This document shows, piece by piece, positions 1-64,000 of a stretch of DNA of 64,000 bases. The position numbers and the translations under genes are program-made. Position 1 is the first letter of the stretch. The number at the start of each line of letters is the position of its first letter. The notes below the pieces were generated by a model, which was not told where the DNA came from, searched no databases, and saw only the letters and a program-made list of their open reading frames with translations. The stretch lies in the NCBI RefSeq assembly GCF_900090315.1, contig NZ_FMHZ01000002.1, positions 5,674,501 through 5,738,500 on the forward strand, read 5' to 3'. The stretch is from Micromonospora citrea (GTDB taxonomy: Bacteria; Actinomycetota; Actinomycetes; Mycobacteriales; Micromonosporaceae).

Positions 1-56
1 TGCGAGTCTTGGTACGCACCACGCCGCGCGACAACCGATCATGCTGTGGAGGACCG

Positions 57-1159
<1,103 letters not shown>

Positions 1160-1163
<4 letters not shown>

Positions 1164-2146
1164 CCTCACCCGTCCGTCGGCCCGCCGACACCCCCTCGGA
1201 CCGTACCGAAGCCGTCCTGTCGCGGCTGCAACTGCTGGTCACCCGCAAACTCGACGGCCTGCTCCAGGGCGACTACGCCGGCCTGCTGCCGGGGCCGGGC
1301 AGCGAGGCGGGGGAGTCCCGGGAATACCGCCCCGGCGACGACGTGCGCCGGATGGACTGGCCGGTGACGGCCCGCACGACGATGCCGCACGTGCGGCGTA
1401 CGGTGGCCGACCGCGAGCTGGAGACGTGGCTGGCGGTGGACCTCTCGGCCAGCCTGGACTTCGGAACCGGCCGGTGGCTCAAGCGGGACGTCGTGGTGGC
1501 GGCCGCGGCGGCGCTGACCCACCTGACCGTGCGCGGCGGCAACCGGATCGGGGCGGTGATCGGCAGCGGCGGCGGCACGAGCGCTCCGGCGCGCCGCTGG
1601 CGCGGCGCGCCCCCGGTCCCCGGCCCGGACGTGTTCACCCGGGTGCCCGCCCGCTCCGGCCGCAAGGAGGCACAGGGGCTGCTGCGGGCGATCGCCGGCA
1701 CCGAGATCCGCCCGGGGCGCAGCGATCTGGGCACGCTGGTGGACATGCTCAACCGGCCGCCCCGGCGGCGCGGGGTGGCGGTGGTCATCTCCGACTTCCT
1801 CGCCCCGACCGACCGCTGGGCCCGGCCGCTGCGCAAGCTGCGCGTCCGCCACGACGTGCTGGCGATCGAGGTGGTCGACCCGCGGGAGCTGGAGCTGCCC
1901 GACGTCGGGGTGCTGCCGGTGGTCGACCCGGAGACCGGGGGCCTGCACGAGGTGCAGACCGCGGACCCGCTGCTGCGACACCGCTACGCCGAGGCGGCGG
2001 CCGCCCAGCGGGCGGAGATCTCCGCCGCGCTGCGCGGCGCGGGCGCGGCCCACCTGCGGCTGCGTACGGACCGAGACTGGCTGCTCGACATGGTGCGCTT
2101 CGTGGCCGCGCAGCGGCACGCCCGCACCAGGGGGACGACACGATGA
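1160..2146 (+). CDS. DUF58 domain protein of the MoxR operon
   Basis: A 328-aa protein of the DUF58 family, which normally accompanies MoxR ATPases and has a VWA-like fold in its C-terminal half. The family signature GDDVRRMDW appears near residue 57, and an aspartate-containing strand (AVDLSAS) lies near residue 95. It has no obvious membrane segment, so it is probably a cytosolic partner of the MoxR/VWA system. The GTG start overlaps the moxR stop by 4 bases and its own stop overlaps the next ATG by 4 bases, so translation is probably coupled. It matches the position of Rv1480. Its biochemical role is unknown. Confidence 0.9.
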
Positions 2147-3093
2147 TCCGATTTCTGCAACCGTGGTGGCTGCTGGCCGTGCTGCCGGTGCTCGCCCTCG
2201 CCGCGCTCTACGTCTGGCGGCAACGCAACCGCCGGGCGTACGCGATGCGGTTCACCAACGTGGACCTGCTGCGCACCCTGGCGCCGAAGGGGCTGGGCTG
2301 GCGGCGGCACGTCCCGGCCACCGCCTTCCTGCTCTGCCTGCTGGTGCTGGCGACGGCGCTGGCCCGGCCCGCGGTCGACACTCGGGAGCCGCTGGAGCGC
2401 GCCACCGTCATGCTCGCCATCGACGTGTCGTTGTCCATGCAGGCCGACGACGTGTCGCCGAACCGGCTGGAGGCGGCGCAGGAGGCGGCCAAGCAGTTCG
2501 TCGGCGAGCTGCCGGAGAGCTACAACCTGGGGCTGGTGTCGTTCGCCAAGGCGGCGAACGTGCTGGTGCCGCCCACCAAGGACCGGGAGGCGGTGACCAG
2601 CGCGATCGACGGGCTGGTGCTGGCCGAGGCGACGGCGACCGGGGAGGCGGTCTTCACCTGCCTGGAGGCGATCCGGTCGGTGCCGGCCGACGGCGCGGCG
2701 GGGGTCCCGCCGGCGCGTATCGTGCTGCTCTCTGACGGCTACCGCACCTCGGGCCGGTCGGTGGAGGAGGCCGCCGCGGCCGCTCAGGCGGCCAACGTGC
2801 CGGTCTCCACCATCGCCTTCGGCACCGACTCGGGCCAGGTGGACATCGGGGGTCAGTTGCAGCGGGTGCCGGTCGACCGGCTGGCCCTGGCCGACCTGGC
2901 CGAGGCCACGGAGGGCTACTTCTACGAGGCGGCCTCGGTCGCCGAGCTCAAGCAGGTCTACCAGGACATGGGCAGCTCGATCGGGTTCCGCACGGAGCCC
3001 CGCGAGGTCACCCAGTGGTACGCCGGCGTGGCCCTGCTGCTGGCGCTCTGCGCGGGCGCCCTCAGCCTGCTGTGGTCGTCCCGGATGCTGTGA
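2143..3093 (+). CDS. VWA domain membrane protein (BatA-like)
   Basis: A 316-aa protein with two N-terminal hydrophobic segments (about residues 5-22 and 50-70), a von Willebrand factor A domain, and a C-terminal membrane segment (about 292-311). The metal-ion-dependent adhesion site has the D-x-S-x-S form (AIDVSLSM near residue 92), and LLSDGY supplies a further acidic residue. The domain probably faces the periplasmic side and serves as substrate or partner of the MoxR ATPase. It is the last gene of the three-gene operon and equals Rv1481 in order. No hairpin with a clear T-run follows; the next 170 bases are a degenerate GC-rich repeat. Confidence 0.9.
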   Translation: MIRFLQPWWLLAVLPVLALAALYVWRQRNRRAYAMRFTNVDLLRTLAPKGLGWRRHVPATAFLLCLLVLATALARPAVDTREPLERATVMLAIDVSLSMQADDVSPNRLEAAQEAAKQFVGELPESYNLGLVSFAKAANVLVPPTKDREAVTSAIDGLVLAEATATGEAVFTCLEAIRSVPADGAAGVPPARIVLLSDGYRTSGRSVEEAAAAAQAANVPVSTIAFGTDSGQVDIGGQLQRVPVDRLALADLAEATEGYFYEAASVAELKQVYQDMGSSIGFRTEPREVTQWYAGVALLLALCAGALSLLWSSRML

Positions 3094-3116
3094 ATCCGCG
3101 TCGCCGGCCGAGCGGC

Positions 3117-3287
3117 GGTCGGTGGGCGCCGCCGACGGCCGGTGACGGTCGGTGCGCGCTGCCGACGGCCGCTCGGCCGGTGGGCGCTGCCGTCGGCCGG
3201 CGGTGGTCGGTGGGCGCCGCCGGCCGGCCGTCAGTGGGCGCCGCCGCCGGCTGCCGAGCGGCGGTCAGTGGGCGCCGCCGCCGGCCA
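3117..3287. repeat. Degenerate tandem repeat, about six copies
   Basis: About six imperfect copies of a 23-32-bp unit resembling GGTCGGTGGGCGCCGCCG follow the VWA gene. The copies differ by single changes (GTCGGT, GCCGGT, GTCAGT). The last copy contains the stop codon of the small minus-strand ORF at 3265-3354. It is probably a decayed intergenic repeat array with no visible protein role. Confidence 0.6.
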
Positions 3288-3354
3288 GGACGAAGACGAC
3301 GGCCACCCAGACGGCGGCGAGGGTGAAGCCCAGCGGGGCGACGTAGCGGCTCAT
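3265..3354 (-). CDS. Small single-pass membrane protein (29 aa)
   Basis: A 29-aa ORF beginning MSRYVAPLGFTLAAVWV, with one long hydrophobic segment (about residues 6-25) and a Gly/His tail. GGAG on the minus strand, six bases before the ATG, is a good ribosome binding site. It stands alone and faces the VWA gene tail to tail. The hydrophobic pattern and the ribosome site argue that it is real. No function is known to me. A longer in-frame extension upstream is Arg/Pro-rich and probably not translated. Confidence 0.5.
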   Translation of the reverse strand: MSRYVAPLGFTLAAVWVAVVFVLAGGGAH

Positions 3355-3549
3355 GGACGGCTCCGGGTGGCGACTGGACGGTCCGCGCGTGCGGGGGCGG
3401 ACCGCAGGGGGGTGGATCAGGACGCGCACACGAAGTCGTGACCGGGCGGCTCCCGGCGGACCGCCCGGCTGCGGGCGGCGCGGCACGGCGACCGGCGAGG
3501 GGCCGGGTGACCGTGCGGAGGCGGGGAGCGGAGCTGGGTCAGCTCACCT

Positions 3550-3630
3550 GCTGAGTCGTGGCTCAGCGGGGCTGACGTTCGGCCCGGCCACGACTGGGAG
3601 GATCGCTATCTCGCACAGCGATCACCTCCT
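3550..3630 (-). promoter_or_regulatory. Possible leader: strong SD, 17-codon ORF and competing hairpins
   Basis: On the minus strand AGGAGG (3625-3630) lies 8 bases before a GTG at 3616 that opens a 17-codon ORF ending with TGA at 3563. A 9-base stretch inside this ORF (AGTCGTGGC, 3587-3595) pairs perfectly with 3554-3562. That second stretch can instead fold locally, because GCTGAG and CTCAGC at 3550-3567 are complementary. This geometry resembles an attenuator or leader peptide. The nearest downstream gene on that strand is the 29-aa ORF. Evidence is structural only. The rest of 3355-3712 shows nothing else I can name. Confidence 0.25.
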
Positions 3631-3712
3631 GCGGTCGGCGGGGCCCGGAAGGCGGGCCGGCACGGCCCGCGAACGCCGATCATCGTACACCCGCGGGCGC
3701 GTGCCCCCGCAC

Positions 3713-4834
3713 TCAGCCGACCGGGCGGGCGATCCCGTCCGCCGGTGGACGCCCGGCCGGCCGCGCGGCCGCCGCAGCGCCGGTCGTCCGCCCACGGATC
3801 AGCACCACCAGCACGGCGGCCAGCACCGGCAACCAGCAGAGCCGGGCCACCAGCCAGCCGGGGCCGTCCGGCGCCGTGTGCAGCCCGGGCAGGGCGACGC
3901 CGGTGCGGCCCGCCAGCACCGCAACCCCGACCAGCACCGGCTGGTGCCAGAGGTAGACGCGCACCGCGTGGCGGTTGACCAGGCCCACCGCCCGCCCGGC
4001 CCACGGCCGCCTGGACAGCCGGGCCAGCGCCGGCCGGGCCGCCAGACCCACCCCGACCTGGGTCACCGCCAGGGCGACCGCCAGCAGCGACGGCGGGTGC
4101 AGGTTGGACACCTGCGCGCCGGGCACCCCGACCGCGCTGACCGGGTAGCCGAGCGCGACCAGGCCGGCCAGCCCGGCGGCCCCCGCGCCGGCCAGCCCCA
4201 GCGCGGCCCGTCGACCGGCGAGCCGGCCGTCGGCGTGCGCCAGCCCCAGCAGGTAGGGCACCGCCCACGCGGCCAGCACGGCGACCGGCAGCCGCCCGGG
4301 GACCTGCGGGAGCAGCCGGCCGGCCAGGTCGACCGCCGCCACCACGGCCACCGCCGGGGCGGCACAGCGCAGCGGACCCCATCGGCGTACGGCGGCGCGC
4401 AGCGGGGCGGTCAGCGCCACCAGGACCAGCAGCGGGAGCAGGAACCACAGCGGACTGACCGTCAGCGTCAGCGCCACGGACAGGGTGGCGTCGGGGGTGC
4501 CCAGCGCGGTGGCGGCCAGCAGCACCGCCGCCCCGGTGCCGAGCAACGCCACGGCGGGCAGCACCAGCCGCCGCAGGCGGCGGGCGAGCCAGGCCGGCCC
4601 GCCGCGCCGGCGGGCGGCCGAGCGGGCCGAGGCGTACCCGGCGGCGAAGAAGAACAGCCCGAGGGTCTGCAACAGCCAACTGGCCGGCGCCAGCGACGGC
4701 ATCGCGGTCAGCGGGCTGGCCTGGGACAGCGTGCCGTCCGGGGCGAGCACCAGGCCGGTGACCAGCCAGTGCCCGAGCACCACTCCGCCCACCGCGTACG
4801 CCCGCAGCGCGTCGACCGCGCGGTCCCGGCTCAC
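3713..4834 (-). CDS. Acyltransferase family membrane protein
   Basis: A 373-aa polytopic membrane protein of the acyltransferase-3 type, which moves acyl groups onto extracellular glycans or lipids. The family start pattern is present: RAVDALRAYAVGGVVLGHW near residue 4, with the conserved histidine, followed by about ten hydrophobic segments. A late LWHQPVLVG motif is also typical. Its ATG overlaps the stop of the upstream hydrolase gene by 4 bases (4831-4834), so the two are an operon read on the minus strand. It resembles the larger acyltransferase at 33102-34619. The substrate cannot be inferred. Confidence 0.82.
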   Translation of the reverse strand: MSRDRAVDALRAYAVGGVVLGHWLVTGLVLAPDGTLSQASPLTAMPSLAPASWLLQTLGLFFFAAGYASARSAARRRGGPAWLARRLRRLVLPAVALLGTGAAVLLAATALGTPDATLSVALTLTVSPLWFLLPLLVLVALTAPLRAAVRRWGPLRCAAPAVAVVAAVDLAGRLLPQVPGRLPVAVLAAWAVPYLLGLAHADGRLAGRRAALGLAGAGAAGLAGLVALGYPVSAVGVPGAQVSNLHPPSLLAVALAVTQVGVGLAARPALARLSRRPWAGRAVGLVNRHAVRVYLWHQPVLVGVAVLAGRTGVALPGLHTAPDGPGWLVARLCWLPVLAAVLVVLIRGRTTGAAAAARPAGRPPADGIARPVG

Positions 4835-5733
4835 CGGGCCGCCCCGCCCGTGCCCGCCCCGCCGGTGAGCACCACCGACGCGACTGCGCCGACGGTCGCC
4901 GCGCCCGGGCTGAGGTAACTGTCGTGCCCGGTCACCCCGGCCACCGGCAGCGGCCGGGCGCCGAAGGCCGGGTCGGCCGGCCGGATCCCGTGCCCGAGCC
5001 CGGGCAGCCGCAGCTGGGGCACGCGGCGGATCCAGTCCGTCTCCGCCTCCGCCGCCCAGAACCGCACGCCGCCGAACCGGTCCGCCCGGTCCGTGCCGAC
5101 GCCGACCCCGCCGAGGGCCACCACGTCGGTGACCTGCGCCGGCGCCCCCGTCGCGGCCAGCCCGACCACCAGCGCGCCGTAGCTGTGCCCGATCAGCGTG
5201 ACCCGGGCCCGCGGCCGGCGCGCGGCCAGCTCGGCCAGCAGCTCGGACAGGGCGGCGGCGCCCCGCCGTGCGGCGCCCGCCCCGGCCGCCGCGAGCACCC
5301 CGTCCGGCGGGTCGTAGCCGAGCCAGGCGAGCACGGCGACCCGGGCGCCGGGGTCGGTCGACCGCAGCGCGGCGTGCAGCCCGGCGGCCTGCACGGCCGG
5401 CGCGCGGCGAGCCACCCCGCCGAGCCCCCGGTCGAAGTCGCGCAGCGTGCAGCCCACCCCGGGCACCAGCACCGCGATCGCGTCCGCGCCGGCCAGGTCG
5501 CCGAGCACCTCGACGGCCAGCCCGTCGCCGCGCGGGTCGAAGGCCAGGAACCGCCGGCCGCGCTCGGCCCAGTCGGCGTACGGCGCGCCGGCGGCCCGCA
5601 TCGCCGCCGTCGTCGCCGGGTACCGCTCGACGAAACCCGCCGCGGCAACCGGGGCCGGCCGGGCCGGCAGCACCACCCCGGCGCCGAGCAGCGCGGCGAG
5701 CACGACCTTAAGGACATCCCCGCTCCGCATCAC
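4831..5733 (-). CDS. Secreted alpha/beta hydrolase (DUF1023-like)
   Basis: A 300-aa protein with an N-terminal signal-like hydrophobic segment (VLKVVLAALLGAGVVLPA) and an alpha/beta-hydrolase fold of the DUF1023 kind. The nucleophile elbow is GHSYGA with Ser184, and a histidine in GHDSYLSPG near the end would complete the triad. I prefer GTG at 5733, because GGAGG (5741-5745) lies 7 bases upstream; ATG at 5730 is almost as good, and the longer start at 5757 lacks a ribosome site. It is the first gene of a two-gene operon with the acyltransferase, which suggests an extracytoplasmic ester or acyl-transfer function. The substrate is unknown. Confidence 0.8.
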   Translation of the reverse strand: MMRSGDVLKVVLAALLGAGVVLPARPAPVAAAGFVERYPATTAAMRAAGAPYADWAERGRRFLAFDPRGDGLAVEVLGDLAGADAIAVLVPGVGCTLRDFDRGLGGVARRAPAVQAAGLHAALRSTDPGARVAVLAWLGYDPPDGVLAAAGAGAARRGAAALSELLAELAARRPRARVTLIGHSYGALVVGLAATGAPAQVTDVVALGGVGVGTDRADRFGGVRFWAAEAETDWIRRVPQLRLPGLGHGIRPADPAFGARPLPVAGVTGHDSYLSPGAATVGAVASVVLTGGAGTGGAAR

Positions 5734-5831
5734 CGTGCTCCCTCCGTGTCCGTCCACGGTGGGCAGCGTGCGGTGCCGGGCGCCGCCGGCGCGTCACCCC
5801 GGGGAGCCGTCTCCGGCCCGGTACCGGGGTG

Positions 5832-6184
5832 CTACTCGCCGGCGGCCACCAGACCCGACTCGTACGCCGGCACCACGGCCTGCGCGCGGTCGCGCAGGCC
5901 CAGCCTGGCCGGGATCCGACCGACGTGGTCTTCACGGTCTGCTCGGCGACGACCAGGTCGGCGGCGTAGTCGTCCAGGTCGAAGGTGGTCAGGATGAGCC
6001 CCCGGGGACGGTCGGCGGGGCGGTCGCCGAGGAGCTTCCGGGTGGCCGCCAGGCCGTCCAGCACCGGCATCCGCACGTCCATCAGCACCACGTCGGGATC
6101 GGGCCGGAGGGCCGCCTCGACCGCCTGCGCCCCGTCGGCGGCGTCGCCGACCACCAGCAGGTCCGCCACGCCCACAGCGGCCAC
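5832..6184 (-). pseudogene. Remnant of a NarL-type response regulator
   Basis: The minus strand encodes a receiver domain fragment with the phospho-acceptor aspartate (VVLMDVRMP) and the following helix up to TTFDLDDY. The reading frame then jumps directly to AADLVVAEQTVKT, the DNA-recognition helix of a LuxR/NarL output domain. About 100 residues between these points are missing. One base appears lost right after VKT; in the next frame the usual ending continues (HVGRIPARLGLRDRAQAVV, stop at 5832). The N-terminal aspartates of the receiver are also missing. An internal deletion plus a frameshift make a functional product very unlikely. Confidence 0.72.
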
Positions 6185-7344
<1,160 letters not shown>

Positions 7345-7379
7345 CAGCGGCCACTGACAGACTACGGAGGAACCCCTGC

Positions 7380-8147
7380 ATGTCCGGACTGCTCGCCGGT
7401 AAGCGGCTGCTGGTCACCGGCGTCATCACCGACGCCTCGATCGCCTTCTCGGTGGCGAAGCTCGCCCAGGAGAACGGGGCGCGGGTCGTGCTCACCGGCT
7501 ACGGCCGGCTGTCCCTGGTCGAGCGGATCGCCAGGCGGCTGCCCGAGCCGGCCCCGGTGATCGAGCTGGACGTGACCAACGCCGAGCACCTCGCCGGGCT
7601 CGCCGACCGGGTCCGCGAGCACGTCGACGGCCTGGACGGGGTGGTGCACTCGATCGGCTTCGCCCCGCAGAGCTGCCTCGGCGGCGGCTTCCTCGACGCC
7701 CCCTGGGAGGACGTGGCGACCGCGTTGCAGGTCTCCACGTACTCCTACAAGTCCCTCGCGATGGCGGCGCTGCCGCTGATGTCGGCCGGTGGCGCGGTGG
7801 TCGGCCTGACCTTCGACGCGACCAAGGCGTGGCCGGTCTACGACTGGATGGGCGTGGCCAAGGCCGGGCTGGAGTCCGCCTCCCGCTACCTGGCGCTGCA
7901 CCTGGGCAAGCAGGGCATCCGCAGCAACCTCGTCGCCGCCGGGCCGCTGCGCACCATCGCCGCCAAGTCGATCCCCGGCTTCGACCAGTTCGAGGACGCC
8001 TGGACCGAGCGCGCGCCGCTGGGCTGGAGCCTCACCGACCAGGAACCGGCCGCCCGGGCCTGCCTGGCCCTGCTCTCCGACTGGTTCCCGGCCACCACCG
8101 GCGAGATCGTCCACGTCGACGGCGGCTATCACGCCATCGGCGCCTGA
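7380..8147 (+). CDS. inhA: Enoyl-ACP reductase, InhA/FabI type
   Basis: A 255-aa enoyl-[acyl-carrier-protein] reductase using NADH for the last step of each fatty acid elongation cycle. The N-terminus (LLAGKRLLVTGVITDASIAF) is characteristic of InhA, and the catalytic pattern Y-x2-M-x3-K is found as YDWMGVAK (Tyr154, Lys161). The C-terminal substrate loop and the ending VHVDGGYHAIGA also fit. ACGGAGGAA lies ahead of the ATG. It follows fabG1 closely, so the two are probably cotranscribed. A strong hairpin at 8159-8194 follows the stop. Confidence 0.95.
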   Translation: MSGLLAGKRLLVTGVITDASIAFSVAKLAQENGARVVLTGYGRLSLVERIARRLPEPAPVIELDVTNAEHLAGLADRVREHVDGLDGVVHSIGFAPQSCLGGGFLDAPWEDVATALQVSTYSYKSLAMAALPLMSAGGAVVGLTFDATKAWPVYDWMGVAKAGLESASRYLALHLGKQGIRSNLVAAGPLRTIAAKSIPGFDQFEDAWTERAPLGWSLTDQEPAARACLALLSDWFPATTGEIVHVDGGYHAIGA

Positions 8148-8158
8148 GGTGTGCGGAA

Positions 8159-8194
8159 GGGCCCCTGCCGTCGCGTCTCGGACGGCGGGGGCCC
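8159..8194 (+). terminator. Hairpin terminator after inhA
   Basis: A 14-bp stem (8159-8172 with 8181-8194, one G-T pair) and an 8-base loop sit 11 bases after the inhA stop. There is no T-run, as usual in this high-GC group. It probably ends or attenuates the fabG1-inhA message before hemH. Confidence 0.7.
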
Positions 8195-8259
8195 CTCCTC
8201 GCACCACGCGACCAGGGGGCTCTGCCCGGCGGGGGCGGCCGACCGGGAAGAATGGGCCC

Positions 8260-9318
8260 ATGGCGTACGACGCGGTGGTCCTGGTGTCCTTCGGCGGGCC
8301 GGAGCGGCCCGAGGACGTGATGCCGTTCCTGCAGAACGTGACCCGTGGGCGGGGCGTGCCCCCGGAGCGGCTGGCGGAGGTGGCCGAGCACTACCAGCAC
8401 TTCGGCGGCGTCTCCCCGATCAACCAGCAGTGCCGGGAGCTGCTCGCGGCGATCCGGGAGGACTTCGCCGCCAACGGGATCGACCTGCCCGTCTACTGGG
8501 GCAACCGGAACTGGCACCCGATGCTCGCCGACACCCTGGCGCAGATGCGCGACGACGGCGTCCGGCACGCGCTGGCGTTCGTGACCAGCGCGTTCGGTGG
8601 CTACTCCTCCTGCCGGCAGTACCAGGAGGACATCGCCGCCGCCCGCGCGGCGGTCGGCCCGGACGCCCCGCTGGTCGACAAGATCCGCCAGTTCTGGGAC
8701 CATCCGGGCTTCGTCGAGCCGCACGCCGACGCGGTGCGGGCGGCGCTGGGCCAGCTCGACCCGGCGAAGCGCGACAGCACCCGGCTGGTGTTCACCGCCC
8801 ACTCGGTGCCGAACTCGATGGCCGCCAGCGCGGGCCCGCACGGCGGCCGGTACGAGGCGCAGCTCCACGAGGTCGCCCGGCTGGTCCACGCGGCGGCGGC
8901 CCCCGACCTGCCCTGGGACCTGGTCTGGCAGAGCCGCTCCGGCCCGCCGCAGGTGCCGTGGCTGGAGCCGGACGTCAACGACCACCTGGCCGCGCTGGCC
9001 GACAACGGCACCACCAGCGTGGTGGTCAGCCCGATCGGGTTCGTCTCCGACCACCTGGAGGTCGTGTGGGACCTGGACACCGAGGCGCGGCAGACGGCCA
9101 GGCAGGTCGGCCTCGACTTCGCCCGCGCCGGCACCCCGGGCACCGACCCCCGGTTCGTGGCGATGGTCCGCGAGCTGGTGCGGGAGCGGATCGAGCCGGA
9201 CGGGGTGAACCTGCGCCGCCGCCTCGGCGAGCTGCCGATGTGGGACACCTGCCCGACGGTGTGCTGTGTCCCCGCCCGCCGCCCCACCGCCGCCGCCTCC
9301 GGGCAGCCCGCCTCCTGA
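8260..9318 (+). CDS. hemH: Ferrochelatase (coproporphyrin ferrochelatase type)
   Basis: A 352-aa ferrochelatase. In actinobacteria this enzyme inserts iron into coproporphyrin III (the CpfC role). The start MAYDAVVLVSFGGPE, the segment HYQHFGGVSPIN, the histidine in FTAHSVPNSM and SPIGFVSDHLEV are family landmarks. The tail contains DTCPTVCC, cysteines that could serve as ligands of the [2Fe-2S] cluster seen in actinobacterial ferrochelatases. ATG at 8260 is preceded by AAGAAT six bases upstream, suggesting a leaderless start. The order fabG1-inhA-hemH equals that in mycobacteria. Confidence 0.93.
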   Translation: MAYDAVVLVSFGGPERPEDVMPFLQNVTRGRGVPPERLAEVAEHYQHFGGVSPINQQCRELLAAIREDFAANGIDLPVYWGNRNWHPMLADTLAQMRDDGVRHALAFVTSAFGGYSSCRQYQEDIAAARAAVGPDAPLVDKIRQFWDHPGFVEPHADAVRAALGQLDPAKRDSTRLVFTAHSVPNSMAASAGPHGGRYEAQLHEVARLVHAAAAPDLPWDLVWQSRSGPPQVPWLEPDVNDHLAALADNGTTSVVVSPIGFVSDHLEVVWDLDTEARQTARQVGLDFARAGTPGTDPRFVAMVRELVRERIEPDGVNLRRRLGELPMWDTCPTVCCVPARRPTAAASGQPAS

Positions 9319-9466
9319 CCCCCGCCGCCGACCGCCGCCGGGCCGACCGCAGCCCCGACCCGCGGCACCCGCCCGACTGCCGTCGGGCCCGGCCCGGTCC
9401 CCGGGCCGCCCACCGACCGCCGCGCCGGCCCCGCCGGCCGACCCGACACCCCTGGAACGAGTCGAG

Positions 9467-10246
9467 ATGCAGGACCGCAAGCCGGTGGAGAGCTGGCTGA
9501 CCGACATGGACGGCGTGCTGGTGCACGAGGGCCAGCCCGTGCCCGGCGCGCCGGAGTTTGTCTCCCGACTGCGCGCCTCGGGCAAGCCGTTCCTGGTGCT
9601 GACGAACAACTCGATCTACACGCCACGGGACCTCACGGCCCGGCTGAGCCGGATGGGCCTCGACGTGCCCGAGCAGGCGATCTGGTCCTCCGCGCTGGCC
9701 ACCGCCCAGTTCCTGGCCGACCAGCGGCCGGGCGGCACCGCGTACGTGATCGGGGAGGCCGGGCTGACCACGGCGCTGCACGCGGTCGGCTACGTGCTGA
9801 CCGACTTCGCGCCGGACTACGTGGTGCTGGGGGAGACCCGCACCTACAGCTTCGAGGCGATCACCAAGGCGGTCCGGCTGATCAACGACGGAGCGCGGTT
9901 CATCTGCACCAACCCCGACGTGACCGGCCCGTCGGTGGAGGGCGCGCTGCCCGCCGCCGGCTCGGTCGCCGCGATGATCTCCAAGGCGACGGGGGTCGAG
10001 CCGTACTTCGTCGGCAAGCCCAACCCGATGATGATGCGCTCCGCGCTCAACACGATCAACGCGCACTCCGAGACGACCGCGATGATCGGCGACCGGATGG
10101 ACACCGACATCCTGTGCGGGCTGGAGGCCGGCCTGGAGACGATCCTGGTGCTGACCGGGATCAGCAGCCGCGCCGAGGCGGAGCGCTACCCGTACCGTCC
10201 GTCGCGGATCGTCAACTCCGTCGCCGACCTGGTCGACGAGGTCTGA
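9467..10246 (+). CDS. HAD-IIA family phosphatase (NagD-like)
   Basis: A 259-aa HAD hydrolase of subfamily IIA, which dephosphorylates small metabolites such as sugar phosphates or nucleotides. The nucleophile motif is D13-M-D15 (LTDMDGVL), motif II is VLTNNS, the cap domain follows, and motif III/IV is FVGKPNP ... MIGDRMDTDI. ATG at 9467 was chosen because the long upstream extension is Pro/Arg-rich and typical of non-coding GC-rich sequence. The 148 bases between hemH and this gene show nothing else. The physiological substrate is unknown. Confidence 0.88.
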   Translation: MQDRKPVESWLTDMDGVLVHEGQPVPGAPEFVSRLRASGKPFLVLTNNSIYTPRDLTARLSRMGLDVPEQAIWSSALATAQFLADQRPGGTAYVIGEAGLTTALHAVGYVLTDFAPDYVVLGETRTYSFEAITKAVRLINDGARFICTNPDVTGPSVEGALPAAGSVAAMISKATGVEPYFVGKPNPMMMRSALNTINAHSETTAMIGDRMDTDILCGLEAGLETILVLTGISSRAEAERYPYRPSRIVNSVADLVDEV

Positions 10247-10345
10247 CGCGCGGGCCCGCCTCGGTGCGTCGGGCGATCCCGGGCGCGATCGGCGGAAGGC
10301 ACGGACGGCAGGCCCGGCCGCCGGCGCGGCCGACCGGCGCGACGC

Positions 10346-11140
10346 TCAGGGGCGCAGCGGGGCGTTGCAGGCGGCCACCAGCGCCTGCCGGCAGGCGGTG
10401 GTCAGCGGGCGCAGCGCGGCGTCGCGCTGCTGGGCCTCGTAGTTGTTGACGGCGCCGCCGGGCGCGGCGTGCCCGGCCAGCGCCAGCACCCGGTCGAGCA
10501 CGGCGGCCCGGGCGAAGAGCCGCCGGGCCCGCGGGTCGAAACCGGGCGGCAGGTCGGTGGCGCCGTCCGGCCGGCGCAGCGCCTCCAACGCCCCGGCCAG
10601 CTCGGGGCGCCACTGGGCGACGTCCAGCCGGGTCAGCGCGGCGGTGGTGTCGTGCAGGGCCGCCGCCAGTTCCGCCTCGGCCTCGGCCGCGCCGGGCAGC
10701 GCGAGCGAGGCGGCCGGGGCGTCGGCCGGCAGCGGATAGACCCGCCAGAGCACCGTCTCGAAGGTGTCGCCGGAGCCGGAGGTGTGCGTGCGCACGTGCG
10801 GGATCAGCCCGAGGCTGCCCGCCACGACCGCCTCGCCGGCGAGCAGCGCCGCACCGGCGAAGTCGCCCGGACCCGGCAGGCCGCGCGGGTCGCCCGGCGC
10901 GGGCAGCACCAGCCGGATCTCGTCCGGCGAGAGCTTGGCCAGGGTGGGCAGCGCCTCGGCCAGCGGGACGTCTGTCCAGGTGCCGGGCGCGTCGGCGACC
11001 AGGTGCTCCTCGTCGCCGGCGACGGCGTCGGCGACCTCGTCGAAGGGCACCAGCCCGGCGCGCCACGCGCGCACCCAGGCAACGAACCGGCTGGACCGGC
11101 GCGGCGCGAGAGTGGCCGCGCCCGCTGCGGGGGTGGACAT
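10346..11140 (-). CDS. Conserved actinobacterial protein, unknown function
   Basis: A 264-aa soluble protein without recognised domain motifs. Its N-terminal part contains RFVAWVRAWRAGLVPFDEVADAV, and the remainder is Ala/Leu-rich helical sequence. It lies on the minus strand between hemH and the nfeD/band-7 pair, exactly where M. tuberculosis has Rv1486c, also a minus-strand conserved hypothetical. I infer orthology from position, length and style rather than from an alignment. It diverges from the DUF3097 gene across a 203-base gap. No enzymatic role can be proposed. Confidence 0.7.
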   Translation of the reverse strand: MSTPAAGAATLAPRRSSRFVAWVRAWRAGLVPFDEVADAVAGDEEHLVADAPGTWTDVPLAEALPTLAKLSPDEIRLVLPAPGDPRGLPGPGDFAGAALLAGEAVVAGSLGLIPHVRTHTSGSGDTFETVLWRVYPLPADAPAASLALPGAAEAEAELAAALHDTTAALTRLDVAQWRPELAGALEALRRPDGATDLPPGFDPRARRLFARAAVLDRVLALAGHAAPGGAVNNYEAQQRDAALRPLTTACRQALVAACNAPLRP

Positions 11141-11343
11141 GCCGAAAAGGGTACGTGGTCACCGCCGCCCCTGTCTCGACTGCCGCTCCGCCCGCCCACC
11201 GCCATGTCGATCATGCGATCGTGGTGGACGGGGCGTCGAACGGGGGCCCGTCACCCGGGCAGCGTGACCGCCCCCTCGGGGCGCCGTCACCCGTCGCGGC
11301 GTGTCGGATGCGGGGGTGCGGGCGGCCGGTTAGCTTCTCTGGC

Positions 11344-12156
11344 ATGGGGCGGCGGTATGCGGACGACGTGTTGGCGGGGGACTGGCGGCGGCGCAAGGTC
11401 ACGCCCGAGGTCGACGCGGAACCGGACCTCGTGGTCGAGGACGCCGACTCCGGCTTCTGCGGGGCGGTGGTCGGCTTCGAGTCCGGCGCGGTGGTGCTGG
11501 AGGACCGGCACGGCCGGCGGCGCAACTTCCCGCTGCTGCCGGCGGCGTTCCTGCTCGACGGGCAGCCGGTGACGCTGCGCCGACCCGCCCGCGCCCCCGT
11601 CCCGGCGGCCCGCCGGCGCACCGCCTCCGGCTCGATCGCCGTGGACGGCGTCCGCGCCCAGGTCGCCAAGGCCAGCCGGATCTGGGTGGAGGGCGTCCAC
11701 GACGCCGCCCTCGTCGAGCGGATCTGGGGCGACGACCTGCGCATCGAGGGCGTGGTGGTGGAGCCGCTGGACGGCGTCGACGCCCTCGACGCCGAGGTGC
11801 GCGCCTTCGCTCCCGGCCCCGGCCGCCGTCTCGGCGTGCTGGTCGACCACCTGGTCCCCGGGTCCAAGGAGAGCCGGATCGTGGCGAAGGTGACCTCACC
11901 GCACGTGCTGGTCACCGGTCACCCGTACGTCGACGTGTGGCAGGCGGTCAAGCCGTCGGCGCTGGGCATCCGGGCGTGGCCGGTGGTGCCCCCGGGGCAG
12001 CCGTGGAAGGAGGGGGTCTGCGCCGCGCTCGGGGTGGCCGAGCCGGCCGACATGTGGCGGCACATCCTGTCCCGGGTCGACAGCTTCGCCGACGTGGAGA
12101 CCCCGCTGATCAACGCGATGGAACGCCTGATCGACTTCGTCACCGAGCCCGCCTGA
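11344..12156 (+). CDS. DUF3097 family protein
   Basis: A 270-aa protein of the actinobacterial DUF3097 family. Recognisable pieces are the start RRYADDVLAGDW, a basic middle segment, and WVEGVHDAALVERIWGDDLR followed by GVLVDHLVPGSKESRI, which resembles a Toprim-like or nucleic-acid-associated fold; that is my inference. ATG at 11344 gives the usual family N-terminus; no clear ribosome site precedes it, but TTAGCT about 9 bases upstream may mark a near-leaderless start. It is transcribed away from the 264-aa unknown. Function is not established. Confidence 0.78.
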   Translation: MGRRYADDVLAGDWRRRKVTPEVDAEPDLVVEDADSGFCGAVVGFESGAVVLEDRHGRRRNFPLLPAAFLLDGQPVTLRRPARAPVPAARRRTASGSIAVDGVRAQVAKASRIWVEGVHDAALVERIWGDDLRIEGVVVEPLDGVDALDAEVRAFAPGPGRRLGVLVDHLVPGSKESRIVAKVTSPHVLVTGHPYVDVWQAVKPSALGIRAWPVVPPGQPWKEGVCAALGVAEPADMWRHILSRVDSFADVETPLINAMERLIDFVTEPA

Positions 12157-12241
12157 GCGTGGTTGCGGTCAGGGCCGGGGCCGCCGTGCCCGGTTCCGGG
12201 CGGCCAGGCTCCGCCTTCCGTCCGCGTGCGAGATCGTGCTC

Positions 12242-12293
12242 GATCCTGGATGTGGTGGCCTCGGGTGGCTCGCGAGGGCACCCGATCCAGGAT
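12242..12293. terminator. Inverted repeat between convergent genes
   Basis: ATCCTGGAT at 12243-12251 is repeated inverted at 12285-12293 (ATCCAGGAT), with a 33-base loop. It sits between the DUF3097 gene and the serine hydrolase gene, which converge here, and is probably a bidirectional terminator. Further GATC-containing fragments of the same word flank it. Confidence 0.4.
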
Positions 12294-12341
12294 GTTGCGT
12301 GATCCTGTTGGCCGTGGTGGCCCGGACAGGGACGGGCGGGG

Positions 12342-13658
12342 TCAGGGCTCCTGGTCGGGGGTGCGGGTGAAGACGAAGGTGGCGATGTCCAGGGCCGCCA
12401 CCCGGCCGGCCTCGTCGCGCAGCACCGACAGGATCTCGCCGTTCTCCGGGCCGGAGCGGCCCCGCCAGCGGTCGGGCCCCTCCGGGGCGAACGCGCTCAC
12501 CCGCTCCCCGCGTACGTAGACCACCAGCTCGCCCGCGCCCGGGTCCCAGGTGACGTCGAGCGAGGCGCCCATCCACCACCAGCGGCCGCTGATCTCCGCG
12601 ACCTCCGCGGGCGGGGCGCCCGTGGCGGGCCGCCACGGGCGAGGCAGGGCCGGCTCGGCGTCCAGCACGGTGGTGAGGGCCCGCTGCGCGAGCCCGCCGA
12701 TGCCGCCGGTGCGGAAGCCGTACGAGTTGGCGAAGCCGATCACGCCGGTGCGGGAGGGGCGGTGCACGGCCAGGGCGGCCACGTAGCCGGGCATCGAGCC
12801 GCCGTGCCCGACGTACACCCGCTCGCCGTCGCGGTAGAGCTCCAGGCCCAGGCCGTGCCCGCCGGTCCACGAGTCGAGGTCGCTGATCACCACCGGGGCG
12901 CACATCTCGGTCAGCGTCCGCGCCGCCAGCACCTCCGGCGCCGGGTCGGCCAGGAACGCCGCCCACCTGGCCAGGTCCTCGGCGGTCGACCAGAGCTGCC
13001 CGGCCGGCGCCATCGCCCCGGTGTCGGTGCGCGGCTCCTCCCGCAGGGTGTCGTGCCAGGGGTGCACCACGTAGCCGCGGGCGAACGGCTCCGTCGCCGC
13101 GTACGTCGTGCGGCGCATGCCGAGCGGCTCCAGGAGGCGCTCGCGCAGCAGGTCGGCCCAGGGCGTGCCGGTGATCCGCTCCAGCACCCCACCCAGCAGC
13201 CCGTACGCCAGGTTGGAGTAGTGGTAGGCCCGGTGGGCGGGATAGGCGATCTTCTCGGCGGTCACCCCGGCCAGCAGCGTGGCCAGGTCCGGGCCCTCGG
13301 CGCGCTCCCACCAGGCCCCCTCCGGCTCGCGCTGCAACCCGCTCGCGTGGCCGAGCAACTGCCGCAGCGTGAGGGCGCCGACGGGGGTGCCGGGCAGGTG
13401 CTCGCCCAGCGCGTCGTCGAGGGTCAGCCGGCCGGCGTCGCGCTCCTGCATGACCAGCACGGCGGTCATCGTCTTGCTGATCGAGCCGATCCGGTACTGC
13501 AGGTCGGCGTCGGGGCGCGGGTGTTCGCCGGCGGTGGCGAGGTGGGTAAGCGCGCCGTCGCGTACCACGCCGATCACCAGCGACGGCGTACGGCCGGCGG
13601 ACTGCGCCTCCGCGACGAGGGCGTCGACCTGGCGGGCGGTGGTGGGCAGCAGGGGCAC
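12342..13658 (-). CDS. Serine hydrolase, class C beta-lactamase family
   Basis: A 438-aa penicillin-recognising enzyme of the beta-lactamase/esterase family. The catalytic S-x-x-K is SISK at residues 59-62, the Y-x-N element is YSN (YHYSNLAYG), and the third element is HGG (GHGGSMPG). A C-terminal beta-rich domain of about 90 residues follows, as in D-aminopeptidase-like members. No signal peptide is visible, so it is probably cytosolic. GTG at 13658 is 6 bases after GAGGAG. It could be an esterase, peptidase or lactamase; motifs do not separate these. Confidence 0.85.
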   Translation of the reverse strand: MPLLPTTARQVDALVAEAQSAGRTPSLVIGVVRDGALTHLATAGEHPRPDADLQYRIGSISKTMTAVLVMQERDAGRLTLDDALGEHLPGTPVGALTLRQLLGHASGLQREPEGAWWERAEGPDLATLLAGVTAEKIAYPAHRAYHYSNLAYGLLGGVLERITGTPWADLLRERLLEPLGMRRTTYAATEPFARGYVVHPWHDTLREEPRTDTGAMAPAGQLWSTAEDLARWAAFLADPAPEVLAARTLTEMCAPVVISDLDSWTGGHGLGLELYRDGERVYVGHGGSMPGYVAALAVHRPSRTGVIGFANSYGFRTGGIGGLAQRALTTVLDAEPALPRPWRPATGAPPAEVAEISGRWWWMGASLDVTWDPGAGELVVYVRGERVSAFAPEGPDRWRGRSGPENGEILSVLRDEAGRVAALDIATFVFTRTPDQEP

Positions 13659-13864
13659 GGGGCGCTCCTCGCTCGGGGCCCGGGGCGGGCCGCTGGTGTG
13701 CCGAAAGTCGCCCCGCGGGGGCGCCGACCGGTGTGCCGCCGGGCGGCCCGCGGGGGCGCCGACGTACGCCGCCGGGCGGCTTGGAGGGGCGTCGCCGGCG
13801 TGCCGCCGAGCTTACTGATCTTCGAGGCTGGGTGGTGCGTGCACCGGCGTGTCACGATCGTGGG

Positions 13865-14338
13865 GTGGACGCCGTGCTGTGGATCGTGCTGGGCGTCGTG
13901 CTGGCGGTCGCCGAGATCTTCACCACGACGCTGTTCCTGATCATGTTCGCGGCCGGGGCCTTCGCCGCCGCCGGCGCCGCGGCCCTCGGCGCGCCGGTCG
14001 GCGTGCAGGCGATCGTCTTCGCCGCGGTGTCGGCGCTGACGGTGCTGGGCGTGCGGCCGACGCTGCGCCGGCACCGGCGCTCGGCGCTGGACAGCGGCGA
14101 GCAGGCCTTCGGCGTGGAGGCGATCGAGGGCAGCGCGGCGTTGGTGCTGGAGCGGGTCGACGCCGGGCAGGGCATGGTCAAGATCGACGGTGAGCTGTGG
14201 CAGGCCCGCTCCTACGACGCGAGCCAGGTCTTCGCCCCGGGCGACCGGGTGCAGGTGATCCAGGTGCGGGGCGCCACCGCCCTGGTGTGGCGGGACGACG
14301 TTTCCCCTTCCGGCGAGCTACCCGAAGCGAAAAGGTGA
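13865..14338 (+). CDS. nfeD: NfeD-like membrane protein
   Basis: A 157-aa NfeD-family protein: two or three N-terminal membrane helices (WIVLGVVLAVAEIF, and TLFLIMFAAGAFAAAGAAAL onward) followed by a C-terminal OB-fold-like domain with the usual VKIDGELWQARS. GTG at 13865 gives the normal family length; the longer upstream frame is low-complexity. It is followed after four bases by the band-7/stomatin gene, the classical NfeD-stomatin operon that organises membrane microdomains. It corresponds to Rv1487. Confidence 0.9.
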   Translation: MDAVLWIVLGVVLAVAEIFTTTLFLIMFAAGAFAAAGAAALGAPVGVQAIVFAAVSALTVLGVRPTLRRHRRSALDSGEQAFGVEAIEGSAALVLERVDAGQGMVKIDGELWQARSYDASQVFAPGDRVQVIQVRGATALVWRDDVSPSGELPEAKR

Positions 14339-14342
14339 GCAC

Positions 14343-15449
14343 ATGGAACTCGTGATCCCGGTCCTCCTGATAGCCGTCGCGCTGATCGGGGTGATCACCC
14401 TGGCCAAGGCGGTGCGGATCGTGCCGCAGCAGCGTCAGGACGTGGTCGAGCGGCTGGGTCGGTACAAGCGCACGCTCAACCCGGGGCTGAACCTCCTGGT
14501 CCCCTTCATCGACGCGGTGCGCACCAAGGTCGACATGCGCGAGCAGGTGGTCAGCTTCCCGCCGCAGCCGGTGATCACCTCCGACAACCTGGTGGTCTCG
14601 ATCGACACGGTCCTCTACTTCAAGGTGGTCGACTCGGTCCGGGCCACGTACGAGATCTCCAACTTCCTCCAGGCCATCGAGCAGCTCACCGTCACCACGC
14701 TGCGCAACGTCATCGGTTCTCTCGACCTGGAGCGGGCGCTGACCAGCCGCGAGGAGATCAACCGGCACCTGTCCGGGGTGCTGGACGAGACGACCGGCCG
14801 CTGGGGCATCAAGGTCACCCGGGTGGAGATCAAGGCGATCGAGCCGCCGCCGAGCATCCGCGACTCGATGGAGAAGCAGATGCGCGCCGAGCGGGACCGC
14901 CGCGCGGCCATCCTCAACGCCGAGGGGCACAAGCAGTCGCAGATCCTCACCGCCGAGGGCGAGAAGCAGGCCGCGGTGCTGCGCGCCGACGGTGACCGGC
15001 AGGCGCGGATCCTGCAGGCCGAGGGCCAGGCCAAGGCGATCCGGACGGTGTTCGACGCCATCCACCAGGCCAACCCGAGCCAGAAGGTGCTGGCCTACCA
15101 GTACCTCCAGGCCCTGCCGCAGATCGCCAACGGCACCGCGAACAAGGTCTGGATCGTGCCGGCCGAGCTGACCAAGGCCCTCGAGGGGATGGGCGGCGCG
15201 CTCGGCGGGCTGAGCCAGATGGTGGGTGACACCCCGGCGCCCGAGGCCGCCGACCACGCGAGCCAGGTCGAGCGCGAGGCGGCGGAGGCCGCGCAGGCCG
15301 CGGCGGCCGCCGCCCAGCAGATCCACGACGAGGTACGCGTCGCCGAGGCGCAGGCCTCCGGCGGCAAGCCGCAGGGACTGCCGGCGCCGGAGCCGGTCTC
15401 CCCGGCGAGCCTGCTCAACGACCCGGCCGACCAGCGCGAGCGGGGCTGA
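14343..15449 (+). CDS. SPFH/band-7 (stomatin-like) protein
   Basis: A 368-aa protein with one N-terminal membrane helix (LVIPVLLIAVALIGVITLA), an SPFH domain (about residues 30-200) including VPQQRQDVVERLGRY and LLVPFIDAV, and a long alanine- and glutamate-rich coiled coil (NAEGHKQSQILTAEGEKQAA). Such proteins form ring-like membrane scaffolds and act with NfeD. A good ribosome site (AAAGGTG) precedes the ATG. It matches Rv1488 in order. The last codons and the stop belong to the first copy of a 32-bp tandem repeat. Confidence 0.92.
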   Translation: MELVIPVLLIAVALIGVITLAKAVRIVPQQRQDVVERLGRYKRTLNPGLNLLVPFIDAVRTKVDMREQVVSFPPQPVITSDNLVVSIDTVLYFKVVDSVRATYEISNFLQAIEQLTVTTLRNVIGSLDLERALTSREEINRHLSGVLDETTGRWGIKVTRVEIKAIEPPPSIRDSMEKQMRAERDRRAAILNAEGHKQSQILTAEGEKQAAVLRADGDRQARILQAEGQAKAIRTVFDAIHQANPSQKVLAYQYLQALPQIANGTANKVWIVPAELTKALEGMGGALGGLSQMVGDTPAPEAADHASQVEREAAEAAQAAAAAAQQIHDEVRVAEAQASGGKPQGLPAPEPVSPASLLNDPADQRERG

Positions 15450-15523
15450 CCGGCCCGGTCGACCAGCGCGAGCGGGGCTGACCGGCCCGGTCGACCAGCG
15501 CGAGCGGGGCTGACCGGCCCGGG
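15429..15523 (+). repeat. 32-bp tandem repeat, three copies, spanning a stop codon
   Basis: Three nearly identical 32-bp units start at 15429, 15461 and 15493. Each contains GACCAGCGCGAGCGGGGCTGA, that is, the last codons and the stop of the band-7 gene. Only the first copy is read. The array looks like a recent replication-slippage expansion of the gene's 3' end. Confidence 0.9.
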
Positions 15524-15538
15524 CGGCGATCGCCCGGG
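15518..15538 (+). terminator. Hairpin after the band-7 repeat array
   Basis: An 8-bp GC stem (CCCGGGCG with CGCCCGGG) with a 5-base loop follows the third repeat copy. It probably ends the nfeD operon. Confidence 0.55.
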
Positions 15539-15558
15539 GAAATGCGAGAAAGACTCAT

Positions 15559-15623
15559 GGGGCGCTCCGGTGCCTGCCACCATCGGTCCTAGGACGGGCG
15601 GTGACCAGGCACCGGGGCGCCCC
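15559..15623. other. Long stem-loop upstream of the 15663 gene
   Basis: An 18-bp stem (15559-15576 with 15606-15623, one G-T pair) closes a 29-base loop that itself contains the palindrome GTCCTAGGAC. It lies 40 bases before the next ATG and 20 bases after the terminator-like hairpin. It may be a bidirectional terminator, a leader structure or a small RNA; the sequence alone does not decide. Confidence 0.5.
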
Positions 15624-15662
15624 GGCGCGTCCCGCGCCGCTCGCGGACGAGCGAGGTGACGC

Positions 15663-16466
15663 ATGAAGGATCCGGCGAAGCGGATGTGGTCCTCGGCCCC
15701 GGTGCCCGGCGCGCACGACCCCACCGGGCCGCTGGGGAGCCGGCGCACCGGCGGCGGGTTCGGGGTGCTGCCGTTCGTCGAGCCGACGCCGGTCGGGCCG
15801 GCCACCAACGCCAGCTGGGCCTGGTCGCTGCGGCGGCTCGCCCGGGCGGCGGTGTGGCTGCTTCCCGCGTACGCCGTGCTCTACGGCGTCGTGGCGATGG
15901 CCAGCGACGGCGGGGTGGGCAACGACCCGTACCCGGCCGACGGGCGGCCGCTCTACCTGGTGGGCTGGGTGGCGTCGGTCTGGCTCGGGCTGCTCGCGCT
16001 GCTGGCGCTGACGGGTCTGCTGGCGGCGGCCCGCAGCCGCCGGGCGGCCGTGGCGGGCCTGCTGGTGTCCATGGCCGGCACGGTGCTCATGCTGCCCTTC
16101 GCGGGGCTGGCGGAGCAGACCCCGGTCTTCGGCACCACCGCCCGCGCGCTCGTGCTCGTCGGGGCCACCTGCTACAGCGTGGGCTGGCTGCTGACCGGTT
16201 GGTCGGTGGCCCGGTCCGGGACGTTCAGCATCGGTGACGGCACCATGCTGATGATCGCCGCCCCGCTGCTGGGCGTCGGCGGCGCGCTGATCGGCTCGTT
16301 GCAGACCTTCGGGGCCATCTTCGTGCTGGTCGCCGGCATCGGCATCGGCTACCGCTCCGGGCGCCTGATGCCCCGCGACATCGTCCGCGACGCCGCCAGC
16401 GCCAGCCTCGCCACGGCCGCCGCCCCGACCGGGCCGGGCCCGAACGGCCCGCTGGCCGCCGGCTGA
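15663..16466 (+). CDS. Membrane protein of unknown function
   Basis: A 267-aa protein with a polar N-terminus of about 50 residues (Pro/Gly-rich) and six or so hydrophobic segments, including WLLPAYAVLYGVVAMA, VASVWLGLLALLALTGLL and MLMIAAPLLGVGGALIG. GAGGTGACGC precedes the ATG. Its final residues are Ala/Pro/Gly-rich and probably disordered. No family motif was recognised. It precedes the penicillin-binding protein gene by 163 bases on the same strand, but nothing shows a shared role. Confidence 0.7.
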   Translation: MKDPAKRMWSSAPVPGAHDPTGPLGSRRTGGGFGVLPFVEPTPVGPATNASWAWSLRRLARAAVWLLPAYAVLYGVVAMASDGGVGNDPYPADGRPLYLVGWVASVWLGLLALLALTGLLAAARSRRAAVAGLLVSMAGTVLMLPFAGLAEQTPVFGTTARALVLVGATCYSVGWLLTGWSVARSGTFSIGDGTMLMIAAPLLGVGGALIGSLQTFGAIFVLVAGIGIGYRSGRLMPRDIVRDAASASLATAAAPTGPGPNGPLAAG

Positions 16467-16629
16467 GCCGCGCGCCACCGGCGCAGGCCGCATCCGGGGC
16501 GGTGCCGGTGGGGCCCCCGGGGAGGCTGGGGCGGCTGGGTGGGAGGTCGCTGGCAGCCGGCGGTGAAGTTGCTGACAGGTGGCCCGCGGGGGTGGTCGGT
16601 CGGCGGCTTTCGTGGCAATCCTGGAGACC

Positions 16630-18837
16630 ATGGCCCCACCCCGCTCGCCGCTGTCGCGGCTGTTCACCGTGCTGCTCGCCGGCGTGCTCGCCGGCCTGGT
16701 GCTGGCGGTCGCCGCGCTGCCGGGCAACCTGCTGTTCGGGTTCGCCGCCAAGGCCGCGGCGGGGTCGTACGAGGCGCTGCCCGAGGCGCTGCGCACCCCT
16801 GCCACGCCGCAGCGCTCCTACCTCTACGCCAACGACGGCAAGACGCTGATCACCACGTTCTACGACGTCAACCGCACCGACGTGCCGCTGGACGAGATCG
16901 CCCCGGTGATGCGGCAGGCGATCGTGGCGGCCGAGGACCGGCGCTTCTACGACCACGGCGGCGCGGACCTGCGCGGGCTGCTGCGGGCCGTGGTGTCGAA
17001 CGCCTCCGGCGGGCAGCAGGGCGGTTCGACGCTGACCATGCAGTACGTCCGCAACGTGCTCAAGACCGACCCCGGCCGCACCGCCGAGCAGCGCGCCGCG
17101 GCCACCGAGCAGACCGTCGGGCGCAAGATCCAGGAGATCCGGTACGCCACGGCGCTGGAGCAGCGCCTGAGCAAGGACGAGATCCTCAACCGCTACCTGA
17201 ACATCGCGTACTTCGGCTCCGGGGCGTACGGCGTCGCGGCGGCCAGCCAGCGCTACTTCGCCAAGGCCCCGGCGGAGCTGACCCTCGGCGAGGCGGCCCT
17301 GCTCGCCGGCCTGGTGCAGTCGCCGGAGGCGTACAGCCCGATCGACGGCGACGCGGACGCGGCGCTTCAGCGGCGCGGCTACGTGCTGGACGCGATGGTC
17401 TCCACCGGCGCGATCAGCGCCGAGGAGGCCGCGCGGGCCCGCGCGGAGAAGCTGACGCTGCGCCCCACCGCCCAGCCCAACGGCTGCACCGCCGTCGCCC
17501 AGGGCCACGACGACTGGGGCTTCTTCTGCGACTACCTGCGGCAGTGGTGGCTCGCGCAGCCCGCGTTCGGCGAGACCGTCGAGGAGCGCGAACAGGCCCT
17601 GCGCCGGGGCGGCTACACCGTGGTGACGTCGCTGGACCCGCAGGTCCAGGCCACCGCGCAGAAGGAGGCCACCCGGGTCTACGGGTACGCCGACAAGCGC
17701 GCCCTGCCGATCGCCGCCGTCGAGCCGGGCACCGGCCGGGTGCTGGCGATGGCCGTCAACCGGCACTACAGCCTCGACGCCAACCCGGACGGGCGGGCCA
17801 ACCGCCCCAACACCGTCAACCCGCTGATCTCCGGCGGCGACAGCGTCGACGGCTACCAGGCCGGGTCGACGTTCAAGCTGTTCACCATGCTCGCCGCCCT
17901 GGAGGCCGGCAAGCCCCTCGCGACCGGCTTCGACGCGCCCAGCCGGCTGCCCACCCGGTACGCCGCCGAGGGCGAGGGAAGCTGCGAGGGCCGGTGGTGC
18001 CCGGCAAACGCCAACCCGGAGTGGATGGACGGCTACCGGATGATGTGGGACGGCTTCGGTCGCTCGGTCAACACCTACTTCGTCTGGCTGGCCGAACAGG
18101 TCGGGCAGGAGAAGGTGGTGGAGATGGCGCAGCGCCTCGGCATCACCTTCCGGGCCGACGCCGACGCCGCGTTCGCCGAGAACGACGCCGCCAACTGGGG
18201 CTCGTTCACCCTGGGCGTGGCCGCCACCACCCCGCTCGACCTGGCCAACGCGTACGCCACGGTGGCCGCCGAGGGGACCTACTGCACGCCGCTGCCGGTG
18301 GTCTCGGTGACCGCCCCCGACGGCGAACGGGTGCCCGTGGGCGACCCGTCCTGCCGCCGGGTGCTCGACGCCGACGTGGCCCGGGCCGCCACCGACGCGG
18401 CGCGCTGCCCGGTGGGCCAGCAGTCCGCGTTCGGGCAGTGCAACGGCGGCACGGCCACCTCGGTGAACCGGATCCTCGACGGCCGCCCGGTCGCCGGCAA
18501 GACCGGTAGCTCGGAGCGCAACGCGACGGAGACGTTCGTCGGCTTCACCCCGCAGGTGGCGGTGGCCGGCATCGCCGCCAACCCGGACGACCCGACCGAC
18601 TCGGTGGGCGCCGCGGTGCAGGCCAAGGTGATCGACGCGGTCGCCCGGGTCATCGCCACCGCCGTCGACGGGCAGCCGGAGAAGAGCTTCGCGGCCCCCA
18701 GCCGCGAACTCGTCGGCGACCCGCGCCGCCCGGTGGAGCGACCCCGGGTCGAGCCGCGTCGCCCCGCCGAGGAACGGCGGCCCTCGGACGAGCAGCGCCT
18801 GTCCGACCTGCGACGCTGGCTCGAGCGCCGGGGCTGA
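16630..18837 (+). CDS. Bifunctional penicillin-binding protein (GT51 + transpeptidase)
   Basis: A 735-aa class A penicillin-binding protein that polymerises and cross-links peptidoglycan outside the membrane. A single N-terminal membrane anchor (about residues 10-35) is followed by a GT51 domain with the catalytic glutamate in AAEDRRFYDHGG (Glu102) and GGSTLTMQYVRN. The transpeptidase domain has S-T-F-K with Ser413, SVN at 479-481 and KTG at 624-626. The last 50 residues are Arg/Pro-rich. Several cysteines in the transpeptidase domain are notable for an exported protein and may form disulfides. ATG at 16630 was preferred to a start 17 codons upstream because the membrane anchor follows directly. 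Confidence 0.92.
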   Translation: MAPPRSPLSRLFTVLLAGVLAGLVLAVAALPGNLLFGFAAKAAAGSYEALPEALRTPATPQRSYLYANDGKTLITTFYDVNRTDVPLDEIAPVMRQAIVAAEDRRFYDHGGADLRGLLRAVVSNASGGQQGGSTLTMQYVRNVLKTDPGRTAEQRAAATEQTVGRKIQEIRYATALEQRLSKDEILNRYLNIAYFGSGAYGVAAASQRYFAKAPAELTLGEAALLAGLVQSPEAYSPIDGDADAALQRRGYVLDAMVSTGAISAEEAARARAEKLTLRPTAQPNGCTAVAQGHDDWGFFCDYLRQWWLAQPAFGETVEEREQALRRGGYTVVTSLDPQVQATAQKEATRVYGYADKRALPIAAVEPGTGRVLAMAVNRHYSLDANPDGRANRPNTVNPLISGGDSVDGYQAGSTFKLFTMLAALEAGKPLATGFDAPSRLPTRYAAEGEGSCEGRWCPANANPEWMDGYRMMWDGFGRSVNTYFVWLAEQVGQEKVVEMAQRLGITFRADADAAFAENDAANWGSFTLGVAATTPLDLANAYATVAAEGTYCTPLPVVSVTAPDGERVPVGDPSCRRVLDADVARAATDAARCPVGQQSAFGQCNGGTATSVNRILDGRPVAGKTGSSERNATETFVGFTPQVAVAGIAANPDDPTDSVGAAVQAKVIDAVARVIATAVDGQPEKSFAAPSRELVGDPRRPVERPRVEPRRPAEERRPSDEQRLSDLRRWLERRG

Positions 18838-18999
18838 CGACGCGCCGGGCCGGGCCGGCCGGTGCCGTCGCCCGGGTGGGTCCGGCGGGAAAAGACCTCC
18901 CGGAGAAATCTTCCCGGGGCCGTCGGATCCGGCGTCGCCGCTCCGACCCCCTGGCGAGAACGCCCACGAGGGGCGTCCGACGCCAACGGGAGCAGGACC

Positions 19000-19563
19000 A
19001 TGCGGAAGATCGTCTACGGGGTGCACCAGTCGCTGGACGGCTTCATCGAGGGGCCGAACGGCGAGTTCGACTGGCCGCGGATGGGCCCGGAGCTGTCCGC
19101 CTTCTCGCTGGAGCAGTGCGGCCGGGCCGGGTCACTCGTCTACGGCCGCCGGGTCTGGGAGTTCATGGCGGCCTACTGGCCGCAGGCGGAGTCGATCTCC
19201 GACCACCCGCACGACCTCGCGTTCGTGCCGATCTGGCGGCGCACGCCCAAGGTGGTGATCTCGCGCACGCTCGCCGAGGCCGACCACGGTGCCCGGGTGG
19301 TCGGCGGCGGCGACCTCGCCAGGGAGGTCACCGCGCTCAAGGACCAGCCGGGCGGTGACCTGCTGCTCAACGGTGGCGCCGAAGCGGCCGCCGCGCTGAC
19401 CGCGCTCGGCCTGGTCGACGAGTACCAGATCTTCGTGCACCCGGTGGTGCTGGGCGGCGGCAAGCCGGTCTTCTCGGCCACGGAGCGGCTGAAGCTGCGA
19501 CTGGTGGAGTCGCGGACCTTCGACGGCACCTCCGTGCTGCTGCGATACCACCGGGCCGGCTGA
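19000..19563 (+). CDS. Dihydrofolate-reductase-like protein (RibD C-terminal family)
   Basis: A 187-aa protein of the RibD C-terminal/DHFR-like fold, common in actinobacteria as single-domain reductases of unknown substrate. The N-terminus (MRKIVYGVHQSLDGFIEGP) and the pattern LVYGRRVWEFMAAYWP, KVVISRTL and GDLLLNGGAEAAAALTALGLVDEYQIFVHPVVLGGGKP (quoted in parts, residues about 75-160) fit the family. GGGAGCAGG lies ahead of the ATG. It probably binds NADPH. It is a stand-alone gene. Confidence 0.85.
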   Translation: MRKIVYGVHQSLDGFIEGPNGEFDWPRMGPELSAFSLEQCGRAGSLVYGRRVWEFMAAYWPQAESISDHPHDLAFVPIWRRTPKVVISRTLAEADHGARVVGGGDLAREVTALKDQPGGDLLLNGGAEAAAALTALGLVDEYQIFVHPVVLGGGKPVFSATERLKLRLVESRTFDGTSVLLRYHRAG

Positions 19564-19612
19564 CGACGGCCGGGTCCGGGGGCGGCGCGGCGCGTCCGGC
19601 AGAATCGTGCGG

Positions 19613-20434
19613 GTGCCAGTCCACCAGATCACCGACCCGGACGACGACCGGATCGCCGACTACCGCGCGCTGACCGACGTCGAGCTGCGTACCCGCTGGG
19701 AGCCGCCGCACGGCCTGTTCATCGCCGAGGGTGAGCTGGTGCTGCGGCGGGCCCTGCGGGCCGGCTATCCGGCCCGGTCGTACCTGGTGGACGCCAAGCG
19801 GGTCGACCAGCTCGCCGACCTGGACACGGGCGACGCCCCCGTCTACGCGGCCACGCAGGACGTGCTGGAGCGGGCGACCGGCTTCCACGTGCACCGGGGC
19901 GTGCTGGCGTCGTTCCGGCGCAAGCCGCTGCCGGCCGCGGAGGAGGTGCTCGCCGCCGCCCGGCGGGTGGTCATCCTGGAGGACGTCAACAACCACACCA
20001 ACCTCGGCGCGGTGTTCAGGGGCGCCGCCGCGCTCGGCATCGACGCGGTGCTGCTGTCGCCGTCCTGCGCCGATCCGCTGTACCGACGCAGCGTGCGGGT
20101 CAGCATGGGAGAGGTCTTCGCGGTCCCGTACGCCAAGCTCGAGCGCTGGCCCGCGGGCCTGGACCAGGTGCGGGAGGCGGGCTTCACGGTGCTCGCCATG
20201 ACGCCCGCCCCGGACGCCGTACCGATCCAGCGGTTGACTCCGGCGCAGCGCGAGCGGGCGGCGCTGCTGCTCGGGGCCGAGGGGCCCGGCCTCACCGCGG
20301 CGGCCCAGTCGGCCAGCGACGTACGGGTGGTCATCCCGATGCGGCGCGGCGTCGACTCGTTGAACGTCGCCGCCGCCGCGGCGGTGGCGTTCTGGGAACT
20401 GGGTCGCGACGACCCGCCGTTCGGCAACGGGTAG
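19613..20434 (+). CDS. TrmH/SpoU family RNA methyltransferase
   Basis: A 273-aa SPOUT-class methyltransferase that 2'-O-methylates rRNA or tRNA using S-adenosylmethionine. The N-terminal substrate-binding part (residues 1-95) precedes the SPOUT domain with the motif 1 asparagine (LEDVNNHTNLGAVFR), motif 2 (LLLGAEGPGL) and motif 3 (VVIPMRRGVDSLNVAAAAAV). GTG at 19613 lies 7 bases after CAGAAT (19600-19605), the spacing seen for other probable leaderless genes here; GTG at 19607 is the alternative. The target nucleotide cannot be predicted. Confidence 0.9.
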   Translation: MPVHQITDPDDDRIADYRALTDVELRTRWEPPHGLFIAEGELVLRRALRAGYPARSYLVDAKRVDQLADLDTGDAPVYAATQDVLERATGFHVHRGVLASFRRKPLPAAEEVLAAARRVVILEDVNNHTNLGAVFRGAAALGIDAVLLSPSCADPLYRRSVRVSMGEVFAVPYAKLERWPAGLDQVREAGFTVLAMTPAPDAVPIQRLTPAQRERAALLLGAEGPGLTAAAQSASDVRVVIPMRRGVDSLNVAAAAAVAFWELGRDDPPFGNG

Positions 20435-20465
20435 CCGCCGAGGATGGTCGATCTCAGGTCTCGGC

Positions 20466-21953
<1,488 letters not shown>

Positions 21954-22016
21954 GCGACGACCCGGGAAGGGATCGGTGGAGCCGTCCGTGACCGGCCGGC
22001 CGTACGATTCGTGATC

Positions 22017-23219
22017 ATGACGACTCCCGCAGACGCGAGCCTCCGTCCCTTCCGGGTCGACGTCCCGCAGCACGACCTCGACGACCTGCACGAGCGGCTC
22101 GACCGCACCAGGTGGCCCGACGAGCTGCCCGGGGTGGGCTGGGAGTACGGCGTCCCCCGGGACTACCTCATGGAGCTGGCGGGCTACTGGCGGCACGAGT
22201 ACGACTGGCGGGCCGCCGAGGCGAAACTCAACGAGTGGCCGCAGTTCGTCACCACGATCGACGGGGCGGACGTCCACCTCGCGCACGTCCGCTCCCCGGA
22301 GCCCGACGCGACCCCGCTGCTCGTCACGCACGGCTGGCCCGGCTCGATCGTCGAGTTCACCCGGATCGCCGGGCCGCTGACGGATCCGCGGGCGCACGGC
22401 GGCGACCCGTCCGACGCCTTCCACCTGGTCATGCCGAGCATCCCGGGGTTCGGCCTCTCCTGGCCGACGCGGGAGACCGGCTGGGAGTTCCGGCGGGTGG
22501 CGGCCGCCTTCGCCGAGCTGATGCGCCGCCTCGGCTACCAGCGGTACGGGGTGCAGGGCGGCGACTGGGGCTCGCTCATCTCCCGCGAACTCGGCCGCAC
22601 CCGCACCGACCAGGTCATCGGCGTACACCTGAACCTGCTGCCGCGCTCGGCCGCGACGGAGGAGCCCGACGCGGAGCTGCTCTCCTCCCTGAGCCCGGCG
22701 GAGCGGGAGCGGACGCTGGCCTCGTGGCGGCGCACGCGACAGTGGGAGCGCGACAGCGGCGGCTACGCGGCCATCCAGTCCACGCGGCCGCAGACGCTCG
22801 CCTACGGCCTGACCGACTCGCCGGTCGGCCAGCTGGCCTGGATCGCCGAGAAGTTCAAGGAGTGGACGGACTCGTCGGCCCGCCCGGAGGACGCCGTCGA
22901 CCGCGACCACCTGCTCACCAACGTCATGCTCTACTGGCTCACCGGAACGGCCGGCTCGTCCGCCCGCATCTACTACGAGCGGGCGCACTCGGACTACTTC
23001 GACTCGCCGCCGGAGCCGTCGGCCGCGCCGACCGCGGTGGCCGTCTTCCCCCGGGACAACTTCATCCCGCTGCGGCACATCGCCGAGCAGACGAACAACA
23101 TCGTGCGGTGGACCGAGTTCGACCGGGGCGGGCACTTCGCCGCCATGGAGGCCCCCGAGCTGCTGGTCGGTGACGTCCGGGCGTTCTTCCGGCAGCTCCG
23201 CGCGGAGACGTCCGACTGA
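22017..23219 (+). CDS. Epoxide hydrolase
   Basis: A 400-aa alpha/beta hydrolase of the epoxide hydrolase family with the EHN N-terminal domain (RPFRVDVPQHDLDDLHERL). The oxyanion element is HGWPGS near residue 105, the nucleophilic aspartate is Asp183 in GGDWGS, and the base is His373 in GGHFAAMEAP. It opens epoxides to diols, in detoxification or secondary metabolism. ATG at 22017 follows TACGAT by 8 bases; GTG at 22011 is an alternative. No signal peptide is seen. It precedes pucR but with its own start signals. Confidence 0.9.
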   Translation: MTTPADASLRPFRVDVPQHDLDDLHERLDRTRWPDELPGVGWEYGVPRDYLMELAGYWRHEYDWRAAEAKLNEWPQFVTTIDGADVHLAHVRSPEPDATPLLVTHGWPGSIVEFTRIAGPLTDPRAHGGDPSDAFHLVMPSIPGFGLSWPTRETGWEFRRVAAAFAELMRRLGYQRYGVQGGDWGSLISRELGRTRTDQVIGVHLNLLPRSAATEEPDAELLSSLSPAERERTLASWRRTRQWERDSGGYAAIQSTRPQTLAYGLTDSPVGQLAWIAEKFKEWTDSSARPEDAVDRDHLLTNVMLYWLTGTAGSSARIYYERAHSDYFDSPPEPSAAPTAVAVFPRDNFIPLRHIAEQTNNIVRWTEFDRGGHFAAMEAPELLVGDVRAFFRQLRAETSD

Positions 23220-23241
23220 TCGAGCGGTCGAGAATCGGGGT

Positions 23242-23282
23242 CACGGACGGTAGCGTGTCGCCCGTGTTCCCTACCGTCCGTG
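23242..23282 (+). promoter_or_regulatory. 12-bp perfect inverted repeat across the pucR start
   Basis: CACGGACGGTAG (23242-23253) is repeated inverted at 23271-23282, separated by 17 bases. The left arm overlaps the probable -10 hexamer TAGCGT (23251-23256) and the right arm lies within the first codons of pucR. It could be an operator for autoregulation or an mRNA hairpin that hides the start codon. Confidence 0.65.
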
Positions 23283-25156
23283 AGATCCTCGCGCTGGATC
23301 CCGTCCGCCACGGTGCCCCGCGCGTGGTCGCCGGGGACGTCGGGCTGGACCGTCCGGTGCGGTGGGTGCACGTGGCGGAGGTGCCCGACATCGCCACCCT
23401 GCTCGGGGGCGGTGAGCTGGTGCTCACCACCGGCATCGGGCTGCCCGCCGACGACGACGGGTTGCGCGCCTTCATCGGCGACCTGGCCGACGTCGGGGTC
23501 TCGGGGCTGGTCGTCGAGCTGGGCCGCCGGTACGTCAGCGGGGTCCCCCGGGTGATGGCGGCCGTCGCCGAGCGTCGTGGGCTGCCGCTGGTCGAGCTGC
23601 GCCGGGCCACCCCGTTCGTCCGCGTCACCGAGGCGGTGCACGCGCTGATCGTCGACGCCCAGCTCACCGAGCTGCGGGCGACCGAGGAGATCCACCAGCG
23701 CTTCACCGAGCTGTCGGTGGAGGGCGCCGGCCCCGGCGAGGTGGTCCGGCAGGCCGCCGAGCTGTCCGGCTGCCCCGTGGTGCTGGAGAACCTCTCCCGG
23801 CAGGTGCTCGCGTACGACCCGGCGGGGGAGAGCGCCGAGTTGCTGCTCGACGGCTGGGAACAGCACTCCCGCCGGATCCGGCCGGCGGGACGGACGGCGT
23901 ACGACGCGGACAGCGGCTGGCTGGTGACCACCGTGGGAGCCCGGGGCCACGACTGGGGCCGGCTGCTGCTGCGCTGGCCGGGCGGGGGCGACCTGGCCGC
24001 CGGCCGGCGCGTACCCGGCCCGGCGGCCGACGACGGGACGACCGTCACCGGCGCGCCGCCCACCCGGCTGACGATCCTGGTCGAGCGGGCCGCCTCGACG
24101 CTGGCCCTGGGCCGGCTGATCCGCCGCGACGCGGAGGGCCTGGAGCGGCAGATCCACCGTACGCTGCTGACGGCCCTGCTCGACCACTCCCGGCCGGTGG
24201 ACGAGGTGGCCCTGCGGGCCCGGGCGTTGGGGGTGGTGCTGGAGCGGCGGCACCTCGTCGGGGTGGTGGTCCGGCACCGGGCCGACGGCCCGGGGGAGGG
24301 CGGGGCGGCGGTCGAGTTCGCCGCTGCGGGTGAGCCCGGCGCGGACGGCCCGGAGGCGGGCCCGGCGCGGCTGCGGGACCTCGCCGAGGCGGTCGGTCAG
24401 GCGCTGCACGAGGCGAAGCTGGCCGGGCTGACCAGCGCCGTCGACGACCACGCCGTCGGCGTGCTGCTCGCCCTGCCGGAACCGGCGGCCGAGGAGCGGG
24501 CGCTGGCCGCGTTCGCCGCCGCGCTGCGTCGGGGCCGCCCCGACGCTCCGGGCCGCCGGGACGCTCCGGGCCGCCGGGACGTTCCGGGCCGCCGGGACGT
24601 TCCGGGCCGCCGGGACGTTCCGGGCCGCCGGGACGTTCCGGGCCGTTTCGACGGGGCGTCCCGGGCGGAGGCCCGGTGGGACGGCTCCGCCCGGCCGCCG
24701 TCGACGGGTGCCCTGCTGATCGCCGCCGGCTCCGGGGTGGGCAGCCTCCGGGAGGCCCGACGGTCGCTGATCGAGGCCCGGCAGGTCGCCGAGGCCGCCC
24801 GGCGGGACCGGCGGGACCTGCCGATCTTCCGGCTGCCGCACGTCGGGCTTGCCGGCCTGCTGCACCTGCTCCGCGACGAGCCCCGGCTGCAGACCTTCGT
24901 CGAGCGGGAACTCGGCGCCCTGCTGACGTACGACGCGCGACACCCCCGGGAGCAGCTGCTCGGCACCCTGCGGGCATACCTGGACGCCGGCCGGAACAAG
25001 TCCGCGGCGGCCGCCGCCGCGCACCTGTCCCGGCCGGCGTTCTACGAGCGGCTGGCCCGGATCGGCCGCGTCCTCGACGTCGACCTCGACTCGGTGGAGG
25101 CCTGCCTCTCCCTCCACGTCGCCCTGCTCGCCCTCGACGCCATCCGCACCCCCTGA
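23264..25156 (+). CDS. PucR family transcriptional regulator
   Basis: A 630-aa regulator. The N-terminal purine-catabolism domain (FPTVREILALDPVRHGAPRV, about residues 1-125) is followed by a central region resembling the CdaR GGDEF-like domain and a C-terminal helix-turn-helix of the PucR type (LRAYLDAGRNKSAAAAAAHL). The ligand is unknown. GTG at 23264 is 7 bases after TAGCGT; GTG at 23255 is the alternative. Residues about 427-462 are a run of six units of D-A/V-P-G-R-R encoded by an 18-bp tandem repeat, an odd insertion just ahead of the output domain. A strong hairpin follows the stop. Confidence 0.88.
   Translation: MFPTVREILALDPVRHGAPRVVAGDVGLDRPVRWVHVAEVPDIATLLGGGELVLTTGIGLPADDDGLRAFIGDLADVGVSGLVVELGRRYVSGVPRVMAAVAERRGLPLVELRRATPFVRVTEAVHALIVDAQLTELRATEEIHQRFTELSVEGAGPGEVVRQAAELSGCPVVLENLSRQVLAYDPAGESAELLLDGWEQHSRRIRPAGRTAYDADSGWLVTTVGARGHDWGRLLLRWPGGGDLAAGRRVPGPAADDGTTVTGAPPTRLTILVERAASTLALGRLIRRDAEGLERQIHRTLLTALLDHSRPVDEVALRARALGVVLERRHLVGVVVRHRADGPGEGGAAVEFAAAGEPGADGPEAGPARLRDLAEAVGQALHEAKLAGLTSAVDDHAVGVLLALPEPAAEERALAAFAAALRRGRPDAPGRRDAPGRRDVPGRRDVPGRRDVPGRRDVPGRFDGASRAEARWDGSARPPSTGALLIAAGSGVGSLREARRSLIEARQVAEAARRDRRDLPIFRLPHVGLAGLLHLLRDEPRLQTFVERELGALLTYDARHPREQLLGTLRAYLDAGRNKSAAAAAAHLSRPAFYERLARIGRVLDVDLDSVEACLSLHVALLALDAIRTP
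24542..24645 (+). repeat. 18-bp tandem repeat within pucR, about six copies
   Basis: Units GACGCTCCGGGCCGCCGG (two) and GACGTTCCGGGCCGCCGG (three, plus a partial copy) are adjacent and in frame. They encode repeats of D-A-P-G-R-R and D-V-P-G-R-R. The near identity of copies implies recent expansion and possible copy-number variation between strains. Confidence 0.92.
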
Positions 25157-25176
25157 CCCCCACCCGTTCCCGCCCG

Positions 25177-25220
25177 CCCCGTCCCGGCCCCCGTCCCGGC
25201 CCCCGTCCCGGCCCCCGTCC
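25177..25220. repeat. 12-bp tandem repeat between pucR and murL
   Basis: CCCCGTCCCGGC is present in three full copies (25177, 25189, 25201) and a partial fourth. It leads directly into the hairpin at 25219-25283. Confidence 0.85.
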
Positions 25221-25283
25221 GTTGATCATGGCGTTGGCGGGGACGAATCGCCCGAACCGCACCGCTAACGTCATGATCAACGG
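25219..25283. terminator. Bidirectional hairpin between pucR and murL
   Basis: A 22-bp stem (25219-25240 with 25262-25283; two G-T pairs) with a 21-base loop contains GTTGATCATG in one arm and CATGATCAAC in the other. It separates two convergent genes and is probably a terminator for both. The GTTGATCATG word has the look of a repeated genomic intergenic palindrome. Confidence 0.75.
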
Positions 25284-25341
25284 GCGCAGCGCGCCGCGGG
25301 CCGGGGCAGCGGGGGCGGGGGTGGGGTGGGGGTGGGGTGGG

Positions 25342-26691
25342 TTAGGTGAGGGTGGTCAGGGCCTTGGTGTAGGCGGGGGGGACGTGGTGCGGGCCGCCGG
25401 GGGTGAAGACGTCCGAGGTGGCCGCCGCCGACCAGGCCGTGGGCGGTACGGCGTCGACGAGGGCACGGACGACGGGGGCGTCGCGCCACTGCTCCTGCTC
25501 GGCGAGCAGGCTCAGCGCCACCACCGACTCCTCCACCTCGCCGACGCACTCGAACGGCTTGTGCCCGTCCACGCCGAGCAGCTCCCGGTAGCCGGGGATC
25601 TGCGAGGAGTCGGCGAGCAGGTCGCCGCCGAAGATGTGGGTGATCCGCTCGCGGGACATGAACGGCGCCATCGCCAGGAAGACGAAGCGGCACTTCGGGC
25701 AGTCGCGGCACCAGCGCTCGCTGGCGTCGCGCAGCTTGAACGCGGCGTTGCAGCTCGTCACCACGTCGTCGTAGCGGTCGATCTCGGCGAACAGTCGGGC
25801 GATGTGCAGCTCCGACAGCGAGCGCAGCAGGGAGAAGTACGGCTCGGTGAGCCCGGCGTGCTCGGCCAGCGCCGCCCGCAGCAGCCCCTCCGCCTCCACG
25901 CCCTTGGACCACTGGTGGTTGATCTCGTGGCCGTCCCAGACCAGGTTCGGGTCCGACGCCGACCGCTCGTTGGACATCACCACCGGGCCCAGCCCGTGCA
26001 GCACCGCCGTGGCGACCGCGATCAGCGAGTTGATCGCGGTGACCGGGATGTGGCCGTTGAGCGCGCCGGCGGCGTTCAGCTCGAACAGCACCGGGTCGAT
26101 GCGCCGCCGGGCGGCGAGCGGGGCGAGCCCGGACGCCTCGTTCACCGCGACGATCACGTGGTTGGGGTTGACCGAGAACGGCACCGGGTCGAGACCGGCC
26201 CGACGCAGCGCCTCCAGGCTGACGATGGAGTCCTTGCCGCCGCCGACGGCCGAGAGCGGACGCCGGTCCGAGTCGTCGTACACCCGGGGCGGCGACACCT
26301 CGCCGGCCGGCACCTCCGGTCGCAACCGGAGCACGTGCGGCAGCCGGTTGCGGTACGCGTACTCCGCCAGGCCCTTGGTGTAGACGGCGGTGACCAGCTC
26401 GGCGGCGGCCGCGCCCAGCGGCGCCGGCAGCACCAGGCGCGGCGGCGCGGCGGCCTTGTAGTAGCTGACGCCGGCGACGACGTGCAGCAGCTCCAGCACC
26501 CGGCCGAGGGTCGCCACGGTCTCGTCCGACGGCGGCGCGTCGGGCAGCGGGAGGGTGATCACCTCGGTGAACCGCTGCTCGCCGTCGGGGCCGGTGAGGG
26601 CGTAGTCGAAGAGCACCTCCCCGGTGGAGAGGTCGATCGAGTAGGACGGGAAGGTGAAGGCGTCCATCCGCCGCAGCTGCTCATTGGGCAC
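25342..26691 (-). CDS. murL: MurL, UDP-MurNAc-L-Ala-L-Glu epimerase
   Basis: A 449-aa protein that I recognise as MurL, which turns UDP-MurNAc-L-Ala-L-Glu into the D-Glu form in an ATP-dependent reaction. Together with MurD2 it replaces glutamate racemase plus standard MurD. A PP-loop-like motif GGGKDS lies at residues 150-155 and a cysteine cluster C-x2-C-x2-C at 328-334 (RWCRDCPKC). NPNHVIVAVNEASGL and MSNERSASDPNLVWDGHEIN are further family landmarks. GTG at 26691 is 5 bases after TAGTAT (26697-26702), so the transcript is probably leaderless. murD2 diverges 87 bases away. It is cytosolic. Confidence 0.88.
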   Translation of the reverse strand: MPNEQLRRMDAFTFPSYSIDLSTGEVLFDYALTGPDGEQRFTEVITLPLPDAPPSDETVATLGRVLELLHVVAGVSYYKAAAPPRLVLPAPLGAAAAELVTAVYTKGLAEYAYRNRLPHVLRLRPEVPAGEVSPPRVYDDSDRRPLSAVGGGKDSIVSLEALRRAGLDPVPFSVNPNHVIVAVNEASGLAPLAARRRIDPVLFELNAAGALNGHIPVTAINSLIAVATAVLHGLGPVVMSNERSASDPNLVWDGHEINHQWSKGVEAEGLLRAALAEHAGLTEPYFSLLRSLSELHIARLFAEIDRYDDVVTSCNAAFKLRDASERWCRDCPKCRFVFLAMAPFMSRERITHIFGGDLLADSSQIPGYRELLGVDGHKPFECVGEVEESVVALSLLAEQEQWRDAPVVRALVDAVPPTAWSAAATSDVFTPGGPHHVPPAYTKALTTLT

Positions 26692-26696
26692 ACGCC

Positions 26697-26702
26697 ATAC
26701 TA
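26697..26702 (-). promoter_or_regulatory. -10 hexamer of murL
   Basis: TAGTAT on the minus strand ends 5 bases before the murL GTG. It lies in the 87-base gap shared with the divergent murD2 gene, so both promoters must overlap or lie back to back here. Confidence 0.6.
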
Positions 26703-26778
26703 GGCCCTGGTTCGTCCGGCGTGTCCGGCTGTGCCGGACGTGCCTGTGCCCCGCCGTCGACATCCCCGAGGAGAACCA

Positions 26779-28128
26779 GTGCGCCTGTCTGACCTGCGCG
26801 GACGTGCCGTCGCCGTCTGGGGGGCCGGCCGGGAGGGCCGGGCCGCGGTGACCGCGATCGCCGCGCACGGCCCGGCCGACCTGGTCGCCGTCGACGACAG
26901 CGCCAACTTCCTCAGCCTGCCCTGGGAGGGGCCGCTGGCCGAGGCGGCGCCGCTGGTCACCGGCGAGGAGGGCTTCGCCCGGCTGGCCGCCGCCGACGTG
27001 GTGGTCCGCTCGCCCGGCGTGCCGCAGACCCACCCGTGGCTGGTGGAGCTGCGCCGGCGCGGCGTGACCGTCACCCAGGGCACGGCCCTGTGGATGGCCG
27101 ACCACGCCGACCGCACCGTCGGCGTCACCGGCAGCAAGGGCAAGAGCACCACCTCCAGCCTGATCAGCCACCTGCTCGCCGCCGTGGACCGGCCGAACGT
27201 CTTCGGCGGCAACATCGGCGTGCCGACGCTGGACCTGCCGGAGGCGGAGCTGTACGTGCTGGAGCTCTCCAGCTACCAGTGCAGCGACCTGACGGACTCG
27301 CCGCGCGTGGCGGTGGTCACCTCGCTCTTCCCCGAGCACCTCGACGCGCACGGCGGCGAGCGCGAGTACTACCGCGACAAGCTCAACCTGCTGGCGCACG
27401 GCCCGCGCACCGTCGTGGTCAACGGCGCCGACCCGCGGCTCGCCCTCGAACTGGGCGACCGCGCGGCGGTACGCGCCGGCCTGCCGGACACCGTCCACGT
27501 GGCCGGCGGCGCGGACGGCACGCCCTGGTTCCACCTCGCCGACCAGCCGCTCTTCCCGCGCGCGGTCCTGCCGCTGGTCGGCCGGCACAACGAGGGCAAC
27601 CTCTGCGTCGCCCTCGCCGTGCTCGACGCGCTGGGCGTCGACGTGGTGGCCCGCAAGGACACCCTGGCCGTGGCGGTCGCCGAGTTCCAGGGGCTGGCGC
27701 ACCGGCTCACCGAGATCGCCGACCCGTCCGGCCTGACCTTCGTCGACGACACCCTCGCCACCAGCCCGTACGCGGCCATGCACGCCATCGACGCGTACGA
27801 GGGACGGCCGTTGACGGTGATCGTCGGCGGCACGGACCGGGGCCTAGACTACGCGCCGCTGCGCGAGCACCTCGCGGAGCGCGAGATCACCGTGCTCGGC
27901 ATCCCCGACAGCGGCGCCCGGATCGTCGAGGCGCTCGCGGGGCTGCCCAAGGTGCGCGCCGAGGTGGTCGACGACCTGGTCGCCGCCGTCCGGCGGGCCC
28001 GCGAGCTGACCCCGGCCGACGGCGTGGTGCTGCTCTCCCCGGCCGCGCCCAGCTACGGGCGGTTCCGCAACTTCGAGCACCGCTCCGAGGTCTTCGCCCA
28101 AGCCGTCCGCGACACCGCGTCCGGCTGA
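26779..28128 (+). CDS. murD2: MurD2, UDP-MurNAc-L-Ala-L-glutamate ligase
   Basis: A 449-aa Mur ligase. The ATP loop GSKGKST is at residues 118-124, followed by LELSSYQCSDL, the metal-binding FPEHLDAHGG, DKLNLL, and the C-terminal VDDTLATSPYAAM. In ordinary MurD the added residue is D-glutamate; because murL is the divergent neighbour, this is expected to be the MurD2 type that adds L-glutamate. GTG at 26779 has GAGGAG 5 bases upstream. It converges with the RING-protein gene 25 bases after its stop. Whether the genome also holds a classical murD or murI cannot be seen here. Confidence 0.88.
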   Translation: MRLSDLRGRAVAVWGAGREGRAAVTAIAAHGPADLVAVDDSANFLSLPWEGPLAEAAPLVTGEEGFARLAAADVVVRSPGVPQTHPWLVELRRRGVTVTQGTALWMADHADRTVGVTGSKGKSTTSSLISHLLAAVDRPNVFGGNIGVPTLDLPEAELYVLELSSYQCSDLTDSPRVAVVTSLFPEHLDAHGGEREYYRDKLNLLAHGPRTVVVNGADPRLALELGDRAAVRAGLPDTVHVAGGADGTPWFHLADQPLFPRAVLPLVGRHNEGNLCVALAVLDALGVDVVARKDTLAVAVAEFQGLAHRLTEIADPSGLTFVDDTLATSPYAAMHAIDAYEGRPLTVIVGGTDRGLDYAPLREHLAEREITVLGIPDSGARIVEALAGLPKVRAEVVDDLVAAVRRARELTPADGVVLLSPAAPSYGRFRNFEHRSEVFAQAVRDTASG

Positions 28129-28153
28129 CCGCCGGCCGGCGCGGTCCCGGGGC

Positions 28154-30748
28154 TCAGCCGCCGGGCGCGAGGCCGGCGATCAGGTCGGCGGCGTCCAGCA
28201 GCCGCACCCGGTCGCCGTCCAGGTCGCCTCGGTACAGCGCGTACGCCTGCGCCCCCTCCGCCAGCGGCAGGTCACCGCGCACCAGCGCGGCGAACGCCGG
28301 CGCGGCGGTCGGGACGTCGCGCGGGTCGGTGGGGCCCAGCGCGACGAGCCGGCCGGCGAACGCCGCGTCGCCCTCGCCGGGCTCGCGCCGATAGGCCGAG
28401 GTCGCGCCGTCGCGGTGCCGGACCACGACCGTCCCGGCCCGGGCGGCGGCGTGCCAGCACGCCAGCTCCCAGAGGCTCACCCGCCGTCCGGCCGCGAAGT
28501 GTCCGTCGGCCGCGGCGCTGAGCCGGGCGAGCGTACGCGAGTACCGGGCCACCGAGTGGTAGCTGCCCGTGCCGGTCATCGTGGCGTCGATCCAGCGCAG
28601 CGTCCCGAGGTGGAGGTCGACGACGAGCGGGGTGGCCGCCTTGACCTGGCCGGTGAGGTCGAAGCGCTGCTCGACGGCCTTCGGCTCGAACGGCCCGCCC
28701 CGCCCGGGGTCGCCCAGGAGACCGGCGAACGCGTCGGTCATCGCGTCGAACGGCACGTTGTTGTAGCTGAACACCACCATCGCGACGTACCGGATCCCGC
28801 GCCCGCGCAGCGCCGCCACGTCGAGGTCGACGAACTCGCTCGCCCCCAGCGGCGCCGGCGCGGAGGTCAGGTCGCCGGAGTGCACGGCGGCGTCGTGGAA
28901 GCGCAGCCGGGTGTAGTCGCACCAGCCGGCGAACCGGCCGTCGTCGGCGACCATCGCGACGGAGAGGTCGAGGTCGACCCGGGTGCCGGTCGGCTCGGTC
29001 CAGTGCAGGAAGAGCCGGACCCGCCGCCCCGGCGGCAACGGCTGGCTGCTGCCCCGGGGCAGGCGGACCAGGGCGGCCGAGGCGGTACGTTCGGCGAACG
29101 GGGCGGTGAGGTCGGCCAGTCCGGCGTCGACGACGGCGACCTCGACGCCGGGCAGCAGCCCGGCGCGTCTGCGCAGCTCGCCGGTGAGCACCTCGTCCAG
29201 CGCGCCGCCCAGGTCGGCCGGCAACCGCGGCCGCCGGTCCGGCTCAGCCCAGAGCCGGGCCCGCCCGCCGCGCGGGAAGTACAACCGGGACACCGCCGGC
29301 CACGTCGCGGCGCGGACCGCGCCCACGGCGGCCACCAGCACCCCCGGTGCGACGGCGCCCGCGACGGCCGCCACCGTGTCGAGCAGGTGTCGCGGGTCGT
29401 CGACGCGTGCGGCCAGCGCCACCACCCGGCGCAGCAGCTCACCGGGGCGACCGGCGAGCAGCCGGACGGCGGTCGGCGCGTCGCCGGCGCGCAGCGCCTC
29501 CTCCACCCGGGTGCCCCAGGACGCGGCGCGCAGCCGGCCGTCCTCGATCCGCAGCAGCGGCGCGTGCGTGGCAGCCGCCGCCCGCAGCAGCCGGCCCAGC
29601 GCGGTGGCGTCGTCGACCGGCGTGCCGCGCAGCACCGCGAACGCGGCCGCGGCGCGCGGGTGCCGGTCGGGCCGCTCGAACGGGTGCAGCGGCTCCGCCG
29701 CGTGCAGCCAGCGGGACCGGTGGCGCAGCAGATCGTCCACCAGGAGCCCCGGGTCGAGGGCGTCCAGGCGGGCGAGCAGCGCCCGGCGCAGCGGACGGGG
29801 CAGGGACCGGTGCCGCTTCGGCGGCGCGACCAGCCCCGGGTCGCCGCCGTGCAGGGCGTACAGCAGGCGCAGCGCGTCGGTCGCGGAGGTGACGTGGCGG
29901 TCGAGCAGCTCCGTCGTCCGCGCCGCGGTGAGCGGGCCGGCGAGGAGCCGGGCCAGCACCAGCGCCCGGGTCTCCCGGACCGGGATGTCCGGCAGCCAGG
30001 CCGGGTCGGCGGTGCCGACCCGGTCGAGCAGGACCGCCAGATCGGCCCGGTCCACCGGGGACAGCGGCGTGCGCCGGGCCAGCAGCGCCGCGAGCGTCTC
30101 GTGGGCGGCCCGCTCGACGTCCCCGGCGAGTTCCAGCACCGCGGCGCGCCGGGGCATGGGCAGGACGGGACCGCCGTGCGGTCGGGCGGCCGGGCTGAGG
30201 AACGGCCCGTCCCCGGTCAGCCGGCGGTGGCACAGCGGGCAGCCCGTGTAACCGTCGTCCCAGCAGGCCGTGCAGACCAGGTGCGCGCACGGCGACACCG
30301 GCCCGACCGTGCCCACCCGCCCGCACAGCACGCACGGCTGTGCCGGCTCCTGGAGGAGCAGCGTGAACACCCGGCGTACGTAGAGCTCGTCGGTGTCGGC
30401 CGGCACACGACGTGGGAAGTCCCGGAACAGGGGCACGTGCGGTGTGTGCGCGCCGACCGCCGACTCCAGCACCGCCAGCAGCGCCAGGCCGGTGACGGCG
30501 AGCCGGTCGGCGGGCAGCCCGGCCAGCGCGGCGCGCAGCCGCGGCCCGACCTGCCAGCCCAGCGCCAGCGCGTCGGCCTCCAGTGCCCGCAGCCCGGTGT
30601 CGACGGCCGCCGGCCGCCGGCCGGCCCGCTTGGCCTTGCGACCGCCGCCGAGCAGGCCCGCCGCGACGAGCCCCGAGCGCCGCACCAGAGTGACCGCGAG
30701 CGGATGCACCGCCGCGCCGGCCGCCTGGACCGTGAGCTGGGTCGCCAC
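28154..30748 (-). CDS. RING-finger protein of the MXAN_6230/SCO0854 type
   Basis: A large protein (864 aa from GTG 30748; ATG 30754 adds two residues). Near residue 140 it has a complete C3HC4 RING-like zinc site: C-x2-C-x11-C-x-H-x2-C-x2-C-x7-C-x2-C, starting CVLCGRVG. A long helical Arg/Ala/Leu-rich middle follows. The C-terminal 250 residues are beta-rich (FVDLDVAALRGRGIRYVAM, VVFSYNNVPF, LVVDLHLGTLRWID) and remind me of TerD-like stress proteins. I recall a family named after MXAN_6230/SCO0854 with this layout. GGAGG lies 6 bases before the GTG. The role is unknown; a ubiquitin-ligase activity should not be assumed. Confidence 0.72.
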   Translation of the reverse strand: MATQLTVQAAGAAVHPLAVTLVRRSGLVAAGLLGGGRKAKRAGRRPAAVDTGLRALEADALALGWQVGPRLRAALAGLPADRLAVTGLALLAVLESAVGAHTPHVPLFRDFPRRVPADTDELYVRRVFTLLLQEPAQPCVLCGRVGTVGPVSPCAHLVCTACWDDGYTGCPLCHRRLTGDGPFLSPAARPHGGPVLPMPRRAAVLELAGDVERAAHETLAALLARRTPLSPVDRADLAVLLDRVGTADPAWLPDIPVRETRALVLARLLAGPLTAARTTELLDRHVTSATDALRLLYALHGGDPGLVAPPKRHRSLPRPLRRALLARLDALDPGLLVDDLLRHRSRWLHAAEPLHPFERPDRHPRAAAAFAVLRGTPVDDATALGRLLRAAAATHAPLLRIEDGRLRAASWGTRVEEALRAGDAPTAVRLLAGRPGELLRRVVALAARVDDPRHLLDTVAAVAGAVAPGVLVAAVGAVRAATWPAVSRLYFPRGGRARLWAEPDRRPRLPADLGGALDEVLTGELRRRAGLLPGVEVAVVDAGLADLTAPFAERTASAALVRLPRGSSQPLPPGRRVRLFLHWTEPTGTRVDLDLSVAMVADDGRFAGWCDYTRLRFHDAAVHSGDLTSAPAPLGASEFVDLDVAALRGRGIRYVAMVVFSYNNVPFDAMTDAFAGLLGDPGRGGPFEPKAVEQRFDLTGQVKAATPLVVDLHLGTLRWIDATMTGTGSYHSVARYSRTLARLSAAADGHFAAGRRVSLWELACWHAAARAGTVVVRHRDGATSAYRREPGEGDAAFAGRLVALGPTDPRDVPTAAPAFAALVRGDLPLAEGAQAYALYRGDLDGDRVRLLDAADLIAGLAPGG

Positions 30749-30968
30749 CGCCATCCTCCCCGAGAGACGCAGAACGGCGAGGGCGGAGATCGGGCGCGCT
30801 AGCAGGTCACCAAGACAGGATGAGAAGGAAGCACGCCCAGGAGCCGCCCTCGCCGTGCCGCGAAGGCTACCGGCCGGCCCGTGGCCGCCGCAGCCCGGTT
30901 TCCGCGCGCCGCCCGTCGGTCCGGCACCCCGCCCCTGGCTCCGCCACCGCCGGGGCGGCCGGCCCGGT

Positions 30969-32021
30969 TCAGGCCTGGACGGGGGCGGCGTGCAGGGCGC
31001 GCATCGACCGGATCGCGGAGCGGATCTCCTGGAGGTAGCGGCCCGGGGTGAGGGTGGGCTCGGGCAGCCCGGCCAGGTCGGGCAGGGCCGGGTCGACGCC
31101 GACGGTCTCGATCGCGCAGCCGTACGGCACGGCGAGGGTGCGCAGCGCGTCGCAGTGCTGGAACGGCACGTAGATCGGGGCGGTCACCAGCAGCACCGGG
31201 TCGCCGGGGGAGAGCCGGACGTGCTCGGCCCAGAAGCGCTGGGTGTCGGCGGTGTGTGCGCGACGTCGGTCGGGCTCGCTGGACGGGGCGGCCAGCACCC
31301 GCACCGGCGGGCCGCCCGGCCGGTAGGTGCGCGACGACCAGGAGTGGTGCGGGTGGCCGGCGTCGTGGCCGTCCTCCTCGGCCGGGGCGGGCACCCGGAA
31401 CTCGCGCCGCACCGCCGCGTCCAGCGCCTCCACCTCGGTGTCGCAGGGCGGGACGCCGGCCGCCGCCAGCCCCGCGCACTCCACCGGCGACAGCGGGCGG
31501 AAGCTGCCGAGCACGGCCACCTCGCCGGCGACGCGGATGCCGGCGCGCAGCAGGTGCGCCGCGTACGCGACCCGGCGCTGGCAGGCGTTCGACAGGCCGC
31601 CGAGCACCACCAGGTGGGCGTACTCGGTGCGGGCCGGCGGGACCGCGTGGACCAGGCCCAGCGCGGCGGCGGCGTCGAGCACCAGGTTGGCGGTGGCCGG
31701 GTCGAGGGCGGGCTCCCGGGCGTCGGGGCGTTCCCGGCCGCCCCGGAAGTCCCAGTGCCGGGCGGAGAAGTCGTCGAGGGCGGCGAGCACCGCCGCCAGG
31801 TCACCGGCCGGCCAGTCGCCGCCGAAGTGCCCGACGAGGGCGCGCAGCGGCGCCGAGGCCACCCAGGCCCGGACGCCGGCCGCGATCTGCCCGGCGTCCG
31901 GGCCCGCGGCGCCGGTGGGCAACGCCACCTCCCCGATCCGCACCGCCGGATCGTACCGGCGGCGCACGCGCGCGGCGGCGGGGCGCGCCACCGTGGCCCG
32001 GCAGGACGCGCGCCCGCTCAC
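30969..32021 (-). CDS. Unknown protein coupled to the DUF4392 gene
   Basis: A 350-aa protein with no firm family assignment. The middle holds YAHLVVLGGLSNACQRRVAYA and later LLVTAPIYVPFQHCDALRTL, an arrangement that loosely recalls YdcF/DUF218 proteins (a glycine-rich first strand and a later basic/aromatic loop); this is a weak inference. GTG at 32021 overlaps the stop of the upstream DUF4392 gene by 4 bases, so the two are translationally coupled and likely act together. Later starts, such as GTG before RIGEVALPTG, are possible. No membrane segments are visible. Confidence 0.6.
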   Translation of the reverse strand: MSGRASCRATVARPAAARVRRRYDPAVRIGEVALPTGAAGPDAGQIAAGVRAWVASAPLRALVGHFGGDWPAGDLAAVLAALDDFSARHWDFRGGRERPDAREPALDPATANLVLDAAAALGLVHAVPPARTEYAHLVVLGGLSNACQRRVAYAAHLLRAGIRVAGEVAVLGSFRPLSPVECAGLAAAGVPPCDTEVEALDAAVRREFRVPAPAEEDGHDAGHPHHSWSSRTYRPGGPPVRVLAAPSSEPDRRRAHTADTQRFWAEHVRLSPGDPVLLVTAPIYVPFQHCDALRTLAVPYGCAIETVGVDPALPDLAGLPEPTLTPGRYLQEIRSAIRSMRALHAAPVQA

Positions 32022-32914
32022 CCGGCCTCGGCGACCAGCTCCGCGATCCGGTCCAGGGGTGCGGCGTACGCGGGCCAGTCGAGGCCGTCCACGCTGAGCT
32101 CGGCGCGCCGGCGTACGCCGTCCACGGCGCCGGCGTGCAGCACGATCGCGGTCAGCACCTCGTAGGACCACTCGGGGCGGAGCAGGTCGCGCAGGGCCGG
32201 CACGTCGGGGCGCAGCACCGCCAGCGCGCCCACCAGGGCGGCGGCGGCCCAGTTCGAGGTGCCGCCGACGAGCAGCGCGTCGCAGTCGACGACGCACCGG
32301 ATCCGCTCGCCCCGGTCGACCGCCCGCCCGACGAGTTCCGCCGGCAGCCGGCCCATGCCCAGCTCGTTGCCGCCGTCACCGATGCCCACCCGGAAACCGG
32401 GCCCGGCGGTGTAGAGCCGGTCGAGCGGGGCGGTGTGCGCGCCGATGTCCTCCCCGCGCATGTTGCGGGGACGGCCGTCGACGCCGGGGCCGCCCCGTTC
32501 GCAGGCGATCAGGTGTGACAGCTTCGCGTACCGTCGTGCGGCGGCGTCCGCCCAGGCGTCGTACCCCTGCAGCGGCGCGACCTCCAGCGGCACCTCCGGG
32601 GCGGCGGCCAGCGCGGCGGTGAGCACCGGCGCGCACGGGGCGTCGGTGACAATCCGGGCCCGGCCGCCGAGCGCCCGCAGCGCGGCGGCGATCTGCACCG
32701 ACCCGATCGGCCCGTCGGTCTCCGCCGCGGGCGGTTCGGCGCCGGGGATGAAGAATCCGGTGAGCACGGCGACGTCGGGCGCCGGATGCTCGGCCAGGGA
32801 CCGGGCGGCGGCGAGCAGGCCCCCGGCCGCCGGCCCGGCCAGCTTGGCGCTGCCCCGGCCCACGTCGGTCGCGGCCACCCGTTCCAGCTCGTTGATCGTT
32901 TCCTCCACCCGCAC
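32018..32914 (-). CDS. DUF4392 / D-glutamate-cyclase-like protein
   Basis: A 298-aa protein of the DUF4392 family, related to the C-terminal domain of D-glutamate cyclase, which converts D-glutamate to 5-oxo-D-proline. Landmarks are GFFIPGAEPPAAETDGPIG, LIACERGGPGVDGRPRNMRG and the glycine-rich VGIGDGGNELGMG, followed by CDALLVGGTSNWAA. GTG at 32914 lies 8 bases after GGAGG. It is the first gene of an operon with the 350-aa unknown. Its closeness to murL/murD2 suggests a link to D-glutamate balance, but that is inference; only one DUF4392 domain is present. Confidence 0.78.
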   Translation of the reverse strand: MRVEETINELERVAATDVGRGSAKLAGPAAGGLLAAARSLAEHPAPDVAVLTGFFIPGAEPPAAETDGPIGSVQIAAALRALGGRARIVTDAPCAPVLTAALAAAPEVPLEVAPLQGYDAWADAAARRYAKLSHLIACERGGPGVDGRPRNMRGEDIGAHTAPLDRLYTAGPGFRVGIGDGGNELGMGRLPAELVGRAVDRGERIRCVVDCDALLVGGTSNWAAAALVGALAVLRPDVPALRDLLRPEWSYEVLTAIVLHAGAVDGVRRRAELSVDGLDWPAYAAPLDRIAELVAEAG

Positions 32915-33101
32915 GGGGCGCACCTCCTCGTCGTGGCGGAACGGACCCAAGGGTATGCCCGACCATCGATCCGCGCCCGTCGCCGGACCGATTGCGGAAT
33001 AAGTTGTGGGAGCGTTCACAAATTGCCGAATCGGGGGCAGGTGTTCCCGCCCCACCATCGGAAACCGCAGATCGGACGGGAGTCGCAGGGTGGGCCGGCG
33101 G

Positions 33102-34619
33102 TCAGCCCCGGCTCGCCCACGCCGACCTGAGCAGCCGCAGGACGCCGGCCCCGGCCAGGTACGCGACCAGCGACGGCGCCGGCACGCCCAACGGCTCGGG
33201 CGCCGACCTCGGCGTCTCGGCGTTGACCACCAGGGCGTACACCACGGCGGCGAATCCGGCGGCGGTGAGCGCGGCGCGGACGCCGCCCCACCGCCGCGGA
33301 CCGCCGGCCGGCCCGTCGCCGCCGGCCCGTCCGTCGCCGCCCGCCCGCCCGTCGCCGCCCGCCGGCCGCGCGGCCGGCGCGCGGCCTCGGGTCGGTGCCC
33401 CGCCGCCGTCGGCCCGCCGACGGTCCCGGGCGCGGCCGCTCGGGCCGGTGCGGGCCTCCACGGGGCCGAAGACGGCCACCAGGGCGGCCAGCAGCACGGT
33501 CAGCATGAGCACCCACGGCACCCGCCAGGCCAGCCAGGCGGCCGAACCCACCGGCGGGGTGGGCAGCCACCCCGCCGCGGCCAGCGCGCCGACCAGCAGG
33601 ATCGCCGCGGTCAGGTGCCAGAGGAAGACGGTGAGCACGACGGCGTTCACCGCGATCACCGCCTGCCAGGGGCGGGGGCGGCGCAGCCAGCGCTCCGCCG
33701 GGTCGCGCAGGAGCAGGATCAGCCCGAGCTGGGCGGTGGTCAGGGTCAGCAGCGCCAGGCTGGGCGGCGCGGCGTTGTCGAGCCGCTCGCCCGGCACGTT
33801 GAGCATGCTGACCGGGTAGGGCCCGACGGTCAGCAGCACCGTCGCGGCGAGCCCGCCCAGCAGCGCCGTCCCGCCGGCCCGCCGGGACAGCGGCAGCCGC
33901 GTGGCGCGCACGCCCCGCCGCGCGGACCCGGCCCGGCGGCCCGCCGGCCCGTCGTCGGGCGGCTCGGCGCGGGCGTCGCGCCACGCGAAGCCGAGCTGGT
34001 GGACGGCCAACCAGCCGAAGACGTAATTCGGCAGCGCCAGTTCGGCCGGCCCGAGCGCGCGTCCCAGGTCGCCCGCCGCGACCAGCGCGGCCAGCACCAG
34101 CGGGACGAGCAGGCCGAAACGCCGGTGCAGGGCGTACATCGCCGGGGTCAGCGGCACCACCACCAGGTAGGCGGCGAGGAACCACAGCGGGATGGTGGCG
34201 AACCAGCCGACCGTACGCACCATCGTCGCCCCGACCCCGGCCAGCGACGCGACCCCGGCGCCGGCAGCGATGACCAGCAGCAGGGCGGTCGTGGGCCGCA
34301 GCAGCCGCGCGCCCCGGTCCAGCAGCCAGGAGACGGCGTCGCCGCCGGCGGCCCGGCGCGCGGCCAGCGAGGCGGCGTTGGCATACCCCCCGACCAGGAA
34401 GAAGACGGGCATCACCTGGGCCACCCAGGTCAGCGGGTACGCCCAGGGAAGGTCGGGCAGCGCCGAGCGGGCCGTCGGCCGGCCGGTAGGGTCCTCACCG
34501 ATGGCGGCGATCGCCCAGTGGCCGAAGACGACCATCACGATCGCGAGCGCCCGGAGCAGGTCGACGTAGCGCTCCCGACCAGCCGGCGTGCGTGCGGCGA
34601 GTTGCCGCAGACGGCGCAT
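33102..34619 (-). CDS. Acyltransferase-3 family membrane protein
   Basis: A 505-aa polytopic acyltransferase. RYVDLLRALAIVMVVFGHW near residue 17 carries the conserved histidine; about ten hydrophobic segments follow, with VFLWHLTAAILLVGAL late in the domain. Residues about 400-450 form a charged, Gly/Ala/Arg-rich stretch with the repeated unit GGDGRA, and two further hydrophobic segments finish the protein. Its layout matches the smaller 3713-4834 protein, so they are probably paralogues. The glycan or lipid acceptor is unknown. Confidence 0.82.
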   Translation of the reverse strand: MRRLRQLAARTPAGRERYVDLLRALAIVMVVFGHWAIAAIGEDPTGRPTARSALPDLPWAYPLTWVAQVMPVFFLVGGYANAASLAARRAAGGDAVSWLLDRGARLLRPTTALLLVIAAGAGVASLAGVGATMVRTVGWFATIPLWFLAAYLVVVPLTPAMYALHRRFGLLVPLVLAALVAAGDLGRALGPAELALPNYVFGWLAVHQLGFAWRDARAEPPDDGPAGRRAGSARRGVRATRLPLSRRAGGTALLGGLAATVLLTVGPYPVSMLNVPGERLDNAAPPSLALLTLTTAQLGLILLLRDPAERWLRRPRPWQAVIAVNAVVLTVFLWHLTAAILLVGALAAAGWLPTPPVGSAAWLAWRVPWVLMLTVLLAALVAVFGPVEARTGPSGRARDRRRADGGGAPTRGRAPAARPAGGDGRAGGDGRAGGDGPAGGPRRWGGVRAALTAAGFAAVVYALVVNAETPRSAPEPLGVPAPSLVAYLAGAGVLRLLRSAWASRG

Positions 34620-34709
34620 GGCCCCGAGGGTATGTCAGGCGCGAACTGGCCGGTGGTGATAACGGTTCGGTCTGCGGTCTTGAAGTCCGCGGGTTCCTGC
34701 CGTAGAAAT

Positions 34710-34737
34710 TCTTCAGCAACATCAACCAAACTGAAGA
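34710..34737 (+). promoter_or_regulatory. Inverted repeat upstream of ngcE1
   Basis: TCTTCAG (34710-34716) and CTGAAGA (34731-34737) form an inverted repeat 80 bases before the ngcE1 ATG, in an unusually AT-rich patch. It may be an operator for sugar control; no DasR-like site is seen. CTTCAG also occurs in the rpiR promoter at 40823-40828. Confidence 0.35.
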
Positions 34738-34815
34738 CAACTTCCCCCTGTGCCTCGTGCGGCGGTCGCCTTCCCCCAACCCGGCGACCGCCCGGACCCG
34801 ATCCGAGGAGAGACC

Positions 34816-36231
34816 ATGAACAGGCGTGACATCCTGCGGCGCAGCGCCGCCGCCGGCCTGCTGGCCACCCCCGCCGCCGGCCTGCTCGCCGGCTGCGCCA
34901 CCGGTGGTGGCGACGACAAGGGCGACGCCGGCGCCTACAAGGGCACCAAGAGCGAGCAGAACCCGCTCGGGGTCAAGGAGGACGCGCCCCTCGAGGTGGT
35001 GATCTTCAACGGCGGCTTCGGCGAGGAGTACGCGAAGGCCCACGAGGCCATGTACACCGAGAAGTACCCGAAGGCGAAGATCAACCACTCGGCGACGCAG
35101 GAGATCGCCAAGACCCTCCAGCCGCGCTTCGTCGACGGCACCCCGCCGGACGTGGTCAACAACTCCGGCAAGGACCAGATCGACTTCAACAGCCTGGTCT
35201 CCCAGAACGCCATCGCCGACCTGGGTGAGCTGCTCGCCGCCCCGAGCCTCGACGTCCCCGGCAAGACGGTCAAGGACACGCTGCTGCCGGGCGCCGTCGA
35301 GGTCGGCTCGTACGACGGCAAGTTCATGGTGCTGAACTACACCTACACCGCCTACGGCATCTGGCACTCCACGAAGCTCTTCGCCGACCGGGGCTGGCAG
35401 TACGCCAAGACCTGGGACGAGCACATCGCGCTGTGCAAGAAGATCAAGGCGGCCGGCATCGCCCCGTGGACGTACGCGGGCAAGCACCCCCGCTACATGA
35501 GCTGGCCGGTGATCGCCACGGCCATCAAGTTCGGCGGGGCGTCCGTCGCCACGGCGATCGACAACCTGGAGCCCAACGCGTGGAAGTCCGACGCGATGAA
35601 GGCCGCGGCGGACGCGTGGCACCAGATCGTCAAGGACGGCTTCATCCTCGCCGGTTCGCCGGGCCTCGACCACGTGCAGTCGCAGACCGCGTGGTGCCAG
35701 GGCAAGGCCGCCTTCATCTCCTGCGGCTCCTGGCTGGAGAGCGAGCAGAAGAAGGTCACGCCCGAGGGCTTCAACATGACGATCCAGCCGACGCCCAGCC
35801 TGGGCAGCGGCGACAAGCTGCCGTTCGAGGCGATCCGCGGCACCGCCGGAGAGCCGTTCATGCTCCCGGCCAAGGCGAAGAACCTCGCCGGCGGCCTGGA
35901 GTACTTCCGGATCATGCTCTCGAAGAAGGGCGCCCAGGACTTCACCAAGAAGGTCTCCAGCCTGACCGTGGTGGCCGGGTCGACCGAGGGCGTCGAGCTG
36001 CCGTTCGGCCTCAGCACCGTGAGCAAGGCGCTGGAGGCATCCGGCAGCAACGGCTTCAACTGGGTCTACAACAACTTCTACCGCAAGCTGGAGCGCGAGC
36101 TCGTCGACGCCGCGTGCGGCGAGTTCTTCAGCGGTCGGATCGGCCCGGCCGAGTTCCTCGACATGTGCCAGAAGGGCGCCGACTCGATCGCCCAGGACAG
36201 CTCGATCAAGAAGTACAAGCGGGCCGCGTGA
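34816..36231 (+). CDS. ngcE: GlcNAc/chitobiose-type ABC substrate-binding lipoprotein (set 1)
   Basis: A 471-aa sugar-binding protein of the NgcE type. The N-terminus MNRRDILRRSAAAG is Tat-like and LLAGC gives a lipobox with Cys27, so it is a membrane-anchored lipoprotein outside the cell. The mature part has LEVVIFNGGFGEEY and aromatic residues typical of the family. GAGGAG precedes the ATG. It heads a set with two permeases; a 32-base perfect palindrome separates it from them. It is clearly a paralogue of the protein at 42074-43510. The ligand is probably GlcNAc or short chitin oligomers, judged by family and the nearby kinase. Confidence 0.85.
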   Translation: MNRRDILRRSAAAGLLATPAAGLLAGCATGGGDDKGDAGAYKGTKSEQNPLGVKEDAPLEVVIFNGGFGEEYAKAHEAMYTEKYPKAKINHSATQEIAKTLQPRFVDGTPPDVVNNSGKDQIDFNSLVSQNAIADLGELLAAPSLDVPGKTVKDTLLPGAVEVGSYDGKFMVLNYTYTAYGIWHSTKLFADRGWQYAKTWDEHIALCKKIKAAGIAPWTYAGKHPRYMSWPVIATAIKFGGASVATAIDNLEPNAWKSDAMKAAADAWHQIVKDGFILAGSPGLDHVQSQTAWCQGKAAFISCGSWLESEQKKVTPEGFNMTIQPTPSLGSGDKLPFEAIRGTAGEPFMLPAKAKNLAGGLEYFRIMLSKKGAQDFTKKVSSLTVVAGSTEGVELPFGLSTVSKALEASGSNGFNWVYNNFYRKLERELVDAACGEFFSGRIGPAEFLDMCQKGADSIAQDSSIKKYKRAA

Positions 36232-36236
36232 CGTCC

Positions 36237-36268
36237 GGCCGGTGGGGGCGGATCCGCCCCCACCGGCC
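36237..36268 (+). promoter_or_regulatory. Perfect palindrome between ngcE1 and ngcF1
   Basis: A 14-bp perfect stem closes on GATC, 5 bases after the ngcE1 stop. It is probably a partial terminator or mRNA stabiliser that keeps the binding protein in excess over the permeases. Confidence 0.7.
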
Positions 36269-36295
36269 CACGGCTGGGGGAGAAGGTCCTTTCTC

Positions 36296-37204
36296 GTGAA
36301 ACATGGCAAGTACCCGCTGATCATCACGTTCCTGGTGCCGCCGCTGCTGCTCTACGGCATCTTCGTGCTCTCGCCGTACCTGCAGGCCTTCCAGATCTCG
36401 ACCACCGACTGGCTCGGCTACTCGCCCGAGGCCAACTCCGTCGGACTGGCCAACTTCGAGAGGCTGCTGGACGACGATCGGGTGTGGAACGCCCTCAAGA
36501 ACAACGCGTGGCTGCTCCTGGTGGTGCCGGTGGTGACCATCGTGCTCGGCCTCTTCTTCGCCACGATGCTCAGCATGGGTGGTCGCAAGGGCCGGGCGGG
36601 GGTGACGGGCGTACGCGGCACGTCCGTGTACCGGATGGTCTACTTCTTCCCGCAGGTGCTTTCCGTGGTCATCATCGCCCTGCTGTGGAAGGAGGTCTAC
36701 CACCCCAACAGCGGCCTGCTCAACGGTGCTCTCGGCGCCGTCGGGCTGCCCACGCCGGCCTGGCTCGGTGATCCCCGGTTCGCCTTCTGGTGCGCGATGG
36801 CGGTGATGATCTGGAGCAACGTCGGCTTCTACGTGGTGCTCTTCGGCGCGGCGATGTCGGCGATTCCGCGCGACATCTACGAGGCGGTGATGCTCGACGG
36901 CGCGTCGCGGTGGACCACCCTGCGCAAGATCACCATTCCGCTGCTCTGGGACACCGTGCAGGTGGCCTGGATCTACCTCGCGATCGCCGCCCTGGACGGG
37001 TTCATCCTGATCCAGCAGATGACCAACGGCGGCCCCAACTTCTCCTCCGACGTCATCGGCCTGCGGATGTACGAAACCGCGTTCGGTAGCGAGAGCAAGT
37101 TCGGTTATGCCTCGGCGATCGGCGTGGTGCTCTTGTTCCTGACCCTCTCGGTGGCGGTGCTGGCGCTGCGAGCCGCCCGGCGTGATCGGATCGAGTACTC
37201 GTGA
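36296..37204 (+). CDS. ngcF: ABC sugar permease, NgcF type (set 1)
   Basis: A 302-aa inner membrane permease with six predicted helices (first: YPLIITFLVPPLLLYGIFVL). The cytoplasmic EAA loop is EAVMLDGASRWTTLRKITI, the site that meets the ATPase subunit. GTG at 36296 (VKHGKYPLI) follows GGGGAGAAGG; it aligns with the start of the paralogue at 43527 (MRHGKYPFV), which supports this choice. The stop overlaps the next GTG by 4 bases. No ATPase gene is nearby, so a shared MsiK-like ATPase elsewhere is expected. Confidence 0.87.
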   Translation: MKHGKYPLIITFLVPPLLLYGIFVLSPYLQAFQISTTDWLGYSPEANSVGLANFERLLDDDRVWNALKNNAWLLLVVPVVTIVLGLFFATMLSMGGRKGRAGVTGVRGTSVYRMVYFFPQVLSVVIIALLWKEVYHPNSGLLNGALGAVGLPTPAWLGDPRFAFWCAMAVMIWSNVGFYVVLFGAAMSAIPRDIYEAVMLDGASRWTTLRKITIPLLWDTVQVAWIYLAIAALDGFILIQQMTNGGPNFSSDVIGLRMYETAFGSESKFGYASAIGVVLLFLTLSVAVLALRAARRDRIEYS

Positions 37205-38109
37205 CAACCCTCGACAGGACCGCGTCCGACGGCACGGCCGTGGCGGACCGGCCGGTGCCGCAGGACCGCAAGCTCCGCCGCGATCTCGGCATCGCCAACG
37301 TCTTCTCGCACTGGTTCCTGCTGCTCTGGGGCGCGGTGACCGCGCTGCCGCTGCTCTGGATGTTCCTCAGCTCGTTCAAGAGCGACGGGGAGATCCTCTC
37401 CGACCCGTGGGGGCTGCCCGGCGCGCTGCGGTTCGAGAACTGGGGGCGGGCCTGGACCGAGGCGCACATCGGCCAGTACTTCCTGAACAGCGCGATCGTG
37501 GTGACCGGATCGCTCACCCTGACCATGCTGATGGGTGCCACGGCGGCGTACGTCTTCGCCCGTTACGAGTTCCGGGGCCGGCAGTTCCTCTACTACCTGT
37601 TCGTCGGCGGGATGATGTTCCCCGTCTTCCTGGCCCTCGTGCCGCTGTTCTTCGTGGTGCGCAACGCCGGTCTCTTCGGCACCTGGACCGGGCTGGTGCT
37701 GGTGTACGCCGCCTACTCGTTGCCGTTCACCGTCTTCTTCCTCACCGCCTTCTTCCGGACCTTGCCGACCGCGGTCGCGGAGGCGGCGCTCATGGACGGG
37801 TGCGGTCACTTCCGGCTCTTCTTCCGGGTGATGCTGCCGATGGCCCGACCGGGTCTGATCAGCATCGCGATCTTCAACTTCCTCAGTCACTGGAACCAGT
37901 TCATCCTGCCCCAGGTGCTGATGCAGGGCGACGATTCGAAGTGGGTGCTCGCGCAGGGGCTCGCCGCGCTGGCGGTCAGCCAGGGCTACGAGGGTGACTA
38001 CAGCGGACTCTTCGCGGGTCTGACCATCGCCACGCTGCCGGTGCTGGTCGTGTACATCCTCTTCCAGCGGCAGATCCAGTCCGGCCTGACCGCCGGCCAG
38101 CTCAAGTAG
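37201..38109 (+). CDS. ngcG: ABC sugar permease, NgcG type (set 1)
   Basis: A 302-aa permease partner of the preceding protein. A polar N-terminal tail of about 30 residues precedes six hydrophobic segments, and the EAA loop reads EAALMDGCGHFRLFFRVML. The C-terminus IQSGLTAGQLK is almost the same as that of the set-2 paralogue (IQSGLTSGAVK). The GTG start overlaps the ngcF stop (GTGA), giving coupled translation. A 19-bp hairpin follows and closes the operon. Confidence 0.87.
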   Translation: MTTLDRTASDGTAVADRPVPQDRKLRRDLGIANVFSHWFLLLWGAVTALPLLWMFLSSFKSDGEILSDPWGLPGALRFENWGRAWTEAHIGQYFLNSAIVVTGSLTLTMLMGATAAYVFARYEFRGRQFLYYLFVGGMMFPVFLALVPLFFVVRNAGLFGTWTGLVLVYAAYSLPFTVFFLTAFFRTLPTAVAEAALMDGCGHFRLFFRVMLPMARPGLISIAIFNFLSHWNQFILPQVLMQGDDSKWVLAQGLAALAVSQGYEGDYSGLFAGLTIATLPVLVVYILFQRQIQSGLTAGQLK

Positions 38110-38137
38110 CCGCTCTCCGTCGTCCGGTTCTGAACAT

Positions 38138-38180
38138 CGGCGGGGGACACGCCGGCCGCCGGCCGGCATGTCCCCCGCCG
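38138..38180 (+). terminator. Terminator of ngcEFG set 1
   Basis: A 19-bp stem (38138-38156 with 38162-38180, one mismatch) and a 5-base loop, 28 bases after the ngcG1 stop. Confidence 0.75.
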
Positions 38181-38262
38181 TCCTGCCCGGTGGCCCACAG
38201 ACCGACGCCCCCCGGCCGCGAGCGGCCTTCAGCGCGCGGCCGGGCCGAACTAGGATGCGGCG

Positions 38263-39618
38263 ATGCCGATCACGAACTCGATGCCCGGTGGCGTCGCGGA
38301 GGCCGTCCGGGCGCTGGCCGATCCCGAGCACGAACGCCGACGCGAGGCACACCGGACGCTGGTCGCGGCCGGGGCCGAGGCGGTCGGGCCGCTGATCTCG
38401 GGGCTGCTCGACGAGGAGTCCCCGGTGGACTGGGCGCACGCGGCGGGCTCGGCGCTCAGGGAGATCGGCGCGCCCGCCTTCGAGCCGCTGGTCGGGGCCA
38501 TCGCCGCCGCGAGCACCGTGGAGGTCCGGCGGCGATGCGGTTGGGCGTTCCAGGGCTTCGGGGTGGAGCTGCTGGAGGCGTACGCGGCAGCGCTGTCCCA
38601 CCCGAGCCCGCACGTCCGGCAGGACGCCGCCCTGGGCATCCAGTACCGGGGCGCGGCCGCCGTCCCCGCGGTCCCGGCGCTGCTGCCGCTGCTCGCCGAC
38701 CCGGAGCCCGACGTCCGGCAGCGCGCCGTCTGGGCGCTCTCCGCCATCGGCCCCGGCGCCCTGCCGGCGCTGCACGAGATCCGGCGGCACGGCCCCGGGC
38801 GGTTGCGCGCGGGCGCGCTGCGAGCCATCGCCGAGCTGGCCGGCGAGCCGGCGTTCAGCGCGCCGGACCGGGCCGCCGTGGAGCGGCTCATCCGGATCAA
38901 GCTGCTCACCGAGCGCCCCGGGTCGGTGGCCGGCCGCGTGCCGTGCGGGCCGTGGCTGGCGCTGCCCACCGGCGACCGGGCCGCCGTCCTGGACGCGCTG
39001 GAGCTCTCCGACGCGCGTCCGGCCACCCTGCGACTGGGCTACGCCGCGTTCGCGAGCGACAGCCACCGCGCCGACGAGCGGCTCGCCCGCAGCCGCGTCT
39101 TCGTCACCCCCGAGCTGAACGGCTGGACGCTCGTCCTCGGCCCCTGGTACGTCTTCCGGGGCGGCCCGAAGCGAGAGGCCGAGGCCTGCCGGGCGCTGAG
39201 TGAGCGGTTCGGGGCGGCCCAGTCGTACTGGTTCGACGCCAGCGGCGCCGGCTCCGCCTGGCTGATCTGCCGCGCCGGCGAGGTGCTTCGGCAGTACGAC
39301 GAAGACAAGCCGAAGCGCAGCGTCGGCCCCCGACTGCCGGTGGAGGAGGGCCTGCTGCTGCCGCACGAGGAGCCCGACATCCCGGACGAGGCCTGGGCGT
39401 CGTGGGACCACGCCGCGCCGGACGCGGACGAACGCTGGGCGGAGATCACGCGCCGGTACGGCGTGCCGGACACCTGCGACGCGCTGACCGTCGCGGCCGC
39501 CATGTCGGTGGATCCGGCGGGGCTCGGCCCGGACACCGACATGCGCGGGCACGGCCTGCTGGCGCTGACCAGGGAGGGACGCAGGCACGGCGTCGCCCCC
39601 GGCGCCCTGCCCATCTGA
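38263..39618 (+). CDS. HEAT-repeat protein
   Basis: A 451-aa protein. Residues about 10-200 contain four or five HEAT-type helical repeats (for example HVRQDAALGIQYRGAAAVPAV and DVRQRAVWALSAIGPGALPAL), normally a protein-binding scaffold. The C-terminal half is a different mixed domain with WTLVLGPWYVFRG, YWFDASGAGSAWLICRAG and EVLRQYDEDKP, which I do not recognise. ATG at 38263 is 6 bases after TAGGAT (38251-38256), so it is probably leaderless. It lies inside the sugar-uptake island but has its own promoter; a role in uptake is not shown. Confidence 0.75.
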   Translation: MPITNSMPGGVAEAVRALADPEHERRREAHRTLVAAGAEAVGPLISGLLDEESPVDWAHAAGSALREIGAPAFEPLVGAIAAASTVEVRRRCGWAFQGFGVELLEAYAAALSHPSPHVRQDAALGIQYRGAAAVPAVPALLPLLADPEPDVRQRAVWALSAIGPGALPALHEIRRHGPGRLRAGALRAIAELAGEPAFSAPDRAAVERLIRIKLLTERPGSVAGRVPCGPWLALPTGDRAAVLDALELSDARPATLRLGYAAFASDSHRADERLARSRVFVTPELNGWTLVLGPWYVFRGGPKREAEACRALSERFGAAQSYWFDASGAGSAWLICRAGEVLRQYDEDKPKRSVGPRLPVEEGLLLPHEEPDIPDEAWASWDHAAPDADERWAEITRRYGVPDTCDALTVAAAMSVDPAGLGPDTDMRGHGLLALTREGRRHGVAPGALPI

Positions 39619-39696
39619 TCCGGGCCCGTGCAGGGCGGGTACGCGTGGGCAGCCCACGACGGCGATCCTGACGGGCGCCCGTGACGGCGGCCGGGA

Positions 39697-40686
39697 TCAG
39701 GCTGTCGCGGGGACCAGCAGGGCGTGCAGCGCGGCGGGGTCGGTCACCTCGGGCAGGTCGCGGGCGGCGAGCCAGGCCGCCGCGGCGGCCCCGTCGCCGG
39801 CCGAGTGCAGCGGCGCGTCCGGCCACTGCCGGGCGACCCGCACCCGCACCGCCGCGGCGAGCGGGGTGTCGCCGGTCAGCAGGCCGCCGCCGAGCACGAT
39901 GGGGGACGCGTCGCCGACCGGGCGGATCCGCGCCGTGCTCTCCACGAGATGCGCGGCGGCCTCGTCGATCAGCCCGGCGGCGACGGGTTCCCCGTCGACG
40001 GCGGCGGCGACCACGAGGGGCGCGAGCCGGGCCAGCTCCACGGGGGACCGCCGGGTCACCGCCTGGACCAGGGCGTCGACGGTGTCGCGGGGGCGGGCCG
40101 CCACGTCGGCGCAGCCGAGCAGTTCGGCGAGCACCGCGGTCGCCAGCCGGCCGGGCGCGTGGCCCCGGTCGAGGTCGGCCAGCAGGCGGCGGACCGCCTC
40201 CCGGCCCAGCCAGAAGCCCGAGCCGGCGTCGCCGAGCAGCCAGCCGTGACCGTCGGCGACCCGGTCGAGCCGCAGCTCGCGGACGCCGGCGGCGATCGCG
40301 CCGGTGCCGGCGATGACCACCGTGCCGTCCGGGCTCGCGGTGCCCGAGGCGTAGGCGACCAGGGCGTCGCCGTGCACGGCGTACGGGCAGCGCAGGCCGG
40401 CGTCGCGCCAGGCCCGGTCGAAGGCGTCCCGGCCGGCGGGGTCGGCGAGCAGCCGGCCCGCCCCGGCCAGCCCGATGGTGCCGGCCCGGACCCGGGCCGG
40501 GTCGACGTCGACGAGCGCCTGCCGCAGGGCGGCCAGGAGTTCCGCGGCGGCCCGCTCGGCGCCGTGGCTGGTGGGGTTGCCGCCGCCGGCCCGGCCGGTG
40601 CCGAGGCGCTGCCCGTCCAGGCCCAGGGCGGTGGCGCGGGTGGACGTACCCCCGACGTCGAGGCCGACCACGACGGTGTCGGACAT
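39697..40686 (-). CDS. nagK: BadF/BcrD-type sugar kinase, probable GlcNAc kinase
   Basis: A 329-aa ASKHA-fold kinase of the BadF/BadG/BcrA/BcrD group that includes N-acetylglucosamine kinases. The phosphate-1 loop VVGLDVGGTSTRATALG starts near residue 5, the second loop is VVIAGTGAIAAGV, and the adenosine region contains IVLGGGLLTG. ATG at 40686 follows GGAGG by 9 bases; GTG at 40692 is the alternative. It diverges from rpiR and sits between two NgcEFG sets, which supports phosphorylation of imported GlcNAc. Glucosamine or MurNAc kinase activity remains possible. Confidence 0.78.
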   Translation of the reverse strand: MSDTVVVGLDVGGTSTRATALGLDGQRLGTGRAGGGNPTSHGAERAAAELLAALRQALVDVDPARVRAGTIGLAGAGRLLADPAGRDAFDRAWRDAGLRCPYAVHGDALVAYASGTASPDGTVVIAGTGAIAAGVRELRLDRVADGHGWLLGDAGSGFWLGREAVRRLLADLDRGHAPGRLATAVLAELLGCADVAARPRDTVDALVQAVTRRSPVELARLAPLVVAAAVDGEPVAAGLIDEAAAHLVESTARIRPVGDASPIVLGGGLLTGDTPLAAAVRVRVARQWPDAPLHSAGDGAAAAAWLAARDLPEVTDPAALHALLVPATA

Positions 40687-40807
40687 CGGCACCCACCTCC
40701 TTGATCGACGTCGCGTTCATGCTGGTCGGCCCGACGGTTTCCGGCAAGGGCCGGGACCCGCCGCCGGCTGTGCGCCAGGTAACAGTTTGAAAACTTCGCC
40801 CACGGCC

Positions 40808-40865
40808 TTGACATCGGAGGGCCTTCAGTAAGAACTTTTACCAGTAACAGTAAACACTCTTACCC
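40808..40865 (+). promoter_or_regulatory. rpiR promoter with two tandem AGTAA-N6-TTACC palindromes
   Basis: TTGACA (40808-40813) is a good -35 element. Two copies of GTAA-N6-TTAC occur at 40828-40841 and 40850-40863; with flanks they read AGTAA-N6-TTACC. Their centres are 22 bp apart, two DNA turns, so they lie on the same face. The first covers the expected -10 region. This is a strong candidate operator, probably of the RpiR protein itself. Confidence 0.65.
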
Positions 40866-40878
40866 GAAAAGGTGTCCC

Positions 40879-41841
40879 ATGGTTGATCACGAGGCCGACA
40901 TCTCCGCGGGGACCGCGGTGGTCGACGCCGGCGCGGTCGACCGACGGGGCGCGCTCGGGGTCGCCTCCGACGGCGTGCTGGCGCGGGTCCGGGCCGGCGC
41001 GGGGGAGCTGACGGGGGCGCTGCGCCGGGTCGCCGAGCACGTGCTCAGCGACCCGGAGGCGGCGGCCCGGGCCACGATCGTGGAGCTGGCCGAGCGCAGC
41101 GGGACCTCCCCGGCCACGATCACCCGGTTCTGCCGCGCGATGGGCTTCGAGGGCTACGCCGACCTGCGGCTGGGCATCGCCGCCGAGACCGGCCGGGTCC
41201 GCTCGGCGGGCTGGACCGTCGACATCGGACGCGAGATCCAGCCGAGCGACCCGCTGTCCCGGGTGCTCGACCAGATCATGGCCGCCGACACCCGGGCCAT
41301 GCACGACACCGCCGCGCTGCTCGACCTGGCCGAGGTCGAACGCGCCGCCGTCGCCATCGCCGGAGCGTCCCGGGTGAACATCTTCGGCGCCAGCGGCAGC
41401 GCCCTGGTGGGCGAGGAGATGCAGTTCAGCCTGCACCGCATCGGGGTCGCGGCCTGGGTCTGGAACGACGTGCACGAAGGGCTGGCCAGCGCGGCCCTGC
41501 TGCGCCAGGGCGACGTGGCGCTCGGCATCTCGCACACCGGCCAGACCCGGGAGACCATCGAGATGCTCGCCGAGGCGGGCAGTCGGGGGGCGACCACCGT
41601 CGCGCTGACCGGCTTCCCGCGCTCGCCGCTGGCCGAGCTGGCCGACATCGTGCTGCTCACCGCCAGCCAGGCCACCACGTTCCGCCCCGACGCGCTGTCG
41701 GCCCGGCACCCGCAGCTGGTCGTGCTCGACCTGCTCTACATCGCCGTCGCCCAGCGCACCCACGACCGCGCCCACGCGGCCTTCCGACGCACCGCCCAGG
41801 CCGTCGACGGGCACAAGGCCGCGAAGGGGGCGGCCTCATGA
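40879..41841 (+). CDS. RpiR family transcriptional regulator
   Basis: A 320-aa regulator with an N-terminal helix-turn-helix of the RpiR type (IVELAERSGTSPATITRFCRAMGFEGYADLRL, quoted by ends; about residues 75-110) and a C-terminal SIS domain for phosphosugars (ASRVNIFGASGSALVGEEM and ISHTGQTRETIEM). Its likely effector is GlcNAc-6-phosphate or a relative, by context. AAAAGG precedes the ATG. It diverges from the kinase gene and runs toward ngcEFG set 2, with which it may be cotranscribed across 232 bases. Its promoter carries the twin palindromes. Confidence 0.9.
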   Translation: MVDHEADISAGTAVVDAGAVDRRGALGVASDGVLARVRAGAGELTGALRRVAEHVLSDPEAAARATIVELAERSGTSPATITRFCRAMGFEGYADLRLGIAAETGRVRSAGWTVDIGREIQPSDPLSRVLDQIMAADTRAMHDTAALLDLAEVERAAVAIAGASRVNIFGASGSALVGEEMQFSLHRIGVAAWVWNDVHEGLASAALLRQGDVALGISHTGQTRETIEMLAEAGSRGATTVALTGFPRSPLAELADIVLLTASQATTFRPDALSARHPQLVVLDLLYIAVAQRTHDRAHAAFRRTAQAVDGHKAAKGAAS

Positions 41842-42073
41842 TCAGCCGAGGGCGGCGGCGCGGTCCGCGCGGTCTCGTCGGTCACCTCCGCGCCGCTGGC
41901 GCAGTTGCCGACCGCAGTGGTCGCACGACGGTTCCACCAGGGCGGGGAGGTACCCCCAGCTACCTCACCGCCGACGTCCCCGGCGGGGACGAGCACCACG
42001 ACGCCCTCGAGTCGCGGCACGCCGGGCGCCTCCGGCGGACCGCCTGACCCGAACACCACAAGGAGAGACGACG

Positions 42074-43510
42074 ATGTCGATTACCCCCGAGAACCCGGTG
42101 GATCTGAGCCGCCGGACGGTGCTGCGCCGGGCGGCCGCCGCGGGCCTGCTCGCCACGCCCGCCGTCGGCCTGCTGAGCGCCTGCGCGACCAGCGGTGGCG
42201 ACGAGAAGAACGAGCAGGTCGCGGGCGGCACCAAGAGCGCCACCAACCCGCTCGGCGTTCCCGAGGACGCGCCGGTCGAGGTGATCATCTTCAACGGCGG
42301 CTACGGCGAGAAGTACGCCACCGACGTGCACCAGCCGCTGTACAAGAAGGCCTTCCCGAAGGCCGAGGTCAAGCACCAGTCCACCCAGGCCGTCTCCACC
42401 GTGCTCCAGCCGCGGTTCGCCTCGGGCAACCCGCCCGAGTTCGTCAACAACTCCGGCGAGAAGCTGATGGACTTCGGCGCCCTGGTCGCCGACGGCCAGC
42501 TGATGGACCTCACCGAGCTGTGGGACGCCCCGTCGGTCGACGACCCGAACAAGAAGGTCCGCGACACCGTCGTGCCGGGCACCGTCGAGGCCGGGTCGTT
42601 CAACGGCAAGCCGTACGTCCTCTACTACGTCTCCACCGTCTTCGGCATCTGGTACTCCGGCAAGCTGTTCAAGGACAACGGCTGGGCGCCGGCGAAGAAC
42701 TGGTCGGAGTTCACCGCGCTGCTCGACAAGATCAAGGCCAAGGGGATCACGCCGTACGGCTACGCGGGCGCGAACGCGGCCTACTACCAGTGGAACGTGA
42801 TCCTCACCCACGCCGCGAAGATCGGCGGCACGGACGTGCTCAAGAACATCGACAACCTGGAGGACGGCGCCTGGCAGCAGGACGCGGTCAAGCAGGCCGC
42901 CGAGGCGTGGGCCGAGATCGGCGCCAAGTACGTCGACAAGAGCTTCGAAGGGCTCAAGCACACCGACGTGCAGCTGCGGCAGAACCAGTACAAGCTGGCG
43001 CTCTACCCCAGCGGCGACTGGCTGGAGGGCGAGCAGAAGAAGGACACGCCGCCCGGCTTCGAATACCAGATGATGCCGGTGCCGAGCCTGTCCGCCTCCG
43101 ACAAGCTGCCGACAACGGCGCTGCGGGCGACGGCCGGTGAGGGCTACTTCGTCTCGGCCAAGAGCAAGAACCCCCGGGGCGGCCTGGAGTACATGCGCCA
43201 GATGCTGTCGGTGGCCGGCGCGAAGGGCTTCACCGAGGTCGTCAAGGCCCCGACGGTGGTCACCGCCGGCTCGGAGGGCTACGCCTTCCCGCCCGGCGTG
43301 GCCAGCTCCCAGGGCGCGCTCAAGGCCGCCGGCCAGGACGTGTTCAACCTGTACTTCGACGGCTGGTACAAGGAGCTCGACACGGAGGCGCGCACCGCCA
43401 CCAACGAGCTGATGTTCGGCCGGATCAAGGCGGACGCCTTCGTGGAGCGCATCCAGAAGCGCGCCGACGCGATCAAGAAGGACAGCTCCGTCACCAAGTT
43501 CAAGCGCTGA
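42074..43510 (+). CDS. ngcE: GlcNAc/chitobiose-type ABC substrate-binding lipoprotein (set 2)
   Basis: A 478-aa NgcE-type binding protein. RRTVLRRAAAAGLLATP gives a Tat-like signal (Arg13-Arg14) and LLSAC a lipobox with Cys37. The mature N-terminus (VEVIIFNGGYGEKYA) closely parallels set 1 (LEVVIFNGGFGEEYA). AAGGAGAG precedes the ATG. Only 16 bases separate its stop from the permease ATG, without the palindrome found in set 1. The two binding proteins have clearly diverged, so they may bind different oligomers. Confidence 0.86.
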   Translation: MSITPENPVDLSRRTVLRRAAAAGLLATPAVGLLSACATSGGDEKNEQVAGGTKSATNPLGVPEDAPVEVIIFNGGYGEKYATDVHQPLYKKAFPKAEVKHQSTQAVSTVLQPRFASGNPPEFVNNSGEKLMDFGALVADGQLMDLTELWDAPSVDDPNKKVRDTVVPGTVEAGSFNGKPYVLYYVSTVFGIWYSGKLFKDNGWAPAKNWSEFTALLDKIKAKGITPYGYAGANAAYYQWNVILTHAAKIGGTDVLKNIDNLEDGAWQQDAVKQAAEAWAEIGAKYVDKSFEGLKHTDVQLRQNQYKLALYPSGDWLEGEQKKDTPPGFEYQMMPVPSLSASDKLPTTALRATAGEGYFVSAKSKNPRGGLEYMRQMLSVAGAKGFTEVVKAPTVVTAGSEGYAFPPGVASSQGALKAAGQDVFNLYFDGWYKELDTEARTATNELMFGRIKADAFVERIQKRADAIKKDSSVTKFKR

Positions 43511-43526
43511 TCGGGGCGTGGGGGTC

Positions 43527-44435
43527 ATGCGGCACGGCAAGTATCCGTTCGTGATCGGGTTCCTCTTCGTCCCGGTCACGCTGTACGTGGTCTTCGTCAT
43601 CGCGCCGTACGCGCAGGCGTTCCAGATCTCGATGACCAACTGGCGGGGGCTGTCGGCCCCGCAGTGGGTGGGCTTCGACAACTACCGGAGGTTGTTCGAC
43701 GACGACAGCTTCTGGAAGGCCGTCCAGCACCACGGCGTACTCCTGCTTGCCCTGCCGCTGATCACCATCGCCATCGCGCTGCTCTTCTCGTTCCTGCTCA
43801 ACGTGGGCGGAAAGAGCAGCGGCGGGCAGCGCCAGGGGGTCTGGGGGGCGAAGTTCTACCGCGTGGTGTTCTTCTTCCCCCAGGTCCTGGCGGTGGCCAT
43901 CATCGCGGTGCTGTTCCAGATGGTCTACCGGCCCAACGAGTCCGGCCTGATCAACGGCGTGCTGATGAAGCTCGGCTTCGACCCGGTGCTCTTCCTGGTC
44001 CGGCCGAACCTGGCGCTCTGGTCGATCATCGCGGTGCTGGTCTGGCAGGCGGTCGGCTTCTACGTGGTGCTCTTCTCGGCCGGCATGGCCTCCATCCCCG
44101 GCGAGATCTACGAGGCCGCCGAAATGGACGGGGCGAGCCGGGTGACGCTCTTCTTCCGGGTCACCCTGCCGCTGCTGTGGGACACCCTCCAGGTCGCCTG
44201 GGTCTACCTCGGCATCGCCGCGTTCGACGCGTTCGCCATCGTCGCGGTGCTCTCGGTGGACAGCGGCGGCCCGGACGGCGCGACCACGGTGCTGGCCATG
44301 GAGATCTACCGCAACGCCTTCGTCTACTCGAAGTACGGCTACGCCTCCGCCATGGGCGTGGCGCTGTTCTTCCTCACCATCACCTTCGCGGCGTTGACGC
44401 TGCGGCTCACCAAGCGGGAAAGCGTGGAGTACTGA
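43527..44435 (+). CDS. ngcF: ABC sugar permease, NgcF type (set 2)
   Basis: A 302-aa permease, the same length as its set-1 paralogue, with the EAA loop EAAEMDGASRVTLFFRVTL and six hydrophobic segments. ATG at 43527 (MRHGKYPFVIGF) matches the set-1 start; GTG at 43518 would add three residues. TGATG joins its stop to the start of the next gene. Confidence 0.87.
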   Translation: MRHGKYPFVIGFLFVPVTLYVVFVIAPYAQAFQISMTNWRGLSAPQWVGFDNYRRLFDDDSFWKAVQHHGVLLLALPLITIAIALLFSFLLNVGGKSSGGQRQGVWGAKFYRVVFFFPQVLAVAIIAVLFQMVYRPNESGLINGVLMKLGFDPVLFLVRPNLALWSIIAVLVWQAVGFYVVLFSAGMASIPGEIYEAAEMDGASRVTLFFRVTLPLLWDTLQVAWVYLGIAAFDAFAIVAVLSVDSGGPDGATTVLAMEIYRNAFVYSKYGYASAMGVALFFLTITFAALTLRLTKRESVEY

Positions 44436-45358
44436 TGAACCCGCAGACGACGCTGCCGCCGACGCCGGCGGCGCTACCGCCGAAGACAGTGAAGCCGGGT
44501 GCCGCGGCCGGACGCCGGGGCCGCCGCTCGGAGGTGCGGCTGCTCGCCGGCCTCGGGCACGTGGCCCTCGCCGTCTGGGCGGTCATCGTGATCGTGCCGA
44601 TCCTCTGGACCTTCCTCGCCTCGTTCAAGAACACCACGGAGATCTTCAGCAGCCCGTGGACCCTGCCGGCGGAGCTGCGCTTCGAGAACTACGCCCGGGC
44701 GTGGAACAAGGCCAACGTCGGCCGCTACTTCCTCAACAGCGTGATCGTGGTGACGTTCAGCACCTTCGGCACCATGCTGTTCGGCTCGATGGCCGCGTAC
44801 GTGCTGGCCCGCTACCGGTTCTGGGGCAACCGGGCGATCTACTACCTGTTCGTCTCCGGGCTGGCCTTCCCGGTCTTCCTGGCCCTGGTGCCGCTCTTCT
44901 TCGTGGTGAAGAACCTGGGGCTGCTGGACACCCACACCGGGGTTGTCCTGGTCTACATCGCCTACTCGCTGCCGTTCACCGTCTTCTTCCTGGCGGCGTT
45001 CTTCAAGACGCTGCCCGCGTCGGTGGCCGAGGCGGGAATGATCGACGGCTGTTCGCACACCCGGCTGTTCTTCCAGGTGATGCTGCCGATGGCGAAGCCC
45101 GGCCTGATCAGCGTCGGGATCTTCAACATCATCGGCCAGTGGGCGCAGTACCAGCTCCCGCTCGTGCTGCTCTCCAACGCCAAGGAGAAGTGGGTGCTCA
45201 CCCAGGGCATCGCGGACATCTCCGTCAACGCCGGCTACGAGGCCGACTGGTCGGGGCTGTTCGCCGCCCTGACCATCGCGATCCTTCCGATGATCGTCGT
45301 GTACGCGATCTTCCAGCGCCAGATCCAGTCCGGCCTCACCTCGGGGGCGGTGAAGTGA
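44435..45358 (+). CDS. ngcG: ABC sugar permease, NgcG type (set 2)
   Basis: A 307-aa permease with a proline-rich 30-residue tail, six hydrophobic segments and the EAA loop EAGMIDGCSHTRLFFQVML. The start overlaps the previous stop by one base. The last codons overlap the 3' end of the convergent acetyltransferase gene by about 23 bases. A 16-bp hairpin follows immediately. No ATPase gene accompanies it. Confidence 0.87.
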   Translation: MNPQTTLPPTPAALPPKTVKPGAAAGRRGRRSEVRLLAGLGHVALAVWAVIVIVPILWTFLASFKNTTEIFSSPWTLPAELRFENYARAWNKANVGRYFLNSVIVVTFSTFGTMLFGSMAAYVLARYRFWGNRAIYYLFVSGLAFPVFLALVPLFFVVKNLGLLDTHTGVVLVYIAYSLPFTVFFLAAFFKTLPASVAEAGMIDGCSHTRLFFQVMLPMAKPGLISVGIFNIIGQWAQYQLPLVLLSNAKEKWVLTQGIADISVNAGYEADWSGLFAALTIAILPMIVVYAIFQRQIQSGLTSGAVK

Positions 45359-45932
45359 CCGGCTGGCCGGGCGGCCCCACGGGGCCGCCCGGCCAGTTCC
45401 TGGTGTAGATCCAGTCGAGGCCGTCCTCACCTTCGGTGTCGAGGCCCGGGGCACGGCGCAGCCCGGCTCGCGCGGCGACCCTGGCGGAGGCGACGTTGGC
45501 GGGCCGGACCCGGGCGACGAGCGGACGGCCGGGCAGGTGGGTGGCCGCCCAGTCGACGACCGCGGTGGCGGCCTCGGTGGCCACGCCGTTGCCCCAGGCG
45601 GCGGGGTCGAGGCGGTAGAAGAGGTTGAGCACCTCCCGGCCGTGCAGCCGCATGAGCTTGAGTCCGCAGAAGCCGAGGACGAGGTGCCGCTCGTCGGCCG
45701 CGCGTGGCTGGACGACCCGGTAACCGAAGCCGTGCTGCCGCCAGTGCCGGTCCCACCGGCGGTAGAGGTCCTCCGCGTCCGCCCGGGTGGCGAGCAGGTC
45801 CGCCGGGTTGTGCGCGCATGCCTCCGGGTCGTGATGGACGCGGTAGATCGCGTCGACGTCGGCCGGGAGGGGACGCCGTAGGGACAGGCGCTCGGTGCGC
45901 AGCTCCACGTCGTCGGCCCGCTTATCGCCCAT
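45336..45932 (-). CDS. GNAT family N-acetyltransferase (RimJ/RimL-like)
   Basis: A 198-aa acetyltransferase that uses acetyl-CoA. The start RTERLSLRRPLPADVDAIYR is typical of RimJ/RimL-like enzymes, and the CoA loop region is AAWGNGVATEAATAVVDWA with NVASARVAARAGLRR. ATG at 45932 follows GGAAGGA by about 8 bases. The 3' end runs through the perfect hairpin at 45363-45396 and into ngcG2, so the last 30 residues (WPGGPVGPPGQP) are encoded by terminator sequence. The acceptor (protein N-terminus or small amine) is unknown. Confidence 0.83.
   Translation of the reverse strand: MGDKRADDVELRTERLSLRRPLPADVDAIYRVHHDPEACAHNPADLLATRADAEDLYRRWDRHWRQHGFGYRVVQPRAADERHLVLGFCGLKLMRLHGREVLNLFYRLDPAAWGNGVATEAATAVVDWAATHLPGRPLVARVRPANVASARVAARAGLRRAPGLDTEGEDGLDWIYTRNWPGGPVGPPGQPVTSPPPR
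45363..45396. terminator. Perfect hairpin shared by ngcG2 and the GNAT gene
   Basis: A 16-bp perfect stem (45363-45378 with 45381-45396) lies 4 bases after the ngcG2 stop. It ends the ngcEFG set 2 transcript and at the same time codes for C-terminal residues of the convergent GNAT protein. Confidence 0.8.
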
Positions 45933-45957
45933 GATGGTGATCCTTCCACGACGGCCC

Positions 45958-46006
45958 CCGGCCGGCTGACGGGCCCGAGGCGGCCTCCGGCCGGCTGACG
46001 GGCCCG
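45958..46006. repeat. 29-bp direct repeat, two copies
   Basis: CCGGCCGGCTGACGGGCCCG occurs at 45958-45977 and 45987-46006, upstream of the GNAT gene. Confidence 0.8.
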
Positions 46007-46095
46007 CGAGCGGGGTGTCGCGGGGGCGGGACATGGCGCCGCCTGTCGGTGATGCCTGACGCCGGGTGTCACAGGGGCGAGGCAGAATCACGTCC

Positions 46096-47769
46096 GTGCT
46101 GGTGGCGGTGGTGGCCGACGACCGGGGCGGGGGAGTGCTGTGCCCGCTGCGGCCCGACGGGCTGCCCGCCGGGCCCGCCGAGCCGGTCGCCGACCTGGCC
46201 GCCGCCGTCGCCGCCCGGGAGGCCGCCGACCGGCCGCGCTGGGTGTGGGCCTCCGGCGCGACGGTCTACCCGCCGTTGCTGCGCGCCGGGGTGCGGGTGG
46301 AGCGCTGCCACGACGTGGAGCTGACCGAGTCCCTGCTGCTGGGCCACGCCGGCCGCTGGGGCGAGCCCCGCGCGCTCGCCGCGGCCTGGGCCCGTCTCAC
46401 CGGCGCGCCGGTGCCGGCCGACCCGCCGCCGCGCCCGGCCGCGCCGCCCGGCCACGGCCAGGGCGCGCTCTTCGACGCCCTGCCCGGCCCGCCGGGGCCC
46501 GGCATCGAGGCCCTGACCCGGGTGTACGCCGACCAGGTCGCCCGCATCGCCGCGACCGAGCACCCCGGCCGGTTCCGGCTGCTGGTCGCCGCCGAGTCGG
46601 CCGGCGCGCTCATCGCGGTGGAGATGGGCGCGGCCGGGCTGCCCTGGCGGGCCGACGTGCACGACGAGATCCTCGCCGAGCTGCTCGGCGAGCCGTCCCC
46701 GGTGGGCGGCCCGCCCCGCCGGCTGGCCGAGCTGGCCGCGCGGATCGCCGCCGCGTTCGGCGTACGCCAGTTGCACGCCGACTCCCCGGCGGAGCTGTTG
46801 CGGGCGTTCGCCCGGGCCGGCGTGGAGGTGCCCAACACGCGGGCCTGGGTGCTGCGCGGGGTGGACCACCCGGCGGTGCCGCTGGTCCTGGAATACAAGG
46901 AGCTCTACCGGATCTGGACGGCGCACGGCTGGGCCTGGCGCGACGCCTGGGTGCGCGACGGGCGGTTCCAGCCGGAGTACGTCCCGGGCGGGGTGGTCTC
47001 CGGTCGCTGGGCCACCCGGGGCGGCGGCGCGTTGCAGATCCCGAAGGTGATCCGGCGGGCGGTGGTGGCCGACCCGGGCTGGCGGTTCGTCGTCGCCGAC
47101 GCCGGCCAGTTGGAGCCCAGGGTGCTCGCCGCGGTCTCCGGCGACGCGCGGCTGGCGGCGGCCGGTGGGGCCGGCGACCTCTACGCCGCCCTCGCCCAGG
47201 ACGCCTTCGGCGGCGACCGGGCCCGGGCCAAGGTGGCCCTGCTCGGTGCCATGTACGGGCAGACCGGCGGGTCGGCGGTGCCGGCGCTGGCGGTGCTGCG
47301 CCGCAGCTACCCGACCGCCTTCGGCTACGTCGAGGCGGCCGCCCGCACCGGCGAGGCGGGTGGCCTGGTGCGTTCCTGGTTGGGGCGCACCTGCCCGCCG
47401 GGCACGGCGGGGTTCGGCGACGGCGAGGAGGCCGAGCCCGACGGCGGCGGCGACCCGCGGTCGCCGCGCGCCCGGGCGGCCCGGTCCCGGGGCCGGTTCA
47501 CCCGCAACTTCGTCATCCAGGCCACCGCCGCCGAGTGGGCCTCCACGCTGCTGGCGACGCTCCGCGGCGAGCTGGCCGGTACCCGCGCCGAGCTGGTCTT
47601 CTTCCAGCACGACGAGGTGATCGTGCACTGCCCGGCGGAGCAGGCGGGCGCGGTCGCCGAGGCGGTCAGCCGCGCGGGCGAGCGGGCGGCCGCGCTGCTC
47701 TTCGGCGACACCCCGGTCCGTTTCCCGCTGGATCTGTCCGTCGTGGACTGCTACGCCGACGCGGCGTGA
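46096..47769 (+). CDS. Family A DNA polymerase with degenerate exonuclease part
   Basis: A 557-aa protein related to DNA polymerase I, of the kind annotated as bifunctional 3'-5' exonuclease/DNA polymerase in actinobacteria. Polymerase motif A is VVADAGQLEPRVLAAVSGD (near residue 335), motif B is KVALLGAMYGQTGG, and motif C is FFQHDEVIVHCP. The N-terminal 200 residues lack obvious exonuclease acidic motifs, and no 5' nuclease domain exists. GTG at 46096 is 7 bases after CAGAAT (46083-46088), so it is probably leaderless. It would be an accessory polymerase beside PolA. Confidence 0.85.
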   Translation: MLVAVVADDRGGGVLCPLRPDGLPAGPAEPVADLAAAVAAREAADRPRWVWASGATVYPPLLRAGVRVERCHDVELTESLLLGHAGRWGEPRALAAAWARLTGAPVPADPPPRPAAPPGHGQGALFDALPGPPGPGIEALTRVYADQVARIAATEHPGRFRLLVAAESAGALIAVEMGAAGLPWRADVHDEILAELLGEPSPVGGPPRRLAELAARIAAAFGVRQLHADSPAELLRAFARAGVEVPNTRAWVLRGVDHPAVPLVLEYKELYRIWTAHGWAWRDAWVRDGRFQPEYVPGGVVSGRWATRGGGALQIPKVIRRAVVADPGWRFVVADAGQLEPRVLAAVSGDARLAAAGGAGDLYAALAQDAFGGDRARAKVALLGAMYGQTGGSAVPALAVLRRSYPTAFGYVEAAARTGEAGGLVRSWLGRTCPPGTAGFGDGEEAEPDGGGDPRSPRARAARSRGRFTRNFVIQATAAEWASTLLATLRGELAGTRAELVFFQHDEVIVHCPAEQAGAVAEAVSRAGERAAALLFGDTPVRFPLDLSVVDCYADAA

Positions 47770-47779
47770 CGGGCCCGGG

Positions 47780-48193
47780 TCAGGAGACGGCGGATCCGGG
47801 GTTGGCGGCGTCCCACGCCTGGCGGGACTCGGCGATCGCTTCCTTGTGTGCCAGCGACCAGTCGGCCAACTGCCGCACGAGGTGGGTCAGGCTCCTGCCG
47901 CGTTCGGTCAGCTCGTAGGTCACGGTCACCGGGACGGTCGGGTACGCGGTGCGCAGCACCAGGCCGTCGCGTTCCAGGCGGCGCAGGGTCAGGGTGAGCA
48001 TCCGCTGCGAGATGCCGTGGATGCCCCGCTGTAGCTCCCGGAACCGCCGTACGCCGGAGGAGAGCTCGACGATCGCGAGCACCGACCACTTGTCGCCGAT
48101 GCGGTCGAGCACGTCGCGGATCCCGCAGTCCGGGTGCTCGGGCAGCCCGCAGGGCGCGAGCGCGTCGGTTACCGCCGTGTGCCCTGCCGACAT
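47780..48193 (-). CDS. HxlR family transcriptional regulator
   Basis: A 137-aa winged-helix regulator of the HxlR type, many of which sense quinones, aldehydes or other electrophiles. CGIRDVLDRIGDKWSVLAIVEL and RFRELQRGIHGISQRMLTLTL are the family core, with a cysteine (Cys23) at the usual sensing position. GGAGG lies 7 bases before the ATG. It diverges from an NAD(P)-binding protein gene across 80 bases that include CGTGGT/ACCACG inverted words (48219-48224, 48255-48260), a possible operator. Confidence 0.9.
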   Translation of the reverse strand: MSAGHTAVTDALAPCGLPEHPDCGIRDVLDRIGDKWSVLAIVELSSGVRRFRELQRGIHGISQRMLTLTLRRLERDGLVLRTAYPTVPVTVTYELTERGRSLTHLVRQLADWSLAHKEAIAESRQAWDAANPGSAVS

Positions 48194-48273
48194 GGAAGTG
48201 CCTCCTTGTGCCCGATTCCGTGGTTCCCGACGATGAGGTTAGTTCCGATTCGGTACCACGCGGAAGGCTCATC

Positions 48274-49086
48274 ATGCTGTTGGTCACCGGTGCCTCCGGG
48301 CACCTGGGCTCCCTCGTCCACGCCGGGCTGGTCGAGCGCGGTCTCGCCCCGCTCGCCGGCACCCGCACCCCCGGGCGGTTCGCCGGGGCCGGGCGGCGGA
48401 TGGACTTCGACGACCCGGCGGGGCCGGACCTGTCGGGCGTACGCACCCTGGTGCTGGTCTCGGCCGGCTACGGCGAGGACGACGTGGTCACCGCCCGCCA
48501 CCAGCGGGTGATCGCCGCGGCGGAGCGGCACGGGGTGGAGCACGTGGTCTACACGAGCCTGGTCGGCGCCGGCGACCACCTGGCGTTCGCGCTGGCGCAC
48601 CGGTGGACGGAGCGCCGCCTGCGGGAGAGCGCGCTGGGGTGGACGATCCTGCGCAACGGCCTCTACGCCGAGTTGTTCGGCCAGTTGGCGGCCCCGTCCG
48701 GCGGGGCGGTCACGGCCCCGTTCGGCGCGGGCGGGCTGGCCGCGGTGGCCCGGCAGGACCTGGCGGACGTCGCCGTGCGGGTGGCCGCCGAGCCGGCCGC
48801 CCACCGCGGGCGCACGTACGAGCTGGCCGGGCCGGTGGCGCTCACGGCGGCCGACCTCGCCGCCGCGCTGGGGGTGCCCTACCGTCCGGAGCCGCTGGGC
48901 GCGCGGCGGGTCGCGCTGGCCGGGGCGGGGCTGCTGCCGTTCCAGCCGGCGATGCTCATGTCGATCTACTCCGCCACGGCGGGCGGCTTCCTCGCCGGGA
49001 CCCGCGGCGACCTGGCCCGCCTGCTGGCGCGCCCGCCCCGCGATCCGATGCCGGTCGCCGTGGCCGCCGCGACGGCGTCGTCCTGA
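48274..49086 (+). CDS. NAD(P)-binding protein (NmrA / quinone reductase QOR2-like)
   Basis: A 270-aa atypical short-chain dehydrogenase. The dinucleotide loop VTGASGHLG is at residues 4-12; VVYTSLVGAGDHLAFALAHR and TILRNGLYAELF are hallmarks of the NmrA/QOR2 group, which reduces quinones or acts as a redox sensor. GGAAGG precedes the ATG at 48274. Divergent pairing with an HxlR regulator is common for this group and suggests induction by electrophiles. No membrane segment is present. Confidence 0.88.
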   Translation: MLLVTGASGHLGSLVHAGLVERGLAPLAGTRTPGRFAGAGRRMDFDDPAGPDLSGVRTLVLVSAGYGEDDVVTARHQRVIAAAERHGVEHVVYTSLVGAGDHLAFALAHRWTERRLRESALGWTILRNGLYAELFGQLAAPSGGAVTAPFGAGGLAAVARQDLADVAVRVAAEPAAHRGRTYELAGPVALTAADLAAALGVPYRPEPLGARRVALAGAGLLPFQPAMLMSIYSATAGGFLAGTRGDLARLLARPPRDPMPVAVAAATASS

Positions 49087-49122
49087 CCGGACGGACAGCC
49101 CGGGACCGGCGATCCGACGGGG

Positions 49123-49151
49123 TTGCCGATCGGTAACAGTTGCACTATTTT
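49123..49151 (+). promoter_or_regulatory. Promoter of the nucleotidyltransferase gene
   Basis: TTGCCG (49123-49128) and TATTTT (49146-49151) with a 17-base spacer, in an unusually AT-rich patch. Confidence 0.55.
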
Positions 49152-49210
49152 CCCCTTTCGCCCCGCTACCCGGCGCGCGTCGTCCTCGTTGCTCCCGATG
49201 TCCGTACGAC

Positions 49211-49254
49211 GGAGCGGGCCGTGCCCTCGCGACACGGCCCGCTCCACGGTGGAG
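49211..49254 (+). promoter_or_regulatory. Alternative 5'-UTR hairpins before the nucleotidyltransferase
   Basis: A perfect 13-bp stem (49211-49223 with 49233-49245) sits 5 bases before GGAGGGGG. Bases 49242-49245 (CTCC) of its right arm can instead pair with GGAG at 49251-49254 of the ribosome site. The two folds exclude each other, as in a translation switch. Confidence 0.45.
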
Positions 49255-49875
49255 GGGGCCCAGCTGAACCGGATCGCAGGAATGATCATCGCCGCGGGCG
49301 GGGGACGCCGCATCGGTGGCCCGGAGGCCCTGCTGCACCAGGGGGAGAAGCCCCTGGTGAACCGGATGATCGACACGATGACCGAGGCGGGCTGCGAGCG
49401 GATCGTGGTCGTGCTGGGCGCGGCGGCCGACCAGGTCCGCGAGACGGCCGACCTGAGCCGGGCCACGGTGGTGATCAACCGGGCGTGGGGCACCGGCGTC
49501 GGCTCGTCCATCCGCGCCGGCCTGGCCGCGCTCGACGACGAGGGCATCGAGGCGGTCGTGGTCGTGCCGGTCGACATGCCCGGCCTGACCGCCGCCGCCG
49601 TCCGCCGGGTGACCGCGTTGCCCTACCCCGACGTGCTGGTCTGCGCCACCTACGACGGGCTGCGCGGCTACCCGATGCTGTTCGGCCGCCGGCACTGGTC
49701 CGGCATCGCCACCCTGGCCAGCGCGGACGTCGGCGCCCGGCCCTACCTGCTGGCGCACAAGGACCAGATCGTCGACATCTCCTGCGACTCGGTCGCCGAC
49801 GGCAGCCGGGTCGACACGCCGGAGCTGATGACGCTCTACGGCCTGACCGTCCCGCCCCAGCGCGTCGGCGTCTAG
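49249..49875 (+). CDS. MobA-like nucleotidyltransferase
   Basis: A protein of about 208 aa with the MobA/MocA-type nucleotidyltransferase fold. The signature GMIIAAGGGRRIGGPEALL is the NTP loop, VVVVPVDMPGLTAAAV carries the metal aspartate, and GTGVGSSIRAGLAAL binds substrate. It may transfer CMP or GMP to molybdopterin or act on another small molecule. The start is uncertain: GTG at 49249 is used here; CTG at 49264 is better placed after GGAGG (49251-49255), and ATG at 49282 is also in frame. No other molybdenum gene is nearby. Confidence 0.78.
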   Translation: MEGAQLNRIAGMIIAAGGGRRIGGPEALLHQGEKPLVNRMIDTMTEAGCERIVVVLGAAADQVRETADLSRATVVINRAWGTGVGSSIRAGLAALDDEGIEAVVVVPVDMPGLTAAAVRRVTALPYPDVLVCATYDGLRGYPMLFGRRHWSGIATLASADVGARPYLLAHKDQIVDISCDSVADGSRVDTPELMTLYGLTVPPQRVGV

Positions 49876-49911
49876 GTCGTCGCGGCCGGGAGGGCGCCGC
49901 CCGCCGACGGA

Positions 49912-50319
49912 TCAGTGGGTGACGCGGACGGCGTCCTCGATGAACAGATATTCACACGTCTCCGAGCCGCACAGTTCGAGGCTCGCAGTGACCAGCGTCT
50001 CGCCGGGCCGGAAGATGGCGCCGTCGGGCTGGGCCGCCACCCGCCCCGTCACCTCCTGGGGCTGGCCCGTGCAGGAAACGGGTGCCCAGCCGGACCCGTA
50101 CGCCACGCCGTTGCCCGACCGCTGCCTGAGGTTCAACTCGAAGGCGCCGGTCGAGCCGGCGGGGCACGCCACGGTGAGGGTGAGGTCCACGGCGACGCCT
50201 CGGGCGACCAGGGTCGCGGACGTGACGTCGACGGTGCTGGCCGCGCTCGCCGGAGTCGGTGCCAGCATTGTGAACAGTGCGAGGGCGAGCAGCGCGAGGG
50301 TGGTCAGGCTACGGCGCAC
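49912..50319 (-). CDS. Secreted protein of unknown function
   Basis: A 135-aa protein with a clear Sec signal peptide (MRRSLTTLALLALALFTML, cleavage after ASA near residue 26). The mature domain of about 108 residues is beta-rich and has four cysteines (ACPAG, SCTGQ, LCGSETCEY), probably forming two disulfides outside the cell. No family was recognised. It converges with the nucleotidyltransferase gene and diverges from the WD40 gene. Confidence 0.75.
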   Translation of the reverse strand: MRRSLTTLALLALALFTMLAPTPASAASTVDVTSATLVARGVAVDLTLTVACPAGSTGAFELNLRQRSGNGVAYGSGWAPVSCTGQPQEVTGRVAAQPDGAIFRPGETLVTASLELCGSETCEYLFIEDAVRVTH

Positions 50320-50446
50320 GCGATTCTCCTCTGTGGTGTCGGTCGGTCGACTGCGCCAACCATAGACCTCACGACACGTCTGGTCATCGGCCGATCACCG
50401 ACTGATGATGCACCGGTTGTCGGACTCGATCAATAGATTGTCTCCC

Positions 50447-51538
50447 GTGACTGAATACCGGATTGTCCATCGCTTGTCCGGCCACGACGGCTACGTCAAG
50501 AGTGCAGCGCTGACCGAGACGGACGGCGCCTCGCAGCTGGTCGGTGTGAACGGCTCAGGCGAGGTCTGGATGTGGGACCTGCGCCGTGGCGACTGCTCGC
50601 AGCTGTCTCTGTCCCTTGACGCCGCCGCGCCCGATGAGGAGTGGTTCCGCGAGCACGGCCTGCTCGACGAGCACGACGACGAGGTCGACGACGAATACGA
50701 CGAATACGACGACGAGGACGGCGACGCGGTGGGCGACGCGTCCGAGATCGTCGACTCGTTGGTGGTGGCCGAGATCGACGCCCAACGTGTGCTCGTCACG
50801 GGTGGCAGCCGGTTCGATCTCGCGTTCTACGACGAGGATCAGATGGGCGGTGCCCTGCGGGTCTGGGACCTGCGCACCGGCCGGAAACTGGGCAGGACGA
50901 TGACCGGTCACGGCCTGGGTGTCACCTCCATGGCCGTCGTCGCGTCCGAGCGGGGCCCGTTGTCGGTCAGCAGCTCGGAGGAGGGCACCCTGCTGGCCTG
51001 GGACCTGACCAGTGGGCAACTCGTCTCCAGGCTTGAGGGCAGCTACAACGGCGCGATGGGTGCGGCGAACATCGGCGGCCGACCGATCGCCGTCACCGGC
51101 GGCCACGACGACCACCTCGAGGCGTGGGACATCCTGGCCGGCCAGAAGATCGCGACTCTGCCTGGCGTCGAGGAGGGAGCCGGCGTTGTCGCGCTGACGG
51201 AGTTGGGCGGCCGGGGGGTCGTCGTGGCCGGCTGCGGCGATCGCACGCTACGCATGTGGGACGTGGCGACGCAGGATCAGATCGGCCCGCCCCGCACCGG
51301 CCACCCGGAGCAGGTCGACCGGATCGCAGTCGTGAGGATCGGTGGCCGCACCGTGGCCGTGACCGGAAGTAGCGACGGCACTCGGTTGTGGGATCTGAGC
51401 CAGGGTGACCAGATCGGGAACACCCTCGTCGACCACCAGTTCCTTCTCGCGGCCGAGCTGGCGGGCAGCCCGGTCGTCGTCACCGACGGTCCGGATCAGA
51501 CCGTGCACGTCTGGGACGTGACCTCCGCCGGCCGCTGA
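50447..51538 (+). CDS. WD40-repeat protein with acidic insert
   Basis: A 363-aa protein with about six WD40-type repeats (for example LVGVNGSGEVWMWDLRRGD, ALRVWDLRTGRKLGRTMTGH, GCGDRTLRMWDVATQDQIG), which should fold as a beta propeller for protein contacts. Between blades one and two, residues about 73-100 are almost wholly Asp/Glu with Tyr (DEYDEYDDEDGD). GTG at 50447 is 7 bases after TAGATT (50434-50439), a probable leaderless start. No signal peptide or enzymatic domain is present. GC content is lower than in neighbouring core genes. Function is unknown. Confidence 0.85.
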   Translation: MTEYRIVHRLSGHDGYVKSAALTETDGASQLVGVNGSGEVWMWDLRRGDCSQLSLSLDAAAPDEEWFREHGLLDEHDDEVDDEYDEYDDEDGDAVGDASEIVDSLVVAEIDAQRVLVTGGSRFDLAFYDEDQMGGALRVWDLRTGRKLGRTMTGHGLGVTSMAVVASERGPLSVSSSEEGTLLAWDLTSGQLVSRLEGSYNGAMGAANIGGRPIAVTGGHDDHLEAWDILAGQKIATLPGVEEGAGVVALTELGGRGVVVAGCGDRTLRMWDVATQDQIGPPRTGHPEQVDRIAVVRIGGRTVAVTGSSDGTRLWDLSQGDQIGNTLVDHQFLLAAELAGSPVVVTDGPDQTVHVWDVTSAGR

Positions 51539-51553
51539 CCGGGCAGCCCCGTC

Positions 51554-51584
51554 GGCCCTTCTCCTCGGCCGGAGGAGAAGGGCC
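51554..51584 (+). terminator. Terminator of the WD40 gene
   Basis: A perfect 13-bp stem (51554-51566 with 51572-51584) with a 5-base loop, 15 bases after the stop. Confidence 0.8.
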
Positions 51585-51728
51585 GCTCCGCCGTCACCGG
51601 CGATCCGGGCAGGCAGGAGACGAGTCGCCGAGGGGGTGCCCGGCGGATCATGCGACGGCCTTGCGCGGCTCAGCCGTTTCCCTGGCTGGCTGCCGAGCGC
51701 GCTGGGGTGCGGCCGTAGGGTTCTCGCT

Positions 51729-52631
51729 GTGACAGTGCACCGGATGCCCGCTGCGGAGGTGCCAGTCTCTGTCGAGCTGGTGCGCCGTCTGCTCGATCAG
51801 CAGCACCCCGATCTGGCGGACCTGCCGGTCGAGGTGCTGGCCAACGGCTGGGACAACCTCGTGTGTCGGCTCGGTGAGGAACTCCTGGCCCGGTTGCCTC
51901 GGCGCGCCATGGCCGCCCAACTCGTCGCCCACGAGCAGCGGTGGTTGCCGGAGTTGGCCGGCCGCCTGCCGTTGCCGGTGCCAGCGCCGGTGCGTGTCGG
52001 GCAGCCGACGGCTCAGTACCCGTGGCCCTGGAGTGTGGTGCCGTTCTTCCCGGGCCGGATCGCGGCGCGATCGAAGCCCGACGACCTCTGGTCAGCCGCC
52101 GCCGCCCTCGGCGGCTTCCTGGGCGCGCTGCATGCCCCGGCTCCGTCGGAGGCACCCGTCAACCCGTCTCGCGGGATTCCACTGGCCGGGCGCGCCGAGG
52201 GAGTCCTGACCGGGCTGGCACACGTCGATCCGGCTGACCGCGCCGCCGCACTGCGGGTCTGGGAGGCAGCCGCCGCCACACCTGCATGGGATGGTCCGCC
52301 GCTGTGGCTGCACGGGGACCTGCACCCGGCCAACATCCTGGTCGACCGCGGTCGAATCAGCGCCGTGATCGACTTCGGTGACATCACCTCGGGCGATCCC
52401 GCCACCGACCTGTCCGTGGCCTGGATGCTGTTCACGGCGGAGCAGCGTGCCGCTCTTCGACGGGCGTATGCCCGCGCAGACGACGCGACCTGGGAGCGGT
52501 CGCGTGGGTGGGCGCTCGTCCTGTCGCTGGTCTTCCTGACGCACTCGGCGGACAACCCGCTGATGCGCGGCATCGGCGAGCGCGCCCTCCGCGCGGTGCT
52601 GGATCAGCGGCCGACCGCCAGGTGTACCTGA
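51729..52631 (+). CDS. Aminoglycoside phosphotransferase family kinase
   Basis: A 300-aa kinase of the APH/choline-kinase fold. The catalytic loop is LHGDLHPANIL (Asp197 the base) and the metal loop is VIDFGDITSGDPATD. GTG at 51729 is 7 bases after TAGGGT (51716-51721), a probable leaderless start. The family includes antibiotic kinases, but most chromosomal members have other substrates such as homoserine, methylthioribose or macrolides. Its convergent neighbour is an MFS transporter, so a drug-resistance role is possible but not shown. Confidence 0.87.
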   Translation: MTVHRMPAAEVPVSVELVRRLLDQQHPDLADLPVEVLANGWDNLVCRLGEELLARLPRRAMAAQLVAHEQRWLPELAGRLPLPVPAPVRVGQPTAQYPWPWSVVPFFPGRIAARSKPDDLWSAAAALGGFLGALHAPAPSEAPVNPSRGIPLAGRAEGVLTGLAHVDPADRAAALRVWEAAAATPAWDGPPLWLHGDLHPANILVDRGRISAVIDFGDITSGDPATDLSVAWMLFTAEQRAALRRAYARADDATWERSRGWALVLSLVFLTHSADNPLMRGIGERALRAVLDQRPTARCT

Positions 52632-52687
52632 ACACCCGAGTCCCTCGTCGAGCCGGTGCTGGCGAGGAATCGACCGTCCCTTCAGGA

Positions 52688-53920
52688 TCAGGAGCGTGCT
52701 GCGTCGTGCCCGGCCGCATGCTGGTGAGCCCGTGACGGGTCGCCGTCCCGGACCCCGCCCGTCCGCTCGCCCGCCGAGACGCCCCACAGCACCAGTGCCC
52801 CGAGCAGCGCCGCGCCGGGCGCCACGGCCAGCCCGTACCGGAGACCGGCCGACACCAGCGGGCCGGCGAGCGCGGAGCCGGCGGCGCTGCCGATCACGAA
52901 CGCCGTGGCCACCCAGGCGAACGCCTCGGCCACCGTCCCCGGCTCCGCCAGCCGCTCCGCGGCGAGGAAGACCGCGGTGAGTACGGGCGGCAGCGCCAGC
53001 CCGCTGACCACCAGCAGGCCGGCCATCGGCAGCGGGCCGGGGGCGAGCAGTAGCGGCAGGTATCCCAAGCTGAGAGCGGTGGCCAGCAGCGGCAGCCGGC
53101 CCGGACCGCCCGGCCGCGCCCGGGTGTAGAGCAGCCCGCCGGCCAGCGCGCCCGCCGCCTGGGCCGCGAGCAGCCATCCGCTGAGCCGCCGGTCGCCGGC
53201 CGCCTCCGCGTAGCCGGTCACCGCCACCGCGATGCTGCCGACCGCCGCCCCGACGCCGATAACGGCGGCCACCATGACCGTGAACCGGGGCACGCGCAGC
53301 GGGCCGGCCCAGTGCCGCGCCGCCGGCACCCCACGCCACTCCCGGACGGCGGGGGCCGTCGCGTACGCCGCGGTGCCGACGAGCTGCGCCAACGCGGCGG
53401 CGGCCAGCCCGGCCGACGGCCCGCCCACGGTCACCGCCAGCACGGTGACCAACGGACCCACCACGAAGATGACCTCCTGCACGGCGATGTCGAGGGTGTA
53501 CGCCGTCGGCACCGCGGTCGGCGGGAGCATTCCAGGCCAGAGGGTGCGCAGGCAGGCCTCCAGCGGCGGCGTACCGAGCCCGGCCACCGCCGCGCCGACC
53601 ATCGCGCCCGCCAGGTGCCCGCCGCTCAGCGCCACCGCGCCGAACCCGAGGCCGGAGAGCACCGCCGAGCCCCACAGCACCGGCGGCTGCCGCCAGCGGT
53701 CCACCGCCCGGGCGAGCAACGGCGTGCCCACCGCCATGCCGGCGGTGTACGCGGCGACGAGCAGCCCGGCGGTGGTCAGGCTCAGGGACTGCCGGGCGAA
53801 CAACAACAGCGCCAGCGGGCCGCTGGCGGTGGGCAGCCGGCCGACCTGGCTGCTGACGAGGACACGCAGGACCTGGGGTGCGCGCAGCACCATCCGGATC
53901 CCGGGGTTGTCGACGGACAT
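52688..53920 (-). CDS. MFS transporter
   Basis: A 410-aa transporter of the major facilitator superfamily with about twelve hydrophobic segments. The loop between helices 2 and 3 reads GTPLLARAVDRWRQPPVL, matching the G-x3-D-R-x-G-R-R type motif in relaxed form. The C-terminal 30 residues are polar and His-rich. It is probably a drug or metabolite exporter. The ribosome site (GGGAG, 10 bases upstream) is mediocre. A possible 33-aa ORF lies 60 bases upstream on the same strand. Confidence 0.85.
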   Translation of the reverse strand: MSVDNPGIRMVLRAPQVLRVLVSSQVGRLPTASGPLALLLFARQSLSLTTAGLLVAAYTAGMAVGTPLLARAVDRWRQPPVLWGSAVLSGLGFGAVALSGGHLAGAMVGAAVAGLGTPPLEACLRTLWPGMLPPTAVPTAYTLDIAVQEVIFVVGPLVTVLAVTVGGPSAGLAAAALAQLVGTAAYATAPAVREWRGVPAARHWAGPLRVPRFTVMVAAVIGVGAAVGSIAVAVTGYAEAAGDRRLSGWLLAAQAAGALAGGLLYTRARPGGPGRLPLLATALSLGYLPLLLAPGPLPMAGLLVVSGLALPPVLTAVFLAAERLAEPGTVAEAFAWVATAFVIGSAAGSALAGPLVSAGLRYGLAVAPGAALLGALVLWGVSAGERTGGVRDGDPSRAHQHAAGHDAARS

Positions 53921-53980
53921 GAGGCATCGCTCCCGGTGCGTTTCTGGGCTGGGGAAGGGTGGAGGGGAACCGGGAGCGGT

Positions 53981-54082
53981 TCAGGGAGCGAAGTCGGCCC
54001 GCTCGTGGTCGTCGCCGTAGAGCGGCAGCGCGGGCGTGACCCACCGCGCGTACGCGGCTGCGACGGCCTCCATCGGGATCAC
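53981..54082 (-). CDS. Possible small leaderless gene (33 aa)
   Basis: A short ORF, GTG ATC CCG ATG onward, encodes VIPMEAVAAAYARWVTPALP followed by an acidic tail ending in DFAP. TATCGT (54089-54094) ends 6 bases before the GTG, the spacing of other probable leaderless genes here. It may be a small protein or a leader for the MFS gene downstream. Composition is balanced rather than Arg/Pro-rich, unlike chance ORFs in this DNA. The remaining bases to 54346 show nothing else. Confidence 0.35.
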   Translation of the reverse strand: MIPMEAVAAAYARWVTPALPLYGDDHERADFAP

Positions 54083-54346
54083 CCGCCGACGATAGCCACC
54101 GGCCGGTCGGCACACCGCCCCGGCCGAGCATGGGCGCCGGTGCCTCCGCCGGCCGACCGGCGTCGCCGACGAGTTCCACCGCGACGCCCGGGCGGGACGT
54201 CCAGCCGACGCGCATCCCGGCGCCGGCTGGTGGGCGTCCGGGCGGGACATCCACCGCGGGTTCGCCTCGGGTAGCGTCCGGGCCGTGGCGGCTCGACGCC
54301 GCCGCGCGACGCCGGCCGCGGCCAGCCGGCACGGGGAGGTACGCCG

Positions 54347-54835
54347 ATGGTCGGCACGGTGGCCCGGCACGTCGCCGGTGCGGTGGCAGCCTGGCTGGTC
54401 TGCGTCGCCGAGGGCCTGCTCGGCTACCTGGCGTTGACGGCGTACGCGATGCTCGCCGACGTCGACCCGGGCGGGCCGCTCGCCGGGCCGTTCATGGTGC
54501 TGGGCGCCGCCCTGCTGGGTGCCGCGCTGGTGCCGCTGGTCGTGGCGCCCGCCGTCGTGGTCGGCGACGTCGCCGCGAGCCGTCGCGGGCCGCTCGGCCG
54601 CACGCTGGCGGCCTGCCTCGTCGCCGTGGTGATCGTCGGCCTGTACGTCGGCGGCGTTGCGGCGGCCACGGGGACGGCGGTCGCCGACGCGGCGCTGGCC
54701 TGGCCGCTCACCACGGCCTCGGTGCTCTGCCCCGTCGTGGCCTACGCGTCCGTGGTGCACGGCTCGCGGGCGGCGGCCCTGCTCCTGGCCCGCCGGCGGC
54801 GGCACACCACGACACCCCCGACGGGGCCGGCGTGA
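54347..54835 (+). CDS. Small membrane protein of unknown function
   Basis: A 162-aa protein with four hydrophobic segments (VAGAVAAWLVCVAEGLLGYLAL in part, MVLGAALLGAALVPLVVAP, LAACLVAVVIVGLYVGGVA, and ASVLCPVVAYASVV) and a basic tail. GGGGAGG lies 9 bases before the ATG. The last codons and stop lie in the first copy of a 46-bp tandem repeat. No family motif was recognised. Confidence 0.7.
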   Translation: MVGTVARHVAGAVAAWLVCVAEGLLGYLALTAYAMLADVDPGGPLAGPFMVLGAALLGAALVPLVVAPAVVVGDVAASRRGPLGRTLAACLVAVVIVGLYVGGVAAATGTAVADAALAWPLTTASVLCPVVAYASVVHGSRAAALLLARRRRHTTTPPTGPA

Positions 54836-54965
54836 CGGCCGGGCGGCGTGGCGACGCCGAGCTTCCGTCCGGCCGGCGTGACGGCCGGCCGGCGTGGCGA
54901 CACCGAGGTTCCGTCGGGGCCGGCGTGACGGCCGGGCGGCGTGGCGACGCCGAGCTTCCGTCGAG
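54825..54965 (+). repeat. 46/47-bp tandem repeat, three copies, spanning a stop codon
   Basis: Units start at 54825, 54871 and 54918 and share GGCCGGCGTGACGGCC and GGCGTGGCGAC. The first holds the stop codon (TGA, 54833-54835) of the membrane-protein gene. The middle copy has a few changes. The array repeats the layout seen after the band-7 gene. Confidence 0.88.
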
Positions 54966-54989
54966 GCCGACGAGGCGGCACCGACCGGG

Positions 54990-55799
54990 TCAGCCCTCGA
55001 TGTTGAAGCGCTGCAACACCGACGGGGCGACCAGACCGAGCGCCGCGAGCACCGAGATCGCGGTCAGCACGGCCCGGACGACGACCACCTCGGTCTTGCT
55101 GCCGGCCCGCAGGGCGATCTTGTTGGGCAGGCCGATCGGCGTCCACATCCGACGCTTGATCGGAATCGGCCACAGGATCGGCACGCCGGCCCGGGTGATC
55201 ATGTCGCCGAGGATGTGCACGAAGCAGCCGACGCCGACGGCGGTGCCGATCAGCGGATAGCCCCGGCCGCCGGGCAGGTTGGCGAAGGTGAACCAGGCCG
55301 CCGCGGCCGACGCGAGGGTCACGATCACCCAGCCGGCGCGCTCCGCCCACTTGTCGAACAGCCCGCGCAGGGCCAGGCCGAACATGAAGAACAGGATGCC
55401 GATCACCGCCCACTTGCCGTACGCGGCGCAGAGCGTGGTGGTGCCCCAGCCGACCAGCACGGTGAAGGGGATGGTGTGGGTCAGGGTCCGGTGGCCGTTG
55501 TTGCGGCGCGGGTCCTTGCTGAGCTTGGTCGCGTAGTAGACGCCGAGCGAGATCTTTTCCATCACCTCGGCGATGAACAGCGAGAACACGCCGAAGGTGC
55601 GGGCGACGGTCGCCCCGCCCTGGTTGCGGGTCACCTTGCCGGACAGGTCGAGGTCGGGGAAGAGCGCCCCGCCGGCGCAGACGGCGGTGCCGACGGCGAG
55701 TTCCAGCGGGGTCTGGTGGTAGTTGGCGAAGTGGTCCAGCGCCCAGGACCCGGTCAGCCACACCGCCGCGCCGGACAGCGCGTGGGACGGTCCCATCAT
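54990..55799 (-). CDS. YdjM-like membrane-bound metal-dependent hydrolase
   Basis: A 269-aa protein of the DUF457/YdjM family of membrane-bound metal-dependent hydrolases. Metal-ligand motifs are in place: PSHALSG at the start, ALFPDLD, NGHRTLTHT and CFVHILGDMIT. Four or five hydrophobic segments surround them. GGAGGG lies ahead of the two ATG codons. In E. coli the family member is in the LexA regulon; no LexA box was noticed here. The substrate is unknown. Confidence 0.83.
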   Translation of the reverse strand: MMGPSHALSGAAVWLTGSWALDHFANYHQTPLELAVGTAVCAGGALFPDLDLSGKVTRNQGGATVARTFGVFSLFIAEVMEKISLGVYYATKLSKDPRRNNGHRTLTHTIPFTVLVGWGTTTLCAAYGKWAVIGILFFMFGLALRGLFDKWAERAGWVIVTLASAAAAWFTFANLPGGRGYPLIGTAVGVGCFVHILGDMITRAGVPILWPIPIKRRMWTPIGLPNKIALRAGSKTEVVVVRAVLTAISVLAALGLVAPSVLQRFNIEG

Positions 55800-55971
55800 G
55801 TCGGCTCACCCTCCCCAGGGATCTTGAGCGCCAAAGCTACGCCACTGTAGTTCGCCGCCGTGGCGCAGGGCATCACCCGGACGGTCCACAGGGGCCGGTG
55901 CCGGGGAGGGGTGCGACGCCCCGCCGGGCCACCGGCCGCACCATTGCGCGAACCGGTGGTACTCCTGAAGC

Positions 55972-55994
55972 GCCCCCGTCCGTTGGGCGGGGGC
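55972..55994. terminator. Hairpin in non-coding stretch
   Basis: GCCCCCG and CGGGGGC close a stem of up to 10 bp with a small loop. It resembles a terminator without an obvious upstream gene. Confidence 0.5.
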
Positions 55995-56103
55995 ATTGAC
56001 GTGTCGGTGGGATCACGCGGTCGACCAGACGATGATCCGCGCGTACGGGCTGGCCGGATAGGACCGACTACCGCTGGTCGTCGGTGTCGTTCGGCATCCT
56101 CGG

Positions 56104-56135
56104 GCCGGGTGGCCAGTCTACGCCGGCCACCCGGC
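56104..56135. other. 11-bp stem-loop in non-coding stretch
   Basis: GCCGGGTGGCC (56104-56114) pairs perfectly with 56125-56135 across a 10-base loop. Confidence 0.5.
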
Positions 56136-56411
56136 TGATCACGTCATCCGGTTTCGCCCAGCTCGGGCGGACGCCGGCAGAACACGCATGAGGGGGTGTC
56201 AGCTGACGCGGCCCGCAGGCGGCGCCCGCTCCGAGGTGGAGTTGCGCGGCCCGACCGTCAGGGTCCGACTTCCGGTCTGAACGCATCGCACGTTCCGCGG
56301 CTCATCGGGCATTTTCATCGGTGCTGCCCCGGGATGCGTTCCGCCAGCTCCATCAGTGCATGATCGAAAGCCCCCGGGTCGGGGGAATCTCGGACTGGTC
56401 CTCGCGCTGTA

Positions 56412-56443
56412 GGGCGTCCGTGCGACGGAATTGACGGACGCCC
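56412..56443 (-). terminator. Terminator of the ABM-like gene
   Basis: GGGCGTCCGT (56412-56421) pairs perfectly with 56434-56443. On the minus strand it lies 13 bases after the stop of the gene at 56456-56851. Confidence 0.65.
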
Positions 56444-56455
56444 GAAAGACGCCGA

Positions 56456-56851
56456 TCAGCGGTGACGGAAGAAGCCTGTCAGGTGTGGGGTGACCCCGAG
56501 CGAAGCCGTGCCACCATTTTTCGTCAGACCGTCCATGACTTCCTTGCTGGGCTGCCCGTAAACGTCAAGTGCCTCCACGGAGCAGTGCTCCATGACCTTT
56601 TGGATGTAGGGATCGGCGAGCTGCCAGTGCTTCAGCACCGCGGCAGAGTCAGGGTACAGCTGGAAGCTGTAGGCGCGTAGGTTGGCTTCGTCAATGAACA
56701 CTTCAACCATGAGTTGCGGGCCGTGCTCCCTTACGAAGTCAACAGCAGAACGAACCGCCTCTCGATATGCTTCGAGGTGGCCCTCCTTGATGCGCATGGT
56801 GTTGCGGAGAAGAATCGGGCCATCTGCCAACTGGGTGGTTGACCGGGGCAT
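56456..56851 (-). CDS. ABM-like dimeric alpha/beta-barrel protein
   Basis: A 131-aa protein. ILLRNTMRIKEGHLEAYREAVRS (residues about 13-35), the later strand LMVEVFIDEANLRAYSFQLYPD, and AVLKHWQLADPYIQKV resemble the antibiotic-biosynthesis-monooxygenase (ABM) fold of small dimeric barrels. Catalytic residues are not evident. GGAAGGA lies about 11 bases before the ATG. Base composition is clearly less GC-rich than in the core genes, with more A/T-ending codons, a sign of acquisition. Function is unknown. Confidence 0.7.
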   Translation of the reverse strand: MPRSTTQLADGPILLRNTMRIKEGHLEAYREAVRSAVDFVREHGPQLMVEVFIDEANLRAYSFQLYPDSAAVLKHWQLADPYIQKVMEHCSVEALDVYGQPSKEVMDGLTKNGGTASLGVTPHLTGFFRHR

Positions 56852-57006
56852 CGGTGAGCTATTCCTTCCGTGCTTGTCGAATCGCGCAGGACGTCGGCTG
56901 GCGTTAGTAGCTCGCGACGCTTGAGTGGCGGCTCTGCACGTGCCTGACCTGCGTACAGCTGGGCATGTCGGTGGCGGGGCCGTATCGAGGCAGGCTGTCC
57001 GGCCTC

Positions 57007-57870
57007 CTATGGGACTTCTCGTCGATCGACGACGGCGGTGAGACCCTCGCCTGAGCGGTTGTCGGCGAGGAGCGCCTCGATTCGCGCTGCCACGATCGGA
57101 AGGCCGCCGTCGCCGAGCGGGCTGCCGGCACGTTGTTCGACGAGATGACGGAGCACGGTGAGGTGCTCGCCGAGGTTGGCCGGGCCGGGCGGGTAGTCAG
57201 CTTCGAGAAGCTCGGTCGCGGTGGCCGTGGCCGAGTTGACCACGTGGCCGAGTTGGGTACCGGCGGTCCGGGCGAATTCGGTGATGTCGATGCCAGCGGC
57301 GCGTACGGTGTCGAGAGCGCGGAGCAGGCCCAGTTGTGCGTCGTACCAGACGCCGAAGAGGGCCAGATCCCAGATCGCGGCGGCCGCTGGCGCGTCTCCG
57401 ACGAAGCGGGGCGGACCGAGCAGGCGCAAGGTGTCGAGGTGAAGTTCGTACGCGGCGCGGTCGCCGCCGTACAGGATGGTGGCCCTGGCGGTGCCGATCG
57501 TCTCCGGCGAGGCCTGGACGCCCGCGTCAAGATACCGAGCGCCCATGCCGGCGACCAGCTCGGCCGTCTTCTGCGCCTCCGCCGGTGTGCCGGTGCACAA
57601 CGCGACAATGGTCCGCCCGGCCCGGTCCGGGTGCATGGCGGCCAGGCAGTCGGCGACCGCGCGGTGGTCGGTGAGGGTGAGCAGGACGAGATCGCTCGAC
57701 GACACGGCCGCGGCGACCGAGTCGACGGGCCGAGCACCCGCCTCCACCAGGCCGTTGAGCCGGTGCTGAGTGCGGTTCCACACCGTCACCTCGCGGCCCG
57801 CGTCGAGTAGACGGTGTGCCACCGCTGTCCCGATGGCGCCGGTTCCGATAACTGTGATGGTCTCTGCCAT
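57007..57870 (-). CDS. NAD(P)-dependent oxidoreductase, imine-reductase-like
   Basis: A 287-aa member of the beta-hydroxyacid dehydrogenase/imine reductase group. The NADP loop is VIGTGAIGTAVAHRLL with WNRT beyond strand 2; ALCTGTPAEAQKTAELV and YLDAGVQASPETIGTARATI correspond to the second conserved block. The C-terminal helical domain (FGVWYDAQLGLLRAL) fits imine reductases rather than 6-phosphogluconate enzymes. ATG at 57870 has GAGGA 7 bases upstream; an ATG seven codons earlier has no ribosome site. It may reduce cyclic imines, but its substrate is not predictable. Confidence 0.82.
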   Translation of the reverse strand: MAETITVIGTGAIGTAVAHRLLDAGREVTVWNRTQHRLNGLVEAGARPVDSVAAAVSSSDLVLLTLTDHRAVADCLAAMHPDRAGRTIVALCTGTPAEAQKTAELVAGMGARYLDAGVQASPETIGTARATILYGGDRAAYELHLDTLRLLGPPRFVGDAPAAAAIWDLALFGVWYDAQLGLLRALDTVRAAGIDITEFARTAGTQLGHVVNSATATATELLEADYPPGPANLGEHLTVLRHLVEQRAGSPLGDGGLPIVAARIEALLADNRSGEGLTAVVDRREVP

Positions 57871-58142
57871 GCGGCCATCCTCAAACCTCAACTCGACTTC
57901 ATGTCAAGCCGTGACGTCGAGACGAAGGGGGCTGCCCCCTGTCGGCTCGGACACCTCGAGGTCGGTCAGGGTGGTGGCGGGTCACCGGCGATCGTGGCGG
58001 CGCGGTTCGCGTGGTGGTACCGCCGGGCCACCAGGAATTATCGCCGGCCGGCCGGCGGGTGGGCGGCGGCGTTCTGCCGGCCAGGCGACGGTGTGTCGCG
58101 GGGCGGCGCGGCACGCCGTCAAGGGTGGCCGTCGCCCCCCGT

Positions 58143-59474
58143 TCAGCAGGCGGCGTCGCCGACCGCGAGGAGGTTCCCCTCAGGAATGGTGATCTTCTGT
58201 CGGGCCTCGCCGGGCCGGGCGGCGGCCCGGTGGGCCCGCGCCGGGCCGTGCTCCCGGCGGGCGGCCCCGTAGGTGGCGGCGGTCCGGGCCGCGATGGTCG
58301 CCCAGCCGTACCGCCGGCCGACCATGGTGCGGGCCCGTCGGGCCACCCGGCGGGCGAAGACCTCGTCGCCGACGAGTTGGTCGACCGCGCCGGCGAGGGC
58401 GTCCGGGTCGCTGTGCGGGAACGTCACGCCGGTCACGCCCGGCTCGACGATCTCGGCGAGACCGCCCGTGCGGGCCACCGCGAGCGGCGCGCCGGCCGCC
58501 GCCGCCTCCAGCGCCACCATCCCGAACGGCTCGTAGAGGCTGGGCACCACCGTCGCGTCGGTGGCGCCGAGCAGCGCCGGAAGTTGGGTGGCGTCCATGA
58601 AGCCGGCGAAGCGTACGGTCTGCCCGAGCGCGAGCCGGCGGGCCTCCTCCTCCAGTTCGGTCCGGTAGGGGCCGTCCCCGGCGATCACGACCCGCAGCCC
58701 GGGGTGCCGGTCGCGCAGGTACGGCACGGCGTGCACGAGGTGCTGCACGCCCTTCTCGTAGACGAGCCGGCCGGCGTACCCGACGAGGGGCCCGTCGCCG
58801 GCGAACCGGGCCCGGGCCTCGGCGACCGCGCGGGGGCGCGCCCGCCAGGCCCGGTCGTCGACGCCGTTGGGCACCACGTCGATCCGCTCGGCCGGCACGC
58901 CGAACAGCGTGGTGACCTGGTCGCGCATGTATCCGGAGCAGGCGATGACGCGGCCGGATTCGCCGGCGAGCCAGTGTTCGACGCCGTGGATGGTGCGGTT
59001 CATCTCGTCGGGTAGCCAGCCCTGGTGTCGGCCGGCCTCGGTGGCGTGGATGGTGGTGACGAGGGGGATGTCGAGGTGGTCGCGCAGGGTCATGGCGGTG
59101 TGGGCGACGAGCCAGTCGTGGGCGTGGATGACGTCGTAGGTGTCGGCTTCGGTGGCGCGTAGGGCGGCGCGGGTGAGGGTGTGGTTGAAGGCCATGGTCC
59201 AGGCGAGCAGGGAGGGGGTGGCCAGGGGGAAGGTGACGGGGTCCTCGGCGGCGCGGATGATGCGCACGTCGTCGGCGTATTCCTCGAGGGGTGCGCCGTC
59301 GGCGTGGCGGGTGACGACGGTGACGTCGTGGCCGGCGGCGGCCAGGGCCACGGAGAGGGCGTGCACGTGCCGGCCGAGGCCGCCGACCAGCACCGGCGGA
59401 TATTCCCAGGAGAGCATCAGCACCCGCTGCCGCCGGGCGGGGTGGATGTCGATCACGTCGGCGTCAGGTGACAT
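58143..59474 (-). CDS. GT4 family glycosyltransferase (glucan-synthase-like)
   Basis: A 443-aa retaining glycosyltransferase of family GT4. The start of the catalytic part, VLMLSWEYPPVLVGGLGRHV, is the glycogen-synthase-like donor loop; HAHDWL, PNGVDDRAW, GRLVYEKGVQHLV and the E-x7-E element SLYEPFGMVALEAAAAG complete it. It probably adds glucose or maltose units in glycogen or a related glucan, given the debranching-type gene next door. AAGGGGG precedes the ATG. The last 40 residues are Ala/Arg-rich. It could also make another glycoconjugate. Confidence 0.87.
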   Translation of the reverse strand: MSPDADVIDIHPARRQRVLMLSWEYPPVLVGGLGRHVHALSVALAAAGHDVTVVTRHADGAPLEEYADDVRIIRAAEDPVTFPLATPSLLAWTMAFNHTLTRAALRATEADTYDVIHAHDWLVAHTAMTLRDHLDIPLVTTIHATEAGRHQGWLPDEMNRTIHGVEHWLAGESGRVIACSGYMRDQVTTLFGVPAERIDVVPNGVDDRAWRARPRAVAEARARFAGDGPLVGYAGRLVYEKGVQHLVHAVPYLRDRHPGLRVVIAGDGPYRTELEEEARRLALGQTVRFAGFMDATQLPALLGATDATVVPSLYEPFGMVALEAAAAGAPLAVARTGGLAEIVEPGVTGVTFPHSDPDALAGAVDQLVGDEVFARRVARRARTMVGRRYGWATIAARTAATYGAARREHGPARAHRAAARPGEARQKITIPEGNLLAVGDAAC

Positions 59475-59612
59475 GCGGCCCCCTTCGAGTTGTCCCCGAG
59501 CGCGCGCACGGGCACCGCGGCGGGTGCCTCGGTCGTCGCGACCGGATCGGAACCCATCCTGCTGGCGCCCGGCTAACCGGCGGAGACGTCGCCGTTGCCG
59601 TCGTGTAAAGCG

Positions 59613-61556
59613 CTACCGGCCGGTGCGGCGGACGCGCAGCACCTCGGCGACCGACCATGCCTGGAAGGGGCAACCGGTCGCGCCGTGCGGCGCGAGGCCG
59701 TCGGCCGTCTCGCTCACCGAGCCTAGCCCGTATTCGGTCAGATGGGCCTCGATGCCTACGAAAAGGTCGTCAACCGACATCTTGGCCCGCCGGGCGGCGT
59801 CGGCGTACGGGCCGAGCAGCCACGGCCAGACCGTGCCCTGGTGGTAGGCGCCGTCCCGTTCGGCCGGGCCGCCCCGGTGCCGCCCGACGAACTCCGGCGA
59901 GTCGGGGGAGAGGCTGCGCGGGCCGAGCGGGGTGAGCAGCCCGGCGGCGATGCGGCGCAGCGTGGGCTCGTCGGGTTCCAGCGGGGCGTTCGGCAGCGAC
60001 CAGGCCAGCAGTTGGTTCGGACGCAGCAGGTCGTCGTCGTGCTGGGCGGCCCCACCCAGCGGGTACGCGGGCGCGGGCGCGTCCAGCACGTCGTGCAGCC
60101 AGCCCGTCGGCGCCGGGAAGCGGGCCCGGAACGCGGCGGCGGCCCGCCCGTGCAGCCGCCACAGCTCGCCCGCGTCCCGTCCCGCCAGCTCGGTCAGCTC
60201 GGCGAGGCCGGCCAGCCCGTTGACCCACAGCGCGTTGACCTCCACCGGCTTGCCGGTGCGGGGGGTGACCGGCACCCCGTACACCCGGGCGTCCATCCAG
60301 GTCAGCGCGGTGCCCGGGGTGCCGCCCTGGGTGAGCAGCCCGTCGGCCGGGTCGACGGCGATGCCGAACCGGGTGCCGACCACGTGCGCGTCGACCACCC
60401 CGTGCAGCGCGGGCAGCAGCTCGTCGCCGAGGTCGGTGTCGCCGGTGACGGTGACGTGCCGGCTCACCGCGTGCAGGAACCACAGGGTCGCGTCGACGGT
60501 GTTGTACTCCACCCGGCCCGTGTCGGCGGTGTTGGCGAGCATCCCCTCCGACAGCGTCGCCGCGTACGCCCGCAGCAGCTCCCGGCCCTCGTCGGCCCGG
60601 TTCGTGCAGAGGAACAGCCCCTCGTAGGAGATCATCGTGTCCCGTGACCAGGCGCCGAACCACGGGTAGCCGGCCACCACGTCGGGCCCCGTGGCCGTGT
60701 CGACGACGAACGCGTCGGCGGCCAGCGCGAGCGTCGCCTCCACCGGGTCGGCCGGCTTGGCCGCCGCCACCACCCGCCGGTTGCGCGCCCGGGCCGCCGC
60801 GACCACCTCCGTGGCCGGCGGCGGCTCCTGCGCCAGGTCGCCGGCCCAGGCGAGCACCGACACCGTGTCGCCCGGGCGTGCCAGCTCGCCGGAGAAGCGA
60901 CCGGCGTACCAGAGGTCCTCGTCGGGGTTCAGGCCGCGCGCCGCCTCCTCCCGGTGGTGGGCGCCGAGCCACCACTGGCCCTGCGGGGTCCAGTCCGGCC
61001 CGGCCAGCCGGAACGCGCTCTCGATCACCGCGCCGCCGGGCGCCGGCTCGACGCGCGGATCGGGGCCGTCGGCGCGGCGCTCGCCGTGCGCGTCTCGCCA
61101 GGTGCAGACCGCAGCCAGGTCGAGCCGCACCGGCCCGCCGGAGACCAGCCGGTGCACCACGGCCACGCACGGCCGGCCGTGGGTCATCGCCAACTCCCGC
61201 TCGACGACCACGTCGCCGACCCGCCAGCGCCACCGGGGCAGCCCGTCGGTCAGGTCGAAGCGTTCCAGCAGTTCGAAGCCGCGCGGGTCGACGTCGCCGG
61301 AGGCCCACTCGTGGGCTCCCAGCCGCACGCGGGCGCCCGAGGGGAACAGCAGGGCCGCGTCCAGGCTGACCAGTCCCACCCGGCGGGACGCCGGCGTCTC
61401 GCCGGCCACCACCAGCAGGCCGTGGTAGCGGCGGGTGCGCAGCCCGCCGACCGTGCCGGTGGCGTACCCGCCGAGGCCGTCGGTGACCAGCCACTCCCGG
61501 GCCGTCCCCGCGGCGACGTCACCGCAGACCTGCGGCCCGAAACGAAGATCGATCAA
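59613..61556 (-). CDS. Glycogen debranching enzyme (amylo-alpha-1,6-glucosidase type)
   Basis: A 647-aa enzyme with the bacterial/archaeal debranching layout: an N-terminal beta-rich domain with WLVTDGLGGYATGTVGGLRTRRYHGLLV (quoted by ends, residues about 20-50) and a C-terminal (alpha/alpha)6 barrel containing YPWFGAWSRDTMISYEGL, VEYNTVDATLWFLHAV and YHQGTVWPWLLGPYADA. It removes alpha-1,6 branches from glycogen. TTG at 61556 (LIDLRFGPQVCGD) lies 4 bases after GGAGG and is the best start; upstream in-frame sequence is antisense to the neighbouring gene. It diverges from the GH63-like gene. Confidence 0.87.
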   Translation of the reverse strand: MIDLRFGPQVCGDVAAGTAREWLVTDGLGGYATGTVGGLRTRRYHGLLVVAGETPASRRVGLVSLDAALLFPSGARVRLGAHEWASGDVDPRGFELLERFDLTDGLPRWRWRVGDVVVERELAMTHGRPCVAVVHRLVSGGPVRLDLAAVCTWRDAHGERRADGPDPRVEPAPGGAVIESAFRLAGPDWTPQGQWWLGAHHREEAARGLNPDEDLWYAGRFSGELARPGDTVSVLAWAGDLAQEPPPATEVVAAARARNRRVVAAAKPADPVEATLALAADAFVVDTATGPDVVAGYPWFGAWSRDTMISYEGLFLCTNRADEGRELLRAYAATLSEGMLANTADTGRVEYNTVDATLWFLHAVSRHVTVTGDTDLGDELLPALHGVVDAHVVGTRFGIAVDPADGLLTQGGTPGTALTWMDARVYGVPVTPRTGKPVEVNALWVNGLAGLAELTELAGRDAGELWRLHGRAAAAFRARFPAPTGWLHDVLDAPAPAYPLGGAAQHDDDLLRPNQLLAWSLPNAPLEPDEPTLRRIAAGLLTPLGPRSLSPDSPEFVGRHRGGPAERDGAYHQGTVWPWLLGPYADAARRAKMSVDDLFVGIEAHLTEYGLGSVSETADGLAPHGATGCPFQAWSVAEVLRVRRTGR

Positions 61557-61607
61557 CTTTCCTCCACCGGCGGCGGCGTGCGGCGGACCACGACGACAAT
61601 GGCCCGT

Positions 61608-64000
61608 GTGGTGAAGTCCTCCGGCAGCGTCGAAGATGTGCGGGTGATCACCGACGTGCCGCCCATCGACGACCGCGCGCCCGACCCCGAACGGCTCCGG
61701 CTGGCTCAGGCCGACGCCGGCGAGCAGGACTGGCGCGCATGGGGTCCCTATCTGTCCGAACGGGCGTGGGGGACGGTACGGGAGGACTACAGCGAGCACG
61801 GTACGGCCTGGGACTACTTCCCGCACGACCACGCGCGGTCCCGAGCCTACCGGTGGAGCGAGGACGGGATGGCGGGCGTCTGCGACGACCGGCAGACGTT
61901 CTGCTTCGCCCTCGCGCTGTGGAACGGCAGGGACCCGATCCTCAAGGAGCGGATGTTCGGCCTCGGCGGCGACGGCGGCAACCACGGCGAGGACGCCAAG
62001 GAGTACTGGTGGTACGAGGACTCCACCCCCACCCACTCCTGGATGCGCTGGCGCTACCACTACCCGCAGGCCGCCTTCCCGTACGACGAGCTGGTCGCCG
62101 TGAACGCGCTGCGCGGCCGGGACGACACCGAGTACGAGCTGGTGGACACCGGCATCTTCGACGACGACCGGTACTGGGCGGTGACCGTCGACTACGCCAA
62201 GGCGGGCCCGACGGACATGTGCGTCGTGATCACGGTCGCCAACCGGGGCGACCGGGCCGCCACCCTGCACGTGCTGCCCACCCTCTGGTTCCGCAACACC
62301 TGGGCGTGGGGGCTGCCCGGCGGCGACCGGGTGCCCCGGCTCGTGGGTGAGGGTTCGCGGCTGGTGGGGGAGCACCGGGTGCTCGGGCAACTGCTGCTGG
62401 AGGGCGACGGCGAGCCGACGCCGCTGCTGTGCGACAACGACTCCAACGCCGAGCGGCTCTGGGGGCTGCCCGGCCGGTCCCGCTACCCGAAGGACGGCAT
62501 CAACGACCACGTGGTCGACGGGGCCGCGACGGTCAATCCGGCGCGGGAGGGCACCAAGGGCGCGCTGCACTACGTGCTGGACGTGCCGGCCGGGGCGCAG
62601 CGGCGGATCCGGCTGCGGCTGACCCGCACCGCCCCGCCGCCCGGCGGCAGCCCGCCGCCCCCGGCCGACCTGGGTGACGGCTTCGACGCGGTGGTGTGGG
62701 CCCGCCGGGCGGAGGCGAACCGCTTCTTCGCCGGGGTGATCCCGGCCGCGGCGACCCCCGACGAGGCGCTGGTGGCCCGGCAGGCGATCGCCGGGCTGAT
62801 GTGGGGCAAGCAGTTCTACCACTTCGACGTCAAGCGGTGGCTGGAGGGCGATCCCGGCTCCGCGCCGCCGCCGGGGCGCCGGCACGGGCGCAACAGCGCC
62901 TGGTGGCACATGAACAGCTTCGACGTGATCTCCATGCCGGACCCGTGGGAGTACCCCTGGTACGCGGCCTGGGACCTGGCCTTCCACTGCGTCAGCATCG
63001 CCCGGGTCGACCCCGGCTTCGCCAAGGAGCAGCTGCTGCTCCTGCTACGCGAGTGGTACCTGCACCCCAACGGGCAGATCCCGGCGTACGAGTGGGCGTT
63101 CGGCGACGTGAACCCGCCGGTGCACGCGTGGGCGGCGCTGAAGGTCTTCGAGATCGACGGCGGCCGGGACCACGACTTCCTGGCCCGGGTGATGCACAAG
63201 CTGCTGCTGAACTTCACCTGGTGGGTCAACCGCAAGGACACCGTCGGCAACAACGTCTTCGAGGGCGGCTTCCTCGGGCTGGACAACGTCGGCCCGTTCG
63301 ACCGCTCGGCGGCGCTGCCGGTGGCCGGGGTACTGGAGCAGTCCGACGGCACGGCGTGGATGGCGATGTACGCGCTCAACCTGCTCGACATCGCCGTCGT
63401 GCTGGCCGAGCACGACCGCACCTGGGTCGACACCGCCACCAAGTTCTTCGAGCACTTCGCCTACATCGCCGCCGCCGCGTACGAGCAGGGCCTGTGGGAC
63501 GCCGAGGACGAGTTCTTCTACGACGTGCTGCGGCTGGCCGACGGCACGAGAGTGCCGCTGCGGGTCCGTTCGGTCGTCGGCCTGCTGCCGCTGGCGGCGA
63601 CGACCCGGCTCACCGCCCACACCCTGCACCGGCTGCCCGAGCTGCACGCCCGGCTGCGCTGGTTCCTCACCAACCGCCCCGAGTACGCCGACGTGATCGG
63701 CGCCCGGCGGCTCGGGCCCGACGGTCGCCAGCACCGGCTGCTGTCGATGGTCGGCCCGGAGCAGATCGTGCGGCTGCTCGCCCGGATGCTCGACACCGAC
63801 GAGTTCCTCTCCGAGTACGGGCTGCGGACGCTGTCGCGGGCGCACCTGGACAAGCCGTTCTCGGTGACCCTCGGCGGGCAGGAGTTCAGCGTCGGCTACG
63901 AACCGGCCGAGTCGACCAGCGGCCTGTTCGGGGGCAACTCGAACTGGCGCGGCCCGATCTGGATGCCGACCAACTTCCTGCTGATCAGCGCGCTGCGCGA
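61608..64000 (+). CDS. GH63/MGH1-like glucosidase (cut by window end)
   Basis: At least 797 residues of a large glycoside hydrolase of the GH63/MGH1 type, open at the window end. The N-terminal half is a beta-sandwich-like domain (WRAWGPYLSERAWGTVREDY; FGLGGDGGNHGEDAKEYWW). The C-terminal half is an (alpha/alpha)6 barrel with PWEYPWYAAWDLAFHCVS, GQIPAYEWAFGDVNPPVHAW and GLFGGNSNWRGPIWMPTNF, typical of glucosyl hydrolases. GTG at 61608 is 7 bases after GACAAT; ATG at 61599 is in frame too. It diverges from the debranching gene with only about 50 bases between, so the promoters overlap. Confidence 0.85.
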   Translation, partial: MVKSSGSVEDVRVITDVPPIDDRAPDPERLRLAQADAGEQDWRAWGPYLSERAWGTVREDYSEHGTAWDYFPHDHARSRAYRWSEDGMAGVCDDRQTFCFALALWNGRDPILKERMFGLGGDGGNHGEDAKEYWWYEDSTPTHSWMRWRYHYPQAAFPYDELVAVNALRGRDDTEYELVDTGIFDDDRYWAVTVDYAKAGPTDMCVVITVANRGDRAATLHVLPTLWFRNTWAWGLPGGDRVPRLVGEGSRLVGEHRVLGQLLLEGDGEPTPLLCDNDSNAERLWGLPGRSRYPKDGINDHVVDGAATVNPAREGTKGALHYVLDVPAGAQRRIRLRLTRTAPPPGGSPPPPADLGDGFDAVVWARRAEANRFFAGVIPAAATPDEALVARQAIAGLMWGKQFYHFDVKRWLEGDPGSAPPPGRRHGRNSAWWHMNSFDVISMPDPWEYPWYAAWDLAFHCVSIARVDPGFAKEQLLLLLREWYLHPNGQIPAYEWAFGDVNPPVHAWAALKVFEIDGGRDHDFLARVMHKLLLNFTWWVNRKDTVGNNVFEGGFLGLDNVGPFDRSAALPVAGVLEQSDGTAWMAMYALNLLDIAVVLAEHDRTWVDTATKFFEHFAYIAAAAYEQGLWDAEDEFFYDVLRLADGTRVPLRVRSVVGLLPLAATTRLTAHTLHRLPELHARLRWFLTNRPEYADVIGARRLGPDGRQHRLLSMVGPEQIVRLLARMLDTDEFLSEYGLRTLSRAHLDKPFSVTLGGQEFSVGYEPAESTSGLFGGNSNWRGPIWMPTNFLLISALR

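Follow-up and report, generated by a model that had tools for sequence, protein, structure and literature searches.

The locus described here raises three questions: how Micromonospora citrea obtains the D-glutamate (D-Glu) of its cell wall, how the two genes concerned are expressed, and how one of their products, MurL, makes use of ATP. We analysed a stretch of 64,000 nucleotides (the window), to which all positions refer. On the minus strand murL extends from a GTG at 26691-26689 to 25342 (25342-26691), and on the plus strand murD2 extends from a GTG at 26779-26781 to 28128 (26779-28128). DNA and open frames confirm the head-to-head arrangement with 87 bases between the starts that had been predicted at these coordinates. 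The surroundings contain, convergent with murD2, a gene (28154-30754, minus strand) whose 866-aa product bears a RING finger of the prokaryotic type (PF14447), an 18-bp repeat of 6.3 copies encoding PGRRDV-like units within a PucR-family regulator gene (24532-24645) and, downstream of this regulator gene, a 12-bp repeat of 3.7 copies (25177-25220).

The MurD2/MurL pathway was reportedly presented by Feng et al. in 2017. In Xanthomonas oryzae, D-Glu is made on the wall precursor by MurD2 and MurL (XOO_1320/XOO_1319), and the same holds for Micromonospora and Salinispora; Micromonospora sp. ATCC 39149 uses the pathway (PMC8788868). We consider it highly probable that the pair in the window makes D-Glu on the peptidoglycan precursor, that the two genes share a -10 element and that MurL is a QueC/QatC-like PP-loop ATP pyrophosphatase acting by alpha-carboxylate adenylation. 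Gene content, family identity, specificity residues and mutual exclusion with glutamate racemase (MurI) are observed directly in this study. To a pathway already known in the genus Micromonospora, the shared promoter architecture and the MurL fold are added here, both as predictions.

Predicted fold and chemistry of MurL

The original prediction had assigned both proteins to their families, and the models NF041275 for MurL and TIGR01087 for MurD2 bear this out. Window MurL matches NF041275, a model named for Xanthomonadales, over residues 8-446 with 412.7 bits (E 1.4e-123), leaving its curated cut-off of 700 unreached. All 39 aligned MurL sequences (39/39) match the model at E up to 10, and its cut-off is reached in 0 of the 18 matching genomes of a phylum sample. 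MurD2 scores 291.5 bits with TIGR01087 (murD), over the cut-off of 211.95. The closest named relatives of window MurL belong to Micromonospora, with best identities of 96-98%. Weak second MurL matches are present in the genomes G028 and G144.

MurL carries a PP-loop-like GGGKDS at residues 150-155. GGGxDS is invariant in the 39 aligned sequences, a Gly replacing the first Ser of SGGxDS, and it is followed by C314-x13-C328xxC331xxC334, whose four Cys are likewise invariant in the 39. Loop and four-Cys site come in the same order in QueC, from which MurL differs by the Gly in the loop and by a Cys spacing of 13 instead of the 8 of the QueC-type zinc site (C-x8-CxxCxxC). Cys 382, His 214 and His 259 are also invariant in the 39 sequences. 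The AF2 model of window MurL (pLDDT 95.1) has a PP-loop (Rossmann-like) fold that matches QatC and QueC; the predicted fold is thus shared with the QueC-like PP-loop enzymes QueC, Cap9 and QatC (3bl5, 9nto, 9y01). In the match to QatC, 315 residues are aligned over model positions 8-397, and the matches to Cap9 and QueC comprise 168-198 aligned residues, i.e. the PP-loop part. Since the QatC match exceeds the PP-loop part alone, the N-terminal part of the MurL model seems to be included in it.

Unlike the QueC-like enzymes, MurL acts on a glycopeptide and not on a deazaguanine, and window MurL does not match PF06508 (QueC) at E up to 1; among the 39 MurLs the best E is 0.079, with matches in 2/39. 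Between MurL and QatC there is no direct sequence signal: the MurL profile matches the QatC profile (60 of 120 listed proteins aligned, plus 4 loci) at 0.6%, no better than 25 shuffles. Direct sequence kinship of the two is not supported, and the link is by fold only. The QueC profile is matched by both the MurL and the QatC profiles (85% and 98.8%, respectively); the QueC and TilS alignments contained 23 QueC and 21 TilS proteins from 25 fetched loci each. A PDB sequence search with MurL gave nothing significant (best single-sequence E 0.43; best profile match TtuA, E 0.019), and PADLOC gave no match for window MurL and, among its relatives, one weak match to LmuB (E 0.013, 2/39). No published PP-loop or QatC link for MurL was found in a search of the freely accessible literature.

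Adenylate formation is how QueC, Cap9 and argininosuccinate synthase activate a carboxylate or ureido oxygen. As a QueC/QatC-like PP-loop ATP pyrophosphatase, MurL would adenylate the alpha-carboxylate of Glu. This would acidify the alpha-carbon, and loss of PPi together with hydrolysis of the adenylate would render the inversion one-way. The MurL reaction requires one equivalent of ATP and forms AMP, and adenylation of the alpha-carboxylate is the hypothesis of the discoverers of MurL, as cited in a review that itself calls the mechanism unclear (PMC8788868). We note that the mechanism has been unsettled so far because no domain had been recognised. The alternative that survives best, although we regard it as rather unlikely, is that MurL shares the PP-loop fold without adenylating the alpha-carboxylate: ATP would drive another step, such as gamma-carboxylate activation or a conformational gate, and plain two-base chemistry would bring about epimerisation. 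The fold leaves the attacked bond unfixed, the review calls the mechanism unclear, and bases could be provided by Cys 382, His 214 and His 259, all invariant; AMP as product and the need for one ATP equivalent argue against it, as does the activation of the substrate as an adenylate by the PP-loop relatives among the fold matches. Adenylation of the alpha-carboxylate is the reading that we prefer.

The murL-murD2 junction and gene order

The intergenic region of 87 bp (26692-26778) is a predicted bidirectional promoter. A predicted murL -10 box, TAGTAT (26697-26702, minus strand), stands 5 nt before the GTG, and a predicted murD2 -10 box, CATACT (26696-26701, plus strand), overlaps it; as read from the sequence, -11A and -7T overlap reciprocally on the two strands at 26697 and 26701. 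The murD2 Shine-Dalgarno sequence GAGGAG (26768-26773, plus strand) is located 5 nt before the GTG, and in an alignment of 65 junctions its GGAG columns show an identity of at least 97%. The murD2 frame is open further upstream, as far as a GTG at 26731; the start at 26779 is favoured because the Shine-Dalgarno sequence is found there and the start is kept in relatives. The murL start codon is supported from outside by the Shine-Dalgarno-bearing relatives L038, L129 and L131, which use the matching codon.

For comparison, 99 rows of divergent junctions under 200 nt, with the window included and the repeat loci from G003 and from the own genome omitted, were collapsed to 87 distinct junctions, most of them from Micromonospora and hence not independent. 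TAGTAT or TATTAT lies exactly 5 nt before the murL start, with no Shine-Dalgarno sequence, in 83 of the 87; three others have the box 30-31 nt upstream plus a Shine-Dalgarno sequence, and one has it 18 nt upstream. The pattern [CA]ATA[CT]TA[AG] of the patch is present in 86/87 junctions and in 27/27 further junction loci, the single exception, L079, having CATAATAG instead. Within the 64-kb window this 8-mer pattern is found a single time, and the 19.9-kb dcw stretch lacks it. Given the spacing kept in 83/87 junctions and the single occurrence in the window, chance does not account for the box. The genus Actinoplanes belongs to the same family as Micromonospora. For Actinoplanes sp. SE50/110, the available part of one study gives the -10 motif TAnnnT upstream of 98% of examined starts and leaderless transcripts for 14% of genes (PMC7682106). 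Leaderless genes are characterised, in the accessible portion of another, by TANNNT at about 12 bp before the start and by the absence of a Shine-Dalgarno sequence (PMC3160421); in murL, the first T of TANNNT is 11 bp upstream of the start and a Shine-Dalgarno sequence is absent.

One near-symmetric -10 element would serve transcription of both murL and murD2, giving a murL mRNA without leader and a murD2 leader of about 70 nt. Symmetric -10 bidirectional promoters were reportedly described by Warman et al. in 2021. As far as the available text of PMC10268837 goes, such promoters have two divergent starts 7-25 bp apart, usually 18 bp, with -11A and -7T coinciding reciprocally. The window resembles them in its overlapping boxes, reciprocal -11A/-7T and divergent genes, and its predicted starts lie about 16-18 bp apart. 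In contrast to the promoters described there, the junction type is conserved across genera of one family, serves a cell-wall pair and has one or both mRNAs apparently leaderless, as predicted. In L125 the intergenic region measures 16 bp, and only 6 nt lie between the patch and the murD2 GTG; in L126, where murD2 starts with ATG, the distance is 7 nt. Judged by this spacing, murD2 appears to be leaderless too in both loci. A back-to-back promoter, a leaderless murL start and a murD2 start with a ribosome site had been proposed, and all three hold as predictions, given the conserved patch, the box 5 nt off without Shine-Dalgarno sequence in 83/87 junctions and GAGGAG before the murD2 GTG.

A block downstream of the patch, CCCTGGTTCGTCC (26704-26717), hardly varies among the 65 Micromonospora-type junctions that were aligned; the conservation extends over Micromonospora and Salinispora, and by eye the block is missing in other genera. 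A regulatory hairpin in the murD2 leader was considered and rejected (z -0.8; CTGGTTC/GAACCAG pairing lost in relatives by eye), and Rfam gave no match in the window at gathering scores. A promoter study of the murL-murD2 pair was not found among freely accessible papers.

Gene order varies. With duplicate genomes counted, the genes are divergent at 100 loci and tandem (murL-murD2) at 19, the latter being 16 loci outside the family and three of three family genera. Whereas the window pair is divergent with a predicted shared promoter, all 16 actinobacterial MurL loci outside the family are tandem or fused; a natural fusion is the single 861-aa MurL-MurD2 frame at L152:100-2682 (minus strand), whose host is a low-GC actinobacterium (33% GC in the locus). 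Within Micromonospora, an insertion of 1.7-1.9 kb parts murL from murD2 in four distinct genomes (L188, L189, L190, L056 and L087, with L190 and L087 from one genome). On the murL side, these loci retain the -10 box and the predicted leaderless start; on the murD2 side, the TA-rich patch is a different one. The insertions of L188 and L056, the two scanned, contain a TnpB-type gene with OrfB_IS605 and Cas12f1-like TNB domains, which in L188 stops some 60 bp short of the murL -10 box; the sequence upstream of murL in L074 resembles that of the insertion loci. Moreover, among the matches listed, the best MurD match lies elsewhere in 23 of the 79 MurL genomes of the family, in 7 of these on another contig only, so that it may still be linked. 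That a shared promoter is needed for enzyme balance is not borne out by these insertion-split and unlinked cases and by the tandem or fused loci outside the family. With split, tandem, fused and unlinked arrangements on record, expression of both genes from a single promoter would be widespread in the family but is not a requirement.

Somewhat less probable again than two-base chemistry is a pair of separate promoters, with murD2 transcribed from within murL and the patch serving murL only. No good -35 box was seen by eye in either direction, which for murD2 is in line with such an arrangement, as are the different murD2 patch beside the kept murL TAGTAT and 5-nt spacer at the insertion loci and the 7/87 junctions in which another 8-mer, and not the patch as in the other 80, is the most AT-rich. 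However, an alternative plus-strand TANNNT is found in just 2/87, the patch almost adjoins murD2 in L125 and L126, and -11A and -7T are reciprocal as in the bidirectional promoters of the available part of PMC10268837. We thus favour the single shared element.

MurD2, glutamate racemase and the source of D-Glu

The own genome (7.2 Mb, 99.99% complete) gave no match to MurI and a single MurD over the cut-off, i.e. window MurD2, in agreement with the predicted bypass of the racemase. Its dcw cluster runs murE-murF-mraY-ftsW-murG-murC, with no murD remnant in the mraY-ftsW gap of about 148 bp. A GC-rich inverted repeat is seen by eye in this gap, the expected murD site (L008:11022-11168). A D-amino-acid aminotransferase is not indicated in the own genome, where the cut-off is 277 and two matches score 62 and 41 bits.

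Of 150 Micromonosporaceae genomes taken in one draw, 79 had MurL only, 70 had MurI over the cut-off only, none had both and one, 77% complete, had neither (Fisher p 1e-42, shared ancestry ignored). Partial racemase matches of 20-26 bits, below the cut-off, occur in 5 of the 79 MurL genomes, and a single genus contains both states (G040 with MurL, G062 with MurI). The phylum sample contains MurL in 18 of its 296 genomes, including the own genome and one of the same genus; MurI over the cut-off is found in 0 of the 16 MurL genomes outside the family, two of which have matches of 22-26 bits.

Window MurD2 bears the signature E186, L326, R354, P424 and Y426, with E186, R354, P424 and Y426 at the positions of E. 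coli D182, K348, A414 and L416; the marks of X. oryzae MurD2 are E197, R358, P433 and F435 (PMC8788868). In 34/34 MurDs of MurL genomes, the K348 position is Arg and the K319 position is Leu or Ile, while Lys stands at both in E. coli and in 22/22 MurDs from family members that have MurI. Arg at 348 was named earlier for X. oryzae, and the 319 site is of interest because K319T reportedly lets E. coli MurD accept L-Glu (PMC8788868). Position 182 is Glu in 21/34, Asp in 12/34 and Cys in 1/34, so that the equivalent of X. oryzae E197 is not universal. Five unlinked MurDs of MurL genomes have the same marks. The counts omit L147, which is a fragment, L191, L192, L194 and L196 as second copies, L155, and the close Micromonospora rows L188-L190, which bear identical marks; 15 linked family rows were selected out of about 100 divergent and three tandem loci, and the 70 MurI genomes supplied the 22 canonical MurDs. 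A tree of 57 MurDs, in which E. coli and L152 are flagged as long, unsure rows, separates the 34 MurD2s from the 22 canonical MurDs and E. coli by a 100/99 branch. With the 34 MurD2s on one side of this branch, window MurD2 appears unlike a converted dcw MurD of the family, an origin that was considered and rejected.

The pair thus resembles that of X. oryzae in gene content, absence of MurI and the MurD2 pattern E/R/P/aromatic, and comes from the same genus as the known Micromonospora users of the pathway. Its D-Glu would arise on the peptidoglycan precursor, after attachment of Glu. That MurD2 is instead an ordinary D-Glu ligase, supplied by an unrecognised racemase or the medium, with MurL doing something else, is very improbable: the two aminotransferase matches below the cut-off speak for it, but MurD2 carries the MurD2 marks, the MurL/MurI exclusion is exact in 150 genomes, and the pairs of a Micromonospora sp. 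and S. tropica were confirmed in vitro (PMC8788868), window MurL being 92% identical to MurL of Micromonospora sp. ATCC 39149 and 85% to that of S. tropica.

Implications for MurL and its locus

The junction is a small natural system on which bidirectional promoters and leaderless translation can be tested at a cell-wall locus, with leaderless, leadered, insertion-split, tandem and fused variants at hand in nature. For MurL, the PP-loop fold, the ATP site and the four-Cys site would explain the use of ATP, the release of AMP and the one-way epimerisation, and they name residues. Tentatively, and with slightly more doubt than confidence, we see in MurL a further QueC-like PP-loop line, an acyl-adenylating epimerase with a QatC-like two-domain layout, whose family pair shares a symmetric -10 box. 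If this is true, MurL stands beside PP-loop enzymes of phage defence and nucleoside synthesis, the carbon next to a carboxylate is inverted through activation of that carboxylate by ATP, and activation of a peptide at its carboxyl end becomes an idea that can be tested for QatC too.
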